Program-made: the position numbers and the translations under genes
The notes under the pieces: model-generated
Databases searched by the model: none
Seen by the model: the letters and a program-made list of their open reading frames with translations, nothing else
What the model was told of the DNA's origin: nothing
DNA from: Candidatus Binatia bacterium
Lineage (GTDB): Bacteria; Eisenbacteria; RBG-16-71-46; SZUA-252
Assembly (NCBI GenBank): GCA_035631035.1
Contig: DASQJL010000060.1
Span: 62,001 to 126,000, forward strand
DNA: 64,000 nucleotides
Direction: 5' to 3'
Shown here: positions 1 through 64,000 of the stretch, piece after piece
How the letters are laid out: the number at the start of each line of letters is the position of its first letter
Position numbering within the stretch: the stretch's first letter is position 1

Positions 1-763
1 GGGCGAACACCGGCACGAACGCCACGACGCCCTCCTCGTCGAACAGGATGCGCCGGCCGTCGGCCAGCTCCGCCTCGAGATGGGTCTCGAGGAGCCCCCG
101 GCCGGAGCGCGCCCGATGCCGCCGCTCCTCTTCCAGCTCGCGCGCGGGAATCGGTGGCACGAAGGGGTAGGCGTAGATCTGTCCGTGCGGGTGCTGCAGC
201 GTGGCCCCGACTTCGACGCCGCGGTTCTCGAACGGCATCACGTACTCGATCTCCGGCCGCGCTCCCAGCTCGCGCGTGCGATCGGCCCAGACGTCGATCA
301 GCATCTCGACGCGCGAAAGCTCGAGGTCCCCCAGCCCCCCTTTCGCCGCCTGCGTGTAGACCACCACCTCGCACGCGCCGCGCCCCGGGCGCGTCGGCAC
401 GAGCGTGCCCGGAGGCTCGGGCGCTCCGGGAGCGAGCGACGGGAAACGGTTCTCGAAGACCGCCACCTCCCACGGCCCGGCCGGCAGCTCGGTCGGCTCG
501 CCGCCGGGCTCCGTCGGGGCCAGCGGATCGTAGCCCGCCGGAGGCAGGAAGGTGCGCTCCTGGCGGTTCGCGGCATAGTCCACCCACTCCGCCCGGAGCG
601 GATGCCACCGCAGCTCCGGCGTCGCGACGACGGGTCCGCCGCGCGGCGCGGGCGCCTCGATTCCCTCCGGGATCGGCTCGGCGGCGTAGAGCCACACCGA
701 CCGTCCGTCCGGCTTGGTCAGTCGGCGCCGGATCGTGGCGGCGGGCGAGGCCGGCATGCTCAC
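1..763 (-). CDS. galT: galactose-1-phosphate uridylyltransferase, C-terminus cut by window edge
   Basis: Transfers UMP between UDP-glucose and galactose-1-phosphate in the Leloir pathway. About 254 residues are present. The GalT active-site triad His-Pro-His followed by Gly-Gln-Ile-Tyr lies at residues 191-193, after a conserved FENRG stretch and an early FENRFPS motif. The start is taken as the GTG at 763, which overlaps the stop of the upstream glycosidase (GTGA, 4 bases) and so suggests translational coupling; an in-frame ATG at 757 is the alternative. It is the last visible gene of the four-gene sugar operon. The remaining C-terminal part lies beyond base 1. Confidence 0.93.
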   Translation of the reverse strand, partial: MSMPASPAATIRRRLTKPDGRSVWLYAAEPIPEGIEAPAPRGGPVVATPELRWHPLRAEWVDYAANRQERTFLPPAGYDPLAPTEPGGEPTELPAGPWEVAVFENRFPSLAPGAPEPPGTLVPTRPGRGACEVVVYTQAAKGGLGDLELSRVEMLIDVWADRTRELGARPEIEYVMPFENRGVEVGATLQHPHGQIYAYPFVPPIPARELEEERRHRARSGRGLLETHLEAELADGRRILFDEEGVVAFVPVFA

Positions 764-2604
764 GGCGCCGCCGCGTCGTGCTGGCTGCCCGGCGCGCCCC
801 GCTCCACCCGCTTCTGCTGCTCCGCTTGGTGGCGCGGCACGCGCGGGCCGCGCGTCGCGTCGGCGATCTGCTCGATCGGAATCTTGGGCATGCGGTCGGC
901 GTCCAGGAGGCCGTTCGCTTCCTGATAGGTGTCCGAGAACTGCGTGTAGCAGAAGCCCGCGAGCGCGGGCGAGGCGCGCACGACGTCGAGGAGCGCCTTG
1001 TAGCGCGCCGACAGGTCTTCGGGAGCGGCGGCGCACGAGTAGCCCCAGTAGGGCGCCCGCTTCGCGCTGAAGGCGATGCCTCCGAACTCGCTCAGCATGA
1101 TCGGCATTCCCTCGTGGGGATGCCCGGCCAGCGCCAGCGCGCGCCCTCCCGGGCGATGGCGCTGGAAGAGGCTCGGCAGGTCCTCGTCGCTCCGGTAGCG
1201 CGCCGCGATCCGCTCCGGCTGATCGTCGTAGTCGTGGATGCCGATGATGTCCGTGGCGCTGCTCTCCCAGCCGTCGTTGCCCACCACCGGGCGCGTCGGG
1301 TCCACCGTCTTCGTCAGGCTGTAGAGCGACTGGACGAAGTGGCGCTGCGCCGGCACCTCCGGAAGGTTGGGCACCCCCCAGGACTCGTTGAAGGGCACCC
1401 AGGCCATGACGCAGGGATGGCTGTAGTCGCGCCGGAGCACCTCCAGCCACTCGCGCGTCACCCGTTCGATCGAGCGGGTCGTGAAGCGATAGGCGCTCGG
1501 CATCTCCACCCAGACCAGGAGTCCCAGGCAGTCGGCCCAGAAGTAGTAGCGCTCGTCTTCGATCTTCTGGTGCTTGCGGACGCCGTTGAAGCCCATCGCC
1601 TTCGCCAGCTCGACGTCCTTTCGGAGCGCCTCCACGCTGGGCGCGGTGAGGCCGGATCCGGGCCAGTAGCCCTGGTCGAGGACCATCTGGAGCGGATAGG
1701 GACGCCCGTTCAGGAGCACCGTCCGCCCCTCGGTCGTGATCGATCGAAGCGCCGTGTAGCTGTCCACGCGGTCGATCACCCGTCCCGTCGCGTCGATCAG
1801 CTGGAGCCGCGCGTCGATCAGGGTCGGCGAGTGGGGACTCCAGAGAAGCGCGTTCCGGTAGTCGTCGATCCCCGGGTCGGAGAAGGCGATCTTGCGGTTC
1901 ACCTCTCCCGAGACGACCGCGTACATGTCGTCGGCGATCAGCAGGTCGTTCGCGCGCATCTCGACGCGCAGGCGCAGGTCGTCGCGGGACCGCCCGTCGA
2001 TCCGCGCCTCCAGGCCGATCTCCCAGCGCTCGAGATTGGGAGTCCAGCGGAGCGAGTCGATCGAGGTCTCCGGGACGCGCTCCAGCCACACGCTCTGCCA
2101 GATGCCTGACGTGCGCGGATACCAGATCGAGTGCGGCTCGCGCTCCCAGTCCTGCTTGCCGCGCGGCTTGGCCAGATCGTGAGGGTCGTCGTGGGCGCGC
2201 ACCACGATCGTGACCGGTGCGTGGGCGGCGAACTCGGTGAGGTCGGCGACGAAGGGGGTGTAGCCTCCCTCGTGGAAGGCGACGCGGCAGCCGTTCGCCC
2301 AGATGGAGGCGGCGTAGTCCACGGCGTTGAAGTGGAGGAGGAGGCGCTCGCCGGGGTCCAGCTTCGGGACCTCCAGCGTGCGCCGGTACCAGCAGGCTTC
2401 GTGAAATCCGTCGTCGCCGATCCCGCTGGCCGGAGCCTCCGGCGCGAACGGGACCTCGATCGTGCCGCTCCAGCGGACGTCCTCCGGCATCTCCCAGACC
2501 GCGGTCGTCTCCAGCGCGAACTCCCACGGACCGTCGAGCGAGCGCCACCACGGACGCCGCCGCTGCGGGCGTGGGTGCGCCGCGATCTCGTCCCGCTCGT
2601 TCAC
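760..2604 (-). CDS. glycoside hydrolase family 2 (beta-galactosidase/beta-glucuronidase type)
   Basis: Retaining beta-glycosidase of 614 residues. An N-terminal jelly-roll sugar-binding domain (about 1-160) is followed by an Ig-like domain (about 165-270) and a TIM barrel with the motif FNESWG, whose Glu407 is the likely acid/base. MLSEFGG carries Glu506, the likely nucleophile. No signal peptide is visible, so it probably works in the cytoplasm on imported or intracellular galactosides or glucuronides. The start is GTG, four bases after the stop of the flavoprotein gene, and the end overlaps galT by four bases. The neighbouring GalT makes a galactoside substrate the best guess; the exact substrate cannot be read from the sequence. 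Confidence 0.9.
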   Translation of the reverse strand: MNERDEIAAHPRPQRRRPWWRSLDGPWEFALETTAVWEMPEDVRWSGTIEVPFAPEAPASGIGDDGFHEACWYRRTLEVPKLDPGERLLLHFNAVDYAASIWANGCRVAFHEGGYTPFVADLTEFAAHAPVTIVVRAHDDPHDLAKPRGKQDWEREPHSIWYPRTSGIWQSVWLERVPETSIDSLRWTPNLERWEIGLEARIDGRSRDDLRLRVEMRANDLLIADDMYAVVSGEVNRKIAFSDPGIDDYRNALLWSPHSPTLIDARLQLIDATGRVIDRVDSYTALRSITTEGRTVLLNGRPYPLQMVLDQGYWPGSGLTAPSVEALRKDVELAKAMGFNGVRKHQKIEDERYYFWADCLGLLVWVEMPSAYRFTTRSIERVTREWLEVLRRDYSHPCVMAWVPFNESWGVPNLPEVPAQRHFVQSLYSLTKTVDPTRPVVGNDGWESSATDIIGIHDYDDQPERIAARYRSDEDLPSLFQRHRPGGRALALAGHPHEGMPIMLSEFGGIAFSAKRAPYWGYSCAAAPEDLSARYKALLDVVRASPALAGFCYTQFSDTYQEANGLLDADRMPKIPIEQIADATRGPRVPRHQAEQQKRVERGAPGSQHDAAAP

Positions 2605-2608
2605 GCGC

Positions 2609-4252
2609 TCAGAGCGTCATCGGCGCCCGCTCGGTCCCCGGCGCCGGCCGCCCCGGCCGCCGGGTCAGCGCCCGGCGCTCCTCGCGCCGTTCGCAGGCCT
2701 TCAGCGCGGCGTTCCTTCCCGCGATGAAGGCATGGTCCGAGTTGTAGTACTCCCATTCACTGAAGCGTCCCGCGAGGAAGATGTCGCGTTCCAGGAGCCA
2801 GGCGCGGATGTGCTCCACCCGCTCCCTGCGCTCATGGTCGTAGATGACGTAGGCGTACGGCAGGTCGGCCTGGCACGCCGTCCAGATCGGATCCTCGTCG
2901 CCGATCAGCCCCACCCTGCGGCAGTCCGCGATGCAGCGCTCCGTGAGCGCCTCGCCGTCGGCCGGAAGTGGGTGATCGCCGGAATAGGTGATCTCGCAGG
3001 TGAGGCCGAACCCTCCCGGCGGGTTGCAGTGGGGACTGGCATTTCCCTGCACGAAGATCCGGTGGAACACCGTGTCCTCGGGATAATAGATCCAGTGCTT
3101 CTCGGTCAGGTCGGGCCGTCCGACGCCGAGATTCACGCAGCGCACGGAGAGATGGCGGAGCCCGGCGGCCGCGTCGCGCACCGCCGACGGAGCCTCGGGT
3201 CCCAGGAGGCGCACCAGGCGCGGCAACGGAATCGTGCTGATCAGGGTCTCGTACTCCAGCGTCGAGCCGTCGCTGAGCCAGGCCATGCGCTTCGAGGGGC
3301 AGAGCCGAACCGCCTCGGTCTCGAGGCGCAGATCGGCGCGGAGCCGCGGCAGGAATCCATCCATCAGCGCCTGGAACCCCCCGCGCAGCGGATAGCCGAA
3401 CCGCGCGTTGGGGCCCATCGGCTTCGGCACCGGCGAGAGCGCCCCGTCGATCATCTCCTCGAGATCGGGGAGCGGCACGCGGCCACCCAGCCAGGACGTC
3501 TCCATCTGATCCAGCGGCACCTTCCAGAGCTTCCGGTTGTACGGAATCGCGAAGTGCTTCGCGATGCCCGAGCCCCACACGCGATAGATGAACTCCTCGA
3601 AGCTCCGGGGCTCCGTCCATGGCGCGCCTTCGGCCGCCGCGAGCGCCTCGGGCGCGGCGAGCGGCGCCTCGGCTTCCAGGATCCCGTCGGCGCAGCAGTC
3701 CTTCACGTCGCCGCCGGTCAGCCGCCCGTGGCCGTTCGCATGGCCGTTCGCGTGGCCGTTCACGTGGCCGTTCGCGTGCCCGTTGCCATGCCCGTTTGAA
3801 TGACCGTTCCCGTTCGCATGGCCGTTGCCGTTCCCCTCCGCCGCGGCGCACGTCATCGGCTTCAGCGTCTTCGCATCGGGGGGCCTCAAGGGGCCGAAGC
3901 GAGCCTCGATCGCGCCGACCAGGCACTCTTTGATGACCTGGTTCGGCAAGCCGTAGAGCGCGCCCTGAAACGGATACCGGGTGTGGACGCCCTTGCTGTA
4001 GATCCAGGCCTCCCGCTCCTGCCAATGGACGTTGTCCCCGAGGAGGAGGCGGTAGAGGTCGTGCACGTAGGGATCGTTGGAGAACATGATGTGGCCGGCG
4101 TGATCGAAGGTGAAACCGCCGGAGACGATCGAGCGGCAGCAGCCGCCCACCCTCGATTCGCGCTCCACCAGGACCGCCTCGTCGCCCAGCGTCAGAGCGG
4201 CCGAGAGTCCGGTGGGCCCGGCTCCCAGAACGACCGCGGTGCGGGGCGTCAC
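2609..4252 (-). CDS. FAD-dependent UDP-galactopyranose-mutase/protoporphyrinogen-oxidase-like protein
   Basis: 547 residues starting at GTG 4252, which overlaps the glycosyltransferase stop as GTGA. The N-terminus carries a Rossmann dinucleotide-binding motif (VLGAGPTGLSAAL, then an acidic VERESRVGG turn) and GHIMFSNDPYVHDLY, as in UGM-like flavoproteins. Residues about 140-175 are an inserted low-complexity Asn-Gly-His repeat. Two other conserved features follow: a YNRKLWK stretch, and a C-terminal FLAGRFSEWEYYNSDHAF segment that probably contacts FAD. In the operon it would convert or oxidise a sugar nucleotide used by the upstream glycosyltransferase. The family includes true UDP-Gal mutases and uncharacterised oxidoreductases, so the reaction is not certain. 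Confidence 0.8.
   Translation of the reverse strand: MTPRTAVVLGAGPTGLSAALTLGDEAVLVERESRVGGCCRSIVSGGFTFDHAGHIMFSNDPYVHDLYRLLLGDNVHWQEREAWIYSKGVHTRYPFQGALYGLPNQVIKECLVGAIEARFGPLRPPDAKTLKPMTCAAAEGNGNGHANGNGHSNGHGNGHANGHVNGHANGHANGHGRLTGGDVKDCCADGILEAEAPLAAPEALAAAEGAPWTEPRSFEEFIYRVWGSGIAKHFAIPYNRKLWKVPLDQMETSWLGGRVPLPDLEEMIDGALSPVPKPMGPNARFGYPLRGGFQALMDGFLPRLRADLRLETEAVRLCPSKRMAWLSDGSTLEYETLISTIPLPRLVRLLGPEAPSAVRDAAAGLRHLSVRCVNLGVGRPDLTEKHWIYYPEDTVFHRIFVQGNASPHCNPPGGFGLTCEITYSGDHPLPADGEALTERCIADCRRVGLIGDEDPIWTACQADLPYAYVIYDHERRERVEHIRAWLLERDIFLAGRFSEWEYYNSDHAFIAGRNAALKACERREERRALTRRPGRPAPGTERAPMTL
3728..3836. repeat. imperfect 12-base tandem repeat encoding an Asn-Gly-His tract
   Basis: About nine imperfect copies of a 12-base unit (plus strand around gccgttcgcatg) sit inside the flavoprotein gene. 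On the coding strand they give ANGH/GNGH/VNGH units with eight histidines. The reading frame is preserved. The tract falls between conserved blocks, so it is an insertion in a surface loop, probably variable in copy number between strains. Confidence 0.85.
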
Positions 4253-5409
4253 GCGATCGACCTCGCGGAGGCCGCCGGGTAGGCCGGCGCCTCGCGGTGG
4301 GTCGAATCGCCGGCAACCCGGCGAAGAATGGCGTCCATCCGATCCACCGTCTCGTCCCAGGACGTGCCGGCGAGCACCTCGCGGGCCCTCGCGCGCCGTG
4401 ACGCCCGCTCGGCCTCGCTCTGGGCGAGCGCGCGCTCGCACGCTTCGAGGAACCCTTCCGGTCCGTCCCCCAGGAACACGATGTCGCGGTAGGGCTCCGC
4501 CACGTCCTCGATCGACGTGCTGACGATGGGACGGTCGGCCGCCATGTACTCGAGCACTTTGGTCGGGCTGATGAACCGCGTCGCCTCGTTCTTCGCGAAC
4601 GGCATGAGGCAGACGTCCCATCCCGCCAGGTAGCCGGGCAGATCGTGGTAGGGCTGCTGCCCCATGTATCGGAGGTTGGCTCCCCACGGGAGCGCCGAGC
4701 GATCGATCTTCGCGACCGGGCCGACCATCACGAACGTCCACTCGGGCCGCTCGGCGGCCAGGTGGCGCAGGATGTCCAGGTCCATGCGCTCGTCGATCAC
4801 CCCGAAGAAGCCGAAGCGCGGGCGCGGGAGGCGGGCCTGCGCGCGCACCTCCGGAACCGAGGCGGCGCTCGCGAAGTGCTTCACGTCGACGCTGCTCGGG
4901 AAGCAATGGACGTAGGGATGGAGCCGCTGCTTCGCGCGATAGAGGCTGGGCCCGCCCGTGAAGACGGCGTCGGCGCACTCGAACAGCTCCTGCTCGCGCT
5001 CCCGGATTCCGGCGGGAGCGTGGAGGAAGTGCGAGAGCTCGTCCATGCAGTCGTAGATGATCGCCGTGGGTTGCAGCCCCTGCGCCACCGACACCGCCAT
5101 CGGAGTGTAGAGCCAGGCCGCGAAGCGCTCGTAGCCCTCGCGCTCCAGGAACCGGGCGAGCTGCGCGCTCAGGATCCGCTCCTGGCGCGGGCCGAACCCC
5201 GGGCCCTCGACCGGGAGATGCGGCTGGACGACGCGAACGCGGGGAGCGACGCGCATGACTTCGAGCCCCGCGACGGCGCCGTTGGTCACCGGCTCTTCCA
5301 CGAAGAGGATGTCCCGGCGCTGGGCCAGGCGGGTCATGATGTGATGCGGCCGCTGGAACACCGAGTTCCAGCGCAGGTGCGAAAAGACGACGACGGGGGT
5401 GTATTCCAT
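4249..5409 (-). CDS. GT4-type glycosyltransferase
   Basis: 386 residues with a GT-B fold pattern. The N-terminus FSHLRWNSVFQRPHHIM resembles the QRP motif of polysaccharide-associated glycosyltransferases. The middle has FFGVIDERMDLDIL, and the C-terminal donor-binding part has PFAKNEATRFISPTKVLEYMAADRPIVST. It presumably transfers a hexose from a nucleotide sugar at the cytoplasmic side. It is the first gene of the minus-strand operon with the flavoprotein, GH2 enzyme and GalT. A strong sigma-54-like promoter lies about 70 bases upstream. Donor and acceptor cannot be inferred. Confidence 0.85.
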   Translation of the reverse strand: MEYTPVVVFSHLRWNSVFQRPHHIMTRLAQRRDILFVEEPVTNGAVAGLEVMRVAPRVRVVQPHLPVEGPGFGPRQERILSAQLARFLEREGYERFAAWLYTPMAVSVAQGLQPTAIIYDCMDELSHFLHAPAGIREREQELFECADAVFTGGPSLYRAKQRLHPYVHCFPSSVDVKHFASAASVPEVRAQARLPRPRFGFFGVIDERMDLDILRHLAAERPEWTFVMVGPVAKIDRSALPWGANLRYMGQQPYHDLPGYLAGWDVCLMPFAKNEATRFISPTKVLEYMAADRPIVSTSIEDVAEPYRDIVFLGDGPEGFLEACERALAQSEAERASRRARAREVLAGTSWDETVDRMDAILRRVAGDSTHREAPAYPAASARSIA

Positions 5410-5477
5410 GGACGCGATCTCCGGCGAAACGAATCCCGATTGCGGGTGTGGCCCGGGTGCAGATGCCGTCGACCGGC

Positions 5478-5493
5478 AGCAGCTTCCATGCCA
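5478..5493 (-). promoter_or_regulatory. sigma-54-type -24/-12 promoter for the sugar operon
   Basis: Minus-strand sequence TGGCATGGAAGCTGCT, with GG and GC ten bases apart as in TGGCACG-N4-TTGCW. The predicted start of transcription is near 5467, giving a leader of about 58 bases before the glycosyltransferase ATG. Confidence 0.65.
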
Positions 5494-5653
5494 CGCCGAA
5501 AGGCGGGAGATCGCGCTATTTTCGTGAGTTCCGCGAAGGGACGGCGATGGCCGAAGCGCGCCGGACCGAAGGGCTTACAAAAGCGTGGCGGTCTTTACAC
5601 GCCGGCGCGCTTCGCGGTACCACCCTTGCTGCTCTCGAGAAACGGGCTCCCGG

Positions 5654-6400
5654 CTAGGGAGTCCTGGCGAGCGCTTCGATGCGATCCTGCGCCTGCCCCA
5701 GCGCCGCGAGCAGCGCGCGCGAGCAGTCCTGGATCTGGACCAGATCGCGGACGCGGTCGCTCGTGAGCACGGGGTCGGCCGCCAGGCGCCCCAGGGACGT
5801 CACGACGCCCCGCAGCTCGTCGCGAGAGAGGTCCATGTCGCGGCACATCTCGTCCAGTCCGCGCGGCGCCGGCTTCTCGATCATCCATGCGTGCGTCTCG
5901 CGGGCATGCTTGTCCGCGAGGTCCAGGGCGGCGATCAGCTCGCTCTGACGCCCCTCGATCCGCTGCCGCTCCGTGGACGCGACCGAGTCCGCCACGGCGG
6001 GCGTCGCCTCCGCGATCCGCCGGAGCGATGCGTGCAGCGTCGTGAGCTCGCGCGCGACGGTGCCGATCTCGTTTCCGAACTGCTGGATCTCCTTCCCCTG
6101 CGCGTCACCGGGCTTGATTTCCGAGTCGCTCGCGATGGCGCTCATCCTGCGTTCGGCATCCTGCAGCCGGTCGCACATCTGCTCGATGGCCTTGTTCGTG
6201 TCGCGCAGCTCCATCCGCGTCTTGTGATGCGCCATCCAGTCCGAGAACTCCTCGGTCGAGATCATGACCTGGTCGACGCGACTCAGGAACAGAGCCGGAG
6301 CGGGCGAAGGCGTCGCGGGCGGGGATTCCTTCCCCACCGCCGGCGCCGCGATCGCGAGAACGGCCGCGAGGAGCGACACCGTGAGGACGATCGATTTCAT
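5654..6400 (-). CDS. exported helical protein of unknown function
   Basis: 248 residues from ATG 6400, chosen because GGGGGAG lies just upstream and the protein then begins with a clear signal peptide (MKSIVLTVSLLAAVLAIAAPAVG, cleavage near residue 22). The mature part is mostly charged helix with a mild heptad pattern (residues about 45-200), suggesting a periplasmic coiled-coil or helical bundle. I do not recognise the family. It is a single-gene unit behind a sigma-54-like promoter, which groups it with the envelope/stress genes of the window. Confidence 0.8.
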   Translation of the reverse strand: MKSIVLTVSLLAAVLAIAAPAVGKESPPATPSPAPALFLSRVDQVMISTEEFSDWMAHHKTRMELRDTNKAIEQMCDRLQDAERRMSAIASDSEIKPGDAQGKEIQQFGNEIGTVARELTTLHASLRRIAEATPAVADSVASTERQRIEGRQSELIAALDLADKHARETHAWMIEKPAPRGLDEMCRDMDLSRDELRGVVTSLGRLAADPVLTSDRVRDLVQIQDCSRALLAALGQAQDRIEALARTP

Positions 6401-6450
6401 GGCTCCCCCTTTCGGGCCGCGTGCGCGGCCCCCTTGCGAGAGGACGGAGC

Positions 6451-6466
6451 TGCAACCGCCGTGCCG
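6451..6466 (-). promoter_or_regulatory. sigma-54-type promoter for the 5654-6400 gene
   Basis: Minus-strand CGGCACGGCGGTTGCA matches the consensus at every fixed position except the first base. The leader would be about 40 bases. Confidence 0.7.
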
Positions 6467-6584
6467 CCCCCCACGGGGCCACGGCGGGGTCTTCGGGGAT
6501 CGTCCAACGCGCGTGGCGCGAAGCGCTTGGGAAGGCACCGCTCCCGCCGTCCGGCGGCGGCGCGCCGATCGCGGCGCCGCGGGC

Positions 6585-6622
6585 CTGACACGCTGTCAGA
6601 CGGACGCGGAACGACCTGACAG
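6585..6622. promoter_or_regulatory. possible operator: CTGACA inverted repeat plus third half-site
   Basis: A six-base perfect inverted repeat with a three-base spacer (6585-6599) and a further CTGACAG 17 bases on. Three copies in 38 bases about 110 bases upstream of the tryptophanase start suggest a transcription-factor site. No protein can be assigned to it. Confidence 0.35.
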
Positions 6623-6730
6623 CGCCTTCCGCGCATCGAGTGCGGGCGTCGAGGGGCACCGGGGCCGGTGTCCGCGCCGCTACCAAGGGACCATGTCGCG
6701 CGAGCGCCCGGCTCCGTTAGAGTGGTGGGG

Positions 6731-8128
6731 ATGCGATTCCCGGCCGAGCCGTTCCGGATCAAGGTGGTCGAGCCGCTCCGCTACGTGTCGCGCGAGGAGC
6801 GCGCGGAGCTTCTCGAGAAAGCGGGTCTCAACCTGTTCGCGGTTCCCGCCGACTCGATCTACATCGACCTGCTCACCGACTCGGGAACCTCCGCCATGAG
6901 CGACGCGCAGTGGTCGGGGCTCATGATGGGCGACGAGTCGTACGCCGGGAGCAAGAACTTCTACAACCTCGAGCGCACCGTGCGCGAGCTCACCGGCTAC
7001 AAGCACGTGATCCCGACGCACCAGGGCCGCATGGCCGAGCACCTCCTCTTCTCGTCGGTGCTGAAGCCCGGCCAGATCGTCCCGAACAACAGCCACTTCG
7101 ACACGACGCGCGCGAACGTCGAGGCTCAGGGCGCCGAGGCGCTCGACCTGGTGATCCCCGAGGGCCAGGATCCCGACGCCGACCACCCCTTCAAGGGGAA
7201 TATGGATGTCGCCCGGCTCGAGCGCCTGCTGAGCGAGAAGGGCCGGTCGAACGTTCCGCTGGTCATGCTCACCGTCACCAACAATTCGGGCGGCGGGCAG
7301 CCGGTCTCGCTCGCGAACGTGCGCGCGGTGCGCGAGGTCTGCGACCGCCACGGCGTGCCCCTTTTCCTGGACGCGTGCCGTTTCGCCGAGAACGCCTGGT
7401 TCATCCAGGAGCGCGAGCCGGGATGCGCCGGCAAGTCGGTCCGCCAGATCGCGCGGGAGCTGTTCGACCTCGCCGCGGGCTGCACGATGAGCGCGAAGAA
7501 GGACGGACTCGTGAACATCGGCGGCTTCCTGGCGTTCCAGGCGGACGCGCTCGAGAGCACGGTGACGAACCTGCTCCTGCGCGTCGAGGGCTTCCCCACC
7601 TACGGGGGACTCGCCGGACGCGACCTCGAGGGGATGGCGCGAGGGCTCTCCGAGGTGCTCGACGAGGACTACCTGGGCTTTCGCATCCACCAGGTGCGCG
7701 AGCTCGGAACGATGCTGATGGAAGGCGGCGTGCCGATCGTCAAGCCGGTGGGCGGCCATGCGGTCTACATCGACGCGCGGCGCTTCCTCCCGCACGTGCC
7801 GCAATCGCGCTTTCCGGGGCAGGCCCTGGTGGTCGCCCTCTACCGCGACTACGGCATCCGCGGCGTCGAGGTCGGAAGCCTCATGTTCGGCCACAAGGAT
7901 CCGGCCACGGGCGAGGACGTCTTCCCCACGCTCGACCTGGTTCGCCTCGCCGTCCCGCGGCGGGTCTACACCTACGAGCAGATGCGGTACGTGGCCCAGT
8001 CGGTCGTGGAGATCTATCGCCACCGGGAGACGCTGCGCGGCTTGCGTCTCGTCTATGAGGCGCCGGTTCTCCGCCATTTCACGGCGCGGCTCGCCCCCGT
8101 GGAGCCCGAGCCCGCGCCGGTCCGGTAG
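6731..8128 (+). CDS. tnaA: tryptophanase (beta-eliminating lyase family)
   Basis: 465 residues, PLP-dependent, cleaving L-tryptophan to indole, pyruvate and ammonia. MSAKKDG contains the PLP-binding lysine at residue 257. The C-terminal motif LRHFTARL has His449 where Escherichia coli tryptophanase has His463; tyrosine phenol-lyases have Phe there, which favours tryptophanase over that close relative. Length matches the family (about 470). The start is ATG 6731 after AGTGGTGGGG. No tna leader peptide or tryptophan permease gene is visible beside it. The phytase-like gene follows 46 bases later. Confidence 0.88.
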   Translation: MRFPAEPFRIKVVEPLRYVSREERAELLEKAGLNLFAVPADSIYIDLLTDSGTSAMSDAQWSGLMMGDESYAGSKNFYNLERTVRELTGYKHVIPTHQGRMAEHLLFSSVLKPGQIVPNNSHFDTTRANVEAQGAEALDLVIPEGQDPDADHPFKGNMDVARLERLLSEKGRSNVPLVMLTVTNNSGGGQPVSLANVRAVREVCDRHGVPLFLDACRFAENAWFIQEREPGCAGKSVRQIARELFDLAAGCTMSAKKDGLVNIGGFLAFQADALESTVTNLLLRVEGFPTYGGLAGRDLEGMARGLSEVLDEDYLGFRIHQVRELGTMLMEGGVPIVKPVGGHAVYIDARRFLPHVPQSRFPGQALVVALYRDYGIRGVEVGSLMFGHKDPATGEDVFPTLDLVRLAVPRRVYTYEQMRYVAQSVVEIYRHRETLRGLRLVYEAPVLRHFTARLAPVEPEPAPVR

Positions 8129-8174
8129 CTTCTCGGCTGGATTCCGGGGCGCCGCGGCCCCATGCTCATCCCCC

Positions 8175-9329
8175 ATGCGTCTCGCGCTCGCGCTCGCCCT
8201 TGCGATCCCCGTTCTCGCCCCGCTCTCCGGCGTCTCCTGCGCGGCCGCCGCCAGGACGTCCAAGGATCCGCTGGCCTCCGGCCCGCTCCGCGCGACCGCG
8301 GTCGGCCGGTACGACTTCGAGTCGGCGAACTCCCGGATCGACACGCCCGACCCCGCGGCCGACCCGTCGCTCGTGCCCGAGGAGCTGAGCGGCCTGGTCC
8401 GGATCGAGGGGGACCGCTACCTCGCGATCGGCGACGCGCACGCCACCGTGCATTCCCTGACGATCACGGTGGATCCCCGCACCGGCGCGGTCCGGGGGGC
8501 TTCGTTCGGGGCGCCGATCCTCCTTCGGGACGCTCCGGGGTCGCGCCTGCCCGAGCCCGCGATGGCCGAGGACCGCGAGGCGATCGCGTACGACCCCGTC
8601 AAGAAGGAGATCCTGATCGCCAACGAGCAGACGGGAGCGGACAAGCGGTGGCCCTCGATCGAGCGCTACGGGATGGACGGAAAGACGGTGGCGGTGCTGC
8701 GCGCCGATTCGGACCCCGCGCTCGCGCCCTTCCTGCACGCGCGCGCCAACCGGGGATTCGAATCGCTCACGCGGTCCGACGATGGGACCTACTGGACGGC
8801 CAACGAGGACGCCCTCCTCGGGGACGGGCCGGCCGCATCCGATTCCGCGGGCGCCACGGTCCGGCTGCTGCATCTCGACGGCGATCTCCACCCGGTCGCC
8901 CAGTTCGCCTATCCGCTCGATCCCTGGTCCCGGAAGATCCGGAATCCCTCGATCGTCTCCGGCAAGGAGATCAGCGGCCTGAGCGAGCTGGTGACGCTTC
9001 CGGGCGGACGGCTGCTCGCGCTCGAGCGTGCCTTCGGCGGCGACATCGGGGGGTATGCGAGCCTGCGAAGCCGCCTCTATCTCGTGGACCTCGCCGGCGC
9101 GACCGATGTCTCGACGCCCGAGTACAGGGACGGGCTCGCCGGGAAACGCTACCGCCCCGCGCGGAAGACGCTCCTCTGGGAAGAGGGGTGGGGACTCACC
9201 GATTCCAACTTCGAGGGGATGGCGCTGGGCCCCGAGCTCGCGGACGGAAGCCGCCTGCTCCTGCTGATCGCGGACAACAACGGCGGCTCCGCCCAGGCGC
9301 TCTTCACCCTGCGTCTTCGAAAGCGCTGA
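8175..9329 (+). CDS. exported phytase-like esterase-domain protein
   Basis: 384 residues with a signal peptide (MRLALALALAIPVLAPLSGVSCAAA, possibly lipoprotein-like at the cysteine). It belongs to the 'esterase-like activity of phytase' beta-propeller family: the blocks VPEELSGLVRIEGDRYLAIGD, EAIAYDPVKKEILIANE, NRGFESLTRSDDGTYWTANE and DSNFEGMALGPEL are spaced as in that family. It probably acts in the periplasm; activity within this family is poorly defined. It lies downstream of tryptophanase in the same direction and may be cotranscribed. Confidence 0.8.
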   Translation: MRLALALALAIPVLAPLSGVSCAAAARTSKDPLASGPLRATAVGRYDFESANSRIDTPDPAADPSLVPEELSGLVRIEGDRYLAIGDAHATVHSLTITVDPRTGAVRGASFGAPILLRDAPGSRLPEPAMAEDREAIAYDPVKKEILIANEQTGADKRWPSIERYGMDGKTVAVLRADSDPALAPFLHARANRGFESLTRSDDGTYWTANEDALLGDGPAASDSAGATVRLLHLDGDLHPVAQFAYPLDPWSRKIRNPSIVSGKEISGLSELVTLPGGRLLALERAFGGDIGGYASLRSRLYLVDLAGATDVSTPEYRDGLAGKRYRPARKTLLWEEGWGLTDSNFEGMALGPELADGSRLLLLIADNNGGSAQALFTLRLRKR

Positions 9330-9362
9330 TCCGCCCGCGGGGCGCGCCGCGAGCGGACCCGT

Positions 9363-9914
9363 TCACGTCTCCAGCTTGATCCTGGTTCGCCGCTCCTCGC
9401 GCCGGGGCTGCGGCACGGCGACTTCGAGCCGGCCGTTCTGAAAGCGGGCCTTCACGTGGTCGGCATCCACCGGGTGCGGTAGCGCCACCTCGCGGCGGAA
9501 CGGGCCGTAGCCCCAGCGGCTTCGCGCGTCGACGCCGCCGTCCTGCGGCCGGTCGTCGAGCCGCTCCCCTTCCACGACCAGCATCTGGTCCTCCACGCGA
9601 ACCTCCACGTCCTTCCGCTCCAGCCCCGGAAGGTCGAGGCAAACGATGAGCGCGCCGTCCCTCTCGTAGACCCGCGCGGGCGGGGACCACGTCTCGCGCA
9701 CCGCGCGCTCGTTCGGGCGCCAGCGATCTTCCATGGGGTAGCCCGCGGGCATCGAGCCGCCGGCCGGCGATCGCCACGCCGAGACATGCGGGCCGCGGTC
9801 CGTGCGCCGCGATCGCGGCTCGCTCTTCTCACGCTTCTCCTGCTCCCGCGTCTCGCGGGCGCGTCTCCGGATCTCCTCCAGCCTGACCTCTTCGGTCCGA
9901 TCACGATCGTCCAT
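9363..9914 (-). CDS. Hsp20/alpha-crystallin small heat-shock protein
   Basis: 183 residues. A highly charged N-terminus (residues 1-50, rich in Arg and Glu) precedes the alpha-crystallin domain (about 85-178) with LIVCLDLPGLERKDVEVRVEDQ and the closing FQNGRLEVAVP motif, followed by a short basic tail. ATP-independent holdase chaperone. The start is ATG 9914 preceded by AAGGAGA. It is divergent from the CBS gene, and both have sigma-54-like sites in the 268-base gap. Confidence 0.92.
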   Translation of the reverse strand: MDDRDRTEEVRLEEIRRRARETREQEKREKSEPRSRRTDRGPHVSAWRSPAGGSMPAGYPMEDRWRPNERAVRETWSPPARVYERDGALIVCLDLPGLERKDVEVRVEDQMLVVEGERLDDRPQDGGVDARSRWGYGPFRREVALPHPVDADHVKARFQNGRLEVAVPQPRREERRTRIKLET

Positions 9915-10044
9915 GGGGCTCTCCTTTTCGCACCGGGCGGGACGCGACCGCCGCCGCGCTCTCGCGCCGGGGTTCGCACGTCCGCCGCGCCATCCACGCT
10001 GCCCCCGTGGGGCAGGGCGCATTCGTATCAGCCTGGGTCGGCGT

Positions 10045-10060
10045 CGCAAGGACCACGCCG
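10045..10060 (-). promoter_or_regulatory. sigma-54-type promoter for the first Hsp20 gene
   Basis: Minus-strand CGGCGTGGTCCTTGCG has the GGC and TTGC blocks with correct spacing. The leader would be about 120 bases. It is weaker than most others because two -24 positions differ. Confidence 0.5.
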
Positions 10061-10087
10061 CGCCGGGCCCTTCGGAGATGCGGAAAC

Positions 10088-10103
10088 GGGCTCGCCTCTT
10101 GCA
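10088..10103 (+). promoter_or_regulatory. sigma-54-type promoter for the CBS gene
   Basis: GGGCTCGCCTCTTGCA, with GGC, CG and a full TTGCA at the right spacing. The predicted start is near 10114, leaving a leader of about 68 bases. Confidence 0.65.
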
Positions 10104-10182
10104 TTGGCGCGGGGCGGCAGGGCCCGGGGCCTCGGCCGCCGGGTGGGGCGAACGAACGCTCGTGATGAAAGGAGGCAACACG

Positions 10183-10659
10183 ATGCAGGTCCGTGAAATC
10201 ATGACCCGGGAGCCGGCATGCTGCTCCCCCGACACCAAGGTTCAGGAAATCGCCCGGATGATGGTGGAGCACGACTGCGGTGGCATTCCGGTCATCGAGT
10301 CGTCAGGGTCGAAGCGGCCCATGGGCCTCGTGACCGACCGCGACATCGCGACCCGCGTGGTGGCCGAGGGGCGCGATCCCGCGCGGACGACGGCGCGGGA
10401 GTGCATGTCCTCGCCGGTGTTCACCGTAACCCCCGAGACCGACGTGGCCCGGTGCTGCGACATCTTGGAGAAGAACCAGATCCGTCGCGTGCCGGTCGTG
10501 GACGAGCGCGGCCAGGTGTGCGGGATGATCGCGCAGGCCGACATCGCCACCTTCGCGTCCGAGCGGGATACCGCCGAAGTCGTGCGGAGCATCTCGCAGC
10601 CCTCGGGCAGCTCGCCGCGCACGCGCACGACCGAGCGGTCCTCGAGCGGCCGGCTGTAG
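10183..10659 (+). CDS. CBS-domain-pair protein
   Basis: 158 residues with two CBS domains (about 1-60 and 70-132: VREIMTREPACCSPDTKVQEIARMM, then ARECMSSPVFTVTPETDVARCCDIL). These domains usually bind adenine nucleotides or S-adenosylmethionine and sense energy state. The start is ATG 10183 behind AAAGGAGG. The Ser/Thr/Arg-rich tail (about 135-158) is low complexity. No fused enzyme domain is present, so it is probably a stand-alone sensor or partner protein. A sigma-54-like promoter precedes it. Confidence 0.88.
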   Translation: MQVREIMTREPACCSPDTKVQEIARMMVEHDCGGIPVIESSGSKRPMGLVTDRDIATRVVAEGRDPARTTARECMSSPVFTVTPETDVARCCDILEKNQIRRVPVVDERGQVCGMIAQADIATFASERDTAEVVRSISQPSGSSPRTRTTERSSSGRL

Positions 10660-10678
10660 GGGCGGGTGAGGCGCGGCT

Positions 10679-12034
10679 CTAGGAGCCGCTCGCGAACGCG
10701 TCGATGAGCCGGGCGACGTGCTTCGCGTGCTTGGCGTACAGCGAGACGAGGAGGTTTTCGTCCGGTGCGTGGGCCCGCGTGTCGGGATAGCCGAAGCCGG
10801 CCGTGGCGACCGGGACTCCCAGGTGGCGGATGAACGACTCGTTGGGACCGGAGCCGCCGATCATCGGCACGATCCGCATCGGAACGCCGAACGCCGGTAG
10901 CGCGGTCGTGGCCACGAGGCGCAGGAAGGGATGGTCCGGATCGGTGCGGCCCGCGGGGTTTCCCCCCAGGAAGCGGATCGCCACGTCCGGGAACCCTTCG
11001 CGGTCGAGATGGGCGCGCAGGTTCCGGAGCACCTCCTCCGGCGTCTGGTCGGGAACGAGCCGGAAGTCGACCTTGGCCTTCGCCCGCGCGGGTAGAACCG
11101 TCTTGGAGCCCGCTCCCTGGTAGCCCGAATCGAGCCCGCAGATCGTGCAGGTCGGCTCGAACACTTCGGCGATGCGGAGCTCCGCGCCTCCCCGCAGTCC
11201 TCGCAGGTACTGCTTCACGCCGTAGAGCTCGCGGTATTCCTCCGCCGTCTCGGGCATGGCCTCGATCAGCTCGCGGTCGCGCGCCGAGGGCGGCCGTACC
11301 GAGTCGTAGTGCCCCGCGATCCGGATCCGCTCGTCGGGACCCTTGAGACTGGCGAGCGCCCAGGTGAGCCGCCACGCCGCGTTCGGAAAGATGGAGCCTC
11401 CGACGCCCGAGTGGGCGTCGCGGTCCGCCGTCTCGACCGTCAGCTCGACGTAGCAGATCCCGCGAAGCCCCGCGTGCAGCACCGGCACTCCGCCCTGGTC
11501 CACGTAACCGAACTCCCAGAGGCAGCCCTCCCCCGCGAGGCGCTCCTTGTGGTCGCGCACGAACGCCGGGAGATTCGGGCTTCCGATCTCCTCCTCCCCT
11601 TCCAGCACCCAGACGATCCGGCACGGAAGCTCTCCCCGCTCGGCGAGAAGGGCGTCGATCGCGAGCAGGCGGGCCGTGAAGTGCCCCTTGTCGTCGCTCA
11701 CGCCGCGCGCGATCAGGCGGTCGCCCCGCCGCGTCGCCTCGAACGGCGGACTGGTCCACAGCTCGAGTGGTTCCGGGGGCTGGACGTCGTAGTGGTTATA
11801 GATGAGGAGGGTGCGGTCGGAGGCGCCGGGACGGTCCGCCACGATCACCGGAAAGCCCGGCACGCGCGGGAACTCGACCGCGAACCCTCGATCGCGCAGC
11901 ATCCCGGCCGCCAGCTCGGCGCACGCGTCCATGCCGACGTTCTGCGCCGCGATGCTCGGCTGCGCGACGAGGCGCGCGAGCTCCTCGAGATTCCGCTCCA
12001 GGCGGCTCTCGATGGCGCGCTCGACGGCCCCCAT
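10679..12034 (-). CDS. M20-family dipeptidase/metallopeptidase
   Basis: 451 residues of the M20/dipeptidase family. YNHYDVQPPEP carries the first zinc ligand (His) and the catalytic Asp, GVSDDKG the bridging Asp, and LEGEEEIGSP the Glu-Glu pair. A lid domain follows (AHSGVGGSIFPNAAWRLTWAL) and the last ligand region is GGSGPNESF. Cytoplasmic, probably cleaving dipeptides or N-terminal residues. The start is uncertain: ATG 12034, or GTG 12052 just ten bases after the stop of the thioredoxin-like selenoprotein gene. The two genes probably form an operon. Confidence 0.88.
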   Translation of the reverse strand: MGAVERAIESRLERNLEELARLVAQPSIAAQNVGMDACAELAAGMLRDRGFAVEFPRVPGFPVIVADRPGASDRTLLIYNHYDVQPPEPLELWTSPPFEATRRGDRLIARGVSDDKGHFTARLLAIDALLAERGELPCRIVWVLEGEEEIGSPNLPAFVRDHKERLAGEGCLWEFGYVDQGGVPVLHAGLRGICYVELTVETADRDAHSGVGGSIFPNAAWRLTWALASLKGPDERIRIAGHYDSVRPPSARDRELIEAMPETAEEYRELYGVKQYLRGLRGGAELRIAEVFEPTCTICGLDSGYQGAGSKTVLPARAKAKVDFRLVPDQTPEEVLRNLRAHLDREGFPDVAIRFLGGNPAGRTDPDHPFLRLVATTALPAFGVPMRIVPMIGGSGPNESFIRHLGVPVATAGFGYPDTRAHAPDENLLVSLYAKHAKHVARLIDAFASGS

Positions 12035-12062
12035 CCGGTCTGCGGTCGTCACGCCGGGCAGT

Positions 12063-12629
12063 CTACACCCAGACCGATGCCTTGCGGGTCCACTCGCTTT
12101 CGGGATAGCGCTCGCGCAGCAGCACCGCCGTGTCGCGCAGCGGCGCGGGCTGGTTCTTCGACTTGTACGCCGAGACCCCCGCCCAGTAGCAGGCCTCGGG
12201 CGCGGCGCCCGCGCGAGGATGCTCCTCGCAGACGGCGTGGAAGCGCCGCTCGGCGCCCGCGAAGTCCTCCCGCTCGTAGAGGAGGCGTCCCAGTCCCATC
12301 TCGAGCTGGGCCAGGAAGTCGTCCGCCGGCAGGAACCCCTCGATCCGGTACCGCTCCGTTCCATCGGGCTCCAGCACGAGCTGGGTGGGCGTCCACGTGG
12401 CGTGGAAGCGCTGGAAGGTCTCCGGCTGCTGCTTGATGTGCGCCTTGACCGGGATGAAGTTGTCGGTGATGAAGCGCGCAACCCGCTCGTCGGGATAGAC
12501 CTCGGCTTCCAGCCGAGCGCATCCGCTTCACATGGGGGCCGCGCTAAAATCCAAGAGGAGCGGCTTGGTTCCGGCCCGGGCCTGCGCCAGGGCATCGTCC
12601 ACGTTGGTGAGCCAGGGGATCGTCGCCAT
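12063..12629 (-). CDS. thioredoxin-like protein with in-frame TGA, probable selenoprotein
   Basis: Read through the TGA at 12530-12528, this is one continuous 188-codon frame. It begins MATIPWLTNVDDALAQARAG and continues LLLDFSAAPM-U-SGC-ARLEAEVY. The TGA falls exactly on the first cysteine position of a thioredoxin CxxC motif, giving U34-S-G-C37 after the usual beta strand. The thioredoxin pattern continues with FIPVKAHIK and WTPTQLVLEPDG (cis-Pro region). Residues about 110-188 look like TPR-type helices (ERRFHAVCEEHP, AACYW-like). A hairpin fitting a bacterial SECIS follows the TGA. The start is ATG 12629 with a GGGAGGG ribosome site. A nonsense mutation is the alternative, but both sides of the TGA keep family similarity and frame. 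No selA, selB, selC or selD is seen in the window. Confidence 0.82.
12501..12517 (-). promoter_or_regulatory. candidate bacterial SECIS hairpin
   Basis: On the minus strand CTCGGCT-GGA-AGCCGAG forms a perfect seven-base-pair stem with a GGA loop. The loop starts 17 bases after the TGA. Known bacterial SECIS elements lie directly downstream of the UGA, with the apical loop about 16-37 bases away and a G among the first loop bases; this fits. Confidence 0.72.
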
Positions 12630-12643
12630 GATGGAACCCTCCC

Positions 12644-13120
12644 ATGTCGAATAGAACGAGCGCCGGGCTAATGATCTTCCGCCGCCGCGGCGCGTCGTTC
12701 GAGGTGTTGTTGGTGCATCCGGGGGGACCGTTCTGGAAGGACAAGGACGCGGGCGCGTGGTCGATTCCGAAGGGGGAATTCGAGGACGACGAGCCGGCGC
12801 TCGACGCCGCGCGCCGCGAATTCGAAGAGGAGACCGGCTTCGCGGCGGCGGGACCCTTCACGCCCCTCCGCCCCCTGCGGCAGAAGAGCGGCAAGGTGAT
12901 CCACGCCTGGGCGGCCGAGGGCGACCTCGACGCGTCGGCGGTCCGGAGCAATACCTTCACGCTGGAATGGCCGCCGCGGTCGGGGCGGCAGCAGGCGTTT
13001 CCGGAGGTGGACCGGGCGGCCTGGTTCGCCCCGGACGAGGCGGCGCGGCGCATCCATCCCGGCCAGGCGCCGTTCCTCATGGAGCTCACGGAGCACCTCG
13101 CCGGTCGCGGCCGGAGCTAG
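12644..13120 (+). CDS. Nudix hydrolase
   Basis: 158 residues. The Nudix box is complete: G-EFEDD-E, seven residues, then REFEEETGF. The N-terminus SAGLMIFRRRG and VHPGGPFWKDKDAGAWSIPKGE are typical of small bacterial Nudix proteins that hydrolyse nucleoside diphosphate derivatives; the substrate is unknown. The start codon lies only 14 bases from the start of the divergent selenoprotein gene and has no ribosome site of its own. It ends with a four-base overlap with the convergent PBP gene. Confidence 0.9.
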   Translation: MSNRTSAGLMIFRRRGASFEVLLVHPGGPFWKDKDAGAWSIPKGEFEDDEPALDAARREFEEETGFAAAGPFTPLRPLRQKSGKVIHAWAAEGDLDASAVRSNTFTLEWPPRSGRQQAFPEVDRAAWFAPDEAARRIHPGQAPFLMELTEHLAGRGRS

Positions 13121-16100
13121 AGCCGCCCTCCGGCGGAAGTGCGCGAGGGCGCTTCCCAATCCCACTGGCGGCGGTCGTTGTCGCGCCGCTTCTTCGCCCG
13201 CTCGGCCTCGCGCTTCCGGCTCTCGTCGTCGCGCTCCTTGACGGCCGTGTCGCCGGTCTGCGCCGGCGTTCCGGACTTCACGTCGTCTGACGCGGCAGGC
13301 GCCCCGGCGGCCGGAGCCGCTCCGGCCTGGGGAGCGACGGGCGGTGTCGCGGGCGTCACGGCCGCCGAGTCCGTCGAAGCGTCGTCCGGCACGCCCGCGC
13401 CCTCCGCGACCGCGACCGCGTTCATGGCGGCGGGAGCGGAGCCGCCCACCAGGTGCATGCGCTTCTCGATCGTGGGCGCGAGCCGCCGCAGCACCTCGAC
13501 CGGAAGAACGCTGGTGAAGGTGTACTGGTCGGCCTCGGGACCCAGGACCGACGCCGTGACCACGCCGTAGTAGCGGTCGCCGAGACAGAAGGCGAAGGCC
13601 GCCGTGCGGCTGACGGCCCGCGAGGACAGGAGCCTCCTGCCTCGCCCGAAGGTGTCGAATCGGTTGTCGCCCGTGCCCGTCTTGCCGCCGACCCAGATGG
13701 GCGCGCCGGTCGAGTCCACGAAGGCGCCGCGCAGGCGCGCCGCGGTTCCGCGCTCGACCACGTCACCCAGGACCGAGCGGGCGGCGCGCGCCACCTCGGG
13801 CGGGACCAGCAGGTCCCCTCCCTGCGGAGCGGGCGCGTCGAGCCTCGTTTCGTACGGCGTGTCGCTGGCGAAGGCGATCTCCTGGATCAGCGCGGGGGGA
13901 CGGCGGACGCCGTCGTTCACCAGGACGCCCATCAGATCGGCCAGGGCCGCCGGCTGGTCGGACGAGCTGCCGATCGCCGTGGCATACGAGGGAACGAGGC
14001 GGGAGAAGGGGAAGCCGAGCCGCCGCCAATAGGGGGTCATGCGCGCGAACGCGTCGCGCTCGATCCGCGCGCGCAGCCGATTGTCCTGTGCCGCCCGGTT
14101 CCTCGTCCGGAAGAGCCACGCCATCTGTTCCGGCGTTCCCTCCTCGGCCGCGACCTGGCGAAGCATCCAGGTCCGCTCGGGGGTGTCCTTGGGTCCGAGG
14201 ATCTTCTCCGCGTCGTACGGAAGCCGCGCCTCGTGGTAGCGGACCAGGTCGCGCATGAGCCGGATGAAGACGAGATTGGTCGAGTGGACGACCGCCTCGC
14301 GGATCGGCAGGATCTGGCTGTTCTCCGACTTGTCGTAGTTCTCGAACGTGAGCAGCCCGCCCCCGGTGAAGAACAGCTCGTAGGGGCTCGCCGAATACTT
14401 CCGGTCGAGCGACTTGGAGAGGAAGTCCGACAGCGTGATGCCCGGGTTGTCGCGGACCGTCTCGGCGGCCCACTGCGTGAGCGGGTCGCGGGAAGCTCTC
14501 GCCCGGTCCCGGACCACGTCGTCCGGGAGCGCCGAGAGGGTCTGGTGCAGCTCGGCCATCACGTTCAGGTAATGGACCAGCGTCCGGAGCTTCGCGGTGC
14601 TCCCCAGCTCCATCTTGGTCCCCTCGTTCACGTCGAAAGGACCCTCCACGTTGTCGGCGTGCACGCGCACCACGTCTCCGGTGGGCGTGCGCTCGCGGAG
14701 GATCATGCTGTAGACCACGCGGCCCGGATCGCCGTCCAAGAGCAGGTGCGCCGCCTTGAGCCCGGTCGAGTCGACGTAGCCCTCGTCGTTCATCCGGTGG
14801 AAGAAGGCGGTGACGTCCCGCTCGAGCCCGGCGTTCACCGTGGTCTTCACGTTCACGTGCAGCCGGTCGAGGTCGTAGAGATTCGGCACGCCGAGCAGGT
14901 TCCGAAGGCGCATGCGCACCAGCACCGTCGCCTTGTCGGTCTGCGTGCGGTAGCGCTGGGTCGACACGTCGGCGAAGCGGAGGCGCGTCTTGATGACCGC
15001 GCCGGCCAGCTTGGGCTCGAGCAGCCCCCGGCTCGCCATCAGTTTCACGAACTTGTCCACCCGGTCCTCGAGCGCGTCCCGGTCCGAAACGAGGTAGCGG
15101 GAGGGCGCGCGCACCGCGCAGACCAGGGCGAGCACCTCCTTGAGCGCCCGCGCCCGCGCCTTGGTGACGCGCGTCTTGGCCAGCGCGGCGTAGACCTTCT
15201 CCGGCGCGGTGCCGAACCAGACCCGAAGCCCCTCGTCCATGCCGAACACCTCGCCGTAGCGGGGGGTGCCGCCCAGCGGAACCGTGTTCACGTAGTCGAG
15301 CACGATGCGCCGGCGTTCCTCGACCGTGCGCGGCCCCAGTCGATAGACGCGAAGGCTCGCGCCGATCATCTGGCGCAGCTTCTCCACGGCTCCGGACGTC
15401 CGGCCGCTCGGCGAATGGCGGTACTTCTCCATCTGGACCGCCAGCGTGCTCCCGCCCTCGACCGGCGTCGGGAGGCCGAGACGGCTCGCCGCGTAGATGA
15501 CCATCGCCTTGGCCGAGCGGCTCCAGTCGATGGCGGGATTGGCGTAGGGGCTGTCGAAGCGGTCCAGCTCGCGGTTCTCGATGAAGAGGAGGCTCTTCAC
15601 CACGTCGGGCGGGATCTGCTCGAAGCGCGCGAAGGTCCGCCGGGTCCCCATGGCGTCATAGAGGGGCTCCCCGCCCGAGCCGTCGATCACGAGTCCCGCG
15701 ACCGGGGGTTCGGGATAGGGGGGCGGCACCCCGAGACCGGCGACCAGGGCCATCGTCTTCGTGAAGCGCGCCTGGGATTGGTACTCGAAGCCGCGCGCCT
15801 CGAGCCGCTTCGCGAACTCGGGGACGCGGGAATACCCGAGGCGCGTGTCGAACGGGCCCGACTTGGGGAACGTGATCCGGGGACTCTTCCCCGGCTCCAC
15901 GCGGTAGCTCATACGGGAGGCGAGCGACGAGAACAGGCGCGACTCCAGCGCCGCGGTCGACATCTCCCAGTGGGCGAAGAGGATGAGGCCGATGCCGGCG
16001 GCGGCCCAGAGCCGGACCGGCAGCCTCCGGCCCTGCTCGGGCTCGGAGGCTGCCTTGGGCGCGGGCATGCCGCGGAACAGCTTGCGGTCGAGGAATACTC

Positions 16101-16149
16101 CTGCCTGGAAGCGGAGCGGCGCGCGAAAGCGATTGAGGTCGATTTTCAT
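13117..16149 (-). CDS. class A penicillin-binding protein (transglycosylase/transpeptidase)
   Basis: 1010 residues. A cytoplasmic N-terminus and one membrane anchor (about 48-65, LWAAAGIGLILFAHW) precede a GT51-like domain (about 180-360) with IENRELDRFDSPYANPAIDW and GGSTLAVQMEK. These are variants of the usual EDxxFxxHxG and GGSTITQQ motifs. The transpeptidase domain has S517-T-A-K520, HSTN and K823-T-G. The last 90 residues are Ala/Pro-rich then strongly charged low complexity. It builds peptidoglycan in the periplasm. It begins 40 bases after the second Hsp20 stop and may be cotranscribed with it. The altered GT51 motifs suggest a divergent subclass. Confidence 0.88.
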   Translation of the reverse strand: MKIDLNRFRAPLRFQAGVFLDRKLFRGMPAPKAASEPEQGRRLPVRLWAAAGIGLILFAHWEMSTAALESRLFSSLASRMSYRVEPGKSPRITFPKSGPFDTRLGYSRVPEFAKRLEARGFEYQSQARFTKTMALVAGLGVPPPYPEPPVAGLVIDGSGGEPLYDAMGTRRTFARFEQIPPDVVKSLLFIENRELDRFDSPYANPAIDWSRSAKAMVIYAASRLGLPTPVEGGSTLAVQMEKYRHSPSGRTSGAVEKLRQMIGASLRVYRLGPRTVEERRRIVLDYVNTVPLGGTPRYGEVFGMDEGLRVWFGTAPEKVYAALAKTRVTKARARALKEVLALVCAVRAPSRYLVSDRDALEDRVDKFVKLMASRGLLEPKLAGAVIKTRLRFADVSTQRYRTQTDKATVLVRMRLRNLLGVPNLYDLDRLHVNVKTTVNAGLERDVTAFFHRMNDEGYVDSTGLKAAHLLLDGDPGRVVYSMILRERTPTGDVVRVHADNVEGPFDVNEGTKMELGSTAKLRTLVHYLNVMAELHQTLSALPDDVVRDRARASRDPLTQWAAETVRDNPGITLSDFLSKSLDRKYSASPYELFFTGGGLLTFENYDKSENSQILPIREAVVHSTNLVFIRLMRDLVRYHEARLPYDAEKILGPKDTPERTWMLRQVAAEEGTPEQMAWLFRTRNRAAQDNRLRARIERDAFARMTPYWRRLGFPFSRLVPSYATAIGSSSDQPAALADLMGVLVNDGVRRPPALIQEIAFASDTPYETRLDAPAPQGGDLLVPPEVARAARSVLGDVVERGTAARLRGAFVDSTGAPIWVGGKTGTGDNRFDTFGRGRRLLSSRAVSRTAAFAFCLGDRYYGVVTASVLGPEADQYTFTSVLPVEVLRRLAPTIEKRMHLVGGSAPAAMNAVAVAEGAGVPDDASTDSAAVTPATPPVAPQAGAAPAAGAPAASDDVKSGTPAQTGDTAVKERDDESRKREAERAKKRRDNDRRQWDWEAPSRTSAGGRL

Positions 16150-16189
16150 GGATTCCTTAGCTTGGATGCAGCGCCGTCGCTCCCGTCTC

Positions 16190-16879
16190 TCAGGTGTCGA
16201 TCTTGACCGTCCGGCGCTCGGTGCGCCGTTCCGGCATGGGGACCCTGACTTCCAGAACCCCGTTCTTGAACTTCGCCTTCAGGTCGCCCGGATCGGCGCC
16301 CGCCGGCAGCGAAACCCGGGTGGAGAAGCGCTCGGCCGCATAGCGCCTGCCGCTCCATTCCTCGCGCCGCTCGTCGCGGCGGCGCTCGTCGTCGCGGCGG
16401 GCCTGATCTCCCTCGCCGCCCTCCTCGCGCGTCCCCTCCACGACCAGGTCTTCGTCCTCGACGAACACGCTCACTTCGTCCTTGTCCCAGCCCGGCAGCT
16501 CCACTCGAACGATCAGGTCGTCACCGCGGTGGAACGTCTCCACCCGCGGCTCCCAGCCGCCCGGGGTGTGGGTGCCGAAGCCGGGTCCCTGCCAGTCTTC
16601 GTAGGAGGGATCCAACCCGTGGGAGAAACGGCTCCAGGGGTAGCTCATGTACCCGGGATAGCCCATATAGGTCGGCGGGCGATAGCCGGTCGCGGACAGC
16701 GGCCCCGCGTAGGGCCAGGCTCCCTGATCGCGCTCCATGCGGCGGCGGCGCTCGCGATATTCCTCGCTGGTCTCGCGACGCGGTCCCATCCCCGATTCCG
16801 GCTGGCGGGCACGTCGCTCCTCGTCCAGTCGTCTCTGTTCGTCCTGCTCCGTCTCGCTGCGGCGATCGATCTGAGCCAT
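16190..16879 (-). CDS. Hsp20 small heat-shock protein with extended N-terminus
   Basis: 229 residues. A long N-terminal arm (1-115) is first charged, then Tyr/Pro/Gly-rich (PPTYMGYPGYMSYPWSRF). The alpha-crystallin domain (about 117-225) has LIVRVELPGWDKDEVSVFVEDE and FKNGVLEVRVP, and holds an Arg/Asp/Glu-rich insert of about 30 residues (REEGGEGDQARRDDERRRDE). It is paralogous to the 9363-9914 protein. The start is ATG 16879 after AAGGAGG. A sigma-54-like site lies about 225 bases upstream. Confidence 0.92.
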   Translation of the reverse strand: MAQIDRRSETEQDEQRRLDEERRARQPESGMGPRRETSEEYRERRRRMERDQGAWPYAGPLSATGYRPPTYMGYPGYMSYPWSRFSHGLDPSYEDWQGPGFGTHTPGGWEPRVETFHRGDDLIVRVELPGWDKDEVSVFVEDEDLVVEGTREEGGEGDQARRDDERRRDERREEWSGRRYAAERFSTRVSLPAGADPGDLKAKFKNGVLEVRVPMPERRTERRTVKIDT

Positions 16880-17102
16880 CGTCGCCTCCTTCCCTGCGAT
16901 GGAAGACTCTACCGTGGTCACCTGTAATCCGTTCCAACCGCCCCGCGCGGGACACGGCTGTACGCTCCGAGGCGATCCCCGGCGGCGTGGAATCGCGAAC
17001 GGGAAGGCGTTGCTGCCGTGAGGGCTACCTTCCTTTTCCGTTCCGTCGCCGGAATGAGGCGGGAGCGCGGGCACGCGCGCCCGGCCACCCATGGATAGAA
17101 GT

Positions 17103-17118
17103 CGCAAGGAGTGAGCCT
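17103..17118 (-). promoter_or_regulatory. possible sigma-54-type promoter for the second Hsp20 gene
   Basis: Minus-strand AGGCTCACTCCTTGCG: GGC and TTGC at the right spacing but imperfect elsewhere, and the leader would be long (about 210 bases). It sits immediately after the IMPDH-family stop. Confidence 0.45.
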
Positions 17119-17133
17119 GCCTGCCAGCGGTCG

Positions 17134-18609
17134 CTAGCGGTCGAAGGATTCGCGGCGGGAAGCCGCGGAGAGGGCGATCAGATACTCCGAGGGGTTGGCG
17201 AGGACACGCTCGCGAACGCATGCGAGCGATTCCTCTCCCGCGTAGCTCACCGCGGAGCGTAGGTGTCCTCGGACGCGATGAAGCACGTCGCGAACGCCTC
17301 CGCGGTACGGCACCTGAATCTCCTGTCCTTCCGATGGGGTGTCGAGCGCTTGCTCCAGCTCGACCGGATCGGTGTCGTCGTACAGCGCCTGGAAGACCGC
17401 CTGGGGGGACGTCATGCCACGGTATATTTTACGCTTTTCCCGGCTCGAAGGGTCCTCAATTACGCGGCCCGGCGCTTCGTCCGTTCCCGAGAGCATGCTG
17501 CCGAGCATGACGGCGTCGGCGCCGCAGACGAGCGCGAGAAAGAGGTCCTTGTCGTGCCGGATCCCGCCGTCGGCGACGATCGGTGTTCCGTCCTCCAGGG
17601 CCATGCGCGCTTCGTGGATCGCCTGGAGCTGCGGCACGCCGGCCGCGGTCTCGAGCCGCGTGCGGCAGCCCCGGCCGGGACCGATCCCGACCTTCACGGC
17701 CGCGGCGCCCAGGTCCCGCAGGAAGCGCGCTCCCTCCGACGTGCCCACGTTCCCGCAGACCAGCTCCACGCCCTTTCCGAACCGCGCGCGAAGCGCCTGC
17801 ACCGCCTGCGCCATCACCTCGGAATGGCCGTGCGCGATGTCCACGACCAGGGCGTCGGCGCCGGCATCGAGCAGCGCCGCCGCGCGCTCCAGATAGTCGC
17901 CCCGGGCTCCGATCGCGCCGGCCACGCGCAGGCGGCCCTTACCGTCCTTGGTGGATTCAGGGCGCTCGCGCGCGAGCAGGATGTCGCTCTTGGTGATGAG
18001 GCCCCGGATCGTCCGGTCCGCGTCCACCAGCGGGAGCTTCTCGATGCGCCGCTGGTAGAGCACGCGCTCCGCCTCTTCGAGCGCGATGCCCGGAGCTCCG
18101 GTGACGAGGCGCTCGAACGGAGTCATGAAGCGCTCCACCGGTTCGGCCTCGTGCCCGGGACCCCACGGGATGTCGCGGTTGGAAAGGAGGCCCGCGAGCC
18201 TGCGGTTTCCCCGCTCCTCTTCGATGAGGATTCCCGTGATGCCGTGCCGCCGGATCACGTCGCGCGCCTCGCGGAGACTGGCGGCGCGTGGGAGGCAGAG
18301 CGGCTCCTCCACCACCCAGCCGTGGCTCCGCTTGACGCGCTCGATCTCCGCGGCCTGGTCTCCGATCGGGAGCGCGCGGTGCACGACGCCGATGCCCCCC
18401 TCCAGCGCGAGCGCGCGCGCCATCGGACCCTCGGTCACGCTGTCCATGTTCGCGGAGACGATCGGCAGCTCGAGCGCGATGGCGCCCGTGAAGCGACCCG
18501 TGAGACGCACGTCGCGGCGTGAGCCGACGCGCCCCTGGCCGGGCCGGAAGAGGAAGTCGTCGAACGTCCGGCCGTCGAAGAAGCCGCGCTCCTGGCCGGA
18601 CGGTCTCAG
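17134..18609 (-). CDS. IMP dehydrogenase/GMP reductase family protein with CBS domains, probable CTG start
   Basis: 491 residues if begun at CTG 18609. That CTG follows AAGGAG by five bases and restores the family's first strand (GRTFDDFLFRP). The GTG at 18510 would remove it, and no ATG, GTG or TTG lies between. PIVSANMDSVTEGPMARALALEGGIGVVHR and the CBS pair (about 130-245) are family-typical. The nucleotide loop reads GIGPGRGCRTR instead of the usual GPGSICTTR, although the catalytic Cys is kept, and the flap has RGMTSPQAV. It acts on IMP or GMP; the altered loop makes the exact reaction uncertain, and the GuaB1/GuaB3 types are alternatives. Confidence 0.82.
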   Translation of the reverse strand: MRPSGQERGFFDGRTFDDFLFRPGQGRVGSRRDVRLTGRFTGAIALELPIVSANMDSVTEGPMARALALEGGIGVVHRALPIGDQAAEIERVKRSHGWVVEEPLCLPRAASLREARDVIRRHGITGILIEEERGNRRLAGLLSNRDIPWGPGHEAEPVERFMTPFERLVTGAPGIALEEAERVLYQRRIEKLPLVDADRTIRGLITKSDILLARERPESTKDGKGRLRVAGAIGARGDYLERAAALLDAGADALVVDIAHGHSEVMAQAVQALRARFGKGVELVCGNVGTSEGARFLRDLGAAAVKVGIGPGRGCRTRLETAAGVPQLQAIHEARMALEDGTPIVADGGIRHDKDLFLALVCGADAVMLGSMLSGTDEAPGRVIEDPSSREKRKIYRGMTSPQAVFQALYDDTDPVELEQALDTPSEGQEIQVPYRGGVRDVLHRVRGHLRSAVSYAGEESLACVRERVLANPSEYLIALSAASRRESFDR

Positions 18610-18776
18610 CTTCGCTCCTTCGCCGCGAGACGGTTCAAGGGATTTCCTCCACGTCGAGTGCGATGCCCAAGGCTCGGCGAAAGTTGCAGGACAATATTAC
18701 AAGGACCCGCGCGCCGCGAACGAACCGCGACGGGTAAGCCGAGGCGGCGTCCCGCGACTCGTCGATGTCAGGACGC

Positions 18777-18792
18777 GGGCATGCGTGTTGCT
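18777..18792 (+). promoter_or_regulatory. sigma-54-type promoter for the BON gene
   Basis: GGGCATGCGTGTTGCT: GGCA, G and TTGCT match, spacing ten. The leader is about 38 bases. Confidence 0.68.
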
Positions 18793-18840
18793 GTATCAAA
18801 TCAAAGTATAGCTTGGTTCTGCACCACGGGAGGAGCCTCC

Positions 18841-19470
18841 ATGATCCGCTTTCCGAACTTCTATCGCGGTCTCGTGCTGGGTGCGGGACTCATGTACCTC
18901 CTCGACCCCTCGCGGGGTCGGACGCGCCGCGCGCGGCTTCGCGACCGCATCACCGGGGCTCTCGCCGACAGCCGCGAATTCCTCGATGACGCGCTCCGCA
19001 CCGGGGGGACGACCGCGGGTTCCGAGTCGGTCCCCCGACCCGATCAAGCATCGGATGAGGCGATCGTCGCGCGCGTCCGGGCGAAGCTCGGCCGCTACGT
19101 CGCGCATCCTCGAGCCGTATCGGTGGAGGCGCGCGACGGATCGGTGACGCTGAACGGACGCATCCTTCGCGGCGAGGCGGAATCGCTGATCGGCGCGGTG
19201 TCCTCGGTTCGCGGCGTGCGCGAAGTCCTGAATCGCCTGGAGCCGCACGATCCCGACGACAAAGTCCCCGAGCTCCAGGGAACGTCCCAGGGATCCCGCC
19301 CCCGCCTCTTCGATTCGACCCCGGCGATGCCCGCCGGGCTGCAGCTCCTCGCCGGAGTCCTCGGCGCCACGGCCGTGGCCTACGGCGCGGGGCGGATCGT
19401 GGCGCGCGTGCGCGCGGCGCGCTTCGACGAACTGGAGCGGGAGATGCCCGAATACGCGATGCTTCGATGA
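18841..19470 (+). CDS. BON-domain protein
   Basis: 209 residues. An N-terminal YtxH-like hydrophobic stretch (FYRGLVLGAGLMYLLDPSRGRTRRARLRD) is followed by a BON domain at about 78-140 (IVARVRAKLGRYVAHPRAVSVEARDGSVTLNGRILRGEAE) and a second hydrophobic Gly/Ala segment (about 165-185). BON domains bind phospholipid or envelope components and are common in osmotic and stress proteins. The start is ATG 18841 with GGAGGAG. It is a single-gene unit. Confidence 0.88.
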   Translation: MIRFPNFYRGLVLGAGLMYLLDPSRGRTRRARLRDRITGALADSREFLDDALRTGGTTAGSESVPRPDQASDEAIVARVRAKLGRYVAHPRAVSVEARDGSVTLNGRILRGEAESLIGAVSSVRGVREVLNRLEPHDPDDKVPELQGTSQGSRPRLFDSTPAMPAGLQLLAGVLGATAVAYGAGRIVARVRAARFDELEREMPEYAMLR

Positions 19471-19841
19471 GACGCATCGCGTTCGCCGGCCCGCGGGCGC
19501 CGGGGCGACTGTCCGGGTCGCGCCGTGACGCCCCGCGGGTCCGGTCCGTGCGGAACGCGTCCCGCTGACTCCCTCAACGACCCCGACGACAGACATTCTC
19601 GCGCTTAGGATTGACGTTCCCGGTGTTCGATCAGGAACACATCGAACGGAGAGTTGTACAAAGTGCGGGGCCCTTCGCGACGGACAACGTGAGCCCGATG
19701 CGCCGGAAGCCACAGCGACTTCGAAGGATGGAAGGCCCCCGGCGGGTGGCACGTCAGTTGCTCAATCTCCCATCGCATACCAACGTGTTTCTCGCACCAC
19801 GACCGAGCACCGCGTTCGGGCTCGTCAGATCGGAGCAAACC
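19471..19841. other. intergenic region upstream of the kinase-fold gene
   Basis: About 370 bases. The sigma-54-type promoter lies at 19747-19762. Inverted repeats GTGTTC-N6-GAACAC (19623-19640) and GTTCGAT-N9-ATCGAAC (19625-19647) overlap each other about 110 bases further upstream, a distance suited to an activator site. No coding sequence is seen. Confidence 0.55.
19747..19762 (+). promoter_or_regulatory. perfect-consensus sigma-54 promoter
   Basis: TGGCACGTCAGTTGCT matches TGGCACG-N4-TTGCW at all fixed positions. Transcription would start near 19773, which rules out the upstream in-frame ATG at 19611 and supports ATG 19842. Confidence 0.82.
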
Positions 19842-20930
19842 ATGACCCACATCAGCAGCCGCGGTTACGAGTCGCGCGAGACTGCCTCGTCGCCTCCGAT
19901 GGACGCGAGGCATGGAGATCCCATTCTGGACCCGAGCCGCGCGTCGCGGATTCTTCAGAACGCCATCTCCGATTCAGGATGGTTCGTCCAGGAGGTGCGT
20001 TCGGTGGACGTGCTGAGCGAGCGGCCCGACAAGCGCCGGACGCTGCGTTTCCGCGTGAGCGCGCGCCGGGCAGGCTCCCCCTTCTCGGAGGTCACGTGGC
20101 ATGGCCTGCAGTACCGCTCCGGCGAGGGAGACCGGATGCTTCCCGTCCTTCGCTTCCTACGCGCGGCGGCCGCTCCCGAGATCCGCGTTCCCGTTCCGCT
20201 CGGCTATGCGCGCGAGCACCGGCTTCTGATCCAGACCACAATGGACGGCCGCCCGCTCGCGGGCGTGCTGGAGGACCCGATCGAGAGCCGCGTCGCGGCC
20301 AGCCTGAAGCGGCTCGGCCGGGCGTTGGCCTCCTTCCATGCGATCCGCTCGCCCGGGCCCTCCGCGCGAAGCACCGAACGTCCCGCCTTCGGGCGATGGG
20401 ACGCGGCCGCCGAGGCGCAGGCCCTGGACGAAGTCGTGGCCCGTCTCCGCCAGTCCGGGATCGACGGGCGAACGGCCGACCGGCTGCGCGACGGAGCCGG
20501 ATCCCTGAAGGCCGAGCTGATCGACGACGGCGGGGTGTCGCGAAGCCCCTCAATGGTCCACCGGCAGCTCCGCCCCACGCATGTCATCTTCGGAGCCGAC
20601 GGGATCTCCGTGGTGGACCTGGACGACGCGTCGTTCGCCGAGCCGGAGCTGGACCTCGGCACGCTGATCGCGCACATGATGCTTTCCGATCTGAAGCGGA
20701 GCAGCGAGGCGAGGATGGCCGCCGCTCGGGCGGATGCCTTGCGCGCCGGATACCTCGGGGGCGGCGTGCTCCGGCCGAATCGCCTGGCCGCCTACACCTC
20801 GGCGGCGCTCCTGCGATTGGCCGCCGACGAGAAGTCGAAGAACGGCGGGGTCGGCGCGCCCGACTGGACGCGGCTCACATCGCTCGTGATCGAGGAAGCG
20901 CTTCCGGAACTGAGCGGCGCGAGGGCTTGA
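19842..20930 (+). CDS. aminoglycoside-phosphotransferase-like kinase-fold protein
   Basis: 362 residues. The C-terminal half resembles APH/choline-kinase folds: a MVHRQLRPTHVIFGADGISVVDLDDASFAEPELDLGTLIAHM stretch corresponds to the usual HGDLHPGNV-IDWE-GDP region, but the catalytic HGD is replaced by HRQLRPTH. The metal-binding region reads VVDLDDASFAEPELDLG. The N-lobe has RTLRFRV and LLIQTTMDGRPL. Substrate unknown, and the altered loop leaves activity open. The start is fixed by the sigma-54 promoter at 19747. It is a single gene, convergent with the M15 peptidase. Confidence 0.75.
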   Translation: MTHISSRGYESRETASSPPMDARHGDPILDPSRASRILQNAISDSGWFVQEVRSVDVLSERPDKRRTLRFRVSARRAGSPFSEVTWHGLQYRSGEGDRMLPVLRFLRAAAAPEIRVPVPLGYAREHRLLIQTTMDGRPLAGVLEDPIESRVAASLKRLGRALASFHAIRSPGPSARSTERPAFGRWDAAAEAQALDEVVARLRQSGIDGRTADRLRDGAGSLKAELIDDGGVSRSPSMVHRQLRPTHVIFGADGISVVDLDDASFAEPELDLGTLIAHMMLSDLKRSSEARMAAARADALRAGYLGGGVLRPNRLAAYTSAALLRLAADEKSKNGGVGAPDWTRLTSLVIEEALPELSGARA

Positions 20931-20978
20931 GAGCCCCCGCGCTGCTGGACGTCGGTAGGGCGAAGCGGATCCGAGGAA

Positions 20979-21953
20979 CTACCAGCGGGCCTTGAAGCCT
21001 CGCGTGTCCACGTGGACGAAGGGGCCGTGCACGCCGTTCGACGGGTAGGGGGAAAGCCCGCCGATCAGGTCGGGGTGGGCGGCCTCCACGCTCTCCGCCA
21101 CGTGAAAGAGAACCTGGGCGTCGGCGACCGTCGTTCTCCCGTCGCCGTTCAGATCGTCCATCACGCCGTCACCGTTCTCATCCACGAAGACATCCGAGGC
21201 GTCTCCGTACATGTGACGGCTCATGCTGGCGCGGCCGCCCTTGGGCCCCACGCCCTGCTCGTTGTACTGCGGCGTCCTGAATCCGGACATCACGTGGAGG
21301 TGGCTGGGCAGTCCGCGCTCCGCCAGCGCCGCCGAGATCAGCTCCAGCTTGTCGACGAGCTTCGGCTTGAGCACCAGCACCTTGGGCCACACGCCCTGCT
21401 GGTCGTGGGTCAGGAAGTCCTGGAGCTTGAAGCTCTGCGAAACGGGCGTCGACTCGTTCTCGGGCGTCACCTCAATGAAGCCGGCGGGCGGCGCGTAGCG
21501 GCCGGTCGTGGCCTTCTCCGGCCAGTTCCCGACGTAGTACCCGTTCAGGCGCTTCCCGTCCTTCTGCTCGTACGGCAGCAGCGACACGACGTAGAAGGGG
21601 TCGCCGTCCGGGGTCACGATGCCGAGATCGTGCAGACCGGGCTGAAGCTCGGCCGCGCTCTGAATGGAATCGGCTACCAGCTGGGCCTCCAGCGAAGCCG
21701 GGGTGTCGATGACCGCGCGAAGCCGGCCCGAATAGCCGAGCCAGGCGGCGGGAACGGCCCGCGCCGCAGACGGCCCGGCAACCGCCGGCTGAGCCGCATC
21801 GGCGGGAACCGCCGCCGGCATGGACGCGAGTGCTTTGCCCTCGGCCGGCGAACCGCCGTTCGCCAGACCGGCGGCGACGAAGCCGAAAACCGCCACGGCC
21901 GCCAGGAGCAGGGAGAGAAACAGCGCACGAGCCGATCGCTTGCGAAGAGCCAT
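20979..21953 (-). CDS. exported M15-type (DUF882/VanY-like) peptidase with Ca-loop insert
   Basis: 324 residues with a signal peptide (ARALFLSLLLAAVAVFGFVAAGLANG). The C-terminal half has SGFRTPQYN, the zinc motif SRHMYGDASD (S-x-H-x3-G-x-A-x-D) and the closing GPFVHVDTRG. Between them lies DENGDGVMDDLNGDGRTT, an EF-hand/dockerin-like double calcium loop. It probably cleaves peptidoglycan peptides in the periplasm, perhaps with calcium-stabilised structure. The start is ATG 21953 after GAGGTGG. No sigma-54 site was found upstream. Confidence 0.85.
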   Translation of the reverse strand: MALRKRSARALFLSLLLAAVAVFGFVAAGLANGGSPAEGKALASMPAAVPADAAQPAVAGPSAARAVPAAWLGYSGRLRAVIDTPASLEAQLVADSIQSAAELQPGLHDLGIVTPDGDPFYVVSLLPYEQKDGKRLNGYYVGNWPEKATTGRYAPPAGFIEVTPENESTPVSQSFKLQDFLTHDQQGVWPKVLVLKPKLVDKLELISAALAERGLPSHLHVMSGFRTPQYNEQGVGPKGGRASMSRHMYGDASDVFVDENGDGVMDDLNGDGRTTVADAQVLFHVAESVEAAHPDLIGGLSPYPSNGVHGPFVHVDTRGFKARW

Positions 21954-22170
21954 TGGAACCACCTCGGAAATCAGGATTTAGGACGCGGGACGGCGCGGTG
22001 GCGCCGTACATACTTAGACGATCGGCACGGCGGCGCGGTTCAAGGGAACCCTTTTCATTCCCTTGTAGGAATCGCATGGGTGCCGGGCTGGCGTCAAGAC
22101 ATATTTCGTTGCACAATAATAACTTATACTTTTGGGTGACGGGGGCACGTCCCATGCTGCCTGCCGCCGG

Positions 22171-22839
22171 ATGACGTGTTTCTACCTCGTTCGCCATGCC
22201 TCCCACGACCTGCTCGGCCGCGTCCTCGCGGGCCGCATGCCGGGCGTGCACCTGAACGCGCGCGGCCGCCAGGAGACCGACTGGCTGCGGGAGCGGTTCC
22301 GTTCCGTGCCGGTGGACGCGATCGTCACGAGTCCGCTCGAGCGGAGCCTCGAGACGGCGGACCCGATCGCGAGCGCGCTCGGACTCGTCCCGCAGATCGA
22401 GCCCGCCCTCCTCGAGATGGCGTTCGGCGAGTGGACCGGACGCTCCTTCGAAGAGCTCGAGAAGGTTCCCGGCTGGCGCGCCTTCAACACTTGCCGCAGC
22501 GTGACGCCGGTTCCCGGCGGTGAAACGATGCTCCAGACGCAGGTGCGGGCGGTGGCCGCCCTGGAGCGCCTGCGCGAGCGCCACGCCGACGGGAACGTCC
22601 TGGTGGTGAGCCACGGCGACGTGTTTCGCGCGGTGGTCGCACACTACCTGGGACTCTGCCTCGACCTGCTCCAGCGCTTCATGATCGAGCCCGCGTCGAT
22701 CACCACGCTCCACGTCGCCGGTCACGGCGCCACGCTGGTCCGCCTGAACGACTCCCCTCCGGCCTTCGAAGCCCGCGAGGATTCGCCTTCCCGAAACGGA
22801 AGCGCGGCGCCCGCGGAGCGCCCCGCCGTCGCGCGATGA
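22171..22839 (+). CDS. histidine phosphatase (phosphoglycerate-mutase-like) family protein
   Basis: 222 residues. The N-terminus YLVRHASHD carries the phosphorylated His in an RHA variant of the usual RHG. ARGRQETDWL, TSPLERSLETA and VVSHGDVFRAVV supply the other catalytic Arg, Glu and second His. The C-terminal 30 residues are Ser/Ala/Pro-rich. It removes phosphate from a small metabolite or sugar phosphate. It overlaps the next gene as ATGA, so the pair is translationally coupled. Confidence 0.88.
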   Translation: MTCFYLVRHASHDLLGRVLAGRMPGVHLNARGRQETDWLRERFRSVPVDAIVTSPLERSLETADPIASALGLVPQIEPALLEMAFGEWTGRSFEELEKVPGWRAFNTCRSVTPVPGGETMLQTQVRAVAALERLRERHADGNVLVVSHGDVFRAVVAHYLGLCLDLLQRFMIEPASITTLHVAGHGATLVRLNDSPPAFEAREDSPSRNGSAAPAERPAVAR

Positions 22840-24617
22840 TCGTCTACGGAGATCCCGCGCGCCGCGAGCCGCTCGAACGCTGTGTCGAGACGCTGAACCT
22901 CATGCTCGAGCAGGCCGAATCCGCGGACCTGCGGCCGGCGCGGGTGCGGGGGCTGGTCGAGCGCGCGGGCGAGCTGGAGCAGGCGCTCTTCGACGCCCCC
23001 GACGCGCTCGGAACGGAATCCGCGCGAGCGCGCGGTCTGGCGGCCGCCCGGCGCGTGACGACCCTGGCGGCGGAGGCCTTCGACCGCTCCTGCTCCGGCC
23101 GGGCCGCCGAAGCGCGCCGGGAGATCGGCGCCTCGCACCGCGCCCTCGCGCCCCTGCGCCGACGCGGCGGAACGCTCGTCGTGAAGGTGCCGGAGGGGTT
23201 CGCGTTCTACGGCCTCATGCTGCAGTCCTACCGGGAACAGGCGCTCGGATGGGCGCGCCATCACGAGAGCGCGACCGACCGGCGCGTTCTCGTGGTCGGG
23301 ATCCGAACCATCGGAACCACCCTTTCGGCCGTCGTCGCGGCGGCGCTCCGGGGACGCGGCTTTGGCGTCAAGCGGATCACCGTGCGACCCTCGGGACACC
23401 CCTCCGACCGCCGCGTGGAACAATCCCTTCCCCAGGCGCCGTTCGGCATCGTCGTGGACGAGGGTCCCGGTCTCTCCGGCTCCTCGATGCTGGCGGTCGC
23501 CGACGCGATGCGCCGAAGCGGCGTCGAGGAGATCGCGCTTCTCCCGGCCCATGCCCGCGGCCCCGGCGCGGGAGCGTCCGCGGAGCTTCGCGTCCGCTGG
23601 CGATCGTTCCGGCCCTACCCGGCCCAGGATTCGCCGCCTCGATTCGGCGATCGGACGCTGGCCGAAGAGCTCTGGACCGGAGTGCGGACGGCCTACGGGG
23701 AGCTGGCTTCGGCCACCGAGGTGGGCGGGGGCGCCTGGCGCACCGCGCACGACGGCGGCGAGCGGGCGTGGCCGGCGGTGCTGCGCGCCCTCGAGCGCTC
23801 CAAGCTCCTCTGCGCCTCGCGCGACGGTGCCCGGATCCTCTTCAAGTACTGCGGACATGCCACCGCGCCCGGGATGGAGCGAACGCTGGCGGCTCAGACC
23901 GCGCGGCGGTCCGCTCCCCTGGCGGCGCAGGGATTCGCGCCGCGCCTGCTCGGCGAGATGCACGGCTTCGTGGCCTGGGAGTGGGTGGAGGGGCGTCCCC
24001 TGGGGATTCAGGACGCCTCGTTCCCGTTCCTGGCGCGCATGGGCGCCTACATCGCGCGGGCGGCCCTGCCGCCGCTCTCCGCCGAAGAGGCGCACGAGGC
24101 GCGCGAGCGGACCGCGGCGATGCTGCGCGCCAATGCCGGGGAGACCCTGGGCGCCGATGCGGTGCGCGCGGCCGAGGCCGAGTTCCGGAAGGGCGCCGTC
24201 GAGAGGGGCGTCCCGGCGGCCGGCGACGGTCACCTGGCGCCCCACGAATGGGTCCGCTCCCGATCGGGATCGATCGTCAAGACCGACGTCGGCGGACACG
24301 ACGTGGATCACACCTGGACCGGGCCGCAGCCGGTGGTGTGGGACCTCGCCGGTGCGCTGGAGGAGTGGGACCTGCACGGGGCGCAGGCCGAGGCGCTGCT
24401 TCGCGGCTACCAGGAGGCCGGAGGAGCACCGCCCGGGCCCGCCGCCCTTCACGCTTACCGCACCGCCTACGCGGCGCACCGCGCCGGCCAGACCGCGTTC
24501 TTCGCGGAGATGGAGCGGGACGCCGCCGAACGCGCGCGGCTCGATCTGGCGCGAGAGCGCTGGCGCGACCAGCTGACGCGCTGTCTCGCCGGCGACACGG
24601 CGGGAGCGCCGCGGTGA
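22836..24617 (+). CDS. phosphoribosyltransferase-like/kinase-like fusion protein
   Basis: 593 residues. An N-terminal helical part (1-110) leads to a type I PRTase-like core (about 110-250) with VVGIRTIGTTLSAVV and the PRPP-loop-like GIVVDEGPGLSGSSMLAVADAM. The C-terminal half (about 310-585) resembles a small-molecule kinase fold: LLGEMHGFVAWEWVEGRPL, GDGHLAPHEWV in the place of HGDxxxxN, and VVWDLAGALEEW for the DFG-like segment. I do not know a characterised protein with this layout. Coupling to a histidine phosphatase suggests a small nucleotide or sugar-phosphate pathway. The kinase assignment is an inference. Confidence 0.65.
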   Translation: MIVYGDPARREPLERCVETLNLMLEQAESADLRPARVRGLVERAGELEQALFDAPDALGTESARARGLAAARRVTTLAAEAFDRSCSGRAAEARREIGASHRALAPLRRRGGTLVVKVPEGFAFYGLMLQSYREQALGWARHHESATDRRVLVVGIRTIGTTLSAVVAAALRGRGFGVKRITVRPSGHPSDRRVEQSLPQAPFGIVVDEGPGLSGSSMLAVADAMRRSGVEEIALLPAHARGPGAGASAELRVRWRSFRPYPAQDSPPRFGDRTLAEELWTGVRTAYGELASATEVGGGAWRTAHDGGERAWPAVLRALERSKLLCASRDGARILFKYCGHATAPGMERTLAAQTARRSAPLAAQGFAPRLLGEMHGFVAWEWVEGRPLGIQDASFPFLARMGAYIARAALPPLSAEEAHEARERTAAMLRANAGETLGADAVRAAEAEFRKGAVERGVPAAGDGHLAPHEWVRSRSGSIVKTDVGGHDVDHTWTGPQPVVWDLAGALEEWDLHGAQAEALLRGYQEAGGAPPGPAALHAYRTAYAAHRAGQTAFFAEMERDAAERARLDLARERWRDQLTRCLAGDTAGAPR

Positions 24618-24630
24618 CGCGCGGCCCGAG

Positions 24631-25428
24631 CTACCGGAAGCCGGCCCCGCCCAGGACGGGCTCGGCGGCCTGCCTCAGCCCCAGCTCCAGCAGCGCGTAG
24701 CGCACCAGATCGCCGAACCGCGGCGCGCTCATGCCCCACGGAAAGGACTCGTACCAGAGCCGGCCGGCGTGCGGCGGGCGCGTGAAGTCGTAGGAAGGGG
24801 CGGGGCGAAAGCGCTCCTCCTCGGCGCGGAACTTCCGGAGCGTGCCCCACTGGGTTCGATAGCGTGCGAGCAGCTGAAGCTTGCGTGCGCGCCCCCCGGC
24901 GTCCAGCCGGCGCACCACGTCCTCGGGCCGGGCGCCCCCCAGGAAGACCCCCGATTCGAAGCCGCCCCCGGGCCCCCGGTGATACGAGGTCATTTCCGAG
25001 AGCGCCGGGTGCGGCGACCCGGCAGCGCGCAGGAGCGCGATCGCGGCGTGGGCGGCGAACGCCGCGGCATCGTGATCGGGATGCCCCCCTTCGTAGGCGT
25101 GCGTGATCAGCACGTCGGGCCGCACCCGCTCGATGGTCTCGGCGAGCGCCCGTGTCAGCGCCGCGAGCCGAAGCGGCGCCTCCCGTTCCACCACGCGCAA
25201 CGCGAAGCGGCGGGAGGGCGGAATGCCGGCGAGCGCGAGCGCCGCTCGCGCTTCGGCGTCGCGCGCCGCGGCATAGCTCTCCCGGCTCTCGAACCCGCGC
25301 GCCAGCGCTTCAGCCGGGTCGCGCGGCGCGCCGTCGGTCACGTGGAGGACCGAGGCCTCGGAAGAAAGGAGAACGGAAGATGCGCCCACCGACTCGTCGC
25401 CGGGATGGGCTCCCACGACCAGGATCAT
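24631..25428 (-). CDS. PIG-L deacetylase family protein lacking the general-base Asp
   Basis: 265 residues starting MILVVGAHPGDES. PIG-L/MshB enzymes have AHPDDE, where His and the second Asp bind zinc and the first Asp is the general base. Here the zinc ligands His8 and Asp11 are kept but residue 10 is Gly. The second zinc motif HPDHD is intact. It may be inactive, use another base, or bind rather than cleave an N-acetylated sugar. Contrast the paralogue at 33489-34325, which has the full motif. It is convergent with the PRTase-kinase gene. Confidence 0.85.
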   Translation of the reverse strand: MILVVGAHPGDESVGASSVLLSSEASVLHVTDGAPRDPAEALARGFESRESYAAARDAEARAALALAGIPPSRRFALRVVEREAPLRLAALTRALAETIERVRPDVLITHAYEGGHPDHDAAAFAAHAAIALLRAAGSPHPALSEMTSYHRGPGGGFESGVFLGGARPEDVVRRLDAGGRARKLQLLARYRTQWGTLRKFRAEEERFRPAPSYDFTRPPHAGRLWYESFPWGMSAPRFGDLVRYALLELGLRQAAEPVLGGAGFR

Positions 25429-25612
25429 GCCCGATGGGCGGGCCGCATCAAGCGTGCCCCGCGAGGAGGAGCCCGCAACCTGCGGCCGGAATCGCCAAAC
25501 GCTGTTCCAGGGCGACGTTCGAAGTGCCCCAGCGACCGCGCGCGGGACGGCCCTCGCCCGGAGCCTCGACCTCGTTCTACAAAGTTCCGGGGCGGGCGGC
25601 CTCCTTTCCCGA

Positions 25613-25628
25613 TGGCATGCGGGATGCA
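25613..25628 (+). promoter_or_regulatory. sigma-54-type promoter for the LysM/lipoprotein pair
   Basis: TGGCATGCGGGATGCA: TGGCA, G and TGCA match with spacing ten. The predicted start is near 25639, with a leader of about 55 bases. Confidence 0.7.
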
Positions 25629-25693
25629 GGCTTGCCGGCGGCCCCGCACGCGTTGCCGGGGCGTAGGCGGAACCACCGATCGGAGGTGCAGTC

Positions 25694-25957
25694 ATGACCG
25701 ACAAGCCGGACGACAAGAAGCAGCCGAGGCCCGATTTCTCCAACGTGCAAAGCGGATCATCGTCGACGGCTCCGTCCCCCGGCCACGACGGCGGCGCGGG
25801 AGCCACGTACGTCGTGAAACCGGGGGACTCGCTCTCGAAGATCGCGAAGCACCACTACGGCGATCCGAACCAGTGGCACAAGATCTACGAGGCCAACAAG
25901 GACCGCATCCAGGATCCGGACATGATCCAGCCCGGCTGGACGCTGCGGCTCCCCTAG
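25694..25957 (+). CDS. small LysM-domain protein
   Basis: 87 residues. A flexible polar N-terminus precedes one LysM domain (about 38-87: TYVVKPGDSLSKIAKHHYGDPNQWHKIYEANKD, then PGWTLRLP). LysM binds peptidoglycan-like glycans. No signal peptide is visible, as in BON/LysM potassium- or stress-linked cytoplasmic proteins. Ribosome site CGGAGG. It lies 21 bases before the lipoprotein gene. Confidence 0.92.
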   Translation: MTDKPDDKKQPRPDFSNVQSGSSSTAPSPGHDGGAGATYVVKPGDSLSKIAKHHYGDPNQWHKIYEANKDRIQDPDMIQPGWTLRLP

Positions 25958-25978
25958 CACCCCTTCGAAGGAGGACCT

Positions 25979-26443
25979 ATGCGATTCGATCATCGGACCG
26001 TGGCCGTCGCCCTTTGCCTGACGGTCGCGGCCTTCACCGGCGCCTGCCAGAAGAAGGCGGCCGAGACGTCGAGCACTTCCGGCACGGAAGCGACCAGCCC
26101 GTCGGCCCAGGGCGTCCAGGTCGCGCGCGTCGATCTCGGTACCAGTCTCGCCAACGACAACACGGTCGCCAACCAGACCGACTCGTTCCTGCCGAACCAG
26201 ACGATCTACGCCTCGGTCGTGACCAACGGGTCGGCGCCCTCCGCCGAGATCAAGACGCGATTCACGTACCAGGACGGGCAGGTCGTGGACGAATCGACCC
26301 GGACGATCGCCCCCAGCGGACAGGCGGTCACCGAGTTTCACGTGTCGAAGCCGGACGGCTTCCCCGTCGGGAAGTACAAGGTGGAGGTCTTCGTGAACGG
26401 CTCCCCCGCCGCCTCGAAGGAATTCGAAGTCAAGAGCACGTGA
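25979..26443 (+). CDS. predicted lipoprotein of unknown function
   Basis: 154 residues. A signal sequence (VAVALCLTVAAFTGAC) ends in a lipobox-like TGAC with the lipidated Cys near residue 23, followed by a Ser/Thr-rich linker. The rest looks like an Ig-like beta domain (NQTIYASVVTNGSAPSAEIKTRFTYQDGQVV, then GKYKVEVFVNGSPAASKEFEVKST). Probably surface- or periplasm-anchored. The start has AAGGAGG. Cotranscribed with the LysM gene under the sigma-54-like promoter. Confidence 0.82.
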   Translation: MRFDHRTVAVALCLTVAAFTGACQKKAAETSSTSGTEATSPSAQGVQVARVDLGTSLANDNTVANQTDSFLPNQTIYASVVTNGSAPSAEIKTRFTYQDGQVVDESTRTIAPSGQAVTEFHVSKPDGFPVGKYKVEVFVNGSPAASKEFEVKST

Positions 26444-26537
26444 CGCGGGCCGGGCGCGCGGCCGCGGACAGCGGCCGCGTGTCGCGGCGCGCTCCGCCGC
26501 GTGGCTCCGGACGCTCCGGCCGGGGTACAATTCCTCC

Positions 26538-27179
26538 ATGACACCACGCGTCTCCACCGGCGCCAGCGCCCTCGAATTCCTCCCGGCGCGCCTCACGATG
26601 GCCTCTCTGCGCGAGGCCGCGCGCGGCTGCCGCGGCTGCCCGCTCTACAAGAACGCGACGCAGACGGTCTTCGGCGAGGGACCGCGCGCGGCGAGGGTGG
26701 TTCTGGTCGGCGAGGTGCCCGGCAACGACGAGGACCTCGCCGGACACCCCTTCGTGGGACCGGCCGGCCGTGTCCTGGACGAGGCGCTCGAGGCGGCCCG
26801 GATCGCGCGCGACGAGACCTACGTCACGAACGTGGTCAAGCACTTCAAATGGGAGCCGCAGGGGAAGCGGCGGAAGCACAAGAAGCCGAGCGCGCGAGAG
26901 ATCGCGGCGTGCCTGCCCTGGCTGGAGCGCGAGATGCAGCTGATCCGCCCCGAAGTGCTCGTCTGCCTGGGCGCGACCGCGGCCCAGGCGCTCGTCGCGC
27001 GGGACTTCAAGGTGACGGCCATGCGCGGGCGCATCGTGCCGACGGCGCTCTCGCCGCGCACGGTCGCCACGGTGCACCCCTCCTCCATCCTCCGGCAGCG
27101 AGGCTCCGAAGAGCGCCGGCGCGAGATGGCGCGCTTCGTCGCGGACTTGAAGGTCGTCGCGGGGCTGATCCATGGCTGA
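26538..27179 (+). CDS. udgX: UdgX-type uracil-DNA glycosylase
   Basis: 213 residues, family 4/UdgX. GEVPGNDEDLAGHPFVGPAGRVLDEAL is motif A. VKHFKWEPQGKRRKHKKP contains the loop that in UdgX (KRRIH) supplies the histidine forming a covalent link to uracil-containing DNA; the His is present here. Four cysteines (CRGC, and C-x17-C near residues 125-143) fit the 4Fe-4S cluster. VHPSSIL is motif B. The last eight bases overlap the helicase gene, indicating a repair operon. Confidence 0.86.
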   Translation: MTPRVSTGASALEFLPARLTMASLREAARGCRGCPLYKNATQTVFGEGPRAARVVLVGEVPGNDEDLAGHPFVGPAGRVLDEALEAARIARDETYVTNVVKHFKWEPQGKRRKHKKPSAREIAACLPWLEREMQLIRPEVLVCLGATAAQALVARDFKVTAMRGRIVPTALSPRTVATVHPSSILRQRGSEERRREMARFVADLKVVAGLIHG

Positions 27180-30100
27180 TTCGAACGGAGCCGCGCCCGG
27201 CGGCGCCCGGGAGGAGGCGCTCGCGGGCGATCCCCTCGACGGCTTCCATCCCACCGTGGCGCGATGGTTCCGCGAGCGGGTCGGCGTTCCCTCCCCGGCG
27301 CAGGCCGAGGGGTGGCCGCGGATCCGCTCCGGCGCGCACACGCTGATCGCCGCGCCGACCGGGTCGGGCAAGACGCTGGCCGCGTTCCTCTGGGCGCTGG
27401 ACGGGCTCCTCCGCCAGGGCGCCGCGCTGCCCGACGAGACGCAGGTTCTCTACGTCTCCCCACTCAAGGCGCTGAGCAACGACGTGCAGAAGAACCTCCA
27501 GGCGCCACTCGCCGAGCTCACGCTCCTGGACTCCGACTGCGCCGCGGTCCGCGTGCTGGTGCGGACGGGCGATACGCCGGCCAACGAGCGCGCCTCGATG
27601 GGACGGCGCCCGCCGCACGTCCTGGTCACGACCCCCGAGTCGCTCTACATCCTTCTCACCAGCGCGGGCGGGCGCGCGCTGCTGCGCACGGTGCGCACCG
27701 TGATCGTGGACGAGATCCACGCCGTCGCGGGCTCCAAGCGCGGCGCCCACCTCGCCCTCTCCCTCGAGCGGCTCGAGGCTCTGGCCGGAGGGCCGATCCA
27801 GCGGATCGGGCTCTCGGCGACGCAGAAGCCGGTCACCGACGTGGCGGAGCTCCTCGTGGGGGTGGGGCGCGACTGCGCCGTCGTGGACACCGGCCACCGG
27901 CGCGCACTGGACCTGGGCATCGAGCTCCCCGACGCGCCGCTCGCCACCGTCTGCTCGCACGAGACCTGGGACGACATCACGAAGCGGATGGCGGAGCTGA
28001 TCGGCGAACACCGGACGACGCTCGTCTTCGTGAACACGCGGAAGCTGGCCGAGCGGATCGCGGCGCGCCTCACCAAGGTCCTCGGCGAGGAGCAGGTCAC
28101 CAGCCACCACGGCAGTCTCTCGCGCGAGCGCCGCCTGGACGCCGAGCGGCGGCTGAAGCAGGGCTCGCTGCGCGCGCTGGTCGCCACGGCGTCGCTCGAG
28201 CTGGGGATCGACATCGGCGACGTGGACCTCGCGATCCAGATCGGGGTGACGCCGGCGATCTCGGTCTTTCTCCAGCGCGTGGGCCGGAGCGGTCACGGGC
28301 TGGGCCGCGTGCCCAAGGGGCGGATCTTCCCGCTCACCCAGGACGAGCTGGTCACGGCGGCGGCGCTGCTCGAGGCGGTCCGCTCCGGCGAGCTCGACCG
28401 CACACCGATGCCGCGCCGCTCGCTGGACATCCTGGCGCAGCAGATCGTGGCCTCGTGCGTCCAGGAAACGTGGGACGAGGAGCGGCTCTACGAAACCCTC
28501 CGGCGCGCCTGGCCCTACCAGGACCTCACGCGCGAGGAGTTCGACGACGTCGTGAGACTGCACACGGCGGGGCGCGCCGCGCTGCTGCACCGGGACGGGG
28601 TGAACGGGAAGCTCCGCGCCACGCGGCGCGCCTCGATCACGGCCCTCACGTCGGGGGGCGCCATTCCCGACACCGGGCAGTACCGCGTCGTGGTCGAGCC
28701 GGAGGGGACCTTCGTCGGCACCCTGGACGAGGACTTCGCCGTGGAGTCGAACGGCGGAGACGTCTTCCAGCTGGGCAACGCCTCGTGGCAGGTGCTCCGC
28801 GTGGAGCCGGGGGTGGTGCGCGTGGCCGACGCGCACGGCGCTCCCCCGACGCTCCCCTTCTGGCTGGGCGAGGCTCCCGCGCGAACGCGCGAGCTGGCGG
28901 CGGCGGTCGGTCGCGTGCGGGTGCGCGGGCGCGACCCCGCGTGGCTCACGGGCGACCTCGGGCTCTCGGCCGAGGCGGCGACGCAGCTCTCCGACTATCT
29001 CCGCGAAGGGGAACGCTCGCTGGGCGCGATCCCCACGCCGGCGCGGGTCGTGCTCGAGCGCTTCTTCGACGAGTCGGGAGGGATGCAACTGGTCGTGCAC
29101 GCGCCCTTCGGCGGGCGGATCAACCGGGCCTGGGGGCTCGCGCTCCGCAAGCGCTTCTGCCGGGGCTTCGGCTTCGAGCTGCAGGCCGCGGCCAACGAGG
29201 AGGCGATCATCATCTCGCTGGGGCCGCACCACAGCTTCCCCCTCGAGGACGTCTTCCAGTTCCTGCACCCCGCGACCGCGCGCGACCTGCTGGTGCAGGC
29301 GCTCCTGGACCAGCCGATGTTCGGAACGCGGTGGCGGTGGAACCTGACCCGCGCGCTCCTCCTCTCGCGCACGCAGGGAGGCGGCAAGCGGGTTCCGACG
29401 CCGCTCCTGCGCATGCGGGCCGAGGACGCGCTGACCCAGGCGTTCCCCCAGGTGCTCGCCTGCCCCGAGACGCTTCCTCCCGGAGAGCTGCCAGTGCCGT
29501 GGGAGCACCCGATCGTGCGCCAGACGATCGAGGACTGCCTGACCGAGGCGATGGACGCCGACGGCTTCCTCGAGGTGCTGCGCGGGCTCCGGTCGGGCGC
29601 GATCGAGCGCATCGCCGTGGACACGCCCGAGCCCTCGGCCTTCGCGCGCGGCATCCTGAACGCGGCGCCGTACGCCTTCCTGGACGACGCGCCGCTCGAG
29701 GAGCGCCGCACGCAGGCGGTGAGCTCGCGCCGCTTCCTCGATCCCGAGACCGCCGACACGCTCGGCGCGCTCGATCCCGACGCGGTGACCCGCGTGCGCG
29801 AGCAGGCGTGGCCCGATCCCGAGAACGCCGAGGAGGTGCACGAGGCGCTCCTCTGGATGGGGTACGTCACGGAGCGTGAGGCTGAGGTTTCCGGGTGGAT
29901 GCCTTGGATCGAGGAGCTGGCGACGGCCCGCCGCGTGGTTCGCGAGGCGCCGGCTGGCGAGGAGGCGCGGTGGCGCGCGGTGGAGGCGGCGACGGATCCG
30001 AAGACGGTGCTGCGCGGGCGGCTCGAGGCGCTGGGGCCGGTGTTCGTGGGCGCGGGCGACGGACTTCTTCCGCCTTCGGCGGAAGAATATCTCCTCGCCC

Positions 30101-31293
30101 TCGAGGTCGAAGGCCGCGTGCTCCGCTGCCGGCTCGAGGGGCGCCAGGCGTGGTGCGACCGGCGGCTTCTCGCGCGGATCCATCGCGAGACGCTGGAGCG
30201 GCTGCGGCGCGAGATCGAGCCGGTCACGGCGGCCGGCTTCTGGCGCTTCCTCGCCTGCTGGCAGCACGCCGCCGAGGGATACCGGCTCGAGGGCCCGCGC
30301 GGCGTGGTTGAGATCGCGCGCCAGCTCGCGGGCTTCGAGATCCCCGCCGCGGCGTGGGAATCGAGCGTCCTTCCCGCCCGCGTGGAGGGCTACCGCCAGG
30401 AATGGCTCGATCAGGCGACCCTCTCGGGCGAGCTGGCCTGGGGCCGCCTGTGGGGCGGGGGCCGCTCCCCGATCCGCGCGACGCCGGTCGCGCTCCTCCC
30501 GCGCGAAGAGCTGGACCTCTGGCTCTCGCTCGCGGCACCCGCCGCGGCGCGAACGCCGGCGCCCGCCGACGACGGCGAGGACGCCGGAGCGGCCGGTGGC
30601 GACAGCGATCCGCGCGAGATCTCGACCTACGCCGACGTTCTCCTCTCGGTTCTCGCGGCCCGGGGGGCTTCCTTCGCGCAGGACTTGGAGCGGCACTCCG
30701 GCCTCCTCCCCACGCACGTGGAGATGGGTCTCGCCGAGCTCATCGGCCGGGGACTCGTCACCTGCGATTCCTGGAGCGGCCTCCGGCGGCTGATCACGCC
30801 TCCCAGCCGACGGCGCGGCGTTCTGAAGCGCGCGCGCTTCGCGCCGCCGGGCCGGTGGACGGTGCTGCGTGCGCCGCGCGAGGCCGGCGACGCCGATACG
30901 GCCGGGCGGCTCGCCGCGGGAGCTCCCTTCACGCTCGCGGCGGAGGCGGAGACCGAGTTCCTCGCGCGCCGGCTGATCGATCGCTACGGGGTGATCTTCC
31001 GGCGCCTGCTCGACCGCGAGCGCCTTCCGGTCCGGTGGCGGGAGCTGGTGCGCGTCTACCGCCTGTGGGAGCTCCGCGGAGACGTGCGCGGCGGGCGCTT
31101 CGTACAGCGCTTCGCCGGTGAGCAGTACGCGCTGCCGGAGGCGGTGGAGCTGCTCCGCCGGCTGCGCCGCTCGGAAGCGGGCTCCGGCGCCGGCGTCCGC
31201 GTCGCGGCCGCCGACCCCCTGAACCTGGACGGGATCCTCACGCCGGAGCCGCGCGTTCCCTCGGCGGCGCGGCGCCGCGTCCTGGTGGCCTGA
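27172..31293 (+). CDS. lhr: Lhr-type DEAD/DEAH-box helicase
   Basis: 1373 residues. APTGSGKT (about 58-65, Walker A), VSPLKALSND, VTTPESLYILLTS, VDEIHAV (motif II), LSATQKPV, then the second RecA domain with SHHGSLSRERR, ATASLELGIDIGDVDLAIQIG and QRVGRSGH. The winged-helix and Lhr core follow, and a long C-terminal extension (about 870-1373) is present as in full-length Lhr. It translocates on single-stranded DNA and unwinds RNA:DNA hybrids. It overlaps the udgX gene by eight bases, so repair of uracil-containing DNA is a likely shared job. Confidence 0.93.
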   Translation: MADSNGAAPGGAREEALAGDPLDGFHPTVARWFRERVGVPSPAQAEGWPRIRSGAHTLIAAPTGSGKTLAAFLWALDGLLRQGAALPDETQVLYVSPLKALSNDVQKNLQAPLAELTLLDSDCAAVRVLVRTGDTPANERASMGRRPPHVLVTTPESLYILLTSAGGRALLRTVRTVIVDEIHAVAGSKRGAHLALSLERLEALAGGPIQRIGLSATQKPVTDVAELLVGVGRDCAVVDTGHRRALDLGIELPDAPLATVCSHETWDDITKRMAELIGEHRTTLVFVNTRKLAERIAARLTKVLGEEQVTSHHGSLSRERRLDAERRLKQGSLRALVATASLELGIDIGDVDLAIQIGVTPAISVFLQRVGRSGHGLGRVPKGRIFPLTQDELVTAAALLEAVRSGELDRTPMPRRSLDILAQQIVASCVQETWDEERLYETLRRAWPYQDLTREEFDDVVRLHTAGRAALLHRDGVNGKLRATRRASITALTSGGAIPDTGQYRVVVEPEGTFVGTLDEDFAVESNGGDVFQLGNASWQVLRVEPGVVRVADAHGAPPTLPFWLGEAPARTRELAAAVGRVRVRGRDPAWLTGDLGLSAEAATQLSDYLREGERSLGAIPTPARVVLERFFDESGGMQLVVHAPFGGRINRAWGLALRKRFCRGFGFELQAAANEEAIIISLGPHHSFPLEDVFQFLHPATARDLLVQALLDQPMFGTRWRWNLTRALLLSRTQGGGKRVPTPLLRMRAEDALTQAFPQVLACPETLPPGELPVPWEHPIVRQTIEDCLTEAMDADGFLEVLRGLRSGAIERIAVDTPEPSAFARGILNAAPYAFLDDAPLEERRTQAVSSRRFLDPETADTLGALDPDAVTRVREQAWPDPENAEEVHEALLWMGYVTEREAEVSGWMPWIEELATARRVVREAPAGEEARWRAVEAATDPKTVLRGRLEALGPVFVGAGDGLLPPSAEEYLLALEVEGRVLRCRLEGRQAWCDRRLLARIHRETLERLRREIEPVTAAGFWRFLACWQHAAEGYRLEGPRGVVEIARQLAGFEIPAAAWESSVLPARVEGYRQEWLDQATLSGELAWGRLWGGGRSPIRATPVALLPREELDLWLSLAAPAAARTPAPADDGEDAGAAGGDSDPREISTYADVLLSVLAARGASFAQDLERHSGLLPTHVEMGLAELIGRGLVTCDSWSGLRRLITPPSRRRGVLKRARFAPPGRWTVLRAPREAGDADTAGRLAAGAPFTLAAEAETEFLARRLIDRYGVIFRRLLDRERLPVRWRELVRVYRLWELRGDVRGGRFVQRFAGEQYALPEAVELLRRLRRSEAGSGAGVRVAAADPLNLDGILTPEPRVPSAARRRVLVA

Positions 31294-31301
31294 GCGGCTC
31301 C

Positions 31302-31919
31302 ATGAGCCGCGCCCATCGCCTCTGGTGGATTGCCGGAATCACGGCGCTCCTGGCGGGAGCAGGCTTCGGCTACTTCGCACTGCGCCCGCTGCCGAGAGAC
31401 TCCGACGCGGCGAACCCCGACGCGGGATACATGGTCGACTCCAGCGCAGCGAGCGTCGCCGAGAGCCTCGCCTCGCCGCCTCCCCGGCCGGCCCCCTACG
31501 GGATCGACTCGGTCGCCATGACGGCGGGCGAAGCGCCGCCGACGGATGGCGGGGAGGATCCCTTGGCCGATTCGCCCGCCGATGCCGGAGCCACGCGCCT
31601 CGGTCCCGTGCTCCTCGATACCCCCAAGCCGAACCAGGTCGCCCAGAGCCCGCTCTGGATCGCCGGGCGGGCGCGCGGCTCGTGGTTCTTCGAGGCCGAG
31701 TTTCCGGTGCGCCTGCTGGATGCGCGCGATTCGGTGGTGGCGCGCGGCGTCGCGCGCGCGACGGGCGACTGGATGACGCCCGAGTACGTTCCCTTCTCCC
31801 TCACGCTCGACTTCGAGCCTCCCGAGACGGAGGAGGGCACGCTGATCCTCGAGCGGAGCAACCCCTCCGACCTGCCGGAGCACGCCGCGTCGGTGCGGCT
31901 GCCCGTCCGCTTCCGCTAG
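31302..31919 (+). CDS. membrane-anchored Gmad2-like domain protein
   Basis: 205 residues. One N-terminal transmembrane segment (about 7-27, LWWIAGITALLAGAGFGYFAL) is followed by a Pro/Ala/Asp-rich linker (30-105) and an Ig-like Gmad2 domain (about 112-205: SPLWIAGRARGSWFFEAEFPVRLLDARDSVVARG, then GTLILERSNPSDLPEHAASVRLPV). These domains occur in spore-germination and other exported proteins; the function is not known. It lies eight bases after the lhr stop and is probably cotranscribed. Confidence 0.82.
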   Translation: MSRAHRLWWIAGITALLAGAGFGYFALRPLPRDSDAANPDAGYMVDSSAASVAESLASPPPRPAPYGIDSVAMTAGEAPPTDGGEDPLADSPADAGATRLGPVLLDTPKPNQVAQSPLWIAGRARGSWFFEAEFPVRLLDARDSVVARGVARATGDWMTPEYVPFSLTLDFEPPETEEGTLILERSNPSDLPEHAASVRLPVRFR

Positions 31920-31941
31920 CGCGCCGTCCCTTCGCCGCGCT

Positions 31942-33492
31942 TCACGTCCGCGCGGCGCGCAGGGCCGCGGGACGGAGCGCCGCGTCCACCTCGCGCCCGA
32001 CCCGCGCGGCGATCGCCGGAACCGCCGCGACGTCCGCCTCGCCCGTGTGGAAGTTCACGATGCAGGCGCGCAGCACGTAGCGCCCGCCGATGACGGCGTT
32101 CGACACGAAGCACTCCCCGCCGTTCTGGATGCGGTCCAGCAGGTCCTGGTTCAGCCGGTCGAGATACTCCGCGACCTCGGCCTCCCCGCGGCGCTCGCGC
32201 AGATCGCGGGGGAGGAACCGGAAGGTCGTGATGCTCAGGGACTGCGTGAAGCGCTCGAGGTCGGACTCGGCGTCCACGCGCTCGGCCATCACGCGCGACA
32301 GGCGCATGTCCTCGGCGATCATGGCGCGGTAGCCCTTGGCGCCGGCGTGCCGGAGGGCCAGCCACACCTTGAGCGCGCGGAACCCGCGCGAGTTCTGCGG
32401 GCCGTACTCGACGTAGTTGAGTCCCTCTTCGCCGAAGCGGTAGTACGGCGGGTGGTACGCGAACGCCGCGCGCAGCCGCGCCGGATCGCGCACCAGCGCG
32501 CAGCCCGCCTCGATCGGGGCGTAGAGCCACTTGTGCGGATCGACGGCGACGGAGTCCGCCAGGGCGAGCCCGCGGAGATCCTCGGGCGCCTCGGGCACCG
32601 CGGCGGCGAGCCCGCCGTAGGCGCCGTCCACGTGGAACCAGATCTTCTCCTCGCGGCAGAGCGCCGCGATCTCCGGGAGCGGATCCACCGCGCCCGTCCC
32701 GACGCTCCCGGCGGTGCCGACCACCAGGAAGGGCACATCGCCGCGCTCCCGGTCCTCGCGGATCTTCCGGCGCAGCGCGTCCACGCGCATCCGCAAGGCG
32801 CCGTCGGTCTCGATCCACCGCACCGACTCGGTGCCCATGCCCGCGAGGTCGGCCGCCTTCTGGATCCAGGTGTGCGTCTCGGCCGAGCCGTAGGCGCGAA
32901 GCGGCGGTCCGCCCGCGGTACCCTTCTCGCGCACGGGCCAGGGCGCCATGGCGGCGCGCGCGGCGAAGAAGCCGACGAAGTTCGCCATGTTGCCGCCGCT
33001 CACGAGGATCCCGCCGGCCGACGCGCGATAGCCGATCAGCTCCGCGATCCAACGGATCGTCTGGGTCTCGATCTCCGTGGCCGCCGGCGCGAGGATCCAG
33101 GCGCCGGCGTTCGCGTTCACCGCCGCCGCGAGCATCTCGCCCAGGATGCCCACCGGCGCCGGCGGCGACGTGATGTAGCCGAAGAAGCGCGGATGGCCGT
33201 TGAAGAGCGAGTGGTCGAAGAGGAGCCCGGCCGTGGTCGTCAGCAGCGCCTCCGGCTCGCAGCCCTCCTCCGGCAAGGGCCCGTTCAGATCGAGCGCGGC
33301 GCGGACGCCGGAGGGCGCCTCGCCGCGCGTGACGGGCCGCTCCGGCACCGACGCGAGGAGATCGGCCACGCGGTCCACCAGACGGTGCCCCGCCGCGCGG
33401 AAGCGATCGGCATCCATCGCGAGCGGCGCCTCCCGGCGGGTCGCCTCGTTCGCGCCGGCGGACGCGGCGCCTCCATCGGTCTTCGTCGTCAT
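31942..33492 (-). CDS. PLP-dependent aromatic-amino-acid-decarboxylase-like enzyme
   Basis: 516 residues of the group II decarboxylase family. HPRFFGYITSPPAPVGILGEMLAAAVNANAGAW, SGGNMANFVGF, WFHVDGAYGG (cofactor Asp) and DPHKWLY with the Schiff-base lysine at residue 321 are all in order. It removes CO2 from an aromatic or related amino acid. The start ATG 33492 overlaps the stop of the upstream PIG-L gene (ATGA), in an operon with a hybrid histidine kinase. The amine product is not predictable. Confidence 0.88.
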   Translation of the reverse strand: MTTKTDGGAASAGANEATRREAPLAMDADRFRAAGHRLVDRVADLLASVPERPVTRGEAPSGVRAALDLNGPLPEEGCEPEALLTTTAGLLFDHSLFNGHPRFFGYITSPPAPVGILGEMLAAAVNANAGAWILAPAATEIETQTIRWIAELIGYRASAGGILVSGGNMANFVGFFAARAAMAPWPVREKGTAGGPPLRAYGSAETHTWIQKAADLAGMGTESVRWIETDGALRMRVDALRRKIREDRERGDVPFLVVGTAGSVGTGAVDPLPEIAALCREEKIWFHVDGAYGGLAAAVPEAPEDLRGLALADSVAVDPHKWLYAPIEAGCALVRDPARLRAAFAYHPPYYRFGEEGLNYVEYGPQNSRGFRALKVWLALRHAGAKGYRAMIAEDMRLSRVMAERVDAESDLERFTQSLSITTFRFLPRDLRERRGEAEVAEYLDRLNQDLLDRIQNGGECFVSNAVIGGRYVLRACIVNFHTGEADVAAVPAIAARVGREVDAALRPAALRAART

Positions 33493-34325
33493 CGCAACCC
33501 CTCGAAGAGATCGGTCTCCATGCCGCGGCCTCCGTTCACGACGCTCAGAACGCGATAGAACTGTTGACGGCCCCACAGGGCTTCGTGGTGCTCCGGCGCG
33601 AGATGCCTCAGCTTCTCATAGCCTCCCACCTGCGAGTCGTGGCAGACGACGGCGCGCCATACGGTGGGCCACTGCTCGCGCGTGTCGACGGTGGTCGTGA
33701 CCATCCATTCCGGCCACGGCTGCGCCTGGCGCTCCACGCCGTCCACCAGCGACACGAGCTTCTTGAAGGCCGCCTGGTAGGCGTCCCAGCGCGCCTGGGT
33801 CGTGGCCATGTAGTAGAGCTTGGAGACGGTGTGCGGCGCCGGCGCCGAGGCCGCGGCGACGACGGCCGCCGTGGCCAGCTGGCAGATCGCGATGTGGTCC
33901 GGGTGTCCGTAGGCTCCGTCCGGCGCGAACGTGAGCACGACGTGCGGCCGGACGCGGCCGATCTCCGCCGCGATCCGCGCGACCGCCTCGCGCGGATCGG
34001 CTTCGTCCAGCCGTCCATCGCCGTAGTCGAGGAGCGTGACGTCCCCGATCCCGAGCACACGCGCCGCCTCGCGCAGCTCGCGCTCGCGGATTCGGGCGAG
34101 CGTCTCGGGACCGGGATGCTCCGGGCCCTCGCCGTGGCGGACGCCGCGAAAGCGACCGCGGTCCCCGCGCGTCGCCGTGACCAGGGAGGTCCGCACCCCT
34201 TCGGCGGCATAGCGGGCGAAGACGCCGCCCACCCCCAGCGTCTCGTCGTCGGGGTGGGCGAAGATGCCCATCAGGCCGAGCGGCCCGCCCCTGCGCGCGA
34301 CGCCCCCGCTTCCCTCAGCGGCCAT
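33489..34325 (-). CDS. PIG-L family deacetylase
   Basis: 278 residues. IFAHPDDETLGVGG (residues 22-34) has the intact zinc and general-base motif, and YGHPDHIAIC the second zinc histidine. It resembles MshB/BshB-type N-acetylglucosaminyl deacetylases, but no mycothiol or bacillithiol genes are near. It overlaps the kinase stop by 11 bases upstream and the decarboxylase start by four downstream, so the three form an operon. Confidence 0.9.
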   Translation of the reverse strand: MAAEGSGGVARRGGPLGLMGIFAHPDDETLGVGGVFARYAAEGVRTSLVTATRGDRGRFRGVRHGEGPEHPGPETLARIRERELREAARVLGIGDVTLLDYGDGRLDEADPREAVARIAAEIGRVRPHVVLTFAPDGAYGHPDHIAICQLATAAVVAAASAPAPHTVSKLYYMATTQARWDAYQAAFKKLVSLVDGVERQAQPWPEWMVTTTVDTREQWPTVWRAVVCHDSQVGGYEKLRHLAPEHHEALWGRQQFYRVLSVVNGGRGMETDLFEGLR

Positions 34326-37008
34326 GCGGTCCCGAGGGTCCGGGGGATTCGAGCGGGAGCGAGGCGCCCTCCATGAGGTCCGCCACCAAGCGCACCAGCT
34401 CCCGGAGCTGGACCGGCTTCGACAGATGGGCCTGGTAGCCGGAGCGGAGCGCGCGGCGCGCGTCCTCCGCGCCGGTATAGGCGGTCACCGCGATCGCGGG
34501 AATGCGGCCGCCGGCCTCGGGAGCGAGCGCTCGAACGCGCTCGATCAGGTCGTAGCCGGTCTCCCCGGGCATCGCGATGTCGCTGATCAGGAGGTTCGGA
34601 TGCTCGCGCACCAGGAGCGGCAGCGCCTCGGCCGCGCTGCCGGCGACCCGCACCTCGGCGCCGCAGCTGGTGAGGAGCCGCGCCAGAAGCTCCCTCGAAT
34701 CGGCCTCGTCCTCGACGAGGAGCGCGCGCACCCCGGCCAGCGGGTTCGCCGCCGGCTCCGGCTCCGCCCCCTCGGCCGCCGCGGCGGCGCGGGCCGGCGC
34801 GCCCGCCGGGTCGGGACCCCACTCGGCGCGCGGGGCGCCCCTCCCGGGCGCGCCCCCCTCCACGGCGCGCGCCGCCTCGGCCGCCTCCACGAGCGGCAGC
34901 GTCACCACGAAGCGCGCGCCCCGGCCGCTTTCCCGGTTTTCGGCGGTGATCGTCCCGCCGTGGAACTCGACGATGTGCCGCGCGATGGCCAGCCCCAGTC
35001 CCAGGCCGCCGTGCCGCCGCGAGCTGGAGGGATTCTTTTGCCGGAAGCGCTCGAAGACGTGCGGCAGGAAGTCGGGATCGATGCCGATCCCCTCGTCCTC
35101 GACGCGGATCACGGCGCTCGTCTCGCGCGCGGAGAGCGCGATCCAGACCCGTCCGCCCTTCGGCGTGAACTTGATCGCGTTCGAGAGGAGGTTCCAGACG
35201 ACCTGCTGGAGGCGGTCGGGGCTTCCGAGCACCGAGCCGATCGCCGGCGCCAGGTTCGCCTCGAGGCGCACGCCGTTGGCCTCCGCGGCGGGGCGCATGG
35301 TGTCGAGCGCGCCCTCGATCACGCTCTCGAGGCTGACCATCTGGAGCTTGAAGTCGAGCTGTCCCGCGATGAGCCGGGAGATGTCGAGGATGTCGGAGAT
35401 CAGCCGGCTCTGGATCTGGGCGTTGCGGCTGATCGTCTCGACCGCGCGGGTCGTCGTGGCGGGATCCAGGGTTCCCTCGCGGAGCAGATTGGCCCAGCCC
35501 ACGATCGCGTTGAGCGGCGTGCGCAGCTCGTGGGAGAGGGTGGCGAGGAACTCGTCCTTGAGCCGGTTCGCCTCCTCGGCCTGGCGCCGCGCCTCGCGCT
35601 CCACGAGTAGGTGCGAGCGCTCCTCCTCGGCCCGCTTCTCGTCGGTCACGTCCTGCCCGGTGCCGAGCATCCGGACCGCGCGCCCCTGATCGTCGACGAC
35701 CACGCGGCCCCGCGCGGCCACGGTGAGGACCGTCTGATCGGGACGCACGACGCGGTGCTCGATCTTGAACGGCTGCCGGTTCCGGTGGGCCGCCTCGACC
35801 ACACGCCGGACCAGGGGGCGGTCCTCGGGGTGCACGAGCGCGATGAAGGAATCGAACGTCGCCGGGAAGGTGGCGGGGTCCACCCCGTAGATCTCGTAGA
35901 GCTCTTCCGACCACCAGAGCGAGTCCCGCTCGATGTCCCACTCCCAGCTGCCCACCCGCGCGACCCGCTGCGCTTCGCGCAGGCGCGCCTCGCTCGTTCC
36001 GAGCGCCTCCTGGGCCCGCTCGCGCTCGCGCGCCTCCTCGCGGAGGGTCTGCACCGCGCGCTTCAGCTCGGCGGTGCGCGCTTCGACGCGCCCCTCCAGC
36101 TCCGTGGCCAGGCGGCGCACGCGCACCTCGTCCCGTCGGCGGCCCGCGAGCGCGGCGGTGACGGCGAGCACCAGCACCGAGGAGACCGAGGTGTAGGCCT
36201 GCAACAGGAGGAGCGACTCGTTCACGTCGGCCCGGGCGAAAGGCCCGGCTCCGCGGAGGGTGCCCAGGATGGCGATCCCCGAGAGCAGCAGCGTCGCGGT
36301 GGACGCCTCGCGGAGCGAGAATCGGAACGCCGCCCAGACCAGCACCGGGACGCACAGGAATTCCAGCGGCGGCGCCCCTCCCGGGAAGCTGGACGCGCCC
36401 CCGAATACGAGCGATGCGATGAGGATGAGCGACGCGAACAGGGCGGCCGCCTCCGCGGCGCGGCGCAGCTTCCATCGAACGTGGGGGCGGCGGAGCCAGA
36501 GGATGAGGAACGGCGCCACGACGAGGGCGCCGGAGAGATCGCCGAGCCACCAGGTGAGCCACACCGGCCCGTACTCGCGCCAGGCGACCGCGCCGGCGGC
36601 GGCGACGGCGGTCACGCCGATGGTCGGACTCGCCGCGGTGGCCAGCATGCCCATCCCGGCGAAGGCGAAGATCCGGCGGGGCTCTTCGAACGCGGCGGAA
36701 CCCCCGGCGAAGCGTCGCACCAGCCAGGCGCCCGCCAGCGCCTCGAGCGTATTGCCGACGGCGACGGCGGCCGACACGGCGCCGGCTCCCGACACGGGAA
36801 TGTTGACGAGGAAGGCGGCCGCGAGAATCGCCGGCCACATGCGATATCCGAACACGAGGAGGGCGGCGAGCGCGATCCCGGTGGGCGGCCACACCGCCGT
36901 CGCGCTGGAGCTGACCGAGGCGAGAGCGAGTCCCAGTCTTCCCGCCCCGTAGTACAGGGCCGCGACGCCTGCGGCGCGAATCAGGTCGCGTGCGGAGGGG
37001 CGTGGCAT
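34315..37008 (-). CDS. hybrid sensor histidine kinase (MASE1-PAS-HisKA-HATPase-REC)
   Basis: 897 residues. A MASE1-like membrane sensor of about eight helices (1-290) is followed by a coiled-coil linker, a PAS domain (about 340-460, WEWDIERDSLWWSEELYEIYGV), HisKA with His493 in LSHELRTPLN, HATPase with WNLLSNAIKFTP, DEGIGID and GLGLGLAI, an Ala/Pro linker, and a receiver domain with Asp810 in ISDIAMPG. It therefore needs a phosphotransfer partner. First gene of the operon with the PIG-L deacetylase and decarboxylase. Confidence 0.93.
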   Translation of the reverse strand: MPRPSARDLIRAAGVAALYYGAGRLGLALASVSSSATAVWPPTGIALAALLVFGYRMWPAILAAAFLVNIPVSGAGAVSAAVAVGNTLEALAGAWLVRRFAGGSAAFEEPRRIFAFAGMGMLATAASPTIGVTAVAAAGAVAWREYGPVWLTWWLGDLSGALVVAPFLILWLRRPHVRWKLRRAAEAAALFASLILIASLVFGGASSFPGGAPPLEFLCVPVLVWAAFRFSLREASTATLLLSGIAILGTLRGAGPFARADVNESLLLLQAYTSVSSVLVLAVTAALAGRRRDEVRVRRLATELEGRVEARTAELKRAVQTLREEARERERAQEALGTSEARLREAQRVARVGSWEWDIERDSLWWSEELYEIYGVDPATFPATFDSFIALVHPEDRPLVRRVVEAAHRNRQPFKIEHRVVRPDQTVLTVAARGRVVVDDQGRAVRMLGTGQDVTDEKRAEEERSHLLVEREARRQAEEANRLKDEFLATLSHELRTPLNAIVGWANLLREGTLDPATTTRAVETISRNAQIQSRLISDILDISRLIAGQLDFKLQMVSLESVIEGALDTMRPAAEANGVRLEANLAPAIGSVLGSPDRLQQVVWNLLSNAIKFTPKGGRVWIALSARETSAVIRVEDEGIGIDPDFLPHVFERFRQKNPSSSRRHGGLGLGLAIARHIVEFHGGTITAENRESGRGARFVVTLPLVEAAEAARAVEGGAPGRGAPRAEWGPDPAGAPARAAAAAEGAEPEPAANPLAGVRALLVEDEADSRELLARLLTSCGAEVRVAGSAAEALPLLVREHPNLLISDIAMPGETGYDLIERVRALAPEAGGRIPAIAVTAYTGAEDARRALRSGYQAHLSKPVQLRELVRLVADLMEGASLPLESPGPSGPHGR

Positions 37009-37056
37009 ACGATCAGAGTATCATGCGGCGGAGCACCCAAAAAAAGGCCCGCGAAA

Positions 37057-37139
37057 GGTGTAGTTCGCATACGGCCGAGCCTGAGCCCGAACCGTCCGGC
37101 CTACACCTCCGCGGTGCCGCCCCCTTGTGGGGGGTTTTT
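37057..37139 (+). ncRNA. candidate structured small RNA ending in a terminator
   Basis: On the plus strand GGTGTA (37057-37062) and GGCCG (37073-37077) pair with CGGCC-TACACC (37097-37107). A CCCCC-TTGT-GGGGG hairpin with TTTTT (37120-37139) then forms a textbook intrinsic terminator. Both flanking genes are on the minus strand, so the terminator serves no obvious gene. On the minus strand the same stem is followed by seven Ts (37043-37049), so it could also act as the end of the YtxH transcript. Confidence 0.4.
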
Positions 37140-37159
37140 CTATAGCCGAGAAACGCCTG

Positions 37160-37537
37160 TTAGGGATTCGACCGTCCCGGCGTCGCGCCGGTGCGTCCCG
37201 TCTGCCCCGGGTTCGTGGTGCTGCCCGTGCTGGGAACCGGCTCGCGGCGGCCCGCTTCGAAGCCCGTGGTCGGACTCGAGGACGAGGAGCCCTGGCGTTC
37301 GCGATCGCTGCTGCTGCCGAAACGGTCCTGAAGCTGCTCGCGGCCTTCCTGCACCTTGTCGCGCGCCGCGCTGCCGAGACGCTTGGCCGTCTCGCCCAGC
37401 TTGCGCCGCGTGTCGGTCCCGGCGGCGGGGGCGAACAGAAGCGCGACGCCGGCGCCGACGATGGCGCCGAGCATGAAGCCGGACATCCCGGACGCGACGC
37501 CCCTGGACTCTTCGTTCAGATAAGGATTCTCATTCAT
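37160..37537 (-). CDS. YtxH-domain protein
   Basis: 125 residues. The YtxH motif (GFMLGAIVGAGVALLFAPAAGTDTRRKLGETAKRLG, residues 19-56) gives one short hydrophobic Gly/Ala segment and an amphipathic helix. The tail is a Ser/Thr/Gly/Pro-rich disordered region. General-stress-type protein; biochemical role unknown. It overlaps the upstream DUF948 gene by eight bases. A paralogue lies at 49862-50176. Confidence 0.88.
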   Translation of the reverse strand: MNENPYLNEESRGVASGMSGFMLGAIVGAGVALLFAPAAGTDTRRKLGETAKRLGSAARDKVQEGREQLQDRFGSSSDRERQGSSSSSPTTGFEAGRREPVPSTGSTTNPGQTGRTGATPGRSNP

Positions 37538-37952
37538 CTGCGTAGCCTCCGTTCGTCGCGGCGCGGCCGCGATGAAATCGGTTCGTGATTCGTTCGAAGA
37601 AGTGGGCCGTTCCCGTACGGACCCCGCGCGCGACGGCGACGGCGGTCATGACGGGACGCTCCACCTCTTCCAGAATGGCGTCCGAGAGCTGGGCGGTACG
37701 CTCGCCGATCGCCTCGAAGCGGTCCACGACGCGTCGTACGGGAGGGACGACTTCCTTGATGGAGACCACGAGTTCCTCGGCGCCGCTCGTCACGTGCTTC
37801 AGCTGAGCGATCCAGCCGCGAACTTCTTCCGTGAGCTCGTTGACTTTCTCGGTCGTTTTCCCCACCCGCTGGAGGGCGCTGACCGTGGCGATGGCGATGG
37901 CCACTACCGCAATTGTTACAATTACAAAGCAGATCTCGAGTAGCAGCGACAT
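37530..37952 (-). CDS. DUF948-type membrane protein
   Basis: 140 residues. One N-terminal membrane helix (LLLEICFVIVTIAVVAIAIATVSAL) is followed by a long amphipathic helical region (about 30-115) with a coiled-coil pattern (VGKTTEKVNELTEEVRGWIAQLK), as in DUF948 stress proteins paired with YtxH. First gene of the two-gene unit, behind a sigma-54-like promoter. Confidence 0.87.
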   Translation of the reverse strand: MSLLLEICFVIVTIAVVAIAIATVSALQRVGKTTEKVNELTEEVRGWIAQLKHVTSGAEELVVSIKEVVPPVRRVVDRFEAIGERTAQLSDAILEEVERPVMTAVAVARGVRTGTAHFFERITNRFHRGRAATNGGYADE

Positions 37953-38042
37953 CCTTCATCCTCCTCCGGCCCCATCGGCCTTGCGGTTGGAGCGCACCCT
38001 TCGCTTCGCTCCTATGGCCCAACCCCTTCTCTTCCGAGGAAC

Positions 38043-38058
38043 AGCAATATGAAGGCCA
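38043..38058 (-). promoter_or_regulatory. sigma-54-type promoter for DUF948/YtxH
   Basis: Minus-strand TGGCCTTCATATTGCT: TGGC and TTGCT exact, spacing ten. It lies just past the end of the lone-receiver gene. The leader is about 80 bases. Confidence 0.66.
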
Positions 38059-38085
38059 ACGGCGCCGACACGGCGATCCCGCGGC

Positions 38086-38484
38086 TCACGACCGCGCGCC
38101 CGCGCCCAGGAGCAGCTCCCGAAGGCTGCGCAGATCGATCGGCTTCACGAAATGACGGTCGAAGCCGGCCTCCTTGGAGGCGCGCAGGTCCCCGTCGTCG
38201 CCGTAGCCGGTCAATGCGACGAGCGTCGCGGGGTGCTCTTCCTTCTTCAGCGCGCGCGCGACCTCGTACCCGTCCATATCGGGAAGGCTGATGTCGATCA
38301 GCGCGACCGACGGCCGTTCCCGGCGGAAGGTCTCGATCGCCTGCGCGCCGTCGTAGGCGACGCAGACCCGGTGGTTCCAGTGCTCCAGCAGGAGCGCCAG
38401 GCTGTCGGCCGAGTCGGGATCGTCGTCGACCACGAGGATCGAGAGGGGGCGCTCTTCGGCGCGCGTGATCTCGTCGGCGCTCAT
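38086..38484 (-). CDS. stand-alone response-regulator receiver protein
   Basis: 132 residues, a single receiver domain with ILVVDDDPDSADSL (acidic pocket), Asp64 in LIDISLPDMDGYEV, ALTGYG and the Lys in HFVKPIDL. There is no output domain, so it may act by protein contact or as a phosphate shuttle or sink. The start ATG overlaps the dehydrogenase stop (ATGA). Last gene of the topoisomerase IB operon. Confidence 0.92.
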   Translation of the reverse strand: MSADEITRAEERPLSILVVDDDPDSADSLALLLEHWNHRVCVAYDGAQAIETFRRERPSVALIDISLPDMDGYEVARALKKEEHPATLVALTGYGDDGDLRASKEAGFDRHFVKPIDLRSLRELLLGAGARS

Positions 38485-39353
38485 CCGTTCACGATCTCCC
38501 CCCCGTTGGGGTGGAGCACCTGTCCCGTCGTGTACGAGGCCTCTTCCGACGCGAGGAACACGTAATGGGGAGCGACCTCGACCGGCTCGCCCGCGCGTCC
38601 CAGCGGAACGTCCGATCCGAAGGTCTTGACCTGGTCCGGCGGGAAGGTCGAGGGGATGAGCGGCGTCCAGATCGGTCCCGGCGCCACGGCGTTCACCCGG
38701 ATCTTCCGGTCGACGAGCGCCTGGGCGAGCGAGCGGGTGAAGGAGACGATCGCCCCCTTCGTGGAGGCGTAGTCGATGAGGTGCGCGCTCCCGCGGTAGG
38801 CGGTCACCGAGGCCGTGTTCACGATCGAGGCGCCCTCCGGCATGTGCGGCAGCGCGGCGCGCGTCAGGAAGAACATGGAGAAGACGTTCGTCCGGAACGT
38901 GCGCACGAGCTGCTCCTCCGAGATCTCCTCGAGACGCTCCCGGGGATGCTGCTCGGCCGCGTTGTTGACGAGCACGTCGATCTTCCCGAGCCCGGCGACC
39001 GTCTGTCGCACCGCCTCGCGGCAGAACGAGTCGTCCCCCACGTCGCCCGCGATCAGGATCGCGCGCCGGCCGTGCTCCCGGACCAGCCGCTCGGTCTCGC
39101 GCGCGTCCTCGTGCTCCTCCAGGTAGACGATCGCGACGTCGGCGCCCTCCCGGGCGAAGGCCACCGCCACGGCGCGTCCGATCCCGCTGTCTCCTCCCGT
39201 GATCAGGGCGGCCTTGCCGAGGAGCCGCCCGCACGAGGGACGCGACGGATCGTCGTACTTGGGCCGCGGCTTCATCAGGCGCTCGCGTCCCGGCTGGCGC
39301 CGCTGCTTCTGCGGCGGCCGCTGCGGCTTCTTGGGCATGGTCTTCTGGGGCAT
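38481..39353 (-). CDS. short-chain dehydrogenase/reductase
   Basis: 290 residues. A basic Pro/Gln-rich N-terminus (1-45) precedes a Rossmann SDR: ITGGDSGIGRAVA, NNAAEQHP, the catalytic Ser in NTASVTAYRG, and YASTK (Tyr-x3-Lys). It ends with SYTTGQVLHPNGGEIVNG. It resembles the glucose/ribitol-dehydrogenase-like stress SDR family with long N-terminus (YhdF/YghA-like). Start ATG 39353 with GGAGG, eleven bases after the DAGK-PAP2 stop. Confidence 0.92.
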   Translation of the reverse strand: MPQKTMPKKPQRPPQKQRRQPGRERLMKPRPKYDDPSRPSCGRLLGKAALITGGDSGIGRAVAVAFAREGADVAIVYLEEHEDARETERLVREHGRRAILIAGDVGDDSFCREAVRQTVAGLGKIDVLVNNAAEQHPRERLEEISEEQLVRTFRTNVFSMFFLTRAALPHMPEGASIVNTASVTAYRGSAHLIDYASTKGAIVSFTRSLAQALVDRKIRVNAVAPGPIWTPLIPSTFPPDQVKTFGSDVPLGRAGEPVEVAPHYVFLASEEASYTTGQVLHPNGGEIVNG

Positions 39354-39364
39354 GGTTCCTCCGG

Positions 39365-41233
39365 TCAGGCGCCGCCGGCGAGGAGCAGGTGGATGAGCGC
39401 GCGATAGACCACCGCGAGGACGCTGCCGGCGAACGCCCCCATGACGACGTCGCTCGGGTAGTGCACGCCGAGATAGATCCGCGAGAAGCTCACCGCGAGC
39501 GCGAACAGGTAGAAGAGAGGAGCCCACCGCGGCAGGAACATGCCGAGCAGCACCGCGCCCGCGAACCCGGCGGCGGCGTGGCCCGAGGGAAAGGAGAAGT
39601 CGCGCGGACGCGTTCCGATGACCCGCGCCTTGACGAACGCGATGAAGGGACGCCGGCGCCGGAAGATGGGCTTCAGGACGACGTTGACCGTGATCATCGT
39701 GGCCCACAGCGCCGGAAGCGCCACGACGGCGGCCTCCAGCCCCTGCCGAAGGTCCACGAAGAGGATGAGCAGCACGACGACGGCCCACCCCTCGCCATAG
39801 TGGATGAAGCGCGAGAGGGCCTCCAGCCCGCGGTCCACGGCCTCGCCGAACGTGACGTTGTTGAGGTGGAGAAAGATGGCGGCGTCGTACGCCTCGATCG
39901 CGGCGAGCGGGTGGCGGAAGATCCCCTGGAGCGGCCACGTGCGGGAGCGCTCGCCGATCATCCGGGCGACGTCCTCGGTCACGGTGGGCGCGGCCTCGGG
40001 ACCGGCGCCCGCGTCGGAGGCCGCCGCCGGAGCGTCTTCTTCGGAAGCCGCGCTGCGGCTCGGCGCCGAGGGAGCCGCTTCCGCCGCCGCGGGGAGCGCC
40101 TCCCCGGTCCCGGTCGCGGGGGGCGCCGCTTCGGCTGCCGCCGTGGCAGGCTCGGTCACGCTGGCGCCGGCTGCGGGCTTGGCGACCAGGATGCGGAGGG
40201 CCGAGGGAACGACCCGCATCGTCACCGGGGTGCGTCCGATGATCTCGCCGTCGCCCTGCACCAGCACCGGCTGGCTCGACTCCACGACCGCGCGGTCCTT
40301 GACGCGGTAGAAGCGCGCGTTCTCGTCCCTCCGGTGGCGGCTCGTCAGGGAGCGCCAGAGCAGCTTTCCGAAGTCGCGCTTCCGGTTCACGTTGAAAACG
40401 CACAGGTCGAGCGTCCCGTCGGTGGGATCGATGCGGGGTCCCCACGTGAACGGAGGGGCGCCCACCGTTCCCACGTTGGCGGCCACGATCTGCCAGGCGC
40501 GCGCGCGGACCACGGAGCCGTCCAGACGCAGCGTGAACCACCGCGGCCGGAAGCCGAAGGCCCGCCGCACGAATGTGAGCACGTAGGCGAGGCGGCCCAG
40601 CTTCTCCTGCCGCTCGCGGGTCGTGTCGCGGATCATGAGCGCGTCGGGGCCGACGCCCACCTGGGTGAAGACGTACCGCCGGCCCACGAGGATGGCGTCC
40701 AGCGCCACGACCTGGCCGGCCTCGGCGATCACCGCCATCGCTTCTTCCAGCCCGAGTGGAATTCCCAGCTCGCGGGCCAGGACGTTCGTGGTGCCGCCCG
40801 GGATGATGCCGAGCGAGACGGCGGGGTCCTGGCCGCGCCGGCGCGCCAGGCACTGCGCCACCATGCTGACCGTGCCGTCGCCTCCCGCGGCGACGACGCG
40901 CCTGCAGCCCTCGCGGATCGCGCGCGCCACGTGACGGCGCACCGCCGCGTCGGCGCCGGGCCCGGCCTCCACCGTGACCACGCGGTGCTTGAGGCCGAGC
41001 GGTCCGAACACCGTCTGCGCCGCCGCGTTCATCGCCTCGGTCGTGAAGCGGGCGGAGCCGGCGTTGTGGAGGATGAGGAGGTCGGGCGGCGGCGAGCCGT
41101 TTCGATGGGGCTCTCCGGCTCCGCGCTCCGGGCGGCTCCGCGCCGGCGTGGCGCGGCTGCCCCGGGGGCGGACCCGCTCTTCGGGGCGGATCACCACCAA
41201 CTTGGCGCGCGGGCGGGCCGAGCGAGGGCTCAT
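39365..41233 (-). CDS. fusion of diacylglycerol-kinase-like domain and PAP2 phosphatase
   Basis: 622 residues. The N-terminal lipid/sphingosine-kinase-type domain (about 55-345) has the nucleotide loop AAGGDGTVSMV (around residue 119) and IIPGGTTNVLARELGIP. An Ala/Pro/Glu-rich linker (about 350-430) leads to a membrane PAP2 domain with KPIFRRRRPF, FSFPSGHAAAGFAG and SRIYLGVHYPSDV, the three PAP2 signatures. It combines phosphorylation and dephosphorylation of a lipid such as diacylglycerol or undecaprenyl phosphate. It overlaps the topoisomerase stop as ATGA. PAP2/DAGK fusions are known in actinobacteria, as I recall with the domains in the opposite order. Confidence 0.88.
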   Translation of the reverse strand: MSPRSARPRAKLVVIRPEERVRPRGSRATPARSRPERGAGEPHRNGSPPPDLLILHNAGSARFTTEAMNAAAQTVFGPLGLKHRVVTVEAGPGADAAVRRHVARAIREGCRRVVAAGGDGTVSMVAQCLARRRGQDPAVSLGIIPGGTTNVLARELGIPLGLEEAMAVIAEAGQVVALDAILVGRRYVFTQVGVGPDALMIRDTTRERQEKLGRLAYVLTFVRRAFGFRPRWFTLRLDGSVVRARAWQIVAANVGTVGAPPFTWGPRIDPTDGTLDLCVFNVNRKRDFGKLLWRSLTSRHRRDENARFYRVKDRAVVESSQPVLVQGDGEIIGRTPVTMRVVPSALRILVAKPAAGASVTEPATAAAEAAPPATGTGEALPAAAEAAPSAPSRSAASEEDAPAAASDAGAGPEAAPTVTEDVARMIGERSRTWPLQGIFRHPLAAIEAYDAAIFLHLNNVTFGEAVDRGLEALSRFIHYGEGWAVVVLLILFVDLRQGLEAAVVALPALWATMITVNVVLKPIFRRRRPFIAFVKARVIGTRPRDFSFPSGHAAAGFAGAVLLGMFLPRWAPLFYLFALAVSFSRIYLGVHYPSDVVMGAFAGSVLAVVYRALIHLLLAGGA

Positions 41234-42228
41234 CGGAGCAGCTCGATCAGCGCGCGCTCGCTCTTTTCGACGCGCCTGGCGTTGCCGTTGGAGAGCTCGG
41301 ACACGTCCTCGAAGAAGGCTCCGATCACGCGCCCCTGCTCGTACTTTCGGAGAACCGCCGGGAACACGTACGACGAGCGGCAGACGGCGGGCGTGTTCCC
41401 GAGCTGTTCGGCCACTTCGCGCAGGGCGGCGGCGATCCGCTTCTTCCGCTCCTGCTTGGTGCGGGCGCGCTCCGATTCCGCCCGGGCCAGGGCGCAGGCG
41501 CAGAGGAGCGAACCCGCCCACGTGCGGAAGTCCTTGGCGCTGAACTGCTCGCCCATGACCTCCTTGATGTAGGCGTTGATGTGCCCCGTGTGCACGTCGG
41601 TCATGGAGCCGTCCTCGGACCGGAACTTGAAGACTTCGCCGGGATAGCGAAGCAGCTCCCGCACGAGCCGCGCGATCTCGGGATCGACCAGCTCGCGGCG
41701 CTGGCGCTTCTTGGATTTCCCCATGAAGTCGAACACGACCCGGTCTCCGTCCACGCTGACGTGCTGGCGCCGGAGCGTCGCGAGCCCGAAACTGCCGTTC
41801 TTGTCGGCATAGACCTGGTTGCCCGGGCGGAGGAAGCAGGTGCCCAGGATCTTGAGGATCCCGGCCAGCACCTTCTCGCGCCCCAACCCCCGGCGGCGCA
41901 GATCCCGCGCGATGGCGCGGCGCATTCTGGGGAGCGCCGCAATGAAGCGAAGAAGGCGCTGCTGCTTGGCCCGCTCCCGCCGGGCCGTGTGCGTCTCGTG
42001 ATAGAGGTATTGCCACCGGCCGGCGGCATCCTGCCCTACCGCCTGCACGGCGGACTTCGGCGATGGGGCGACGGCGACCCGGGTCCACGCGGGAGGAATC
42101 TTCAGCGCGTCGATACGCGCCAGCTCCGCGCGCGGAACGGGGCCCTTGGCGGTGCGGTAGCGGAATCCTCTTGCCGGCGAGCCGGTCCGGCGTATGCCGG
42201 TCGTCTGGAGTCGTTCGATGATGGTCAT
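41230..42228 (-). CDS. type IB DNA topoisomerase (poxvirus-like)
   Basis: 332 residues. IPPAWTRVAVAP and QYLYHETHTARRERAKQQRL belong to the N-terminal clamp. GTCFLRPGNQVYADKNGSFGLATLRRQHV and KDFRTWAGSL are catalytic-core blocks, and SSYVFPAV holds Tyr287, the residue that attacks DNA. It relaxes supercoils. The start is ATG 42228: the longer frame from 42276 would begin inside the sigma-54-like promoter. First gene of a four-gene operon with lipid kinase/phosphatase, SDR and receiver. Confidence 0.9.
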   Translation of the reverse strand: MTIIERLQTTGIRRTGSPARGFRYRTAKGPVPRAELARIDALKIPPAWTRVAVAPSPKSAVQAVGQDAAGRWQYLYHETHTARRERAKQQRLLRFIAALPRMRRAIARDLRRRGLGREKVLAGILKILGTCFLRPGNQVYADKNGSFGLATLRRQHVSVDGDRVVFDFMGKSKKRQRRELVDPEIARLVRELLRYPGEVFKFRSEDGSMTDVHTGHINAYIKEVMGEQFSAKDFRTWAGSLLCACALARAESERARTKQERKKRIAAALREVAEQLGNTPAVCRSSYVFPAVLRKYEQGRVIGAFFEDVSELSNGNARRVEKSERALIELLR

Positions 42229-42259
42229 GCGTTCAGGTCCCTCGACTGCGGCGGAGCCG

Positions 42260-42275
42260 CGCAACAGATGTGCCA
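42260..42275 (-). promoter_or_regulatory. sigma-54-type promoter for the topoisomerase IB operon
   Basis: Minus-strand TGGCACATCTGTTGCG matches TGGCAC and TTGC with spacing ten. The leader would be about 20 bases. It fixes the topoisomerase start downstream of it. Confidence 0.72.
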
Positions 42276-42452
42276 TGGGCGCTAGGAAGGGCGCCCCAGC
42301 GGCTAAACGCGCGGACGGGCGGCCCTCTACTGTTGTTATTTGTAGAATTGCTCGCCCGTCGCCGCGACGCCGAGCCCGCGGCGCTCGCGCTCGAGCCGCA
42401 TAAGCCGCGGCGCCGCAGCGCTCGTCATGGCGGATCCCGTGTGCCGCGCCAT

Positions 42453-42468
42453 TGGCACCGTTCTCGCT
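42453..42468 (+). promoter_or_regulatory. possible sigma-54-type promoter upstream of the small RNA candidate
   Basis: TGGCACCGTTCTCGCT on the plus strand: the -24 block is nearly perfect but the -12 block reads TCGCT. A start near 42480 would give an RNA of about 185 bases including the palindrome and the rod. It overlaps an inverted repeat, so chance is possible. Confidence 0.35.
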
Positions 42469-42503
42469 CGGATGCGAGAACGACCGCTGATCGATCAGCG
42501 GTC
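42460..42503. promoter_or_regulatory. adjacent inverted repeat and 22-base perfect palindrome
   Basis: GTTCTCGC-N6-GCGAGAAC occupies 42460-42481. It is followed directly by a perfect 22-base palindrome (half GACCGCTGATC) at 42482-42503. They lie 185-230 bases upstream of the topoisomerase sigma-54 site. That suits an enhancer-binding activator, or a pair of hairpins at the 5' end of a plus-strand RNA. Confidence 0.5.
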
Positions 42504-42552
42504 CCTGACCGGGCCCGTTGACATAGAGAGATGCGCCAAGCGGCCGCTTGTT

Positions 42553-42665
42553 GGGCGGTGCAGGGTGCTCGTGGAATTCAGACGTGAGAATCGAAGATCA
42601 CGAAAGTGAACTCTTCGCCTCACCGAGTTGAAATCCAAACGAGCACGTTGCCCGCCCGTTTTTTT
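42553..42665 (+). ncRNA. candidate small RNA: fully nested rod with GAAA tetraloop and T7 tail
   Basis: Five stems nest without crossing: GGGCGG (42553-42558)/CCGCCC (42652-42657); GTGCTCGT (42565-42572)/ACGAGCAC (42639-42646); GTGAG (42584-42588)/CTCAC (42619-42623); GAAGA (42593-42597)/TCTTC (42612-42616); TCAC-GAAA-GTGA (42598-42609). Seven Ts follow at 42659-42665. This is a compact RNA of about 113 bases with its own terminator. It lacks the SRP loop sequence and is too short for 6S RNA; I do not recognise the family. Confidence 0.65.
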
Positions 42666-42729
42666 GCCTCGCTTTGCTCTCCGGCACGCGAAGCCTCCCC
42701 ACCGCGAAGACTCCACCCGAGGACCAACG

Positions 42730-42766
42730 AAAACCTCCGACCGCGGCGTCCGCGACCGGAGGTTTT
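42730..42766. terminator. bidirectional intrinsic terminator
   Basis: AAAACCTCCG (42730-42739) and CGGAGGTTTT (42757-42766) pair perfectly, with an inner CGCGG/CCGCG stem, giving T4 tails on both strands. It would stop the csbD-side minus transcript and anything reading in from the small RNA on the plus strand. Confidence 0.75.
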
Positions 42767-42767
42767 G

Positions 42768-42860
42768 AAGCGGGGGCCCTTCCATCTATGGGAATGGGTT
42801 GGGTGGGGAACCGCCCGATTCCCGTGGGAAGGCCAATTGGAGGAGGAGGGCCCCCCGCTT
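42768..42860 (-). ncRNA. large nested hairpin between CsbD and its terminator
   Basis: AAGCGGGGGCCCT (42768-42780) pairs with AGGGCCCCCCGCTT (42847-42860) with one bulged base. Inside, CCTTCC pairs with GGAAGG and GGGAAT with ATTCCC. On the minus strand it lies between csbD and the terminator, so it is either a structured 3' end or a processed small RNA. Confidence 0.45.
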
Positions 42861-42887
42861 GGGCTTCTACGAGGATTTTATTGCGGC

Positions 42888-43100
42888 CTAGGGGCGCGAC
42901 ACCTCGAGCATGTCGGTCCACTCGCGGACCTGGCGCTCGGCTTCCTCGCGCGCAATGCCATAGTGCTCCTGCAGCTTCCCGACGAGCTTGTCCCGCCGTC
43001 CGCTGATGACGTCAACTTCGTCGTTGGTGAGGCGTCCCCACTGCTCACGGACGCGTCCCTTGAATTCCTTCCAGTTGCCTTCGACGGTGTCCCAGTTCAT
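42888..43100 (-). CDS. CsbD family stress protein
   Basis: 70 residues, full-length CsbD: MNWDTVEGNWKEFKGRVREQWGRLTNDEVDVISGRRDKLVGKLQ, then YGIAREEAERQVREW. A small, acidic, probably helical general-stress protein; the molecular role is unknown. In Bacillus subtilis csbD is a sigma-B gene; here a sigma-54-like promoter precedes it. Start ATG 43100 with GAGGGATGAG. Confidence 0.95.
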   Translation of the reverse strand: MNWDTVEGNWKEFKGRVREQWGRLTNDEVDVISGRRDKLVGKLQEHYGIAREEAERQVREWTDMLEVSRP

Positions 43101-43267
43101 CTCATCCCTCGCTGGAGCGTCGGATCGCTCGAAAGGTGCTTGTCGTGAGCCGGCACGGAACGGCGTGCCTGCTCAGCTCAGCACCCGTGATCGCTGGAAT
43201 GTCGCTTCAGGTATCTGGAGCCGGGTCGAGATTCCTTCGCTCCGTGAACTCGTCGGATGTTCACCTA

Positions 43268-43283
43268 GCAGCCTCCGTGCCGA
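43268..43283 (-). promoter_or_regulatory. sigma-54-type promoter for csbD
   Basis: Minus-strand CGGCACGGAGGCTGCT: GGCACG exact, TGCT exact, spacing ten. The leader would be about 155 bases. Confidence 0.68.
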
Positions 43284-43311
43284 TTCCAGATTGGGCGTAA
43301 GTTCTTGGAAA

Positions 43312-43374
43312 CAGCGGGGTGAGCGGCCCGAGGCCGCTCCGCTACCCATGTAAGTCCTGGAAAACCCCGCTGTA
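43312..43374 (-). terminator. nested hairpin after the YflT-type gene
   Basis: ACAGCGGGGT (43312-43321) pairs with ACCCCGCTGT (43365-43374). Between them AGCGGCC-CGA-GGCCGCT (43323-43339) forms a seven-pair hairpin. It sits 20 bases past the stop of the minus-strand stress gene and before the csbD promoter. It is probably a transcript end or roadblock, although no T-run follows it. Confidence 0.45.
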
Positions 43375-43394
43375 CCGTGTACAAATGGGGTCGC

Positions 43395-43889
43395 TCAGGC
43401 CCGGCCGACCTTCTCGGCGCCCGCGGCTTCCAAAATGTCACGCGCCACCTTCTGCCGATCGTCGTGGGCATAGACGCCCAGCAGGATGCCGCCCTTCTCG
43501 ATCTCCTTGTCGTAGAACTTGGCCTCGTGCTCCGGAATCCCGAGTCCGATCAAGGCACCCGTCAGTCCGCCCGCCGCGGCGCCCGCTCCCAGCCCAGCCA
43601 GGGCGGCGACGACCGGTCCGGCGGCCACGAGGGCGAGTCCCGGAATGACCAGCGATCCGACCGCCGCGAGTCCCGCGGCCACCGCACCGATGACGCCGCC
43701 GACCGTGGCTCCGGTCGCCGTTCCCTCGGGTACCTTGGAACCCTTCTTCACGGCGAACTCACGGCCGCGCGTGGACTCCGACATCAGAAGGCTGACGTCC
43801 TCCGGCGCGAAGCCGGCGCGGGTCAGCTCATCCACGGCCATTTCGGCCGCGGCTCTGGAATTGAAGATGGCCGTCACGAGCTTCGACAT
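43395..43889 (-). CDS. YflT-like heat-induced stress protein
   Basis: 164 residues. The N-terminus LVTAIFNSRAAAEMAVDELTRAGFAPEDVSLLMSE is the YflT (general stress protein 17M-like) domain. A long Gly/Ala hydrophobic stretch (about 58-118) probably forms a hairpin in the membrane. The C-terminus returns to YflT-like sequence (GGILLGVYAHDDRQKVARDILEAAGA). Start ATG 43889 with AGGAGG. Confidence 0.87.
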   Translation of the reverse strand: MSKLVTAIFNSRAAAEMAVDELTRAGFAPEDVSLLMSESTRGREFAVKKGSKVPEGTATGATVGGVIGAVAAGLAAVGSLVIPGLALVAAGPVVAALAGLGAGAAAGGLTGALIGLGIPEHEAKFYDKEIEKGGILLGVYAHDDRQKVARDILEAAGAEKVGRA

Positions 43890-43977
43890 GACTTCCTCCT
43901 GTTTGAAGAAAAGGGCGCGTCGGTGACTTCGTTGCCCCGCGCTGCGTCCGCGGCTGCTCTGCTGCGGGGCGGCGGAT

Positions 43978-43993
43978 CGCAGGGTTCGTGCCA
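43978..43993 (-). promoter_or_regulatory. sigma-54-type promoter for the YflT-like gene
   Basis: Minus-strand TGGCACGAACCCTGCG: TGGCACG perfect, TGC present, spacing ten. The leader is about 75 bases. It is divergent from the next site. Confidence 0.7.
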
Positions 43994-44053
43994 CGACGCT
44001 TCGCTGGACCGGAGGGATCGCCCTCGGCGGCGGGGGGCGTACCGGCTCTTAGC

Positions 44054-44069
44054 GGGCATGTGTTCTGCT
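44054..44069 (+). promoter_or_regulatory. sigma-54-type promoter for the glycosyltransferase/debranching operon
   Basis: GGGCATGTGTTCTGCT: GGCA, G and TGCT match, spacing ten. The predicted start is near 44080, 70 bases before the ATG. Confidence 0.62.
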
Positions 44070-44149
44070 AAACATCGGTCTGCTGCGCCAGCGTGGGGCC
44101 ATCACGTCACCCATTCCAAGCTCCTCCGAGCGCGGAGGTTCGTCACTCC

Positions 44150-45205
44150 ATGAAGATCGCCCAGGTCGCTCCGCTCCACGAGTCGGTGCCCCCGCGGCTC
44201 TACGGCGGAACGGAGCGTGTCGTCTCGTATCTGACCGAAGAGCTCGTTTCCCTGGGACACCAGGTCACCCTGTTCGCAAGCGGCGATTCCGTGACCGCCG
44301 CCGAGTTGATCCCCGGATCCGCGACCGCGCTCCGGCTGAACGCCTCTGCCGGCGACCCGATCGCCGCGCACCTGCTGCTGCTCGAGAAGGTGTTTCAGCA
44401 GGCGCACCGCTTCGACGTGGTCCATTTCCACTGCGACTACCTGCACTTCCCCCTATCGCGCCGGAGCCGCCTTCCGAACGTCACGACGCTGCACGGCCGC
44501 CTGGATCTTCCGGAACTGGCGCCGCTCTACCGCGAGTTCGCGAGCCTCCCGCTCGTCTCCATCTCGAACGCCCAGCGGGCGCCGCTCCCGTGGGCCGGGT
44601 GGCGCGCGACGGTCTATCATGGACTGCCGGAGTCCGCGTGGACGCCGCGGCTCGGTCCGGGCGCCTACCTCGCGGTGCTGGGGCGCGTCTCCCCGGAGAA
44701 GGGGGTGGACGTCGCGATCGAGATCGCGCGGCGCGCCGGCGTCCCGCTGCGCATCGCCGCGAAGGTGGACCGCTCCGACCGGGACTACTTCGACGCGGTG
44801 ATCCGCCCGCTCCTGGACGAGCCGGGCGTGGAGTTCCTGGGTGAGATCGGCGAGGCGGACAAGGAGGCGTTCCTGGGCAATGCCATGGCCCTCCTCTTCC
44901 CCATCGACTGGCCCGAGCCGTTCGGTCTGGTCATGATCGAAGCGATGGCGTGCGGCACGCCGGTGATCGCCTACCCGCGGGGCTCGGTCCCCGAGGTGCT
45001 CGACGACGGAGCGACGGGATTCGTGGTGTCGGGCGTCGAGGAGGCCGTGGCGGCCGTGGAGCGGCTGGGCGCGATCGACCGCTCGCGCGTGCGGCGCGTC
45101 TTCGAGCGCCGCTTCTCGGCGCGCCGCATGGCGCGCGACTACCTCGACGTCTACGCCGGCATCGCGCAGCCGGAGCACCCGAGAGCGTATGCCGACCGAA
45201 GCTGA
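44150..45205 (+). CDS. GT4 family glycosyltransferase
   Basis: 351 residues. MKIAQVAPLHESVPPRLYGGTERVVSYLTEELVSLGHQVTLFASGDS is the classic GT4 N-terminus. The donor site has LGRVSPEKGVDVAIEIA and EPFGLVMIEAMACGTPVIAYPRGSVPEV with the E-x7-E motif. Start ATG 44150 with GGAGG. It overlaps the debranching enzyme by 17 bases. Context suggests a storage or protective glucan. Confidence 0.92.
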   Translation: MKIAQVAPLHESVPPRLYGGTERVVSYLTEELVSLGHQVTLFASGDSVTAAELIPGSATALRLNASAGDPIAAHLLLLEKVFQQAHRFDVVHFHCDYLHFPLSRRSRLPNVTTLHGRLDLPELAPLYREFASLPLVSISNAQRAPLPWAGWRATVYHGLPESAWTPRLGPGAYLAVLGRVSPEKGVDVAIEIARRAGVPLRIAAKVDRSDRDYFDAVIRPLLDEPGVEFLGEIGEADKEAFLGNAMALLFPIDWPEPFGLVMIEAMACGTPVIAYPRGSVPEVLDDGATGFVVSGVEEAVAAVERLGAIDRSRVRRVFERRFSARRMARDYLDVYAGIAQPEHPRAYADRS

Positions 45206-47369
45206 CGACCTGATCCAGATCCAGGATCAGTTCTACATCCTGGCAAGCTCGACGCGGATCGACGATCGCACGCACGTCCTGAAGCATGGGGACTCGATGG
45301 CCGTGCTCGACCGCTTCGGCGACGTGGCGCCGGTGGGCTTCGGCGAGCTGGGCCTCTACCACGACGGCACCCGATTCCTCTCCCGGCTGGGGCTCACGAT
45401 CGGCTGGCACCGGCCGCTCCTGCTCTCGTCGACGGTCACGCGGGACAATACGCGCGTCGTCGTGGACCTCACGAACCCCGATCTGCCGATCGGCGAGGGC
45501 GTGGTCATTCCGCGCGGCACCCTTCACGTGTCGCGGGAGATGCTCCTCTGGGACGGCGTCTGCTACGAGCGGATCCGCGTCACCAACCACGGCCTGGCCA
45601 CGGTGACGGTGCCAATGGGACTCACCTTCGACGCCGACTTCGCCGACATCTTCGAGGTCCGCGGCACCAAGCGCCTCCAGCGGGGACGGCGCCTGCCTCC
45701 CGAGAACGAGTCGGCCGGCGTTCTCCGCTTCGACTACGAAGGGCGGGACCACGTGCGGCGCACCACGCGGATCGTCTGCTCCACGCCGGCCGACACGGCT
45801 TCCGGAGGCGAGCTGCGCTTCGACCTTTCCCTGGAGGAGCATGCGTTCTGGGAGCTCCTCACCACGTTCGCTTTCGAGACCGGGCGGGCGCGCCCGGAGC
45901 CGGTGCCCTACGACGAGGCGCTCCGGGGCCTGGCGCAGTCGATGGAGCAGGGCTGCCGCGGCGATTGCGGCATCCGCTCCTCCAACGCCTTCTTCAACGA
46001 CTGGCTCCGCCGCTCCCTGGCCGACATCCACATGATGACCACCGACACGCCGACCGGCCCCTACCCCTACGCCGGCGTCCCCTGGTTCAGCACCCCGTTC
46101 GGCCGTGACGGGATCATCACCGCGCTGGAGACGCTCTGGGTCAATCCCTGGATCGCCCGCGGCGTGCTCGCCTATCTCGCGGCCACGCAGGCGGACGCGG
46201 TGAACGACGAGCGCGATGCCCAGCCGGGAAAGATCCTGCACGAGGCGCGGGGCGGCGAGATGGCGGCCCTGGGCGAGGTGCCCTTCGGCCGCTACTACGG
46301 CAGCGTGGACGCCACGCCCCTGTTCGTGATGCTGGCCGGCGCCTATTACGAGCGGACGGGAGACCGTGAGCTGGCCGCGGCGCTCTGGCCTCACGTCGAG
46401 CGCGCGCTCGCGTGGATCGAGGGGGACGGAGATCCGGACCGGGACGGCTTCGTCGAGTACGCGCGCCAGTCGTCCACGGGGCTGGTGCAGCAGGGGTGGA
46501 AGGATTCCTTCGACTCGGTCTTCCACGCGGACGGGTCGCTCGCCGATCCGCCCATCGCGCTCTGCGAGGTGCAGGGCTACGTGTTCGCGGCCTACCACGC
46601 GGCGGCCGCGCTGGCCGGCGTCCTCGGCGACGAGAACGAGTCGGCGCGGCTGGCCATGCGCGCCGAGGCGCTGCGTGCCCGCTTCGAAGAGGCGTTCTGG
46701 TGCGAGGAGATCGCATCCTACGCCCTGGCCCTCGACGGGGCCAAGAAGCCCTGCCGGGTGCGAACGTCGAATCCGGGCCACTGTCTCTACACCGGGATCG
46801 CCTCGAAGGAGCGCGCCGCGCGGATGGCCGACACCCTGTTGAGCGAGGATTTTTTCACGGGATGGGGACTGCGCACCGTCTCGTCGCGCGAAGCGCGGTA
46901 CAACCCGATGTCCTATCACGACGGATCGGTCTGGCCGCACGACAACGCGATCGTGGCGGCCGGCCTCTCGCGGTACGGGTTCCGCCACGCCGCGTCCCGG
47001 CTGCTCGGGGGGCTCTTCGACGCGACGCTCCACTTCGACCTGCACCGCACCCCGGAGCTCTTCTGCGGCTTCGCCCGCCGGTCGGGCGCGGGGCCCATTC
47101 TCTACCCCGTCGCCTGCGCCCCCCAATCGTGGGCTGCCGGCGCGCCCTTCCTCTTCCTGCAGGCCTGCCTCGGCCTCACCATCGACGCTCCGCGCCGGAC
47201 CATCACGCTGCACCGCCCCGTCCTGCCCGAGAGCGTGGAGCAGATCTCCCTGGGAGAGCTCGCCGTCGGCGACGCCCAGGTCGAGCTCTCCTTCCAGTCC
47301 CACGAGCACGGCGTGGACGTGAACGTCCTCCGCAAGCGGGGGGAAGTCGAGGTCATCGTCATCAAGTAG
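45189..47369 (+). CDS. amylo-alpha-1,6-glucosidase/glycogen-debranching-type enzyme
   Basis: 726 residues. The N-terminal beta-rich domain (about 15-215: LKHGDSMAVLDRFGDVAPVGFGELGLYHDGTRFLSRL) is the bacterial GDE N-terminal domain. An (alpha/alpha)6 barrel follows, with VPWFSTPFGRDGIITALETLWV, GWKDSFDSVFHADG and GLRTVSSREARYNPMSYHDGSVWPHDNAIVAAGL (catalytic Asp/Glu region). It hydrolyses alpha-1,6 or related glucosidic bonds in the cytoplasm. Translation is probably coupled to the overlapping glycosyltransferase gene. Confidence 0.9.
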   Translation: MPTEADDLIQIQDQFYILASSTRIDDRTHVLKHGDSMAVLDRFGDVAPVGFGELGLYHDGTRFLSRLGLTIGWHRPLLLSSTVTRDNTRVVVDLTNPDLPIGEGVVIPRGTLHVSREMLLWDGVCYERIRVTNHGLATVTVPMGLTFDADFADIFEVRGTKRLQRGRRLPPENESAGVLRFDYEGRDHVRRTTRIVCSTPADTASGGELRFDLSLEEHAFWELLTTFAFETGRARPEPVPYDEALRGLAQSMEQGCRGDCGIRSSNAFFNDWLRRSLADIHMMTTDTPTGPYPYAGVPWFSTPFGRDGIITALETLWVNPWIARGVLAYLAATQADAVNDERDAQPGKILHEARGGEMAALGEVPFGRYYGSVDATPLFVMLAGAYYERTGDRELAAALWPHVERALAWIEGDGDPDRDGFVEYARQSSTGLVQQGWKDSFDSVFHADGSLADPPIALCEVQGYVFAAYHAAAALAGVLGDENESARLAMRAEALRARFEEAFWCEEIASYALALDGAKKPCRVRTSNPGHCLYTGIASKERAARMADTLLSEDFFTGWGLRTVSSREARYNPMSYHDGSVWPHDNAIVAAGLSRYGFRHAASRLLGGLFDATLHFDLHRTPELFCGFARRSGAGPILYPVACAPQSWAAGAPFLFLQACLGLTIDAPRRTITLHRPVLPESVEQISLGELAVGDAQVELSFQSHEHGVDVNVLRKRGEVEVIVIK

Positions 47370-47373
47370 CCCG

Positions 47374-48729
47374 CTACTGCACCGCCGCCGCGTAGTTGTT
47401 CAGCCGGTTGTACATGGTCTTGAGGCTGATCCCCAGCACTTCCGCGGCCTTCCGCTTGTCCCCGCCGTACTGCTCCAGCGTGGCCAGGATGAAGTAGCGC
47501 TCGATGTCCGAGAGCGACATCCCCACCTTGATCGCCTCGGGGGCGGCCCCGTCGCCGGCCGCGGTAGCGGCCGCGGCCGCGTTGACCGGCAGCGCGTCCA
47601 TCTCGATCACCTCGTCCGACATGATGTACTCGCGGCGGATCAGGTTCTTCAGCTCGCGCACGTTCCCCGGCCAGGCGTACGACGCCATGCGCCGCCGCGC
47701 GTTCGGACTGAAGCGCTTCGTGAATCCCTCCTCGCGGTTGATCTGCGCCAGGAAGTGTTCGGCCAGGAGCTCGATGTCGCCGTTGCGCTCCTTGAGGGGC
47801 GGAAGCTGGATCGGAAAGACGTTCAGACGGTAGAGGAGATCCTCCCGGAACTTCCCCTCCCGCACCGCGGCCTCGGGCGACCGGTTGCTGGCCGCGATCA
47901 CCCGGACGTCCACCTCGATCAGGCTGTCGCCGCCCACCCTCATGATCGTCCCGGTCTCGAGCACCCGGAGCAGCTTCACCTGCAGGTCGAGCGGCATCTC
48001 GGTGATCTCGTCGAGAAAGAGCGTCCCCCCCGAGGCGCGCTCGAAATAGCCGCGGTGCATCTGGGCGGCGCCCGTGAAGCTGCCGCGCTCGTGTCCGAAC
48101 AGCTCGCTTTCCATCAGATTCGGGGGCACGGCGCCGCAGTTGAGCGGCAGAAACGGCTGCTTCTTGCGGCGGCCGACCTCGTGGATGGTGGCAGCCACTT
48201 CTTCCTTACCGGTGCCGCTGAGACCCACGAGGAGCACGGTCGCGTCGGTCGGGGAGACGCGCACGATCAGGTCGTAGACCTTCTGCATCGCCGTGGAGTT
48301 CCCGATCAGCCGGCCGAACCGCCCCAGCTGGCGCAGCTCGTCGCGGAGGGTCCCGATCTCCTCCTTCAGCGCGAGCGTGCGCGAGACGTTCTGGAGAACC
48401 GTTTTCAGGCGCCGGAAATCGACCGGCTTGGTCAGGTAGTCGAGCACGCCGGTCCGAAGGGCGGCGACCGCGGAGTCCACGGTCGCGTTTCCCGTGATCA
48501 GGATCACTTCGGTGCGATGGGTGGGATCGAGCTCGGCGAACAGGTCGAGCCCGCTTCCGTCCGGCAGCATCAGGTCCACCAGAACGACGTCCGGAGGCGT
48601 CTGGCTCAGACGGCTCCGCGCGTCGGCCAGCGTTCCCGCCGTGACGGTGGCGAAACCTTCGCTCTCAACCAGCTCCGCGAGCGCGGAGAGACTGTTCGGT
48701 TCGTCATCGACGACCAGGGCAACAGGCAT
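47374..48729 (-). CDS. NtrC-type sigma-54-dependent response regulator
   Basis: 451 residues. The receiver domain (1-120) has Asp52 in LVDLMLPDGSG. The AAA+ domain (about 140-380) has Walker A GLSGTGKEE, GSFTGA (the sigma-54 contact loop, a variant of GAFTGA), TLFLDEITEMP (Walker B) and RVIAASNR with the arginine finger in FREDLLYRLNVF. A Fis-type DNA-binding helix-turn-helix (about 415-448, KRKAAEVLGISLKTMYNRL) closes it. It activates RpoN promoters when phosphorylated. Encoded amid about seventeen sigma-54-like promoters, it is the natural candidate activator. Start ATG 48729 after AGGAG. Confidence 0.95.
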   Translation of the reverse strand: MPVALVVDDEPNSLSALAELVESEGFATVTAGTLADARSRLSQTPPDVVLVDLMLPDGSGLDLFAELDPTHRTEVILITGNATVDSAVAALRTGVLDYLTKPVDFRRLKTVLQNVSRTLALKEEIGTLRDELRQLGRFGRLIGNSTAMQKVYDLIVRVSPTDATVLLVGLSGTGKEEVAATIHEVGRRKKQPFLPLNCGAVPPNLMESELFGHERGSFTGAAQMHRGYFERASGGTLFLDEITEMPLDLQVKLLRVLETGTIMRVGGDSLIEVDVRVIAASNRSPEAAVREGKFREDLLYRLNVFPIQLPPLKERNGDIELLAEHFLAQINREEGFTKRFSPNARRRMASYAWPGNVRELKNLIRREYIMSDEVIEMDALPVNAAAAATAAGDGAAPEAIKVGMSLSDIERYFILATLEQYGGDKRKAAEVLGISLKTMYNRLNNYAAAVQ

Positions 48730-48743
48730 AAACGACGGATCTC

Positions 48744-49484
48744 CTATGAAATCAGGGGTACGAGGGGCACGGTAATGCCGAGCGTGGAGGAGCCGTCCGC
48801 TCCGGGTGCATCGTCGATCCTGGCGCCGAGCCCTTCCAGGATTTCGCGCGCGGCCGCCGCGCTCTCCGGCACGGCGGGCTCCCGCGTCAGGACTGCCGGC
48901 GGTACCGCCGCCAGCGTCAGCGTCGCCAGGCGGCGGTCCGCCTGCAGCGACAGCGTCAGATCGGCCCCCGGGGGGGCCGACTCCACGGCGTTCAAGATCA
49001 GCGCCGTGAGCGCGTGCGCCATCGCGTCGCGATCTCCCGCGACCGCCATCGGCACGTCGGCCAGGGTCGCCTTCAGCCGCAGCCTCCGGTGACGAGCGTA
49101 GGAATCGAACACGATCGCCAGCTCCTCGCAGAGCGCGCGCCAATCGAAGCGTGTGGTCGGATGAGCCGAGAGCTTCATCTGTCCGACCACCGCCGTCAGC
49201 ATCCGGTCGAGCGGCGGAATCTCGTTGGCGACGAGCGCCGCGTAACGGCGGATGCGGGCCAGGCTCTCGCCATCCACCTCGTCCTTGCCGGCGGCGCGCT
49301 GGAGCAGCTCGAGATTCAGCGTCATCGTATTCAGGAATCCATGCAGGTCGTGCGCCAGCACCGGGTACATGCGCCCCAGGTTCCGGAGGTGACGGGCGAG
49401 CAGTGCGTCCCGCTCCGGGGACCCCGCATCGGGCGTCGAAGTTTCGGCCCGGGGATCGGCGCTTTCCTGATCGTGAACGTGCAG
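48744..49484 (-). CDS. histidine-kinase-like protein with degenerate ATPase domain, probable CTG start
   Basis: 246 residues if begun at CTG 49484, which follows AAGGAGG by eight bases; ATG 49370 has no good ribosome site and would cut the helix leading into the His box. The dimerisation helix LRNLGRMYPVLAHDLHGFLNTMTLNLELL carries the phosphorylatable His. The second domain keeps an N-box-like LILNAVES but has no DxGxG or GxGxG ATP-lid motifs. This resembles ChpT-like phosphotransferases, which have a kinase fold without ATP binding. It lies 14 bases upstream of the NtrC-type gene, so it is very likely its partner. Confidence 0.7.
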   Translation of the reverse strand: MHVHDQESADPRAETSTPDAGSPERDALLARHLRNLGRMYPVLAHDLHGFLNTMTLNLELLQRAAGKDEVDGESLARIRRYAALVANEIPPLDRMLTAVVGQMKLSAHPTTRFDWRALCEELAIVFDSYARHRRLRLKATLADVPMAVAGDRDAMAHALTALILNAVESAPPGADLTLSLQADRRLATLTLAAVPPAVLTREPAVPESAAAAREILEGLGARIDDAPGADGSSTLGITVPLVPLIS

Positions 49485-49861
49485 GACTGGTTCCTCCTTC
49501 GGCGCGGCGTCCGTCCTCCCGGGTCAGGGTGGACGGATCGGTTCGGCGGGCCCGGTTGCGGGCGCACCCGGAGCCGTCCGCCGAACGCGGAGCTGCCCCT
49601 AAGTTTGGGGGTCCGCCGGGGCCGATTCAAGCAAGGGTTTGATCCCCTTCCCCTGGTGGCCTTGTCCTTGCACGACCCCCTCGTATGCGGAACCGCGCCG
49701 AAGGGAAGTCGTATCGTGCGCGTGCCGCGTCGGGATTTCGCGAGCCGCCGGTCCGGGACACGGCAGGAGCCGCGCCGGACCGCTACGGTAATTGTAACAA
49801 CGCCGCCGCGCTCGCGACAGTGAATCCCGTACCGCCACGTACCACCCGATGGGAGGCAGCC
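49485..49861. other. intergenic region between the kinase-like gene and YtxH
   Basis: About 377 bases between divergent units. The only clear signal is the plus-strand sigma-54 site at 49657-49672. No sigma-54-like site was found for the minus-strand regulator pair, and no repeats or coding sequence were seen. Confidence 0.55.
49657..49672 (+). promoter_or_regulatory. sigma-54-type promoter for the YtxH/DUF892 unit
   Basis: TGGCCTTGTCCTTGCA: TGGC and TTGCA exact, spacing ten. The leader would be about 178 bases. Confidence 0.68.
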
Positions 49862-50176
49862 ATGTACGAACTGCAGCAGTCGAACGTCGATGCCGCGCCG
49901 GCCGGAAAGCGCGGGATGTCGTTTGCCGTCGGCGCGATCGTGGGCGCCGGCATCGCACTCCTTCTCGCCCCCACGCCCGGCAAGGACGTGCGGCGCCGAC
50001 TGGGCACCACCGCCCGCAAGGTCGGGACGGGAGCGAAGGACATCATCGGCAAGGCTCGCGGGACCATGGAGGGCGTGCGCGAGGATGCGCGCGTGGCCGT
50101 GGATCGCGGGCGCGAGTCGTTCAACCAGGCCCGCCAGCCGGTGAACCGGCCGGGCTTCCAGACCCACGCCGGCTGA
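49862..50176 (+). CDS. YtxH-domain protein
   Basis: 104 residues. RGMSFAVGAIVGAGIALLLAPTPGKDVRRRLGTTARKVGTGAKDIIGKARG is the YtxH membrane-plus-helix motif, and the tail is basic and Arg/Pro-rich. Paralogue of the 37160-37537 protein. Start ATG 49862 with GGGAGG. First of three small stress genes in the unit. Confidence 0.88.
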   Translation: MYELQQSNVDAAPAGKRGMSFAVGAIVGAGIALLLAPTPGKDVRRRLGTTARKVGTGAKDIIGKARGTMEGVREDARVAVDRGRESFNQARQPVNRPGFQTHAG

Positions 50177-50209
50177 CCCTCGCGGAGCCGGCCGCGCAAG
50201 GAGCGCGTC

Positions 50210-50719
50210 ATGCAAGTCGATTCGTTGGAGAAACTCTATGTCGACCAGCTTCGGGACATCTACGACGCCGAGAACCAGCTCGTGCGCGCCCTCCCGAAGA
50301 TGGCCAAGGCCGCGACGTCCCCCGAGCTTCGAACGGCGTTCGAAGACCATCTCGAGAAGACGCGCGGTCACGTGCGCCGGCTCGACGAGATCTTCCGCAG
50401 CCTGGGACACCCCTCGAAGGGAAAGTCGTGCAAGGCCATGATCGGCCTGATCGAAGAGGGTGAGGAGATCGTGAAGGGCGACTCCGAACCGAGCGTCAGG
50501 GATGCCGGCCTGATCGCGGCGGCCCAGAAGGTGGAGCACTACGAGATCGCTTCCTACGGGACGCTCCGCACCTTCGCCGAATTCCGCGGCGACCGCCAGG
50601 CGGCGCAGTCCCTCCAGGAGACCCTCGACGAGGAGTACGAGGCCGACAAGACCCTGACTCAGGTCGCGGAGTCCCAGATCAACGTTCAGGCCGCGGAGCG
50701 TGGCCCGGAGCGCCGGTAG
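50210..50719 (+). CDS. DUF892 ferritin-like protein (YciE/YciF family)
   Basis: 169 residues forming a four-helix ferritin-like bundle. LEKLYVDQLRDIYDAENQLVRALPKMAKAATSPELRTAFEDHLEKTRGHV and HYEIASYGTLRTFAEFRGD carry the usual Glu/His di-metal ligands (E near 20, E and H near 47-51, and HYE). Linked to osmotic and oxidative stress in enterobacteria. Starts 33 bases after the YtxH stop. Confidence 0.92.
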   Translation: MQVDSLEKLYVDQLRDIYDAENQLVRALPKMAKAATSPELRTAFEDHLEKTRGHVRRLDEIFRSLGHPSKGKSCKAMIGLIEEGEEIVKGDSEPSVRDAGLIAAAQKVEHYEIASYGTLRTFAEFRGDRQAAQSLQETLDEEYEADKTLTQVAESQINVQAAERGPERR

Positions 50720-50747
50720 TCCGGCGCACCGAGAAAGGAGCAGGGTC

Positions 50748-50942
50748 ATGATGCAGCAGGGAGAGAAGTATCAGTGCACGAACGAGGACTGCGGTTGCCA
50801 GATCAGCGTGACGAAGGCGTCGCAGATCGAAGAGTCCGAGGCCCAGAACCCGACGTGCTGCTGCGGCGAGGAGATGGAGCTGATGGAAACGGGCGCCCGC
50901 AGCGGTACGCAGAGCTCGCGTTCCCGTTCGGAATCGCGCTAG
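50748..50942 (+). CDS. small cysteine-rich, probable metal-binding protein
   Basis: 64 residues. Cys10, Cys15, Cys17 and the run Cys37-Cys38-Cys39 form two clusters suited to one zinc or iron site (rubredoxin- or zinc-ribbon-like), followed by a Ser/Arg-rich tail. Start ATG 50748 with AAAGGAG; the next codon is also ATG. It is probably the last gene of the stress unit. Confidence 0.8.
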   Translation: MMQQGEKYQCTNEDCGCQISVTKASQIEESEAQNPTCCCGEEMELMETGARSGTQSSRSRSESR

Positions 50943-51060
50943 CGGCGCGAGTCCCCCCTTTCGCCACCACGGGCGGCCGGCGCATCCGCGCTGGCCGCCC
51001 GAAGCATGTCCGGCGGTGACGCCCCCGGACCCCTGCCGGGGCATCGCCAGGCAAAGCAAC

Positions 51061-51090
51061 GGGGCTGCGCGCCGCTTCGCGCGCAGCCCC
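51061..51090. terminator. 12-base-pair hairpin between convergent genes
   Basis: GGGGCTGCGCGC (51061-51072) and GCGCGCAGCCCC (51079-51090) pair perfectly around a six-base loop, between a plus-strand and a minus-strand gene that end facing each other. No T-run follows, so it may end transcription only weakly or with help. Confidence 0.5.
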
Positions 51091-51107
51091 GGGATCCAAG
51101 CCGTGGA

Positions 51108-51257
51108 TCAGACCGGGCGCCGTCCCTGGATAATCCGGATCAAGAACGTGATGACGGCGATCAACAGCAACAGGTGGATCAGTCCACCCATCGTGTAGTT
51201 CGACACCATCCCGATGAGCCACAGCACGAACAGGATGATCGTGATGGTCCAAAGCAT
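51108..51257 (-). CDS. small lmo0937-type membrane protein
   Basis: 49 residues. Two membrane helices (about 1-20, LWTITIILFVLWLIGMV; and 26-42, LIHLLLLIAVITFLIRII) are separated by SNYTMGG, with a basic end (RRPV). Matches the lmo0937/DUF5670 family of tiny stress-linked membrane proteins. Start ATG 51257 with AAGGAGG. Confidence 0.9.
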   Translation of the reverse strand: MLWTITIILFVLWLIGMVSNYTMGGLIHLLLLIAVITFLIRIIQGRRPV

Positions 51258-51355
51258 TTGGAACCTCCTTAGCGTCCAGGCCACGAGGCCCGCTTGGACC
51301 GCGCCCCGACCGGACGCGAGGGACGGAGCAGAAGCGGCGCCTGCTTCTCCCTCAC

Positions 51356-51371
51356 CGCAGCATCCGTGCCA
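51356..51371 (-). promoter_or_regulatory. sigma-54-type promoter for the small membrane protein
   Basis: Minus-strand TGGCACGGATGCTGCG: TGGCACG perfect and TGC present, spacing ten. The leader is about 85 bases. Confidence 0.7.
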
Positions 51372-51476
51372 GCCCCGCGGAAGGTCCAATTCGATGGGAG
51401 AGTGGATGCCGAGCCGCCGCAAGGGCCGCTGTGGCAGTCTTCTACGTGTAACGGTTGCCGGGCCGTTGTAGCGCTT

Positions 51477-54248
51477 TCAACCCGCGCTCGCGGCCTCGCG
51501 AAGGACCGTTCGCGTGATGGTCTGCCGCACGCGGCCGATCCCATCCCAGGCGTCAGCGCGGGACCCGCGGCGGCGTTCGAGCAGGCGCGGGATGGAGAAG
51601 GAGTCGGGGCGGAGGGACGTCGTGAGCTCGTCCCACGCGAGCGGCATCGAGACGGGCGCGCCGGGCCGCGCGCGGGGGGAGTAGGGCGCGACCCAGGTCG
51701 CGCCGCGCCGGTTCCGCAGGGTGTCGATGAAGATGCGCCCGCCGCGGCGGGCCTTCGCGAGATGGGTCGTGAACCGGTCCGGCGCCTCGCGCGTCAGGGA
51801 CGAGGCGAGCGCGGCCGAGAACTCCTTCACGTCGTCCCAGGTCGGACCCGGCCGCGTCGGAACCACGACGTGGAGTCCCTTCCCTCCCGACGTCTTGACG
51901 AAGCACTCCAGGCCGAGGGCCTCGATCCGTTCGCGCACGCGCCGCGCGCCGAGGACCACGTCCTTCCACGGCGATTCGGCAGCGGGGTCGAAGTCGAAGA
52001 CCACGCGGTCGGGACGCTCCAGCGATTCGGCGAGCGCTCCCCAGACGTGGATCTCCAGGGCGCCCACCTGCGCCAGCGACAGGAGGCCCGCCTCATCGCG
52101 CAGGACGAGATGCTGCTCCGTCTTCAGGCGCTCGCGCACGCGCACGCTGTCCATCCCCGACAGCCCCTGCCCCGGATGCTTCTGGATGAAGCAGGCCGCG
52201 TCGATCCCCTCGGGACAGCGGCGCAGCATCAGGGGGCGCCCCGCGGCGTGCGCGAGAAGGTGCGGGGCCACCGCGCGGTAGTAGCGCGCGAGATCGAGCT
52301 TCGTGATTCCCTCGTCGGCGTAGAGCACCCGGTCGGGGCTCGTGATCGCGAGCGCCGCGTCCGCGTCGACCGGGTCCCGCAGGGGTCGCTTCCTCGGTCG
52401 CGGCGGCGGGTCCGCGACGGGCGGCCGGCGGCCCGGCTCCTTCACGGGAGGCGGAATCCGCGGCGGCGTGTCGGGGGGGCGGCGCCTCTCGGGCGTCGGC
52501 CGCCGCTTCGCCTTGGCCGGCGCCGCGGAGCTTCGGGCCCCGGCGCGGCGGGGTTTCGCGGGCGCAGACCCGTTCCGGGGCGCCTCGCGCACGACTTCGT
52601 CCGCGGGCTTGTCTTCGCGCAGTCCCTGGAACGAGGGATGGCGCAGCCGCCCGTCGTTCGTCCAGGAGCCGAACGACACCTCGGCCACCAGCCGGGGGCG
52701 CACCCAGTGCACCCCCCGCTTCTGCGGCGGACGGTCGGCGAACGGAGCCTTGTCGATCTCCAGGGGGCGGAGCTTCCGAAGGAGCTCGTCCAGCGTCTCG
52801 CGCGTGAATCCCGTGCCGACGCGCCCGCGATAGCGAAGCCCATCGCCGTTTTCGTTCGTGCCCAGGAGGAGCGACCCGATTCCCTCGCGAGCGCCCTGCG
52901 GCTCCGTGTAGCCGCCGATCACGAACTCCTGCCGCGAGGAGCACTTGGTCTTGAGCCAGGAGCCGGTGCGCCCCGGCGTGTAGACCGATCCCTTGCGCTT
53001 GGAGACGATCCCTTCGAGACCGCTCCGGCAAGCCTGGCGATGGAAGCGGACGCCCTGCCCCTCGAGATGATCGCTGTAGCGCAGGACCGGGCTGGCGTCG
53101 GCCCCCTCGACGAGCGCGGCCAGCGCCTCCTTGCGCTGCTCCAGGGGAGCCTGGGTCAGGTCCCATCCGTCCTGGTACAGGAGGTCGAACACGAAGTAGG
53201 CGAGCGCCTCGTCGTTCCCCGAGCGAAGCTGGTTCTGGAGCGCCTGGAAGCTGGTCGTGCCGTCCTCGAGCACCATCGCGATCTCGCCGTCCAGGATCGC
53301 CTGCTTCACCGGCATGCGCCGGAGCGCGTCGGCCACGACCGCGAACCGGTCGGTCCAGTCGAGCCCGCCGCGGGTGATCAGGCGCGCCCGCCCGCGTTCG
53401 ATCCGCGCGAGCACGCGGTAGCCATCGTACTTGATCTCGTGCAGCCAGTCGTCTCCCTCGGGCGCTTCGGGAACCAGGGTGGCCAGCTGGGGCCGCGCGT
53501 CGCGCGGCATCGCGGCCGCCCGCGCGCGAAGGAGCTTCGAGGGGTCGGGTCCGGAGGGGCGCCGCGCCCGCGTGGCCGCGCGCGCGCCGGCGGAGGGGCC
53601 GGGCTTCTTCGCGGCGGAATTGCGGCGCGCGACGGACGTCGCCGCGGTGGTCGTGCCGCCGCGGTTGGAGTTCCACACCTTGGCGCGCCTCGCGCCGGCG
53701 ATCTCCTCGATGCTCTTCCCCGACGTCACGCTCTCCGGCCGCTCCTGGACCACGCTCTTCGAGCCGCCGGAACGCGCGAATTCATCCTGCGTCTTCATCA
53801 GGAGCCAGTTCTTTCCTTCCCGGCCTCCCATGCGCACGAGGGAGAAGGCGCCTCGAAGCTTCTTCCCGTGGAGGGTGAAGGCGAGGTGCCCTTTCCGGAG
53901 CCCGGCCTCGGCGTCGCCTCGCGGTTCCCAGGTGCCGCGGTCCCAGAGGAGCACCGTGCCGCCGCCGTATTGGCCTTTCGGGATCGTCCCCTCGAAGCCG
54001 CCGTACTCGATGGGGTGGTCCTCGACCATGACCGCGAGCCGCTTGTCGGCGGGGTCGAGGCTGGGCCCCTTGGGCACGGCCCAGCTCTTCAGCACGCCGG
54101 CCAGCTCGAGGCGGAAATCATAGTGCAGGTGCGACGCCGCGTGTTTCTGGATCACGAAGGCAAGCTTCGCTCCGCCGTGGACGACCCGTCCTCGGGGCTC
54201 GGGCGTGCGCCGGAAGTCGCGCTTCTTGCGATAGAGGCCGAGCGGCAC
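51477..54248 (-). CDS. ligD: multidomain NHEJ DNA ligase
   Basis: 923 residues in the order phosphoesterase (about 15-190, FVIQKHAASHLHYDFRLELAGVLKSWAVPKG), ATP-dependent ligase (about 245-560, with the AMP-binding lysine 273 in EIKYDGYR), an Arg/Pro-rich linker, and polymerase/primase (about 625-920, with the metal-binding DFDP). It trims, fills and seals double-strand breaks together with Ku. It starts three bases after the Ku stop and is clearly in the same operon. The PE-LIG-POL order is that of Pseudomonas LigD. Confidence 0.95.
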   Translation of the reverse strand: MPLGLYRKKRDFRRTPEPRGRVVHGGAKLAFVIQKHAASHLHYDFRLELAGVLKSWAVPKGPSLDPADKRLAVMVEDHPIEYGGFEGTIPKGQYGGGTVLLWDRGTWEPRGDAEAGLRKGHLAFTLHGKKLRGAFSLVRMGGREGKNWLLMKTQDEFARSGGSKSVVQERPESVTSGKSIEEIAGARRAKVWNSNRGGTTTAATSVARRNSAAKKPGPSAGARAATRARRPSGPDPSKLLRARAAAMPRDARPQLATLVPEAPEGDDWLHEIKYDGYRVLARIERGRARLITRGGLDWTDRFAVVADALRRMPVKQAILDGEIAMVLEDGTTSFQALQNQLRSGNDEALAYFVFDLLYQDGWDLTQAPLEQRKEALAALVEGADASPVLRYSDHLEGQGVRFHRQACRSGLEGIVSKRKGSVYTPGRTGSWLKTKCSSRQEFVIGGYTEPQGAREGIGSLLLGTNENGDGLRYRGRVGTGFTRETLDELLRKLRPLEIDKAPFADRPPQKRGVHWVRPRLVAEVSFGSWTNDGRLRHPSFQGLREDKPADEVVREAPRNGSAPAKPRRAGARSSAAPAKAKRRPTPERRRPPDTPPRIPPPVKEPGRRPPVADPPPRPRKRPLRDPVDADAALAITSPDRVLYADEGITKLDLARYYRAVAPHLLAHAAGRPLMLRRCPEGIDAACFIQKHPGQGLSGMDSVRVRERLKTEQHLVLRDEAGLLSLAQVGALEIHVWGALAESLERPDRVVFDFDPAAESPWKDVVLGARRVRERIEALGLECFVKTSGGKGLHVVVPTRPGPTWDDVKEFSAALASSLTREAPDRFTTHLAKARRGGRIFIDTLRNRRGATWVAPYSPRARPGAPVSMPLAWDELTTSLRPDSFSIPRLLERRRGSRADAWDGIGRVRQTITRTVLREAASAG

Positions 54249-54251
54249 GGC

Positions 54252-55244
54252 TCAGGCGCTCCGGCGCTCGCGGCGCGCCCGGGCTCCGCGCGAGGCGGCG
54301 TTCGTGCCGGTGCGGGCCCGCGCGCGCGACGGGCGAGCCGGGCCGCGAGACGATGCCCCGCGCTTCGCCGAGCGCCGCGCCGTCTTGGGTGCGGGCTCCT
54401 CCTCCGTCGCGCTCGAGGCCGCCCGGGCCTTCGCGGGGCCGGCCTTTCCGCCGTGCCGGCGCTCCAGGCTCTGCTTCAGGAGCGGCATCAGGTCGACGAC
54501 TTCCTTCGCGCGGGCCGGGGCCTCGGCGCCCTTCTCGGGCTCCACGATGGTGTGGGTCTGGCGCGACTTGATCTTCTTCTTCACCAGGGCCATCACGTCG
54601 TCGCGGTACTCGTCCTTGAACGCTTCCGGTCGCCACGCGGCCGTCATGCCGTCGATGAGCTGCTCGGCCATGCGCACCTCGCGCGGAGAGGCGCCCGCCG
54701 ATTTGGCGGGGACGTCGAGGTCGGCGGCGGGGCGGATCTCGTGCGCGTAGCGGAGCAGGTTCAGCACGAGTGCCTGGCCGCGGACGAGGAGCGCGGCCAC
54801 GTGCTGCCGCGTGCGCAGCACCACCTTCGCGATGCCGATCTTGCCGCTCTTCTGGAGCGCCTCGCGCAGGAGCCCGTAGCTCTTGCTCCCCTTCTTCTGC
54901 GGCTCGACGTAGTAGGGCGTGTCGAAGTACAGGGGATCGATCTCCGAGCCGTCCACGAACTCGACGATCTCGACGGTCTGCGTCGCCTTGGCGTTCGCCG
55001 CGCGCAGCTCCTCGTCGCTCAGCACGACGTACTCGTCCGGTTCGTACTCGTAGCCGCGCACGATCTCGTCCCACGGGACCTCGCGGCCCGTGTTCTTGTC
55101 GTAGCGCTTGTAGCCGACCGGAGCGAAATCCTTTCGGTTCAGGAGCGTGAAGCTCATCTCGTCGCTCTTGAGCGCCGGCCGGAGGGTCACCGGGATCTCG
55201 ACCAGGCCGAAGCTGATGCTGCCTTTCCAGAATGCGCGCGCCAT
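54252..55244 (-). CDS. ku: bacterial Ku protein
   Basis: 330 residues. The Ku core (1-260) has ARAFWKGSISFGLVEIPVTL, YKRYDKNTGREVPWDEIVRGYEYE and the FDTPYYVEP block, and a Lys/Arg/Ala-rich C-terminal tail (about 265-330) binds DNA. It binds DNA ends and recruits LigD. Start ATG 55244 with GAGGAG. A sigma-54-like promoter lies about 45 bases upstream. Confidence 0.96.
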   Translation of the reverse strand: MARAFWKGSISFGLVEIPVTLRPALKSDEMSFTLLNRKDFAPVGYKRYDKNTGREVPWDEIVRGYEYEPDEYVVLSDEELRAANAKATQTVEIVEFVDGSEIDPLYFDTPYYVEPQKKGSKSYGLLREALQKSGKIGIAKVVLRTRQHVAALLVRGQALVLNLLRYAHEIRPAADLDVPAKSAGASPREVRMAEQLIDGMTAAWRPEAFKDEYRDDVMALVKKKIKSRQTHTIVEPEKGAEAPARAKEVVDLMPLLKQSLERRHGGKAGPAKARAASSATEEEPAPKTARRSAKRGASSRGPARPSRARARTGTNAASRGARARRERRSA

Positions 55245-55588
55245 GGGTATCTCCTCGTTCCGGGCACCTGCCCCGGCCGCTGCCGGGTGCAGAACCCGCG
55301 CCAACCGAGCTTGTCTACGGAGCAGGGCCGGAACGCGTGGAGCTACGCGGCGCCGAGAGACGTCGCTTACAAGGAATGCGTCGTTGTTGCACGGGCGCGC
55401 GCGCCCGGGGCGCGGGTAGCGGACCCGCCCCAATCCCCCCAACTCCGCGCCTGCCGGGAGTTCCACCCCATCCCAACGCTCGGCGCGCGTTCGAAACATC
55501 CGGATGGCATGGGAAATGTTAGCGATCGAAGGGACCGGCTCGAAATGTCGCAATGGGGCCGACCTAGGGACCTCCACGGAGCGCCGCG
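55245..55588. other. intergenic region between divergent ku and hybrid kinase genes
   Basis: About 344 bases. Apart from the ku promoter at 55288-55303 I see no repeat, hairpin with T-run or coding sequence. The plus-strand kinase has a modest GGAG ribosome site and no recognisable promoter. Confidence 0.5.
55288..55303 (-). promoter_or_regulatory. sigma-54-type promoter for ku-ligD
   Basis: Minus-strand TGGCGCGGGTTCTGCA: TGGC, CG and TGCA match, spacing ten. The predicted start near 55277 gives a leader of about 33 bases. Confidence 0.66.
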
Positions 55589-57877
55589 ATGCTCGCACGA
55601 AGGCAGCACCCCCGCCTGATGCGCTACTCCTTCGCCGCGCTGACCGTTTGCGTGCTCGCCTGGTTCGAGATCGCCACGTGGCCCCTGTTCCGGGCTTCTC
55701 CGTTCCTGCCGCTCGCCGTGGGCGTCGTCGTCGCGGCCACGCTCGCCGGCCCCGGCCCCGGATTCTTCGCCACCGGGCTGGGCCTGATCGCGAGCCAGCT
55801 CCTGCCCCGCTCCGGCGCCACCGGCGCCCTGGCCTATGCCCCGCTCGTCGCCTTCGTTGGACTCGGGGCCGCGGCCAGCCTTCTCAGCCTCACCGGCCAC
55901 GTGAGCCGGACGCGCATGCGGAAGATCCTGGAGGGCGTCTCCGACGGATGCGCCTTCCTCGGCACCGACTGGCGGTATCGCTTCGTGAATCGCGCGGCCG
56001 GCCAGCTGGCCGGGCGCCCGCCGGAGGAGCTGGTGGGACGCGGCGTCTCCGAAGTGTTCCCGCACGTCGCCGACCTGCCGGCGCTGCGCGAGCTGCGCCG
56101 CGCGATGGACGAGGGGATCCCCGGGCGCCTCGAGACCTGGTATCCGCCCCACGGACGCTGGTACGAGACGAACCTGTATCCGGCCGAAGAGGGGGTCATG
56201 ATCATCGTGCGCGACGTGACCGACCGGCGCGGCGCCGAAGAGGCGCTGCGGGAGAGCGAGCGGCGCCTGCGGGCGATCTTCGAGCAGTCGATCGCGGGCA
56301 TCGCCCAGACCGACCTCGAGGGCCGCTTCCTCCAGGTGAACGAGCGCTACTGCGAGATCGTCGGCCAGAGCCGGGCCCAGCTGTCGGGCCGCTCGCTCTC
56401 CGACGTGATCCATCCCGACGACCGAAGCCGCCACGCCGCCCTCTTCGGCGAGCTTCTCGGCGCGTGCCGCGACTTCGTCGCCGAGGAGCGCTACGTGCGC
56501 CCGAACGGCGCCGTGGTCTGGGTCCGGAAGCAGGTCTCCGCCGTGCGCGACGCCGAGGGCGCGCCGCGGTTCTGCTTCGCCATCGTCGAGGAGATCACCG
56601 AGCGCAAGCACGCCGAGTCCGAGAAGGACGATGCGCTCCAGCGGGAGCGCGTCGCGCGGGCCGAGGCCGAGAGCGCGAACCGCTCGAAGGACGATTTCCT
56701 CGCGGTCGTCTCGCACGAGCTGCGCACGCCGCTCACCGCTATCGTGGGCTGGCTCCGACTCCTGCGCATCGGCGCCGTGGACGCTTCCTCCTCGTCGAGG
56801 GCCCTGGAGACGGTGGAGCGCAACGCCGGGATCCTGGTGCGGCTGGTGGAGGATCTGCTCGACGCCTCGCGCATCGCCTCGGGCAAGCTGAAGCTGGAGG
56901 TCCGCCCGACGACCGTCTCCGATGCCGTCCGGGCGTCCCTGGAGGTGGTGCGGCCGGCCGCCGAGGCCAAGCGGATTCGGATCGTAGCGCGGCTGTCGCC
57001 GGGCGCGGACCTGGTGCTCGGCGATCCGGCCAGGCTCCAGCAGGTCGTCTGGAATCTGCTCTCGAACGCGGTCAAGTTCACCCCCGAAGACGGCCGGGTG
57101 GAGGTCGCCTCCGGACCCTCGAACGGCTCCATCGCGATTTCGGTATCCGATTCCGGCCCTGGGATCGCGCCCGAGATGCTGCCGCGGATCTTCGAGCGCT
57201 TCCGGCAAGCCGAGAGCGTGCAGAATCGACGGCACTCCGGCCTGGGGCTGGGGCTCGCGATCGTCCGGAACGTGGTCGAGATGCACGGCGGCACGGTGAA
57301 GGCGGAGAGCGCCGGTCCGGGGAGCGGAGCCCGGTTCACGGTATTCCTGCCGCCCTATCGCGGCGCGAAGACCGCCGCGGACGGCGTTCCAGGCGTTCCT
57401 GCCCGAAACGGCGCGCCCAAGCGCCCCGACGCCACCCGCTCCGTGCGCGTCCCCGCGCCCCCGCCGGATCGAGACGCTCCATCGCTCGCGGGCACGCGCA
57501 TCCTCCTGGTCGAGGACGAAGAGGACACGCGCGCGGTCGTGACGCGCATCCTGGCCTGGCGCGGCGCCGAGGTGCGCGCGTGCGTCTCGGCGCGCGAGGC
57601 GCGCGCCGCGTTCGAAGCGGCGCCGCCCGACGTCATCGTCTCCGACATCGGGATGCCCGAGGAGTCGGGCTATTCGCTGATCGAAGGGATCCGCCGGGCC
57701 GAGCGGGGGCGCGGCCTCCACACGCCGGCGATCGCGCTCACGGCGTACGCCCAGGAGACGCATCGGCTGCGCGCGCTGGCTTCGGGCTTCGACGCGCACG
57801 TGTCGAAGCCGGTGGACCCGGCCGAGCTGGTGCGGACGGTGGCGCTGGTGCAGGGCGGAGCGGCGGCGCGGGGCTGA
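55589..57877 (+). CDS. hybrid sensor histidine kinase (membrane-PAS-PAS-HisKA-HATPase-REC)
   Basis: 762 residues. A short DUF4118-like membrane region of about four helices (10-105) precedes two PAS domains (about 112-225 and 232-345), HisKA with His376 in VSHELRTPLT, HATPase (WNLLSNAVKFTP, DSGPGI, GLGLGLAIV) and a receiver with Asp686 in VSDIGMPEESGYSL. Paralogous in its catalytic part to the 34315-37008 kinase. It needs a phosphotransfer protein. No response regulator is adjacent. Confidence 0.94.
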   Translation: MLARRQHPRLMRYSFAALTVCVLAWFEIATWPLFRASPFLPLAVGVVVAATLAGPGPGFFATGLGLIASQLLPRSGATGALAYAPLVAFVGLGAAASLLSLTGHVSRTRMRKILEGVSDGCAFLGTDWRYRFVNRAAGQLAGRPPEELVGRGVSEVFPHVADLPALRELRRAMDEGIPGRLETWYPPHGRWYETNLYPAEEGVMIIVRDVTDRRGAEEALRESERRLRAIFEQSIAGIAQTDLEGRFLQVNERYCEIVGQSRAQLSGRSLSDVIHPDDRSRHAALFGELLGACRDFVAEERYVRPNGAVVWVRKQVSAVRDAEGAPRFCFAIVEEITERKHAESEKDDALQRERVARAEAESANRSKDDFLAVVSHELRTPLTAIVGWLRLLRIGAVDASSSSRALETVERNAGILVRLVEDLLDASRIASGKLKLEVRPTTVSDAVRASLEVVRPAAEAKRIRIVARLSPGADLVLGDPARLQQVVWNLLSNAVKFTPEDGRVEVASGPSNGSIAISVSDSGPGIAPEMLPRIFERFRQAESVQNRRHSGLGLGLAIVRNVVEMHGGTVKAESAGPGSGARFTVFLPPYRGAKTAADGVPGVPARNGAPKRPDATRSVRVPAPPPDRDAPSLAGTRILLVEDEEDTRAVVTRILAWRGAEVRACVSAREARAAFEAAPPDVIVSDIGMPEESGYSLIEGIRRAERGRGLHTPAIALTAYAQETHRLRALASGFDAHVSKPVDPAELVRTVALVQGGAAARG

Positions 57878-57915
57878 TTCGTCGCGCGCGGCGCCCATCG
57901 CCGCGCGAGTTGTGT

Positions 57916-58617
57916 CTACTCTTCCGTCTCCACCCCTTCCACGGGCGGCGCGATCGGCTCCGGCGCGATGACCGGATCCATGGCGGCGGCGCCGTCGGTC
58001 GGCCCGGGCAGGTTCGGCACCGCGGCCGGGGTCTCGGCCGAAGACGGCTTGCCCGCCGCGGCCGCCGCGAGCGACGAGCCCGGAGACGACGCGGGGCCGA
58101 CCGCTTCCGCTTCCGCGGGTTGATCCGTCGGGCGCGCGGCCTCGACCTGCGCCTCCGTCCTCTCGATTCCCTCTCCCTCGACCCGCGCCTCTTCGGGCGG
58201 TGCCGTGGCCGCGAGCTCACGCAGCCGCTTGGCCAGCACGCGCACCAGCTCTTGAAGAATGGCGAGATCGCCGGACGCGACGTCGTAGAACTCCTCGCGC
58301 GTGAGCGAGAGCGCAAGCCCGTCCTCGACGCACTCGGCGCGCTGGCCGCGCTCGGAGTCGTCGATCAAGGACCAGGTCCCGAAGGCCTCGCCGGGCCCCA
58401 CCTCCGAGGTGGCGCGCCCGTCCGTGGAGATCCGCACGCGTCCCTCGACGACGATGTAGAGGGCGTCCGCGGGGTCGGTCTCCAGGTAGATGGTGTCCCC
58501 GGCGTAGATCGGCACCTCGCGCGAGACGTTGGCCAGGCCCAGGAGATGCCGGGGTCCCACGCCGCGCAGGAGATCCGCGCCCTTCAAGATCAGCACGCGT
58601 TCGACGGGGGTCAGCAC
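57916..58617 (-). CDS. cyclic-nucleotide-binding-domain protein
   Basis: 233 residues starting at GTG 58617, which overlaps the transporter stop (GTGCTGA). The CNB domain (about 8-125: LLRGVGPRHLLGLANVSREVPIYAGDTIYLETDPADALYIVVEGRVRISTDG, then GEAFGTWSLIDDSERGQ) lacks the phosphate-binding Arg-Ala signature, so ligand binding is uncertain. The C-terminal 90 residues are Ala/Pro/Glu-rich disorder. It probably regulates or partners the overlapping transporter-like protein. Confidence 0.85.
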   Translation of the reverse strand: MLTPVERVLILKGADLLRGVGPRHLLGLANVSREVPIYAGDTIYLETDPADALYIVVEGRVRISTDGRATSEVGPGEAFGTWSLIDDSERGQRAECVEDGLALSLTREEFYDVASGDLAILQELVRVLAKRLRELAATAPPEEARVEGEGIERTEAQVEAARPTDQPAEAEAVGPASSPGSSLAAAAAGKPSSAETPAAVPNLPGPTDGAAAMDPVIAPEPIAPPVEGVETEE

Positions 58618-61331
58618 GGGGCCGCTCCTCCCGCGAGGCGCGCCGCCGCTCCCGCGGGGGGGAAATCCGGGAAGCGCGCGGCCAGCTCCGCGTCCACCAT
58701 GGCGCTGGATTCGCCCCCCGCGAACCAGGTCCGGTCGGCTTCGATGACCACCCACGACGCGCGGACGGCGCACGCGCGCATCCACGCGTCGCCCGTTTCC
58801 CACGCCGCCCGGATCCAGTCGGCGAGACGGGTCGGAGTGTCGTCGCCCCGCGTGCGCTCGCGGACCATGCGCGATTCGAAGATCTCGCGCAGCGGCCGGA
58901 ACACGGGGCGCGGCAGCACGTGCACCAGGAATTCCAGCGCCGGAGCCACCTGCTCGTAGTCCCGCGACTTGAGCCGCTCGAAGGCCCCCGACACGGGCTG
59001 CGGGTCGTACCAGCAGGCCAGAGCGCGCATCGCGCGCTCCAGCGCCCCTTCCCCGTATTCGACCCAGCTCTCGGCGAGAAGCCGGATCTCCGGGTCCACG
59101 GCGTTCTCCAGCTCGACCGCCGGCTCGATCGACGAGCGATAGCTTCGCAGCTCGCGGAGGAAGAGCCGGTGCACGAGCGCGCGAGGCAGGACGGGGCGGC
59201 CGGTGTTCACGCGCACGCGGCTCAGGCTGCGCAGGCCGAGCGTGCGCTCGTTGGGATCGCTGCTCCGCGTCAGGCCCAGCAGCGCGTTCACGGCGCGCGG
59301 GCTGCCCAGCTCCGCGAGGGCGCGCACCGCGATGGCCCGGGCGCGCGCGCTGTGTTCGCCGCTCAGGAAGCGGATCAGGCTCGGCACCGCAGGGTCGCCG
59401 ATCGCGGCGACCGCGGCGCGGGCCTCGCCGCCTACTTCAGGCACGAAGAGGAGCGGGAGGATCGAGTCGAGGAGCGTCGCCGTGGGACGGCGCGCGGCGG
59501 CGAGGAGCGCCGCCCGCTTCACTTCCACGTCGGGGTCGGCCAGCAGCGTCTGGAGACGCGAGCGGGCGGCGCTGCCGGGGGTGGCCCCCACGGCGTGCGC
59601 GGCAAGGATGAGGCTCTCCGTGTCCCCTTTCTCGATCCGGCGGTCGATCCACTCGAGCGTGAGCGCCCCCGGGGCCGCGTAGGGCCGCTCGAACAACACC
59701 TCGACGATACGCCGGCAAAGGGCGGGGTCCTTTCCCTCCAGACGCTCGCGCGCGTACGCGACGGGGTTCCGGCTCATGGCGAGACCGTACCGGAGCGCCG
59801 CGCCGGCCACCGCTTCGTCCCGGTCGCGCTCCATCGGCTGGATCACGGAAGCGGCCGACCGCAGGCGCAGCGCTTCGGCCGCGCGAATCGCCGCCGCGCG
59901 GACCGCCGCGGAGGGGTGGGCGAGGGCCGCGCGCACACCGGCGGCGACGGCGCGCCCTCGCGCCCCCTCGGCCAGGCGAAGCGCGGTGATCATCTGCGGC
60001 TCCTTCCCGGAGCGGATCGCCATGAGCAGCGCCTGCTCGGCGGCCGGAGTCTGCAGCGACTCCGGCGACAGCTCCGGCTCGACCCAGCGCCGGCTCAGCG
60101 CCTCCTGGAACGCGCGCCCATACTGGCGGTTCAGGAAGAAGAGGGACACGATCCAGACGCCCGCCACGGCCAGGGTGGTTCCGATGAGAACGGGAATCGC
60201 GATGCCGATCGCCCGAAGGACCACGATCAGGAGGACCCCCACGACGGCATCCGACCAGCGCTCCACCAGGGTGTCCACCGTGGGCTTGATGCGCCGCCGC
60301 TCGGGTGGGCGCACGGCCATGTAGTAGATCTCCGACGCGGACTTGCCGAAGGTCTGGAGCACGACCCCCTGGACCCAGCGCATGGCGATGATCGCCAGCC
60401 ACCCGCCCGTGGCCGCGACCCAGCCACCGAAGACCATCACCAGAGCGGGCTGGAGCAGACTCGCGTTGGTCAGTCCCAGCCGGTGGAAGGCCCACCCGAC
60501 CACGACGAACTGGACGACCAGCGCGAGCGCGTTCACGGCCACCTGAAACCGCCCCAGGAACTGCGTGAGGTCGTGCGGATCGGGATAGACCCGCTGAATG
60601 AAGAACTTGAACTGGAAGTCGATCAGCGTCCCCACGATCACCGCGAGCGCCAGGGTCAGCGCCAGGAGCCGGATGTAGCCGGACCGTCGGAGGATCTCCC
60701 AGCGCGAGAGCGGCGAAGCGAACTCCATCGGGCTCGCGCGGCGCGCCCGGTGCTTCTGCAGCACCAGCGTGAGAACGTGGGAGACGAGGAACAGTCCCGC
60801 CACGATCCACATGAGCCCGACGCGCTTGAGCAGCGGCGTCATCCACCCCGCGATGCCGCCCCCCGCGAGCCCGCCGATCAGGCCGCAGCCGCTCAGGATC
60901 GGAAAGAGCCTCCGCGCGCGGTGCGAGTCCCAGACGTCCAGCGCCAGGAGCCAGAAGTGCGGGATGAGGAGCATCGCCTGGCTTCCGGTCCAGAGGTAGA
61001 ACAGCGCCGTCGTCCACGTGCGGGCCAGGGGGTACAGGGCCGCCGCGGAGAACCCGATCACGACCGCGAGCACCTGGTTGAACCGGGTCAGGTCGAGCCG
61101 GGCGTAGCGGCGGGTGAGCCGGCCCTCGAACCAGACGAACGCCGCTGACGCGAGCGCCACGCCGACGTAGGCGTAGGGAAGCGCGAGCGCGCCGAAGTTG
61201 GCGAGGAAGAGCGCGTCGCGCACCACCTTGGCCAGCGTGTAGGCGCAGAGGAGCGCCGCGACCAGGAGGCCCATGAGGTAGAACGTCCGCTGCTCTTCCG
61301 GCTCGAGTCCGAGACGGCGAGTCAGGGCCAT
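58611..61331 (-). CDS. nucleotide-transporter-like (ADP/ATP antiporter family) protein with HEAT repeats
   Basis: 906 residues from ATG 61331. About twelve membrane helices occupy 10-440, with the Npt/Tlc-type start LMGLLVAALLCAYTLAKVVRDALFLANFGALALPYAYV. A soluble C-terminal half (about 460-900) has HEAT-like repeats (AALAHPSAAVRAAAIRAAEAL, LLADPDVEVKRAALLAAARRP). The start is uncertain: AAGAGGAGG precedes an in-frame ATC near 61346 at ideal spacing, whereas ATG 61331 has no close ribosome site. Known members exchange ATP and ADP in intracellular bacteria and plastids; here transport is unproven. Confidence 0.8.
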   Translation of the reverse strand: MALTRRLGLEPEEQRTFYLMGLLVAALLCAYTLAKVVRDALFLANFGALALPYAYVGVALASAAFVWFEGRLTRRYARLDLTRFNQVLAVVIGFSAAALYPLARTWTTALFYLWTGSQAMLLIPHFWLLALDVWDSHRARRLFPILSGCGLIGGLAGGGIAGWMTPLLKRVGLMWIVAGLFLVSHVLTLVLQKHRARRASPMEFASPLSRWEILRRSGYIRLLALTLALAVIVGTLIDFQFKFFIQRVYPDPHDLTQFLGRFQVAVNALALVVQFVVVGWAFHRLGLTNASLLQPALVMVFGGWVAATGGWLAIIAMRWVQGVVLQTFGKSASEIYYMAVRPPERRRIKPTVDTLVERWSDAVVGVLLIVVLRAIGIAIPVLIGTTLAVAGVWIVSLFFLNRQYGRAFQEALSRRWVEPELSPESLQTPAAEQALLMAIRSGKEPQMITALRLAEGARGRAVAAGVRAALAHPSAAVRAAAIRAAEALRLRSAASVIQPMERDRDEAVAGAALRYGLAMSRNPVAYARERLEGKDPALCRRIVEVLFERPYAAPGALTLEWIDRRIEKGDTESLILAAHAVGATPGSAARSRLQTLLADPDVEVKRAALLAAARRPTATLLDSILPLLFVPEVGGEARAAVAAIGDPAVPSLIRFLSGEHSARARAIAVRALAELGSPRAVNALLGLTRSSDPNERTLGLRSLSRVRVNTGRPVLPRALVHRLFLRELRSYRSSIEPAVELENAVDPEIRLLAESWVEYGEGALERAMRALACWYDPQPVSGAFERLKSRDYEQVAPALEFLVHVLPRPVFRPLREIFESRMVRERTRGDDTPTRLADWIRAAWETGDAWMRACAVRASWVVIEADRTWFAGGESSAMVDAELAARFPDFPPAGAAARLAGGAAPC

Positions 61332-61652
61332 CGAGAGACGGGATGCGATGGAAGCCTCCTCTTCGCGCGTGGGAACCCACCGGTCCCTCGGCCGCGGGCG
61401 CGCCGGGGCGGTGAGGCCCGGGAAACTCCAGCACAGGTCGGGCCAATGGCCCTGCCGCCCCGCCCCAGCCCTTGTAAGATACGAGCGGCACCCGCTTCCG
61501 GCAGGGAAAAACTGACAATCCAACGACAACCCTATTTTCCTTTGAGACTCTAACTGCTAGCGTCCCGGCGGACAGCCCCGTCGGCACGTGCCTTGATAAG
61601 GGGCACGGCTCGCACCGAGCCAGATCGGTTCCTCTCCGCACCCGGAGGCCCT
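61332..61652. other. intergenic region between divergent transporter and barrel genes
   Basis: About 320 bases. The minus-strand sigma-54-like site is at 61430-61445. The plus-strand side shows only the GGAGG ribosome site before GTG 61653. No small gene or hairpin with T-run was found. Confidence 0.5.
61430..61445 (-). promoter_or_regulatory. sigma-54-type promoter for the transporter/CNB pair
   Basis: Minus-strand TGGCCCGACCTGTGCT: TGGC, CG and TGCT match, spacing ten. The predicted start is near 61419, about 88 bases before ATG 61331. Confidence 0.58.
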
Positions 61653-62993
61653 GTGCCGACCAGAACGAATCAGCGCTCCCGTATCCTTCCCGTGTCCGTC
61701 GCCGTCCTCGCGGCCGTCCTCACCTTCGGCGCCTCTTCGTCGCGCGCCGACGAGCGGTTCGGCGATTCCACGTGGGTCGCTCCGGTCCCTCAGGCCACCG
61801 GCACGCCGGAGGACCCCGGTCCGCGCGTCGCCGAGCCCGATCACGAGCGAACCTGGGAAACCGTGCTCCGCACGCCGTTCCGCGTGGCCTTCTTCCCGTT
61901 CCGCCTGATGGCCTGGGGACTGGAGGGCGCGGCGGATCTGGCGGAGAAGCATCTTCCCCTCGATGAGCTGAACGCGCCGGCCGGCCCCCCGCATGGGTTC
62001 CATGCCGCTCCTCAAGCCTCCTTTTCGAACAACGAGGGTCTCGGCCTGGGCCTCTCCATGAAGGCGGAGCTCGGGACGCCCCACAACGTCGGCCGCTCCG
62101 ACCTGAGCTGGTCCACGAGAGACACGCGGCGCGCGCGCGCCACCCTCCTTTTCGGCGCCGACCGCCCCCTCGGCTATTCGCTGTTCGGGATGTACCGCCA
62201 CCGTCCGAACCGCCGCTTCTACGGGATCGGAAACGATGCCGGAACGACGAGGACCATCTATCTCGAGCGGGAAGACGAGTTCATGGGCTCGGTCCTCGTG
62301 ACCCACAAACCCCGGCTCGATGCGCGAGCCTTCGTCGGCCTCTCGGACATCGACATCGGTCCCGGGTACAACGATTCGCCGCGCAGCATCGAGGTCTTCA
62401 CGCCCGCCGAGGTGCCGTACCTCACCCGCGGGTCGCGCGTCTGGTATGTCGGCGCCGGCGCGGGATGGGCCTCGCTGAACGAGCCGGTCGATCCCGCGCG
62501 CGGGGTGCGGATCTTCGGCGAAGCGCGCCACCTCATGGACGCCGACGCGAACGACCTCACCTATGAGGCCTACCGCGTCGAAGGGCGCGGCTACCTGCCG
62601 GTCTTCTCGGTCCGGAGAATCCTGGCCGGTCGCGCGCTTATCGACGGCGTGAATCCGGCGAGCGGCTCCGGCCCGATCCCCTTCTACCGGCTCCCCTACT
62701 CGAACGGGGACGACCGCTTCTCCGGGTACTCCGGCGACCGGTTCCGGGACAAGCGACTCGTCATCCTGCAGGCCGAGTACCGCTGGCTGATCTGGTCCAA
62801 GCTGTGGGCGTTCGCCCTGGCGCAACGCGCCGAGGTCGCTCCGAGCACGGGGGCGCTCCGCTGGGCTTCGATGCACGAAGCCTACGGGGGCGGCTTCCGC
62901 TATCGAATCACCGACACCCAGACCGCCCGCCTCGAGCTGGCGAAGGGGAACCAAGGATTCGACATCGACCTGAACCTGGAGGCGCCCTTCTGA
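61653..62993 (+). CDS. outer-membrane beta-barrel (BamA/surface-antigen-like) protein
   Basis: 446 residues from GTG 61653, chosen for GGAGG four bases upstream and a following signal peptide (RILPVSVAVLAAVLTFGASSSRA). After a periplasmic segment the protein alternates aromatic/small residues in barrel-like strands (FSNNEGLGLGLSMKAEL, RFYGIGNDAGTTRTIYLEREDEFMGS, VILQAEYRWLIWSKLWAFALAQR) and ends in Phe, as outer-membrane proteins do. It may be a 16-strand Omp85-like barrel without POTRA domains. Function unknown. Confidence 0.82.
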   Translation: MPTRTNQRSRILPVSVAVLAAVLTFGASSSRADERFGDSTWVAPVPQATGTPEDPGPRVAEPDHERTWETVLRTPFRVAFFPFRLMAWGLEGAADLAEKHLPLDELNAPAGPPHGFHAAPQASFSNNEGLGLGLSMKAELGTPHNVGRSDLSWSTRDTRRARATLLFGADRPLGYSLFGMYRHRPNRRFYGIGNDAGTTRTIYLEREDEFMGSVLVTHKPRLDARAFVGLSDIDIGPGYNDSPRSIEVFTPAEVPYLTRGSRVWYVGAGAGWASLNEPVDPARGVRIFGEARHLMDADANDLTYEAYRVEGRGYLPVFSVRRILAGRALIDGVNPASGSGPIPFYRLPYSNGDDRFSGYSGDRFRDKRLVILQAEYRWLIWSKLWAFALAQRAEVAPSTGALRWASMHEAYGGGFRYRITDTQTARLELAKGNQGFDIDLNLEAPF

Positions 62994-63019
62994 TGCGCGC
63001 GACGATGGAGGAACGGAAG

Positions 63020-64000
63020 ATGGCGCGCGTCCTTCGCGTGCTGCTGCGAACCGTGATCGGGGCGGCCCTGGCCGCCTCCGTCAACGCACCCCCGCTCTCG
63101 GCGAGCCCGAAGCACGAAGCCGAAGAGCGCCTCGAGCGCCAGCCGGTCAAGGAGAACACCCGGGTGGACCACGACGGCCAGCCGATTCCCCAGCCGCACG
63201 TGTCGGACCCCAGCCACCTGGGTCACCTGGTCCGGGAATCGTTCGTGGAACCGATCTCCCACCTGTTCGACATTCCCGACAAGGTCATCTGGTTGATGAG
63301 GCCGCTGGGCGTCCGCAGGGTGCCCGAGGCGCCCAACGTCAATGCGTTCGACGAGGTCCCCAATTCCACCTGGTTCACCAATCGCAACCACGTCCGCGCG
63401 CTTTCGACGGACGCGGTCCGGGAGGGGCCCTTCGGTGCCGTGCATCCGACACCCCCGTACACGATCAAGAGCGTCAAGACGCACGGGTTCAACCCCGGCT
63501 TCAACATGAAGGACGCGGCCGGCAAGCGCTGGGTCGTGAAGCTGGACCGCGCCGGGTTCCCGCAGATCTCCTCGGGGGCCGGCGTCGTCTCGAGCCGCCT
63601 CGTCTGGGCCGCCGGGTACAACATCTCGCACGACGAGGCGTTCACGTTCCGCAGGGACGAGCTCTCGATCGACGCCGATCTGGCGAAGGGAAAGGATGGA
63701 AAGAAGCCGTTCCGCGATGCCGACCTCGAGGCGCTGCTCACGCGCGGCGCGCGCACCCAGGACGGCCGTTACTACGCCATCGCGAGCTTCTTCCTGCCGG
63801 GAACGCCGATCGGACCGTTCAGCTTCCGAGGGATTCGCCAGGACGACCCGAATGACCGGTTCCGGCACAAGGAGCGGCGCGACCTGCGCGGGCTCTTCGT
63901 CGTCTATTCCTGGGTGAACAACTGGGACGTGAAGGACGACCAGTCGCTGGACACGTATGGACCCGACAGCGCGAACGGCCACGTCACCCACTATCTCCTC
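63020..64000 (+). CDS. exported protein of unknown function, C-terminus cut by window edge
   Basis: 327 residues visible, open at the window end. The start is taken as ATG 63020, nine bases after GGAGG. In-frame ATGs at 63005 and 62993 (TGATG overlap with the barrel gene) are alternatives. A signal peptide (VLRVLLRTVIGAALAASVNA) is followed by conserved-looking blocks: FDEVPNSTWFTNRN, TPPYTIKSVKTHGFNPGFNMKDAAGKRWVVKLDR and VVYSWVNNWDVKDDQSLDTY. I do not recognise the family. It is probably cotranscribed with the beta-barrel gene. Confidence 0.78.
   Translation, partial: MARVLRVLLRTVIGAALAASVNAPPLSASPKHEAEERLERQPVKENTRVDHDGQPIPQPHVSDPSHLGHLVRESFVEPISHLFDIPDKVIWLMRPLGVRRVPEAPNVNAFDEVPNSTWFTNRNHVRALSTDAVREGPFGAVHPTPPYTIKSVKTHGFNPGFNMKDAAGKRWVVKLDRAGFPQISSGAGVVSSRLVWAAGYNISHDEAFTFRRDELSIDADLAKGKDGKKPFRDADLEALLTRGARTQDGRYYAIASFFLPGTPIGPFSFRGIRQDDPNDRFRHKERRDLRGLFVVYSWVNNWDVKDDQSLDTYGPDSANGHVTHYLL

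Follow-up and report, generated by a model that had tools for sequence, protein, structure and literature searches.

We describe a gene, encoded on the minus strand of a 64-kb stretch of DNA (hereafter, the window), in which the UGA at codon 34 is predicted to be read as selenocysteine (Sec), a reading to which we assign a probability of about 95%. The selenoprotein reading draws on several lines of evidence taken together, namely, the conservation of the UGA across deep bacterial lineages, the conservation of a SECIS hairpin downstream of it, the presence of the Sec machinery, the replacement of Sec by Cys in rare homologues, and the thioredoxin fold of the product.

The gene and its surroundings

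The frame extends from an ATG at position 12629 to a TAG ending at 12063, spanning 188 codons with a single in-frame TGA, and the peptide around the recoded codon reads ...DFSAAPM-U-SGC37... (Table 1). The preliminary description of this DNA had claimed precisely such a continuous minus-strand frame, which proved exact to the base; reading of the frame likewise confirmed that the TGA occupies the first redox position of the U34-S-G-C37 motif, and the good ribosome site noted there is indeed in place. As also anticipated, under the standard code the gene shrinks to a 104-aa ORF (12063-12377), the fragment that a gene caller would report.

Table 1. Positions of the selenoprotein gene and its elements in the window
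Feature	Position	Strand	Basis
Selenoprotein gene (predicted), thioredoxin-like UxxC domain plus TPR-like C-terminal helices	12063..12629	-	Frame, profiles, model, 35 TGA orthologues
In-frame TGA, putative U34, first redox residue of UxxC	12528..12530	-	Codon is TGA in each of the 36 TGA-bearing orthologues and TGC in the two full-length Cys homologues
Cys37, predicted resolving cysteine of UxxC	12519..12521	-	Invariant in alignment
Bacterial SECIS hairpin (predicted) CTCGGCT-GGA-AGCCGAG	12501..12517	-	Geometry; frozen synonymous codons; found in every TGA row, missing or negligible in the TGC rows
Pro81 in WTPT, matching the thioredoxin cis-proline	12387..12389	-	Invariant in 31-row alignment; equivalence predicted from fold
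Thioredoxin-like domain, residues 4-110	12300..12620	-	PF13098 and PF13899 over cut-off; AlphaFold, Foldseek
C-terminal helical part like YbgF/BamD TPRs, residues 102-187	12069..12326	-	Profiles, model; weak for the window protein
Ribosome-binding site GGGAGGG, ending 7 nt before the ATG	12637..12643	-	Sequence

A NUDIX gene (12644-13120, plus strand) lies head to head with the selenoprotein gene, and an M20 peptidase gene is located just downstream on the same strand. The start codons of the selenoprotein and NUDIX genes (12629-12644) are just 14 bp apart, so that any promoters would have to reside inside the opposite coding sequences, unless one of the starts is misplaced. No neighbouring gene is conserved across 21 loci, within about 3-6 kb, so that the genomic context gives no hint to the substrate.

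Conservation of TGA at codon 34

We searched the window's class (47 genomes), a draw of 396 genomes from the Acidobacteria phylum and 385 relatives, together with three named Acidobacteria loci. This yielded 36 full-length TGA-bearing sequences, including that of the window, with the TGA located exactly at codon 34 in every one; at least 35 other genomes, from several deep bacterial lineages, thus carry TGA at this codon. Exactly one TGA, at codon 34, was found in 6/6 full-length members from the window's class and in 24 of the 27 matches from the Acidobacteria draw, and other lineages provided five more TGA orthologues. Identity to the window protein ranges from 66% down to 29%, and six residues (W6, U34, C37, P81, G98 and A126, in window numbering) are invariant in a 31-row alignment.

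The preliminary description had proposed a search for homologues with Cys at position 34, and the full-length homologues indeed carry either TGA (36) or TGC (2) at this codon. The only two with TGC (Cys), L087 (genome G381) and L134 (genome G485), both sit on long branches of the tree. Three shorter CxWC proteins (L091, L092 and L136) belong to a different subfamily. No full-length relatives were found on viral contigs or plasmids.

A SECIS hairpin under selection at the RNA level

In the window gene, the TGA is followed, after 10 nt, by a 5′ arm CTCGGCT (12517-12511), a GGA loop (12510-12508) and a 3′ arm AGCCGAG (12507-12501), which form a 7-bp hairpin of -9.8 kcal/mol with the loop 17 nt from the TGA. 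The seven pairs, the G-first loop, the 10-base gap and the 17-base loop distance had all been given exactly in the preliminary description. We applied the published geometry of bacterial SECIS elements, namely, a loop of 3-9 nt with a G within the first two loop positions, at 16-37 nt from the UGA (PMC13188914). By itself, the hairpin is weak evidence in this GC-rich window: among the 1027 TGA triplets of the window, 16.6% precede a hairpin of SECIS geometry with an energy of <= -7.5 kcal/mol, and 7.1% precede one of <= -9.8 kcal/mol, and the shuffle z-score of the window hairpin is only -1.8. Hairpin stability was therefore dropped as proof, and chance was ruled out by comparison instead. Thus, where a selenoprotein had originally been proposed from the TGA and the hairpin, the proposal itself is supported by the orthologues, but the hairpin alone is insufficient.

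Comparative analysis provides more decisive evidence. A hairpin of SECIS geometry follows the TGA in 36/36 orthologues, and the uninterrupted stem alone reaches <= -7.5 kcal/mol in 31/36, although these rows are related, so that the counts are not independent. By contrast, the TGC rows contain no fitting hairpin, apart from a negligible one of -2.7 kcal/mol in L134. Furthermore, across 24 close orthologues, the excess synonymous identity over residues 38-45 (GCT CGG CTG GAA GCC GAG GTC TAY) is 0.398, compared to 0.045 for the remaining codons, with a standard deviation of 0.038 among eight-codon windows elsewhere. The synonymous codons are thus frozen exactly under the hairpin, indicating selection on the RNA at this site. 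Base-pair covariation was not detected beyond shuffles in the nearly invariant stem of the window type, and the stem of the second type described below shows one two-sided change, within shuffles, as can be expected of stems that hardly vary. We accordingly dropped covariation as proof and relied on the frozen synonymous codons and on the loss of the hairpin in the Cys homologues.

The hairpin occupies two different places within the family. The 25 sequences nearest to that of the window group together in a single clade (support 99/96) with a loop distance of 16-18 nt, whereas the other 11 carry (T)GGATGC...GTATCC(A), or a slight variation of it, over different codons, at a loop distance of 23-24 nt. 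In this second SECIS class, GAT is kept in 11/11 sequences, ACG in 9/11 and TAT in 10/11. The hairpin of its members (L083-L086, L088-L090, L131-L133 and L135) lies about 6 nt further downstream than that of the window's clade. The second class is not a single clade on the tree, in which deep branches are weak, and some of its members come from neither the window's class nor the Acidobacteria draw. Under the simplest reading, the ancestor of the window's clade apparently underwent a single relocation of the SECIS.

The selenocysteine machinery

A check of the genome for selA, selB, selC and selD, suggested in the preliminary description, recovered all four components, namely, tRNA-Sec (69.7 bits; anticodon TCA in DNA, UCA in RNA), SelA (557 bits), SelB (359 bits) and SelD (355 bits). 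SelD, too, is predicted to be a selenoprotein in this genome (L123, contig G000:C123; SCAG-U-AAKL), with an in-frame TGA followed by a hairpin. Among the 31 TGA-bearing genomes checked, all but the five from other lineages, SelB is over the cut-off in 29, and either SelB or tRNA-Sec is present in 30. In genome G040, with the TGA form, tRNA-Sec is present and SelB gives a partial match only, not over the cut-off. SelB and tRNA-Sec were not found in G302, which carries the TGA form with an intact hairpin; its best matches are EF-Tu and tRNA-Ser, and the SelB-like match, when read directly, is EF-Tu. The orthologue in question (L072, contig G302:C22) belongs to a 7.3-Mb genome; its assembly may be incomplete, unless the genome genuinely departs from the pairing of Sec with its machinery. 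Of the two Cys-form genomes, the one checked (G381, the other being G485) yielded neither SelB nor tRNA-Sec. Other matches to SelB near 200 bits, in frames of ~400 aa, among them the partial match in G040, were set aside as EF-Tu-like by size and score. Within the window's class, 37/47 genomes have SelB, so that its co-occurrence with the gene is uninformative there and was discarded as evidence.

The same genome contains a second thioredoxin-like gene interrupted by TGA (L119, minus strand of contig G000:C133, with the thioredoxin part at C133:3723-4049), which encodes a lipoprotein-type signal (AIGC), a DFYTDW-U-QWC motif and repeats downstream, and in which a hairpin, GGCTCT-GGA-AGAGTC, lies 3′ of the TGA. 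Similar genes, with one TGA each, are present in G001-G008 and G009, and the thioredoxin part of L119 reached no NCBIfam cut-off. Judging from these sequence features, L119 looks like an exported selenoprotein paralogue.

Fold and domain architecture

The window protein matches PF13098 (Thioredoxin_2) with 47.3 bits and PF13899 (Thioredoxin_7) with 43.4 bits, both against a cut-off of 27. An AlphaFold2 model built from nine orthologues (mean pLDDT 93.3, pTM 0.90) displays a thioredoxin-like domain, with a helix that starts at residue 35, right after U34, followed by five C-terminal helices. Pro81 precedes a strand in the model, in keeping with its predicted role as the cis-proline. The best Foldseek matches are DsbD-gamma, YbbN and DsbH. 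In its sequence, the tail resembles the repeats of YbgF, CpoB and BamD, below the cut-off for the window protein itself (TPR_16, 16.7 bits against 32.7); across the family, TPR_6 matches 14/31 members at E values up to 0.01, with 2e-8 for the best member. Thus, of the thioredoxin-plus-TPR-like architecture proposed at the outset, the thioredoxin part exceeds the profile cut-offs and the helices are present in the model, but the TPR assignment of the window protein stays below the cut-off. Inspection of the window protein reveals no evident signal peptide, so the protein is probably cytosolic.

Discussion

Sec-containing UxxC oxidoreductases of the thioredoxin fold are a long-known kind of protein, and the family described here is new as an unnamed family within this kind: no curated model that we searched names it, with the published PF13098 group compared by description. 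No NCBIfam model reaches its cut-off for the window protein, and other members match the same partial models. The relationship to TsoB (NF045694), VPGUxxT (NF041382/3) and Trx7/PDZ (NF041199) amounts to weak similarity of the thioredoxin domain (best 40 bits), far below the respective cut-offs of 805, 275-350 and 300 bits, and the architectures differ.

A serious contender, which we nevertheless consider somewhat improbable, is that the family is the already published group of 'thiol:disulfide interchange protein' selenoproteins, described from Geobacter and Syntrophus (PMC1794560) and represented by WP_011366075.1, the closest entry in a 2026 selenoprotein inventory (PMC13188914). Indeed, this group shares with the window protein the PF13098 model, the UxxC motif, a predicted redox function and bacterial Sec decoding, and the presence of the second SECIS class beyond the window's class and the Acidobacteria draw points in the same direction. 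The family may overlap with the published group, above all in its second SECIS class. Conversely, the description of the group in the review includes no TPR part, no inventory entry is described as a TPR fusion, and Acidobacteria are not mentioned (PMC13188914), although the comparison was made by description only. Furthermore, the 25-sequence clade that includes the window protein has a SECIS place of its own.

A separate question, which bears on the plain disulfide reductase role and not on the selenoprotein status, is whether the protein could be a seleno-chaperedoxin, that is, a short CnoX/YbbN-like protein in which the TPR part would hold unfolding clients while Sec34 would protect or reduce their cysteines. 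CnoX and YbbN consist of a thioredoxin domain followed by a TPR region, comparable to the thioredoxin and TPR-like parts of the window protein, which lacks an evident signal peptide, and Foldseek ranks E. coli YbbN second and its Salmonella homologue third. In Caulobacter, CnoX, a Trx-TPR protein, is an active reductase (PMC6282202). However, over the whole chain the TM-score is 0.43-0.45 with an rmsd of about 11 Å, so that the domains are arranged differently, the window protein has 188 residues compared to 282 in YbbN, its tail resembles in sequence the YbgF, CpoB and BamD repeats, and the active site is UxGC rather than SXXC or CXXC. A chaperedoxin role therefore appears unlikely. The thioredoxin folds of DsbD gamma, DsbH and DUF255 share the fold and a CxxC-type site with the window protein (TMt about 0.7-0.75 for the first two) but have Cys, whereas the window protein combines a predicted Sec with a TPR-like tail and no evident signal peptide. 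The reactions of DsbD and DsbH take place outside the cytosol.

Reading of the UGA as another amino acid, either Trp, as in a code-4-like reassignment, or Cys, via a modified tRNA, would fit the open frame too, but is very unlikely, considering that two orthologues (L019 and L010) themselves terminate in TGA, that tRNA-Sec, SelA, SelB and SelD are present in the genome, and that a hairpin tied to one codon fits SelB recoding rather than reassignment. Moreover, a codon-usage scan of the 64-kb window detected only three TGA-interrupted coding-like frames, including the selenoprotein gene; the two others, at 50174 (plus strand) and at 54252 (minus strand, where a GTG immediately follows the TGA), resemble normal boundaries between genes and were rejected. 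A pseudogene or a sequencing error, in which a TGC or TGG codon of an otherwise normal thioredoxin-like gene would have mutated to TGA or been misread as such, might be suspected from one TGA in one draft contig taken alone, but is next to impossible given the same-codon TGA in 35 other genomes with otherwise intact frames, which makes sequencing error untenable, and the frozen synonymous codons after the TGA.

Under the selenoprotein reading, SelB and tRNA-Sec would decode UGA34 as Sec, directed by the hairpin located directly downstream, inside the coding region. Sec34 would then attack a disulfide or an oxidised sulfur, and Cys37 would resolve the resulting selenenyl-sulfide, with the helical part possibly docking a partner or client, so that the product could function as a cytosolic seleno-thiol:disulfide reductase. 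Judging from the fold and the motif, we somewhat favour such a plain disulfide reductase role for the protein. A bolder scenario, which we regard as doubtful, would combine all these features in an almost exclusively Sec-using, cytosolic Trx-TPR family that was missed by methods based on Sec/Cys pairs, in which both the UGA and the protein were retained as the SECIS was relocated within the gene (16-18 compared to 23-24 nt); the members of this family would act as seleno-chaperedoxins. The rarity of Cys forms in the family fits a limit stated by the authors of deep-Sep, whose filtering may remove families that lack Cys homologues (PMC12013277).

The results presented here add a predicted selenoprotein family, represented in 36 genomes from several deep lineages, that is truncated by standard gene calling and unnamed in curated models, and illustrate why families with few Cys forms can escape predictors based on Cys pairs. 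Furthermore, the occurrence of two SECIS places in one family offers a natural test of the movement of a recoding signal within a coding sequence.
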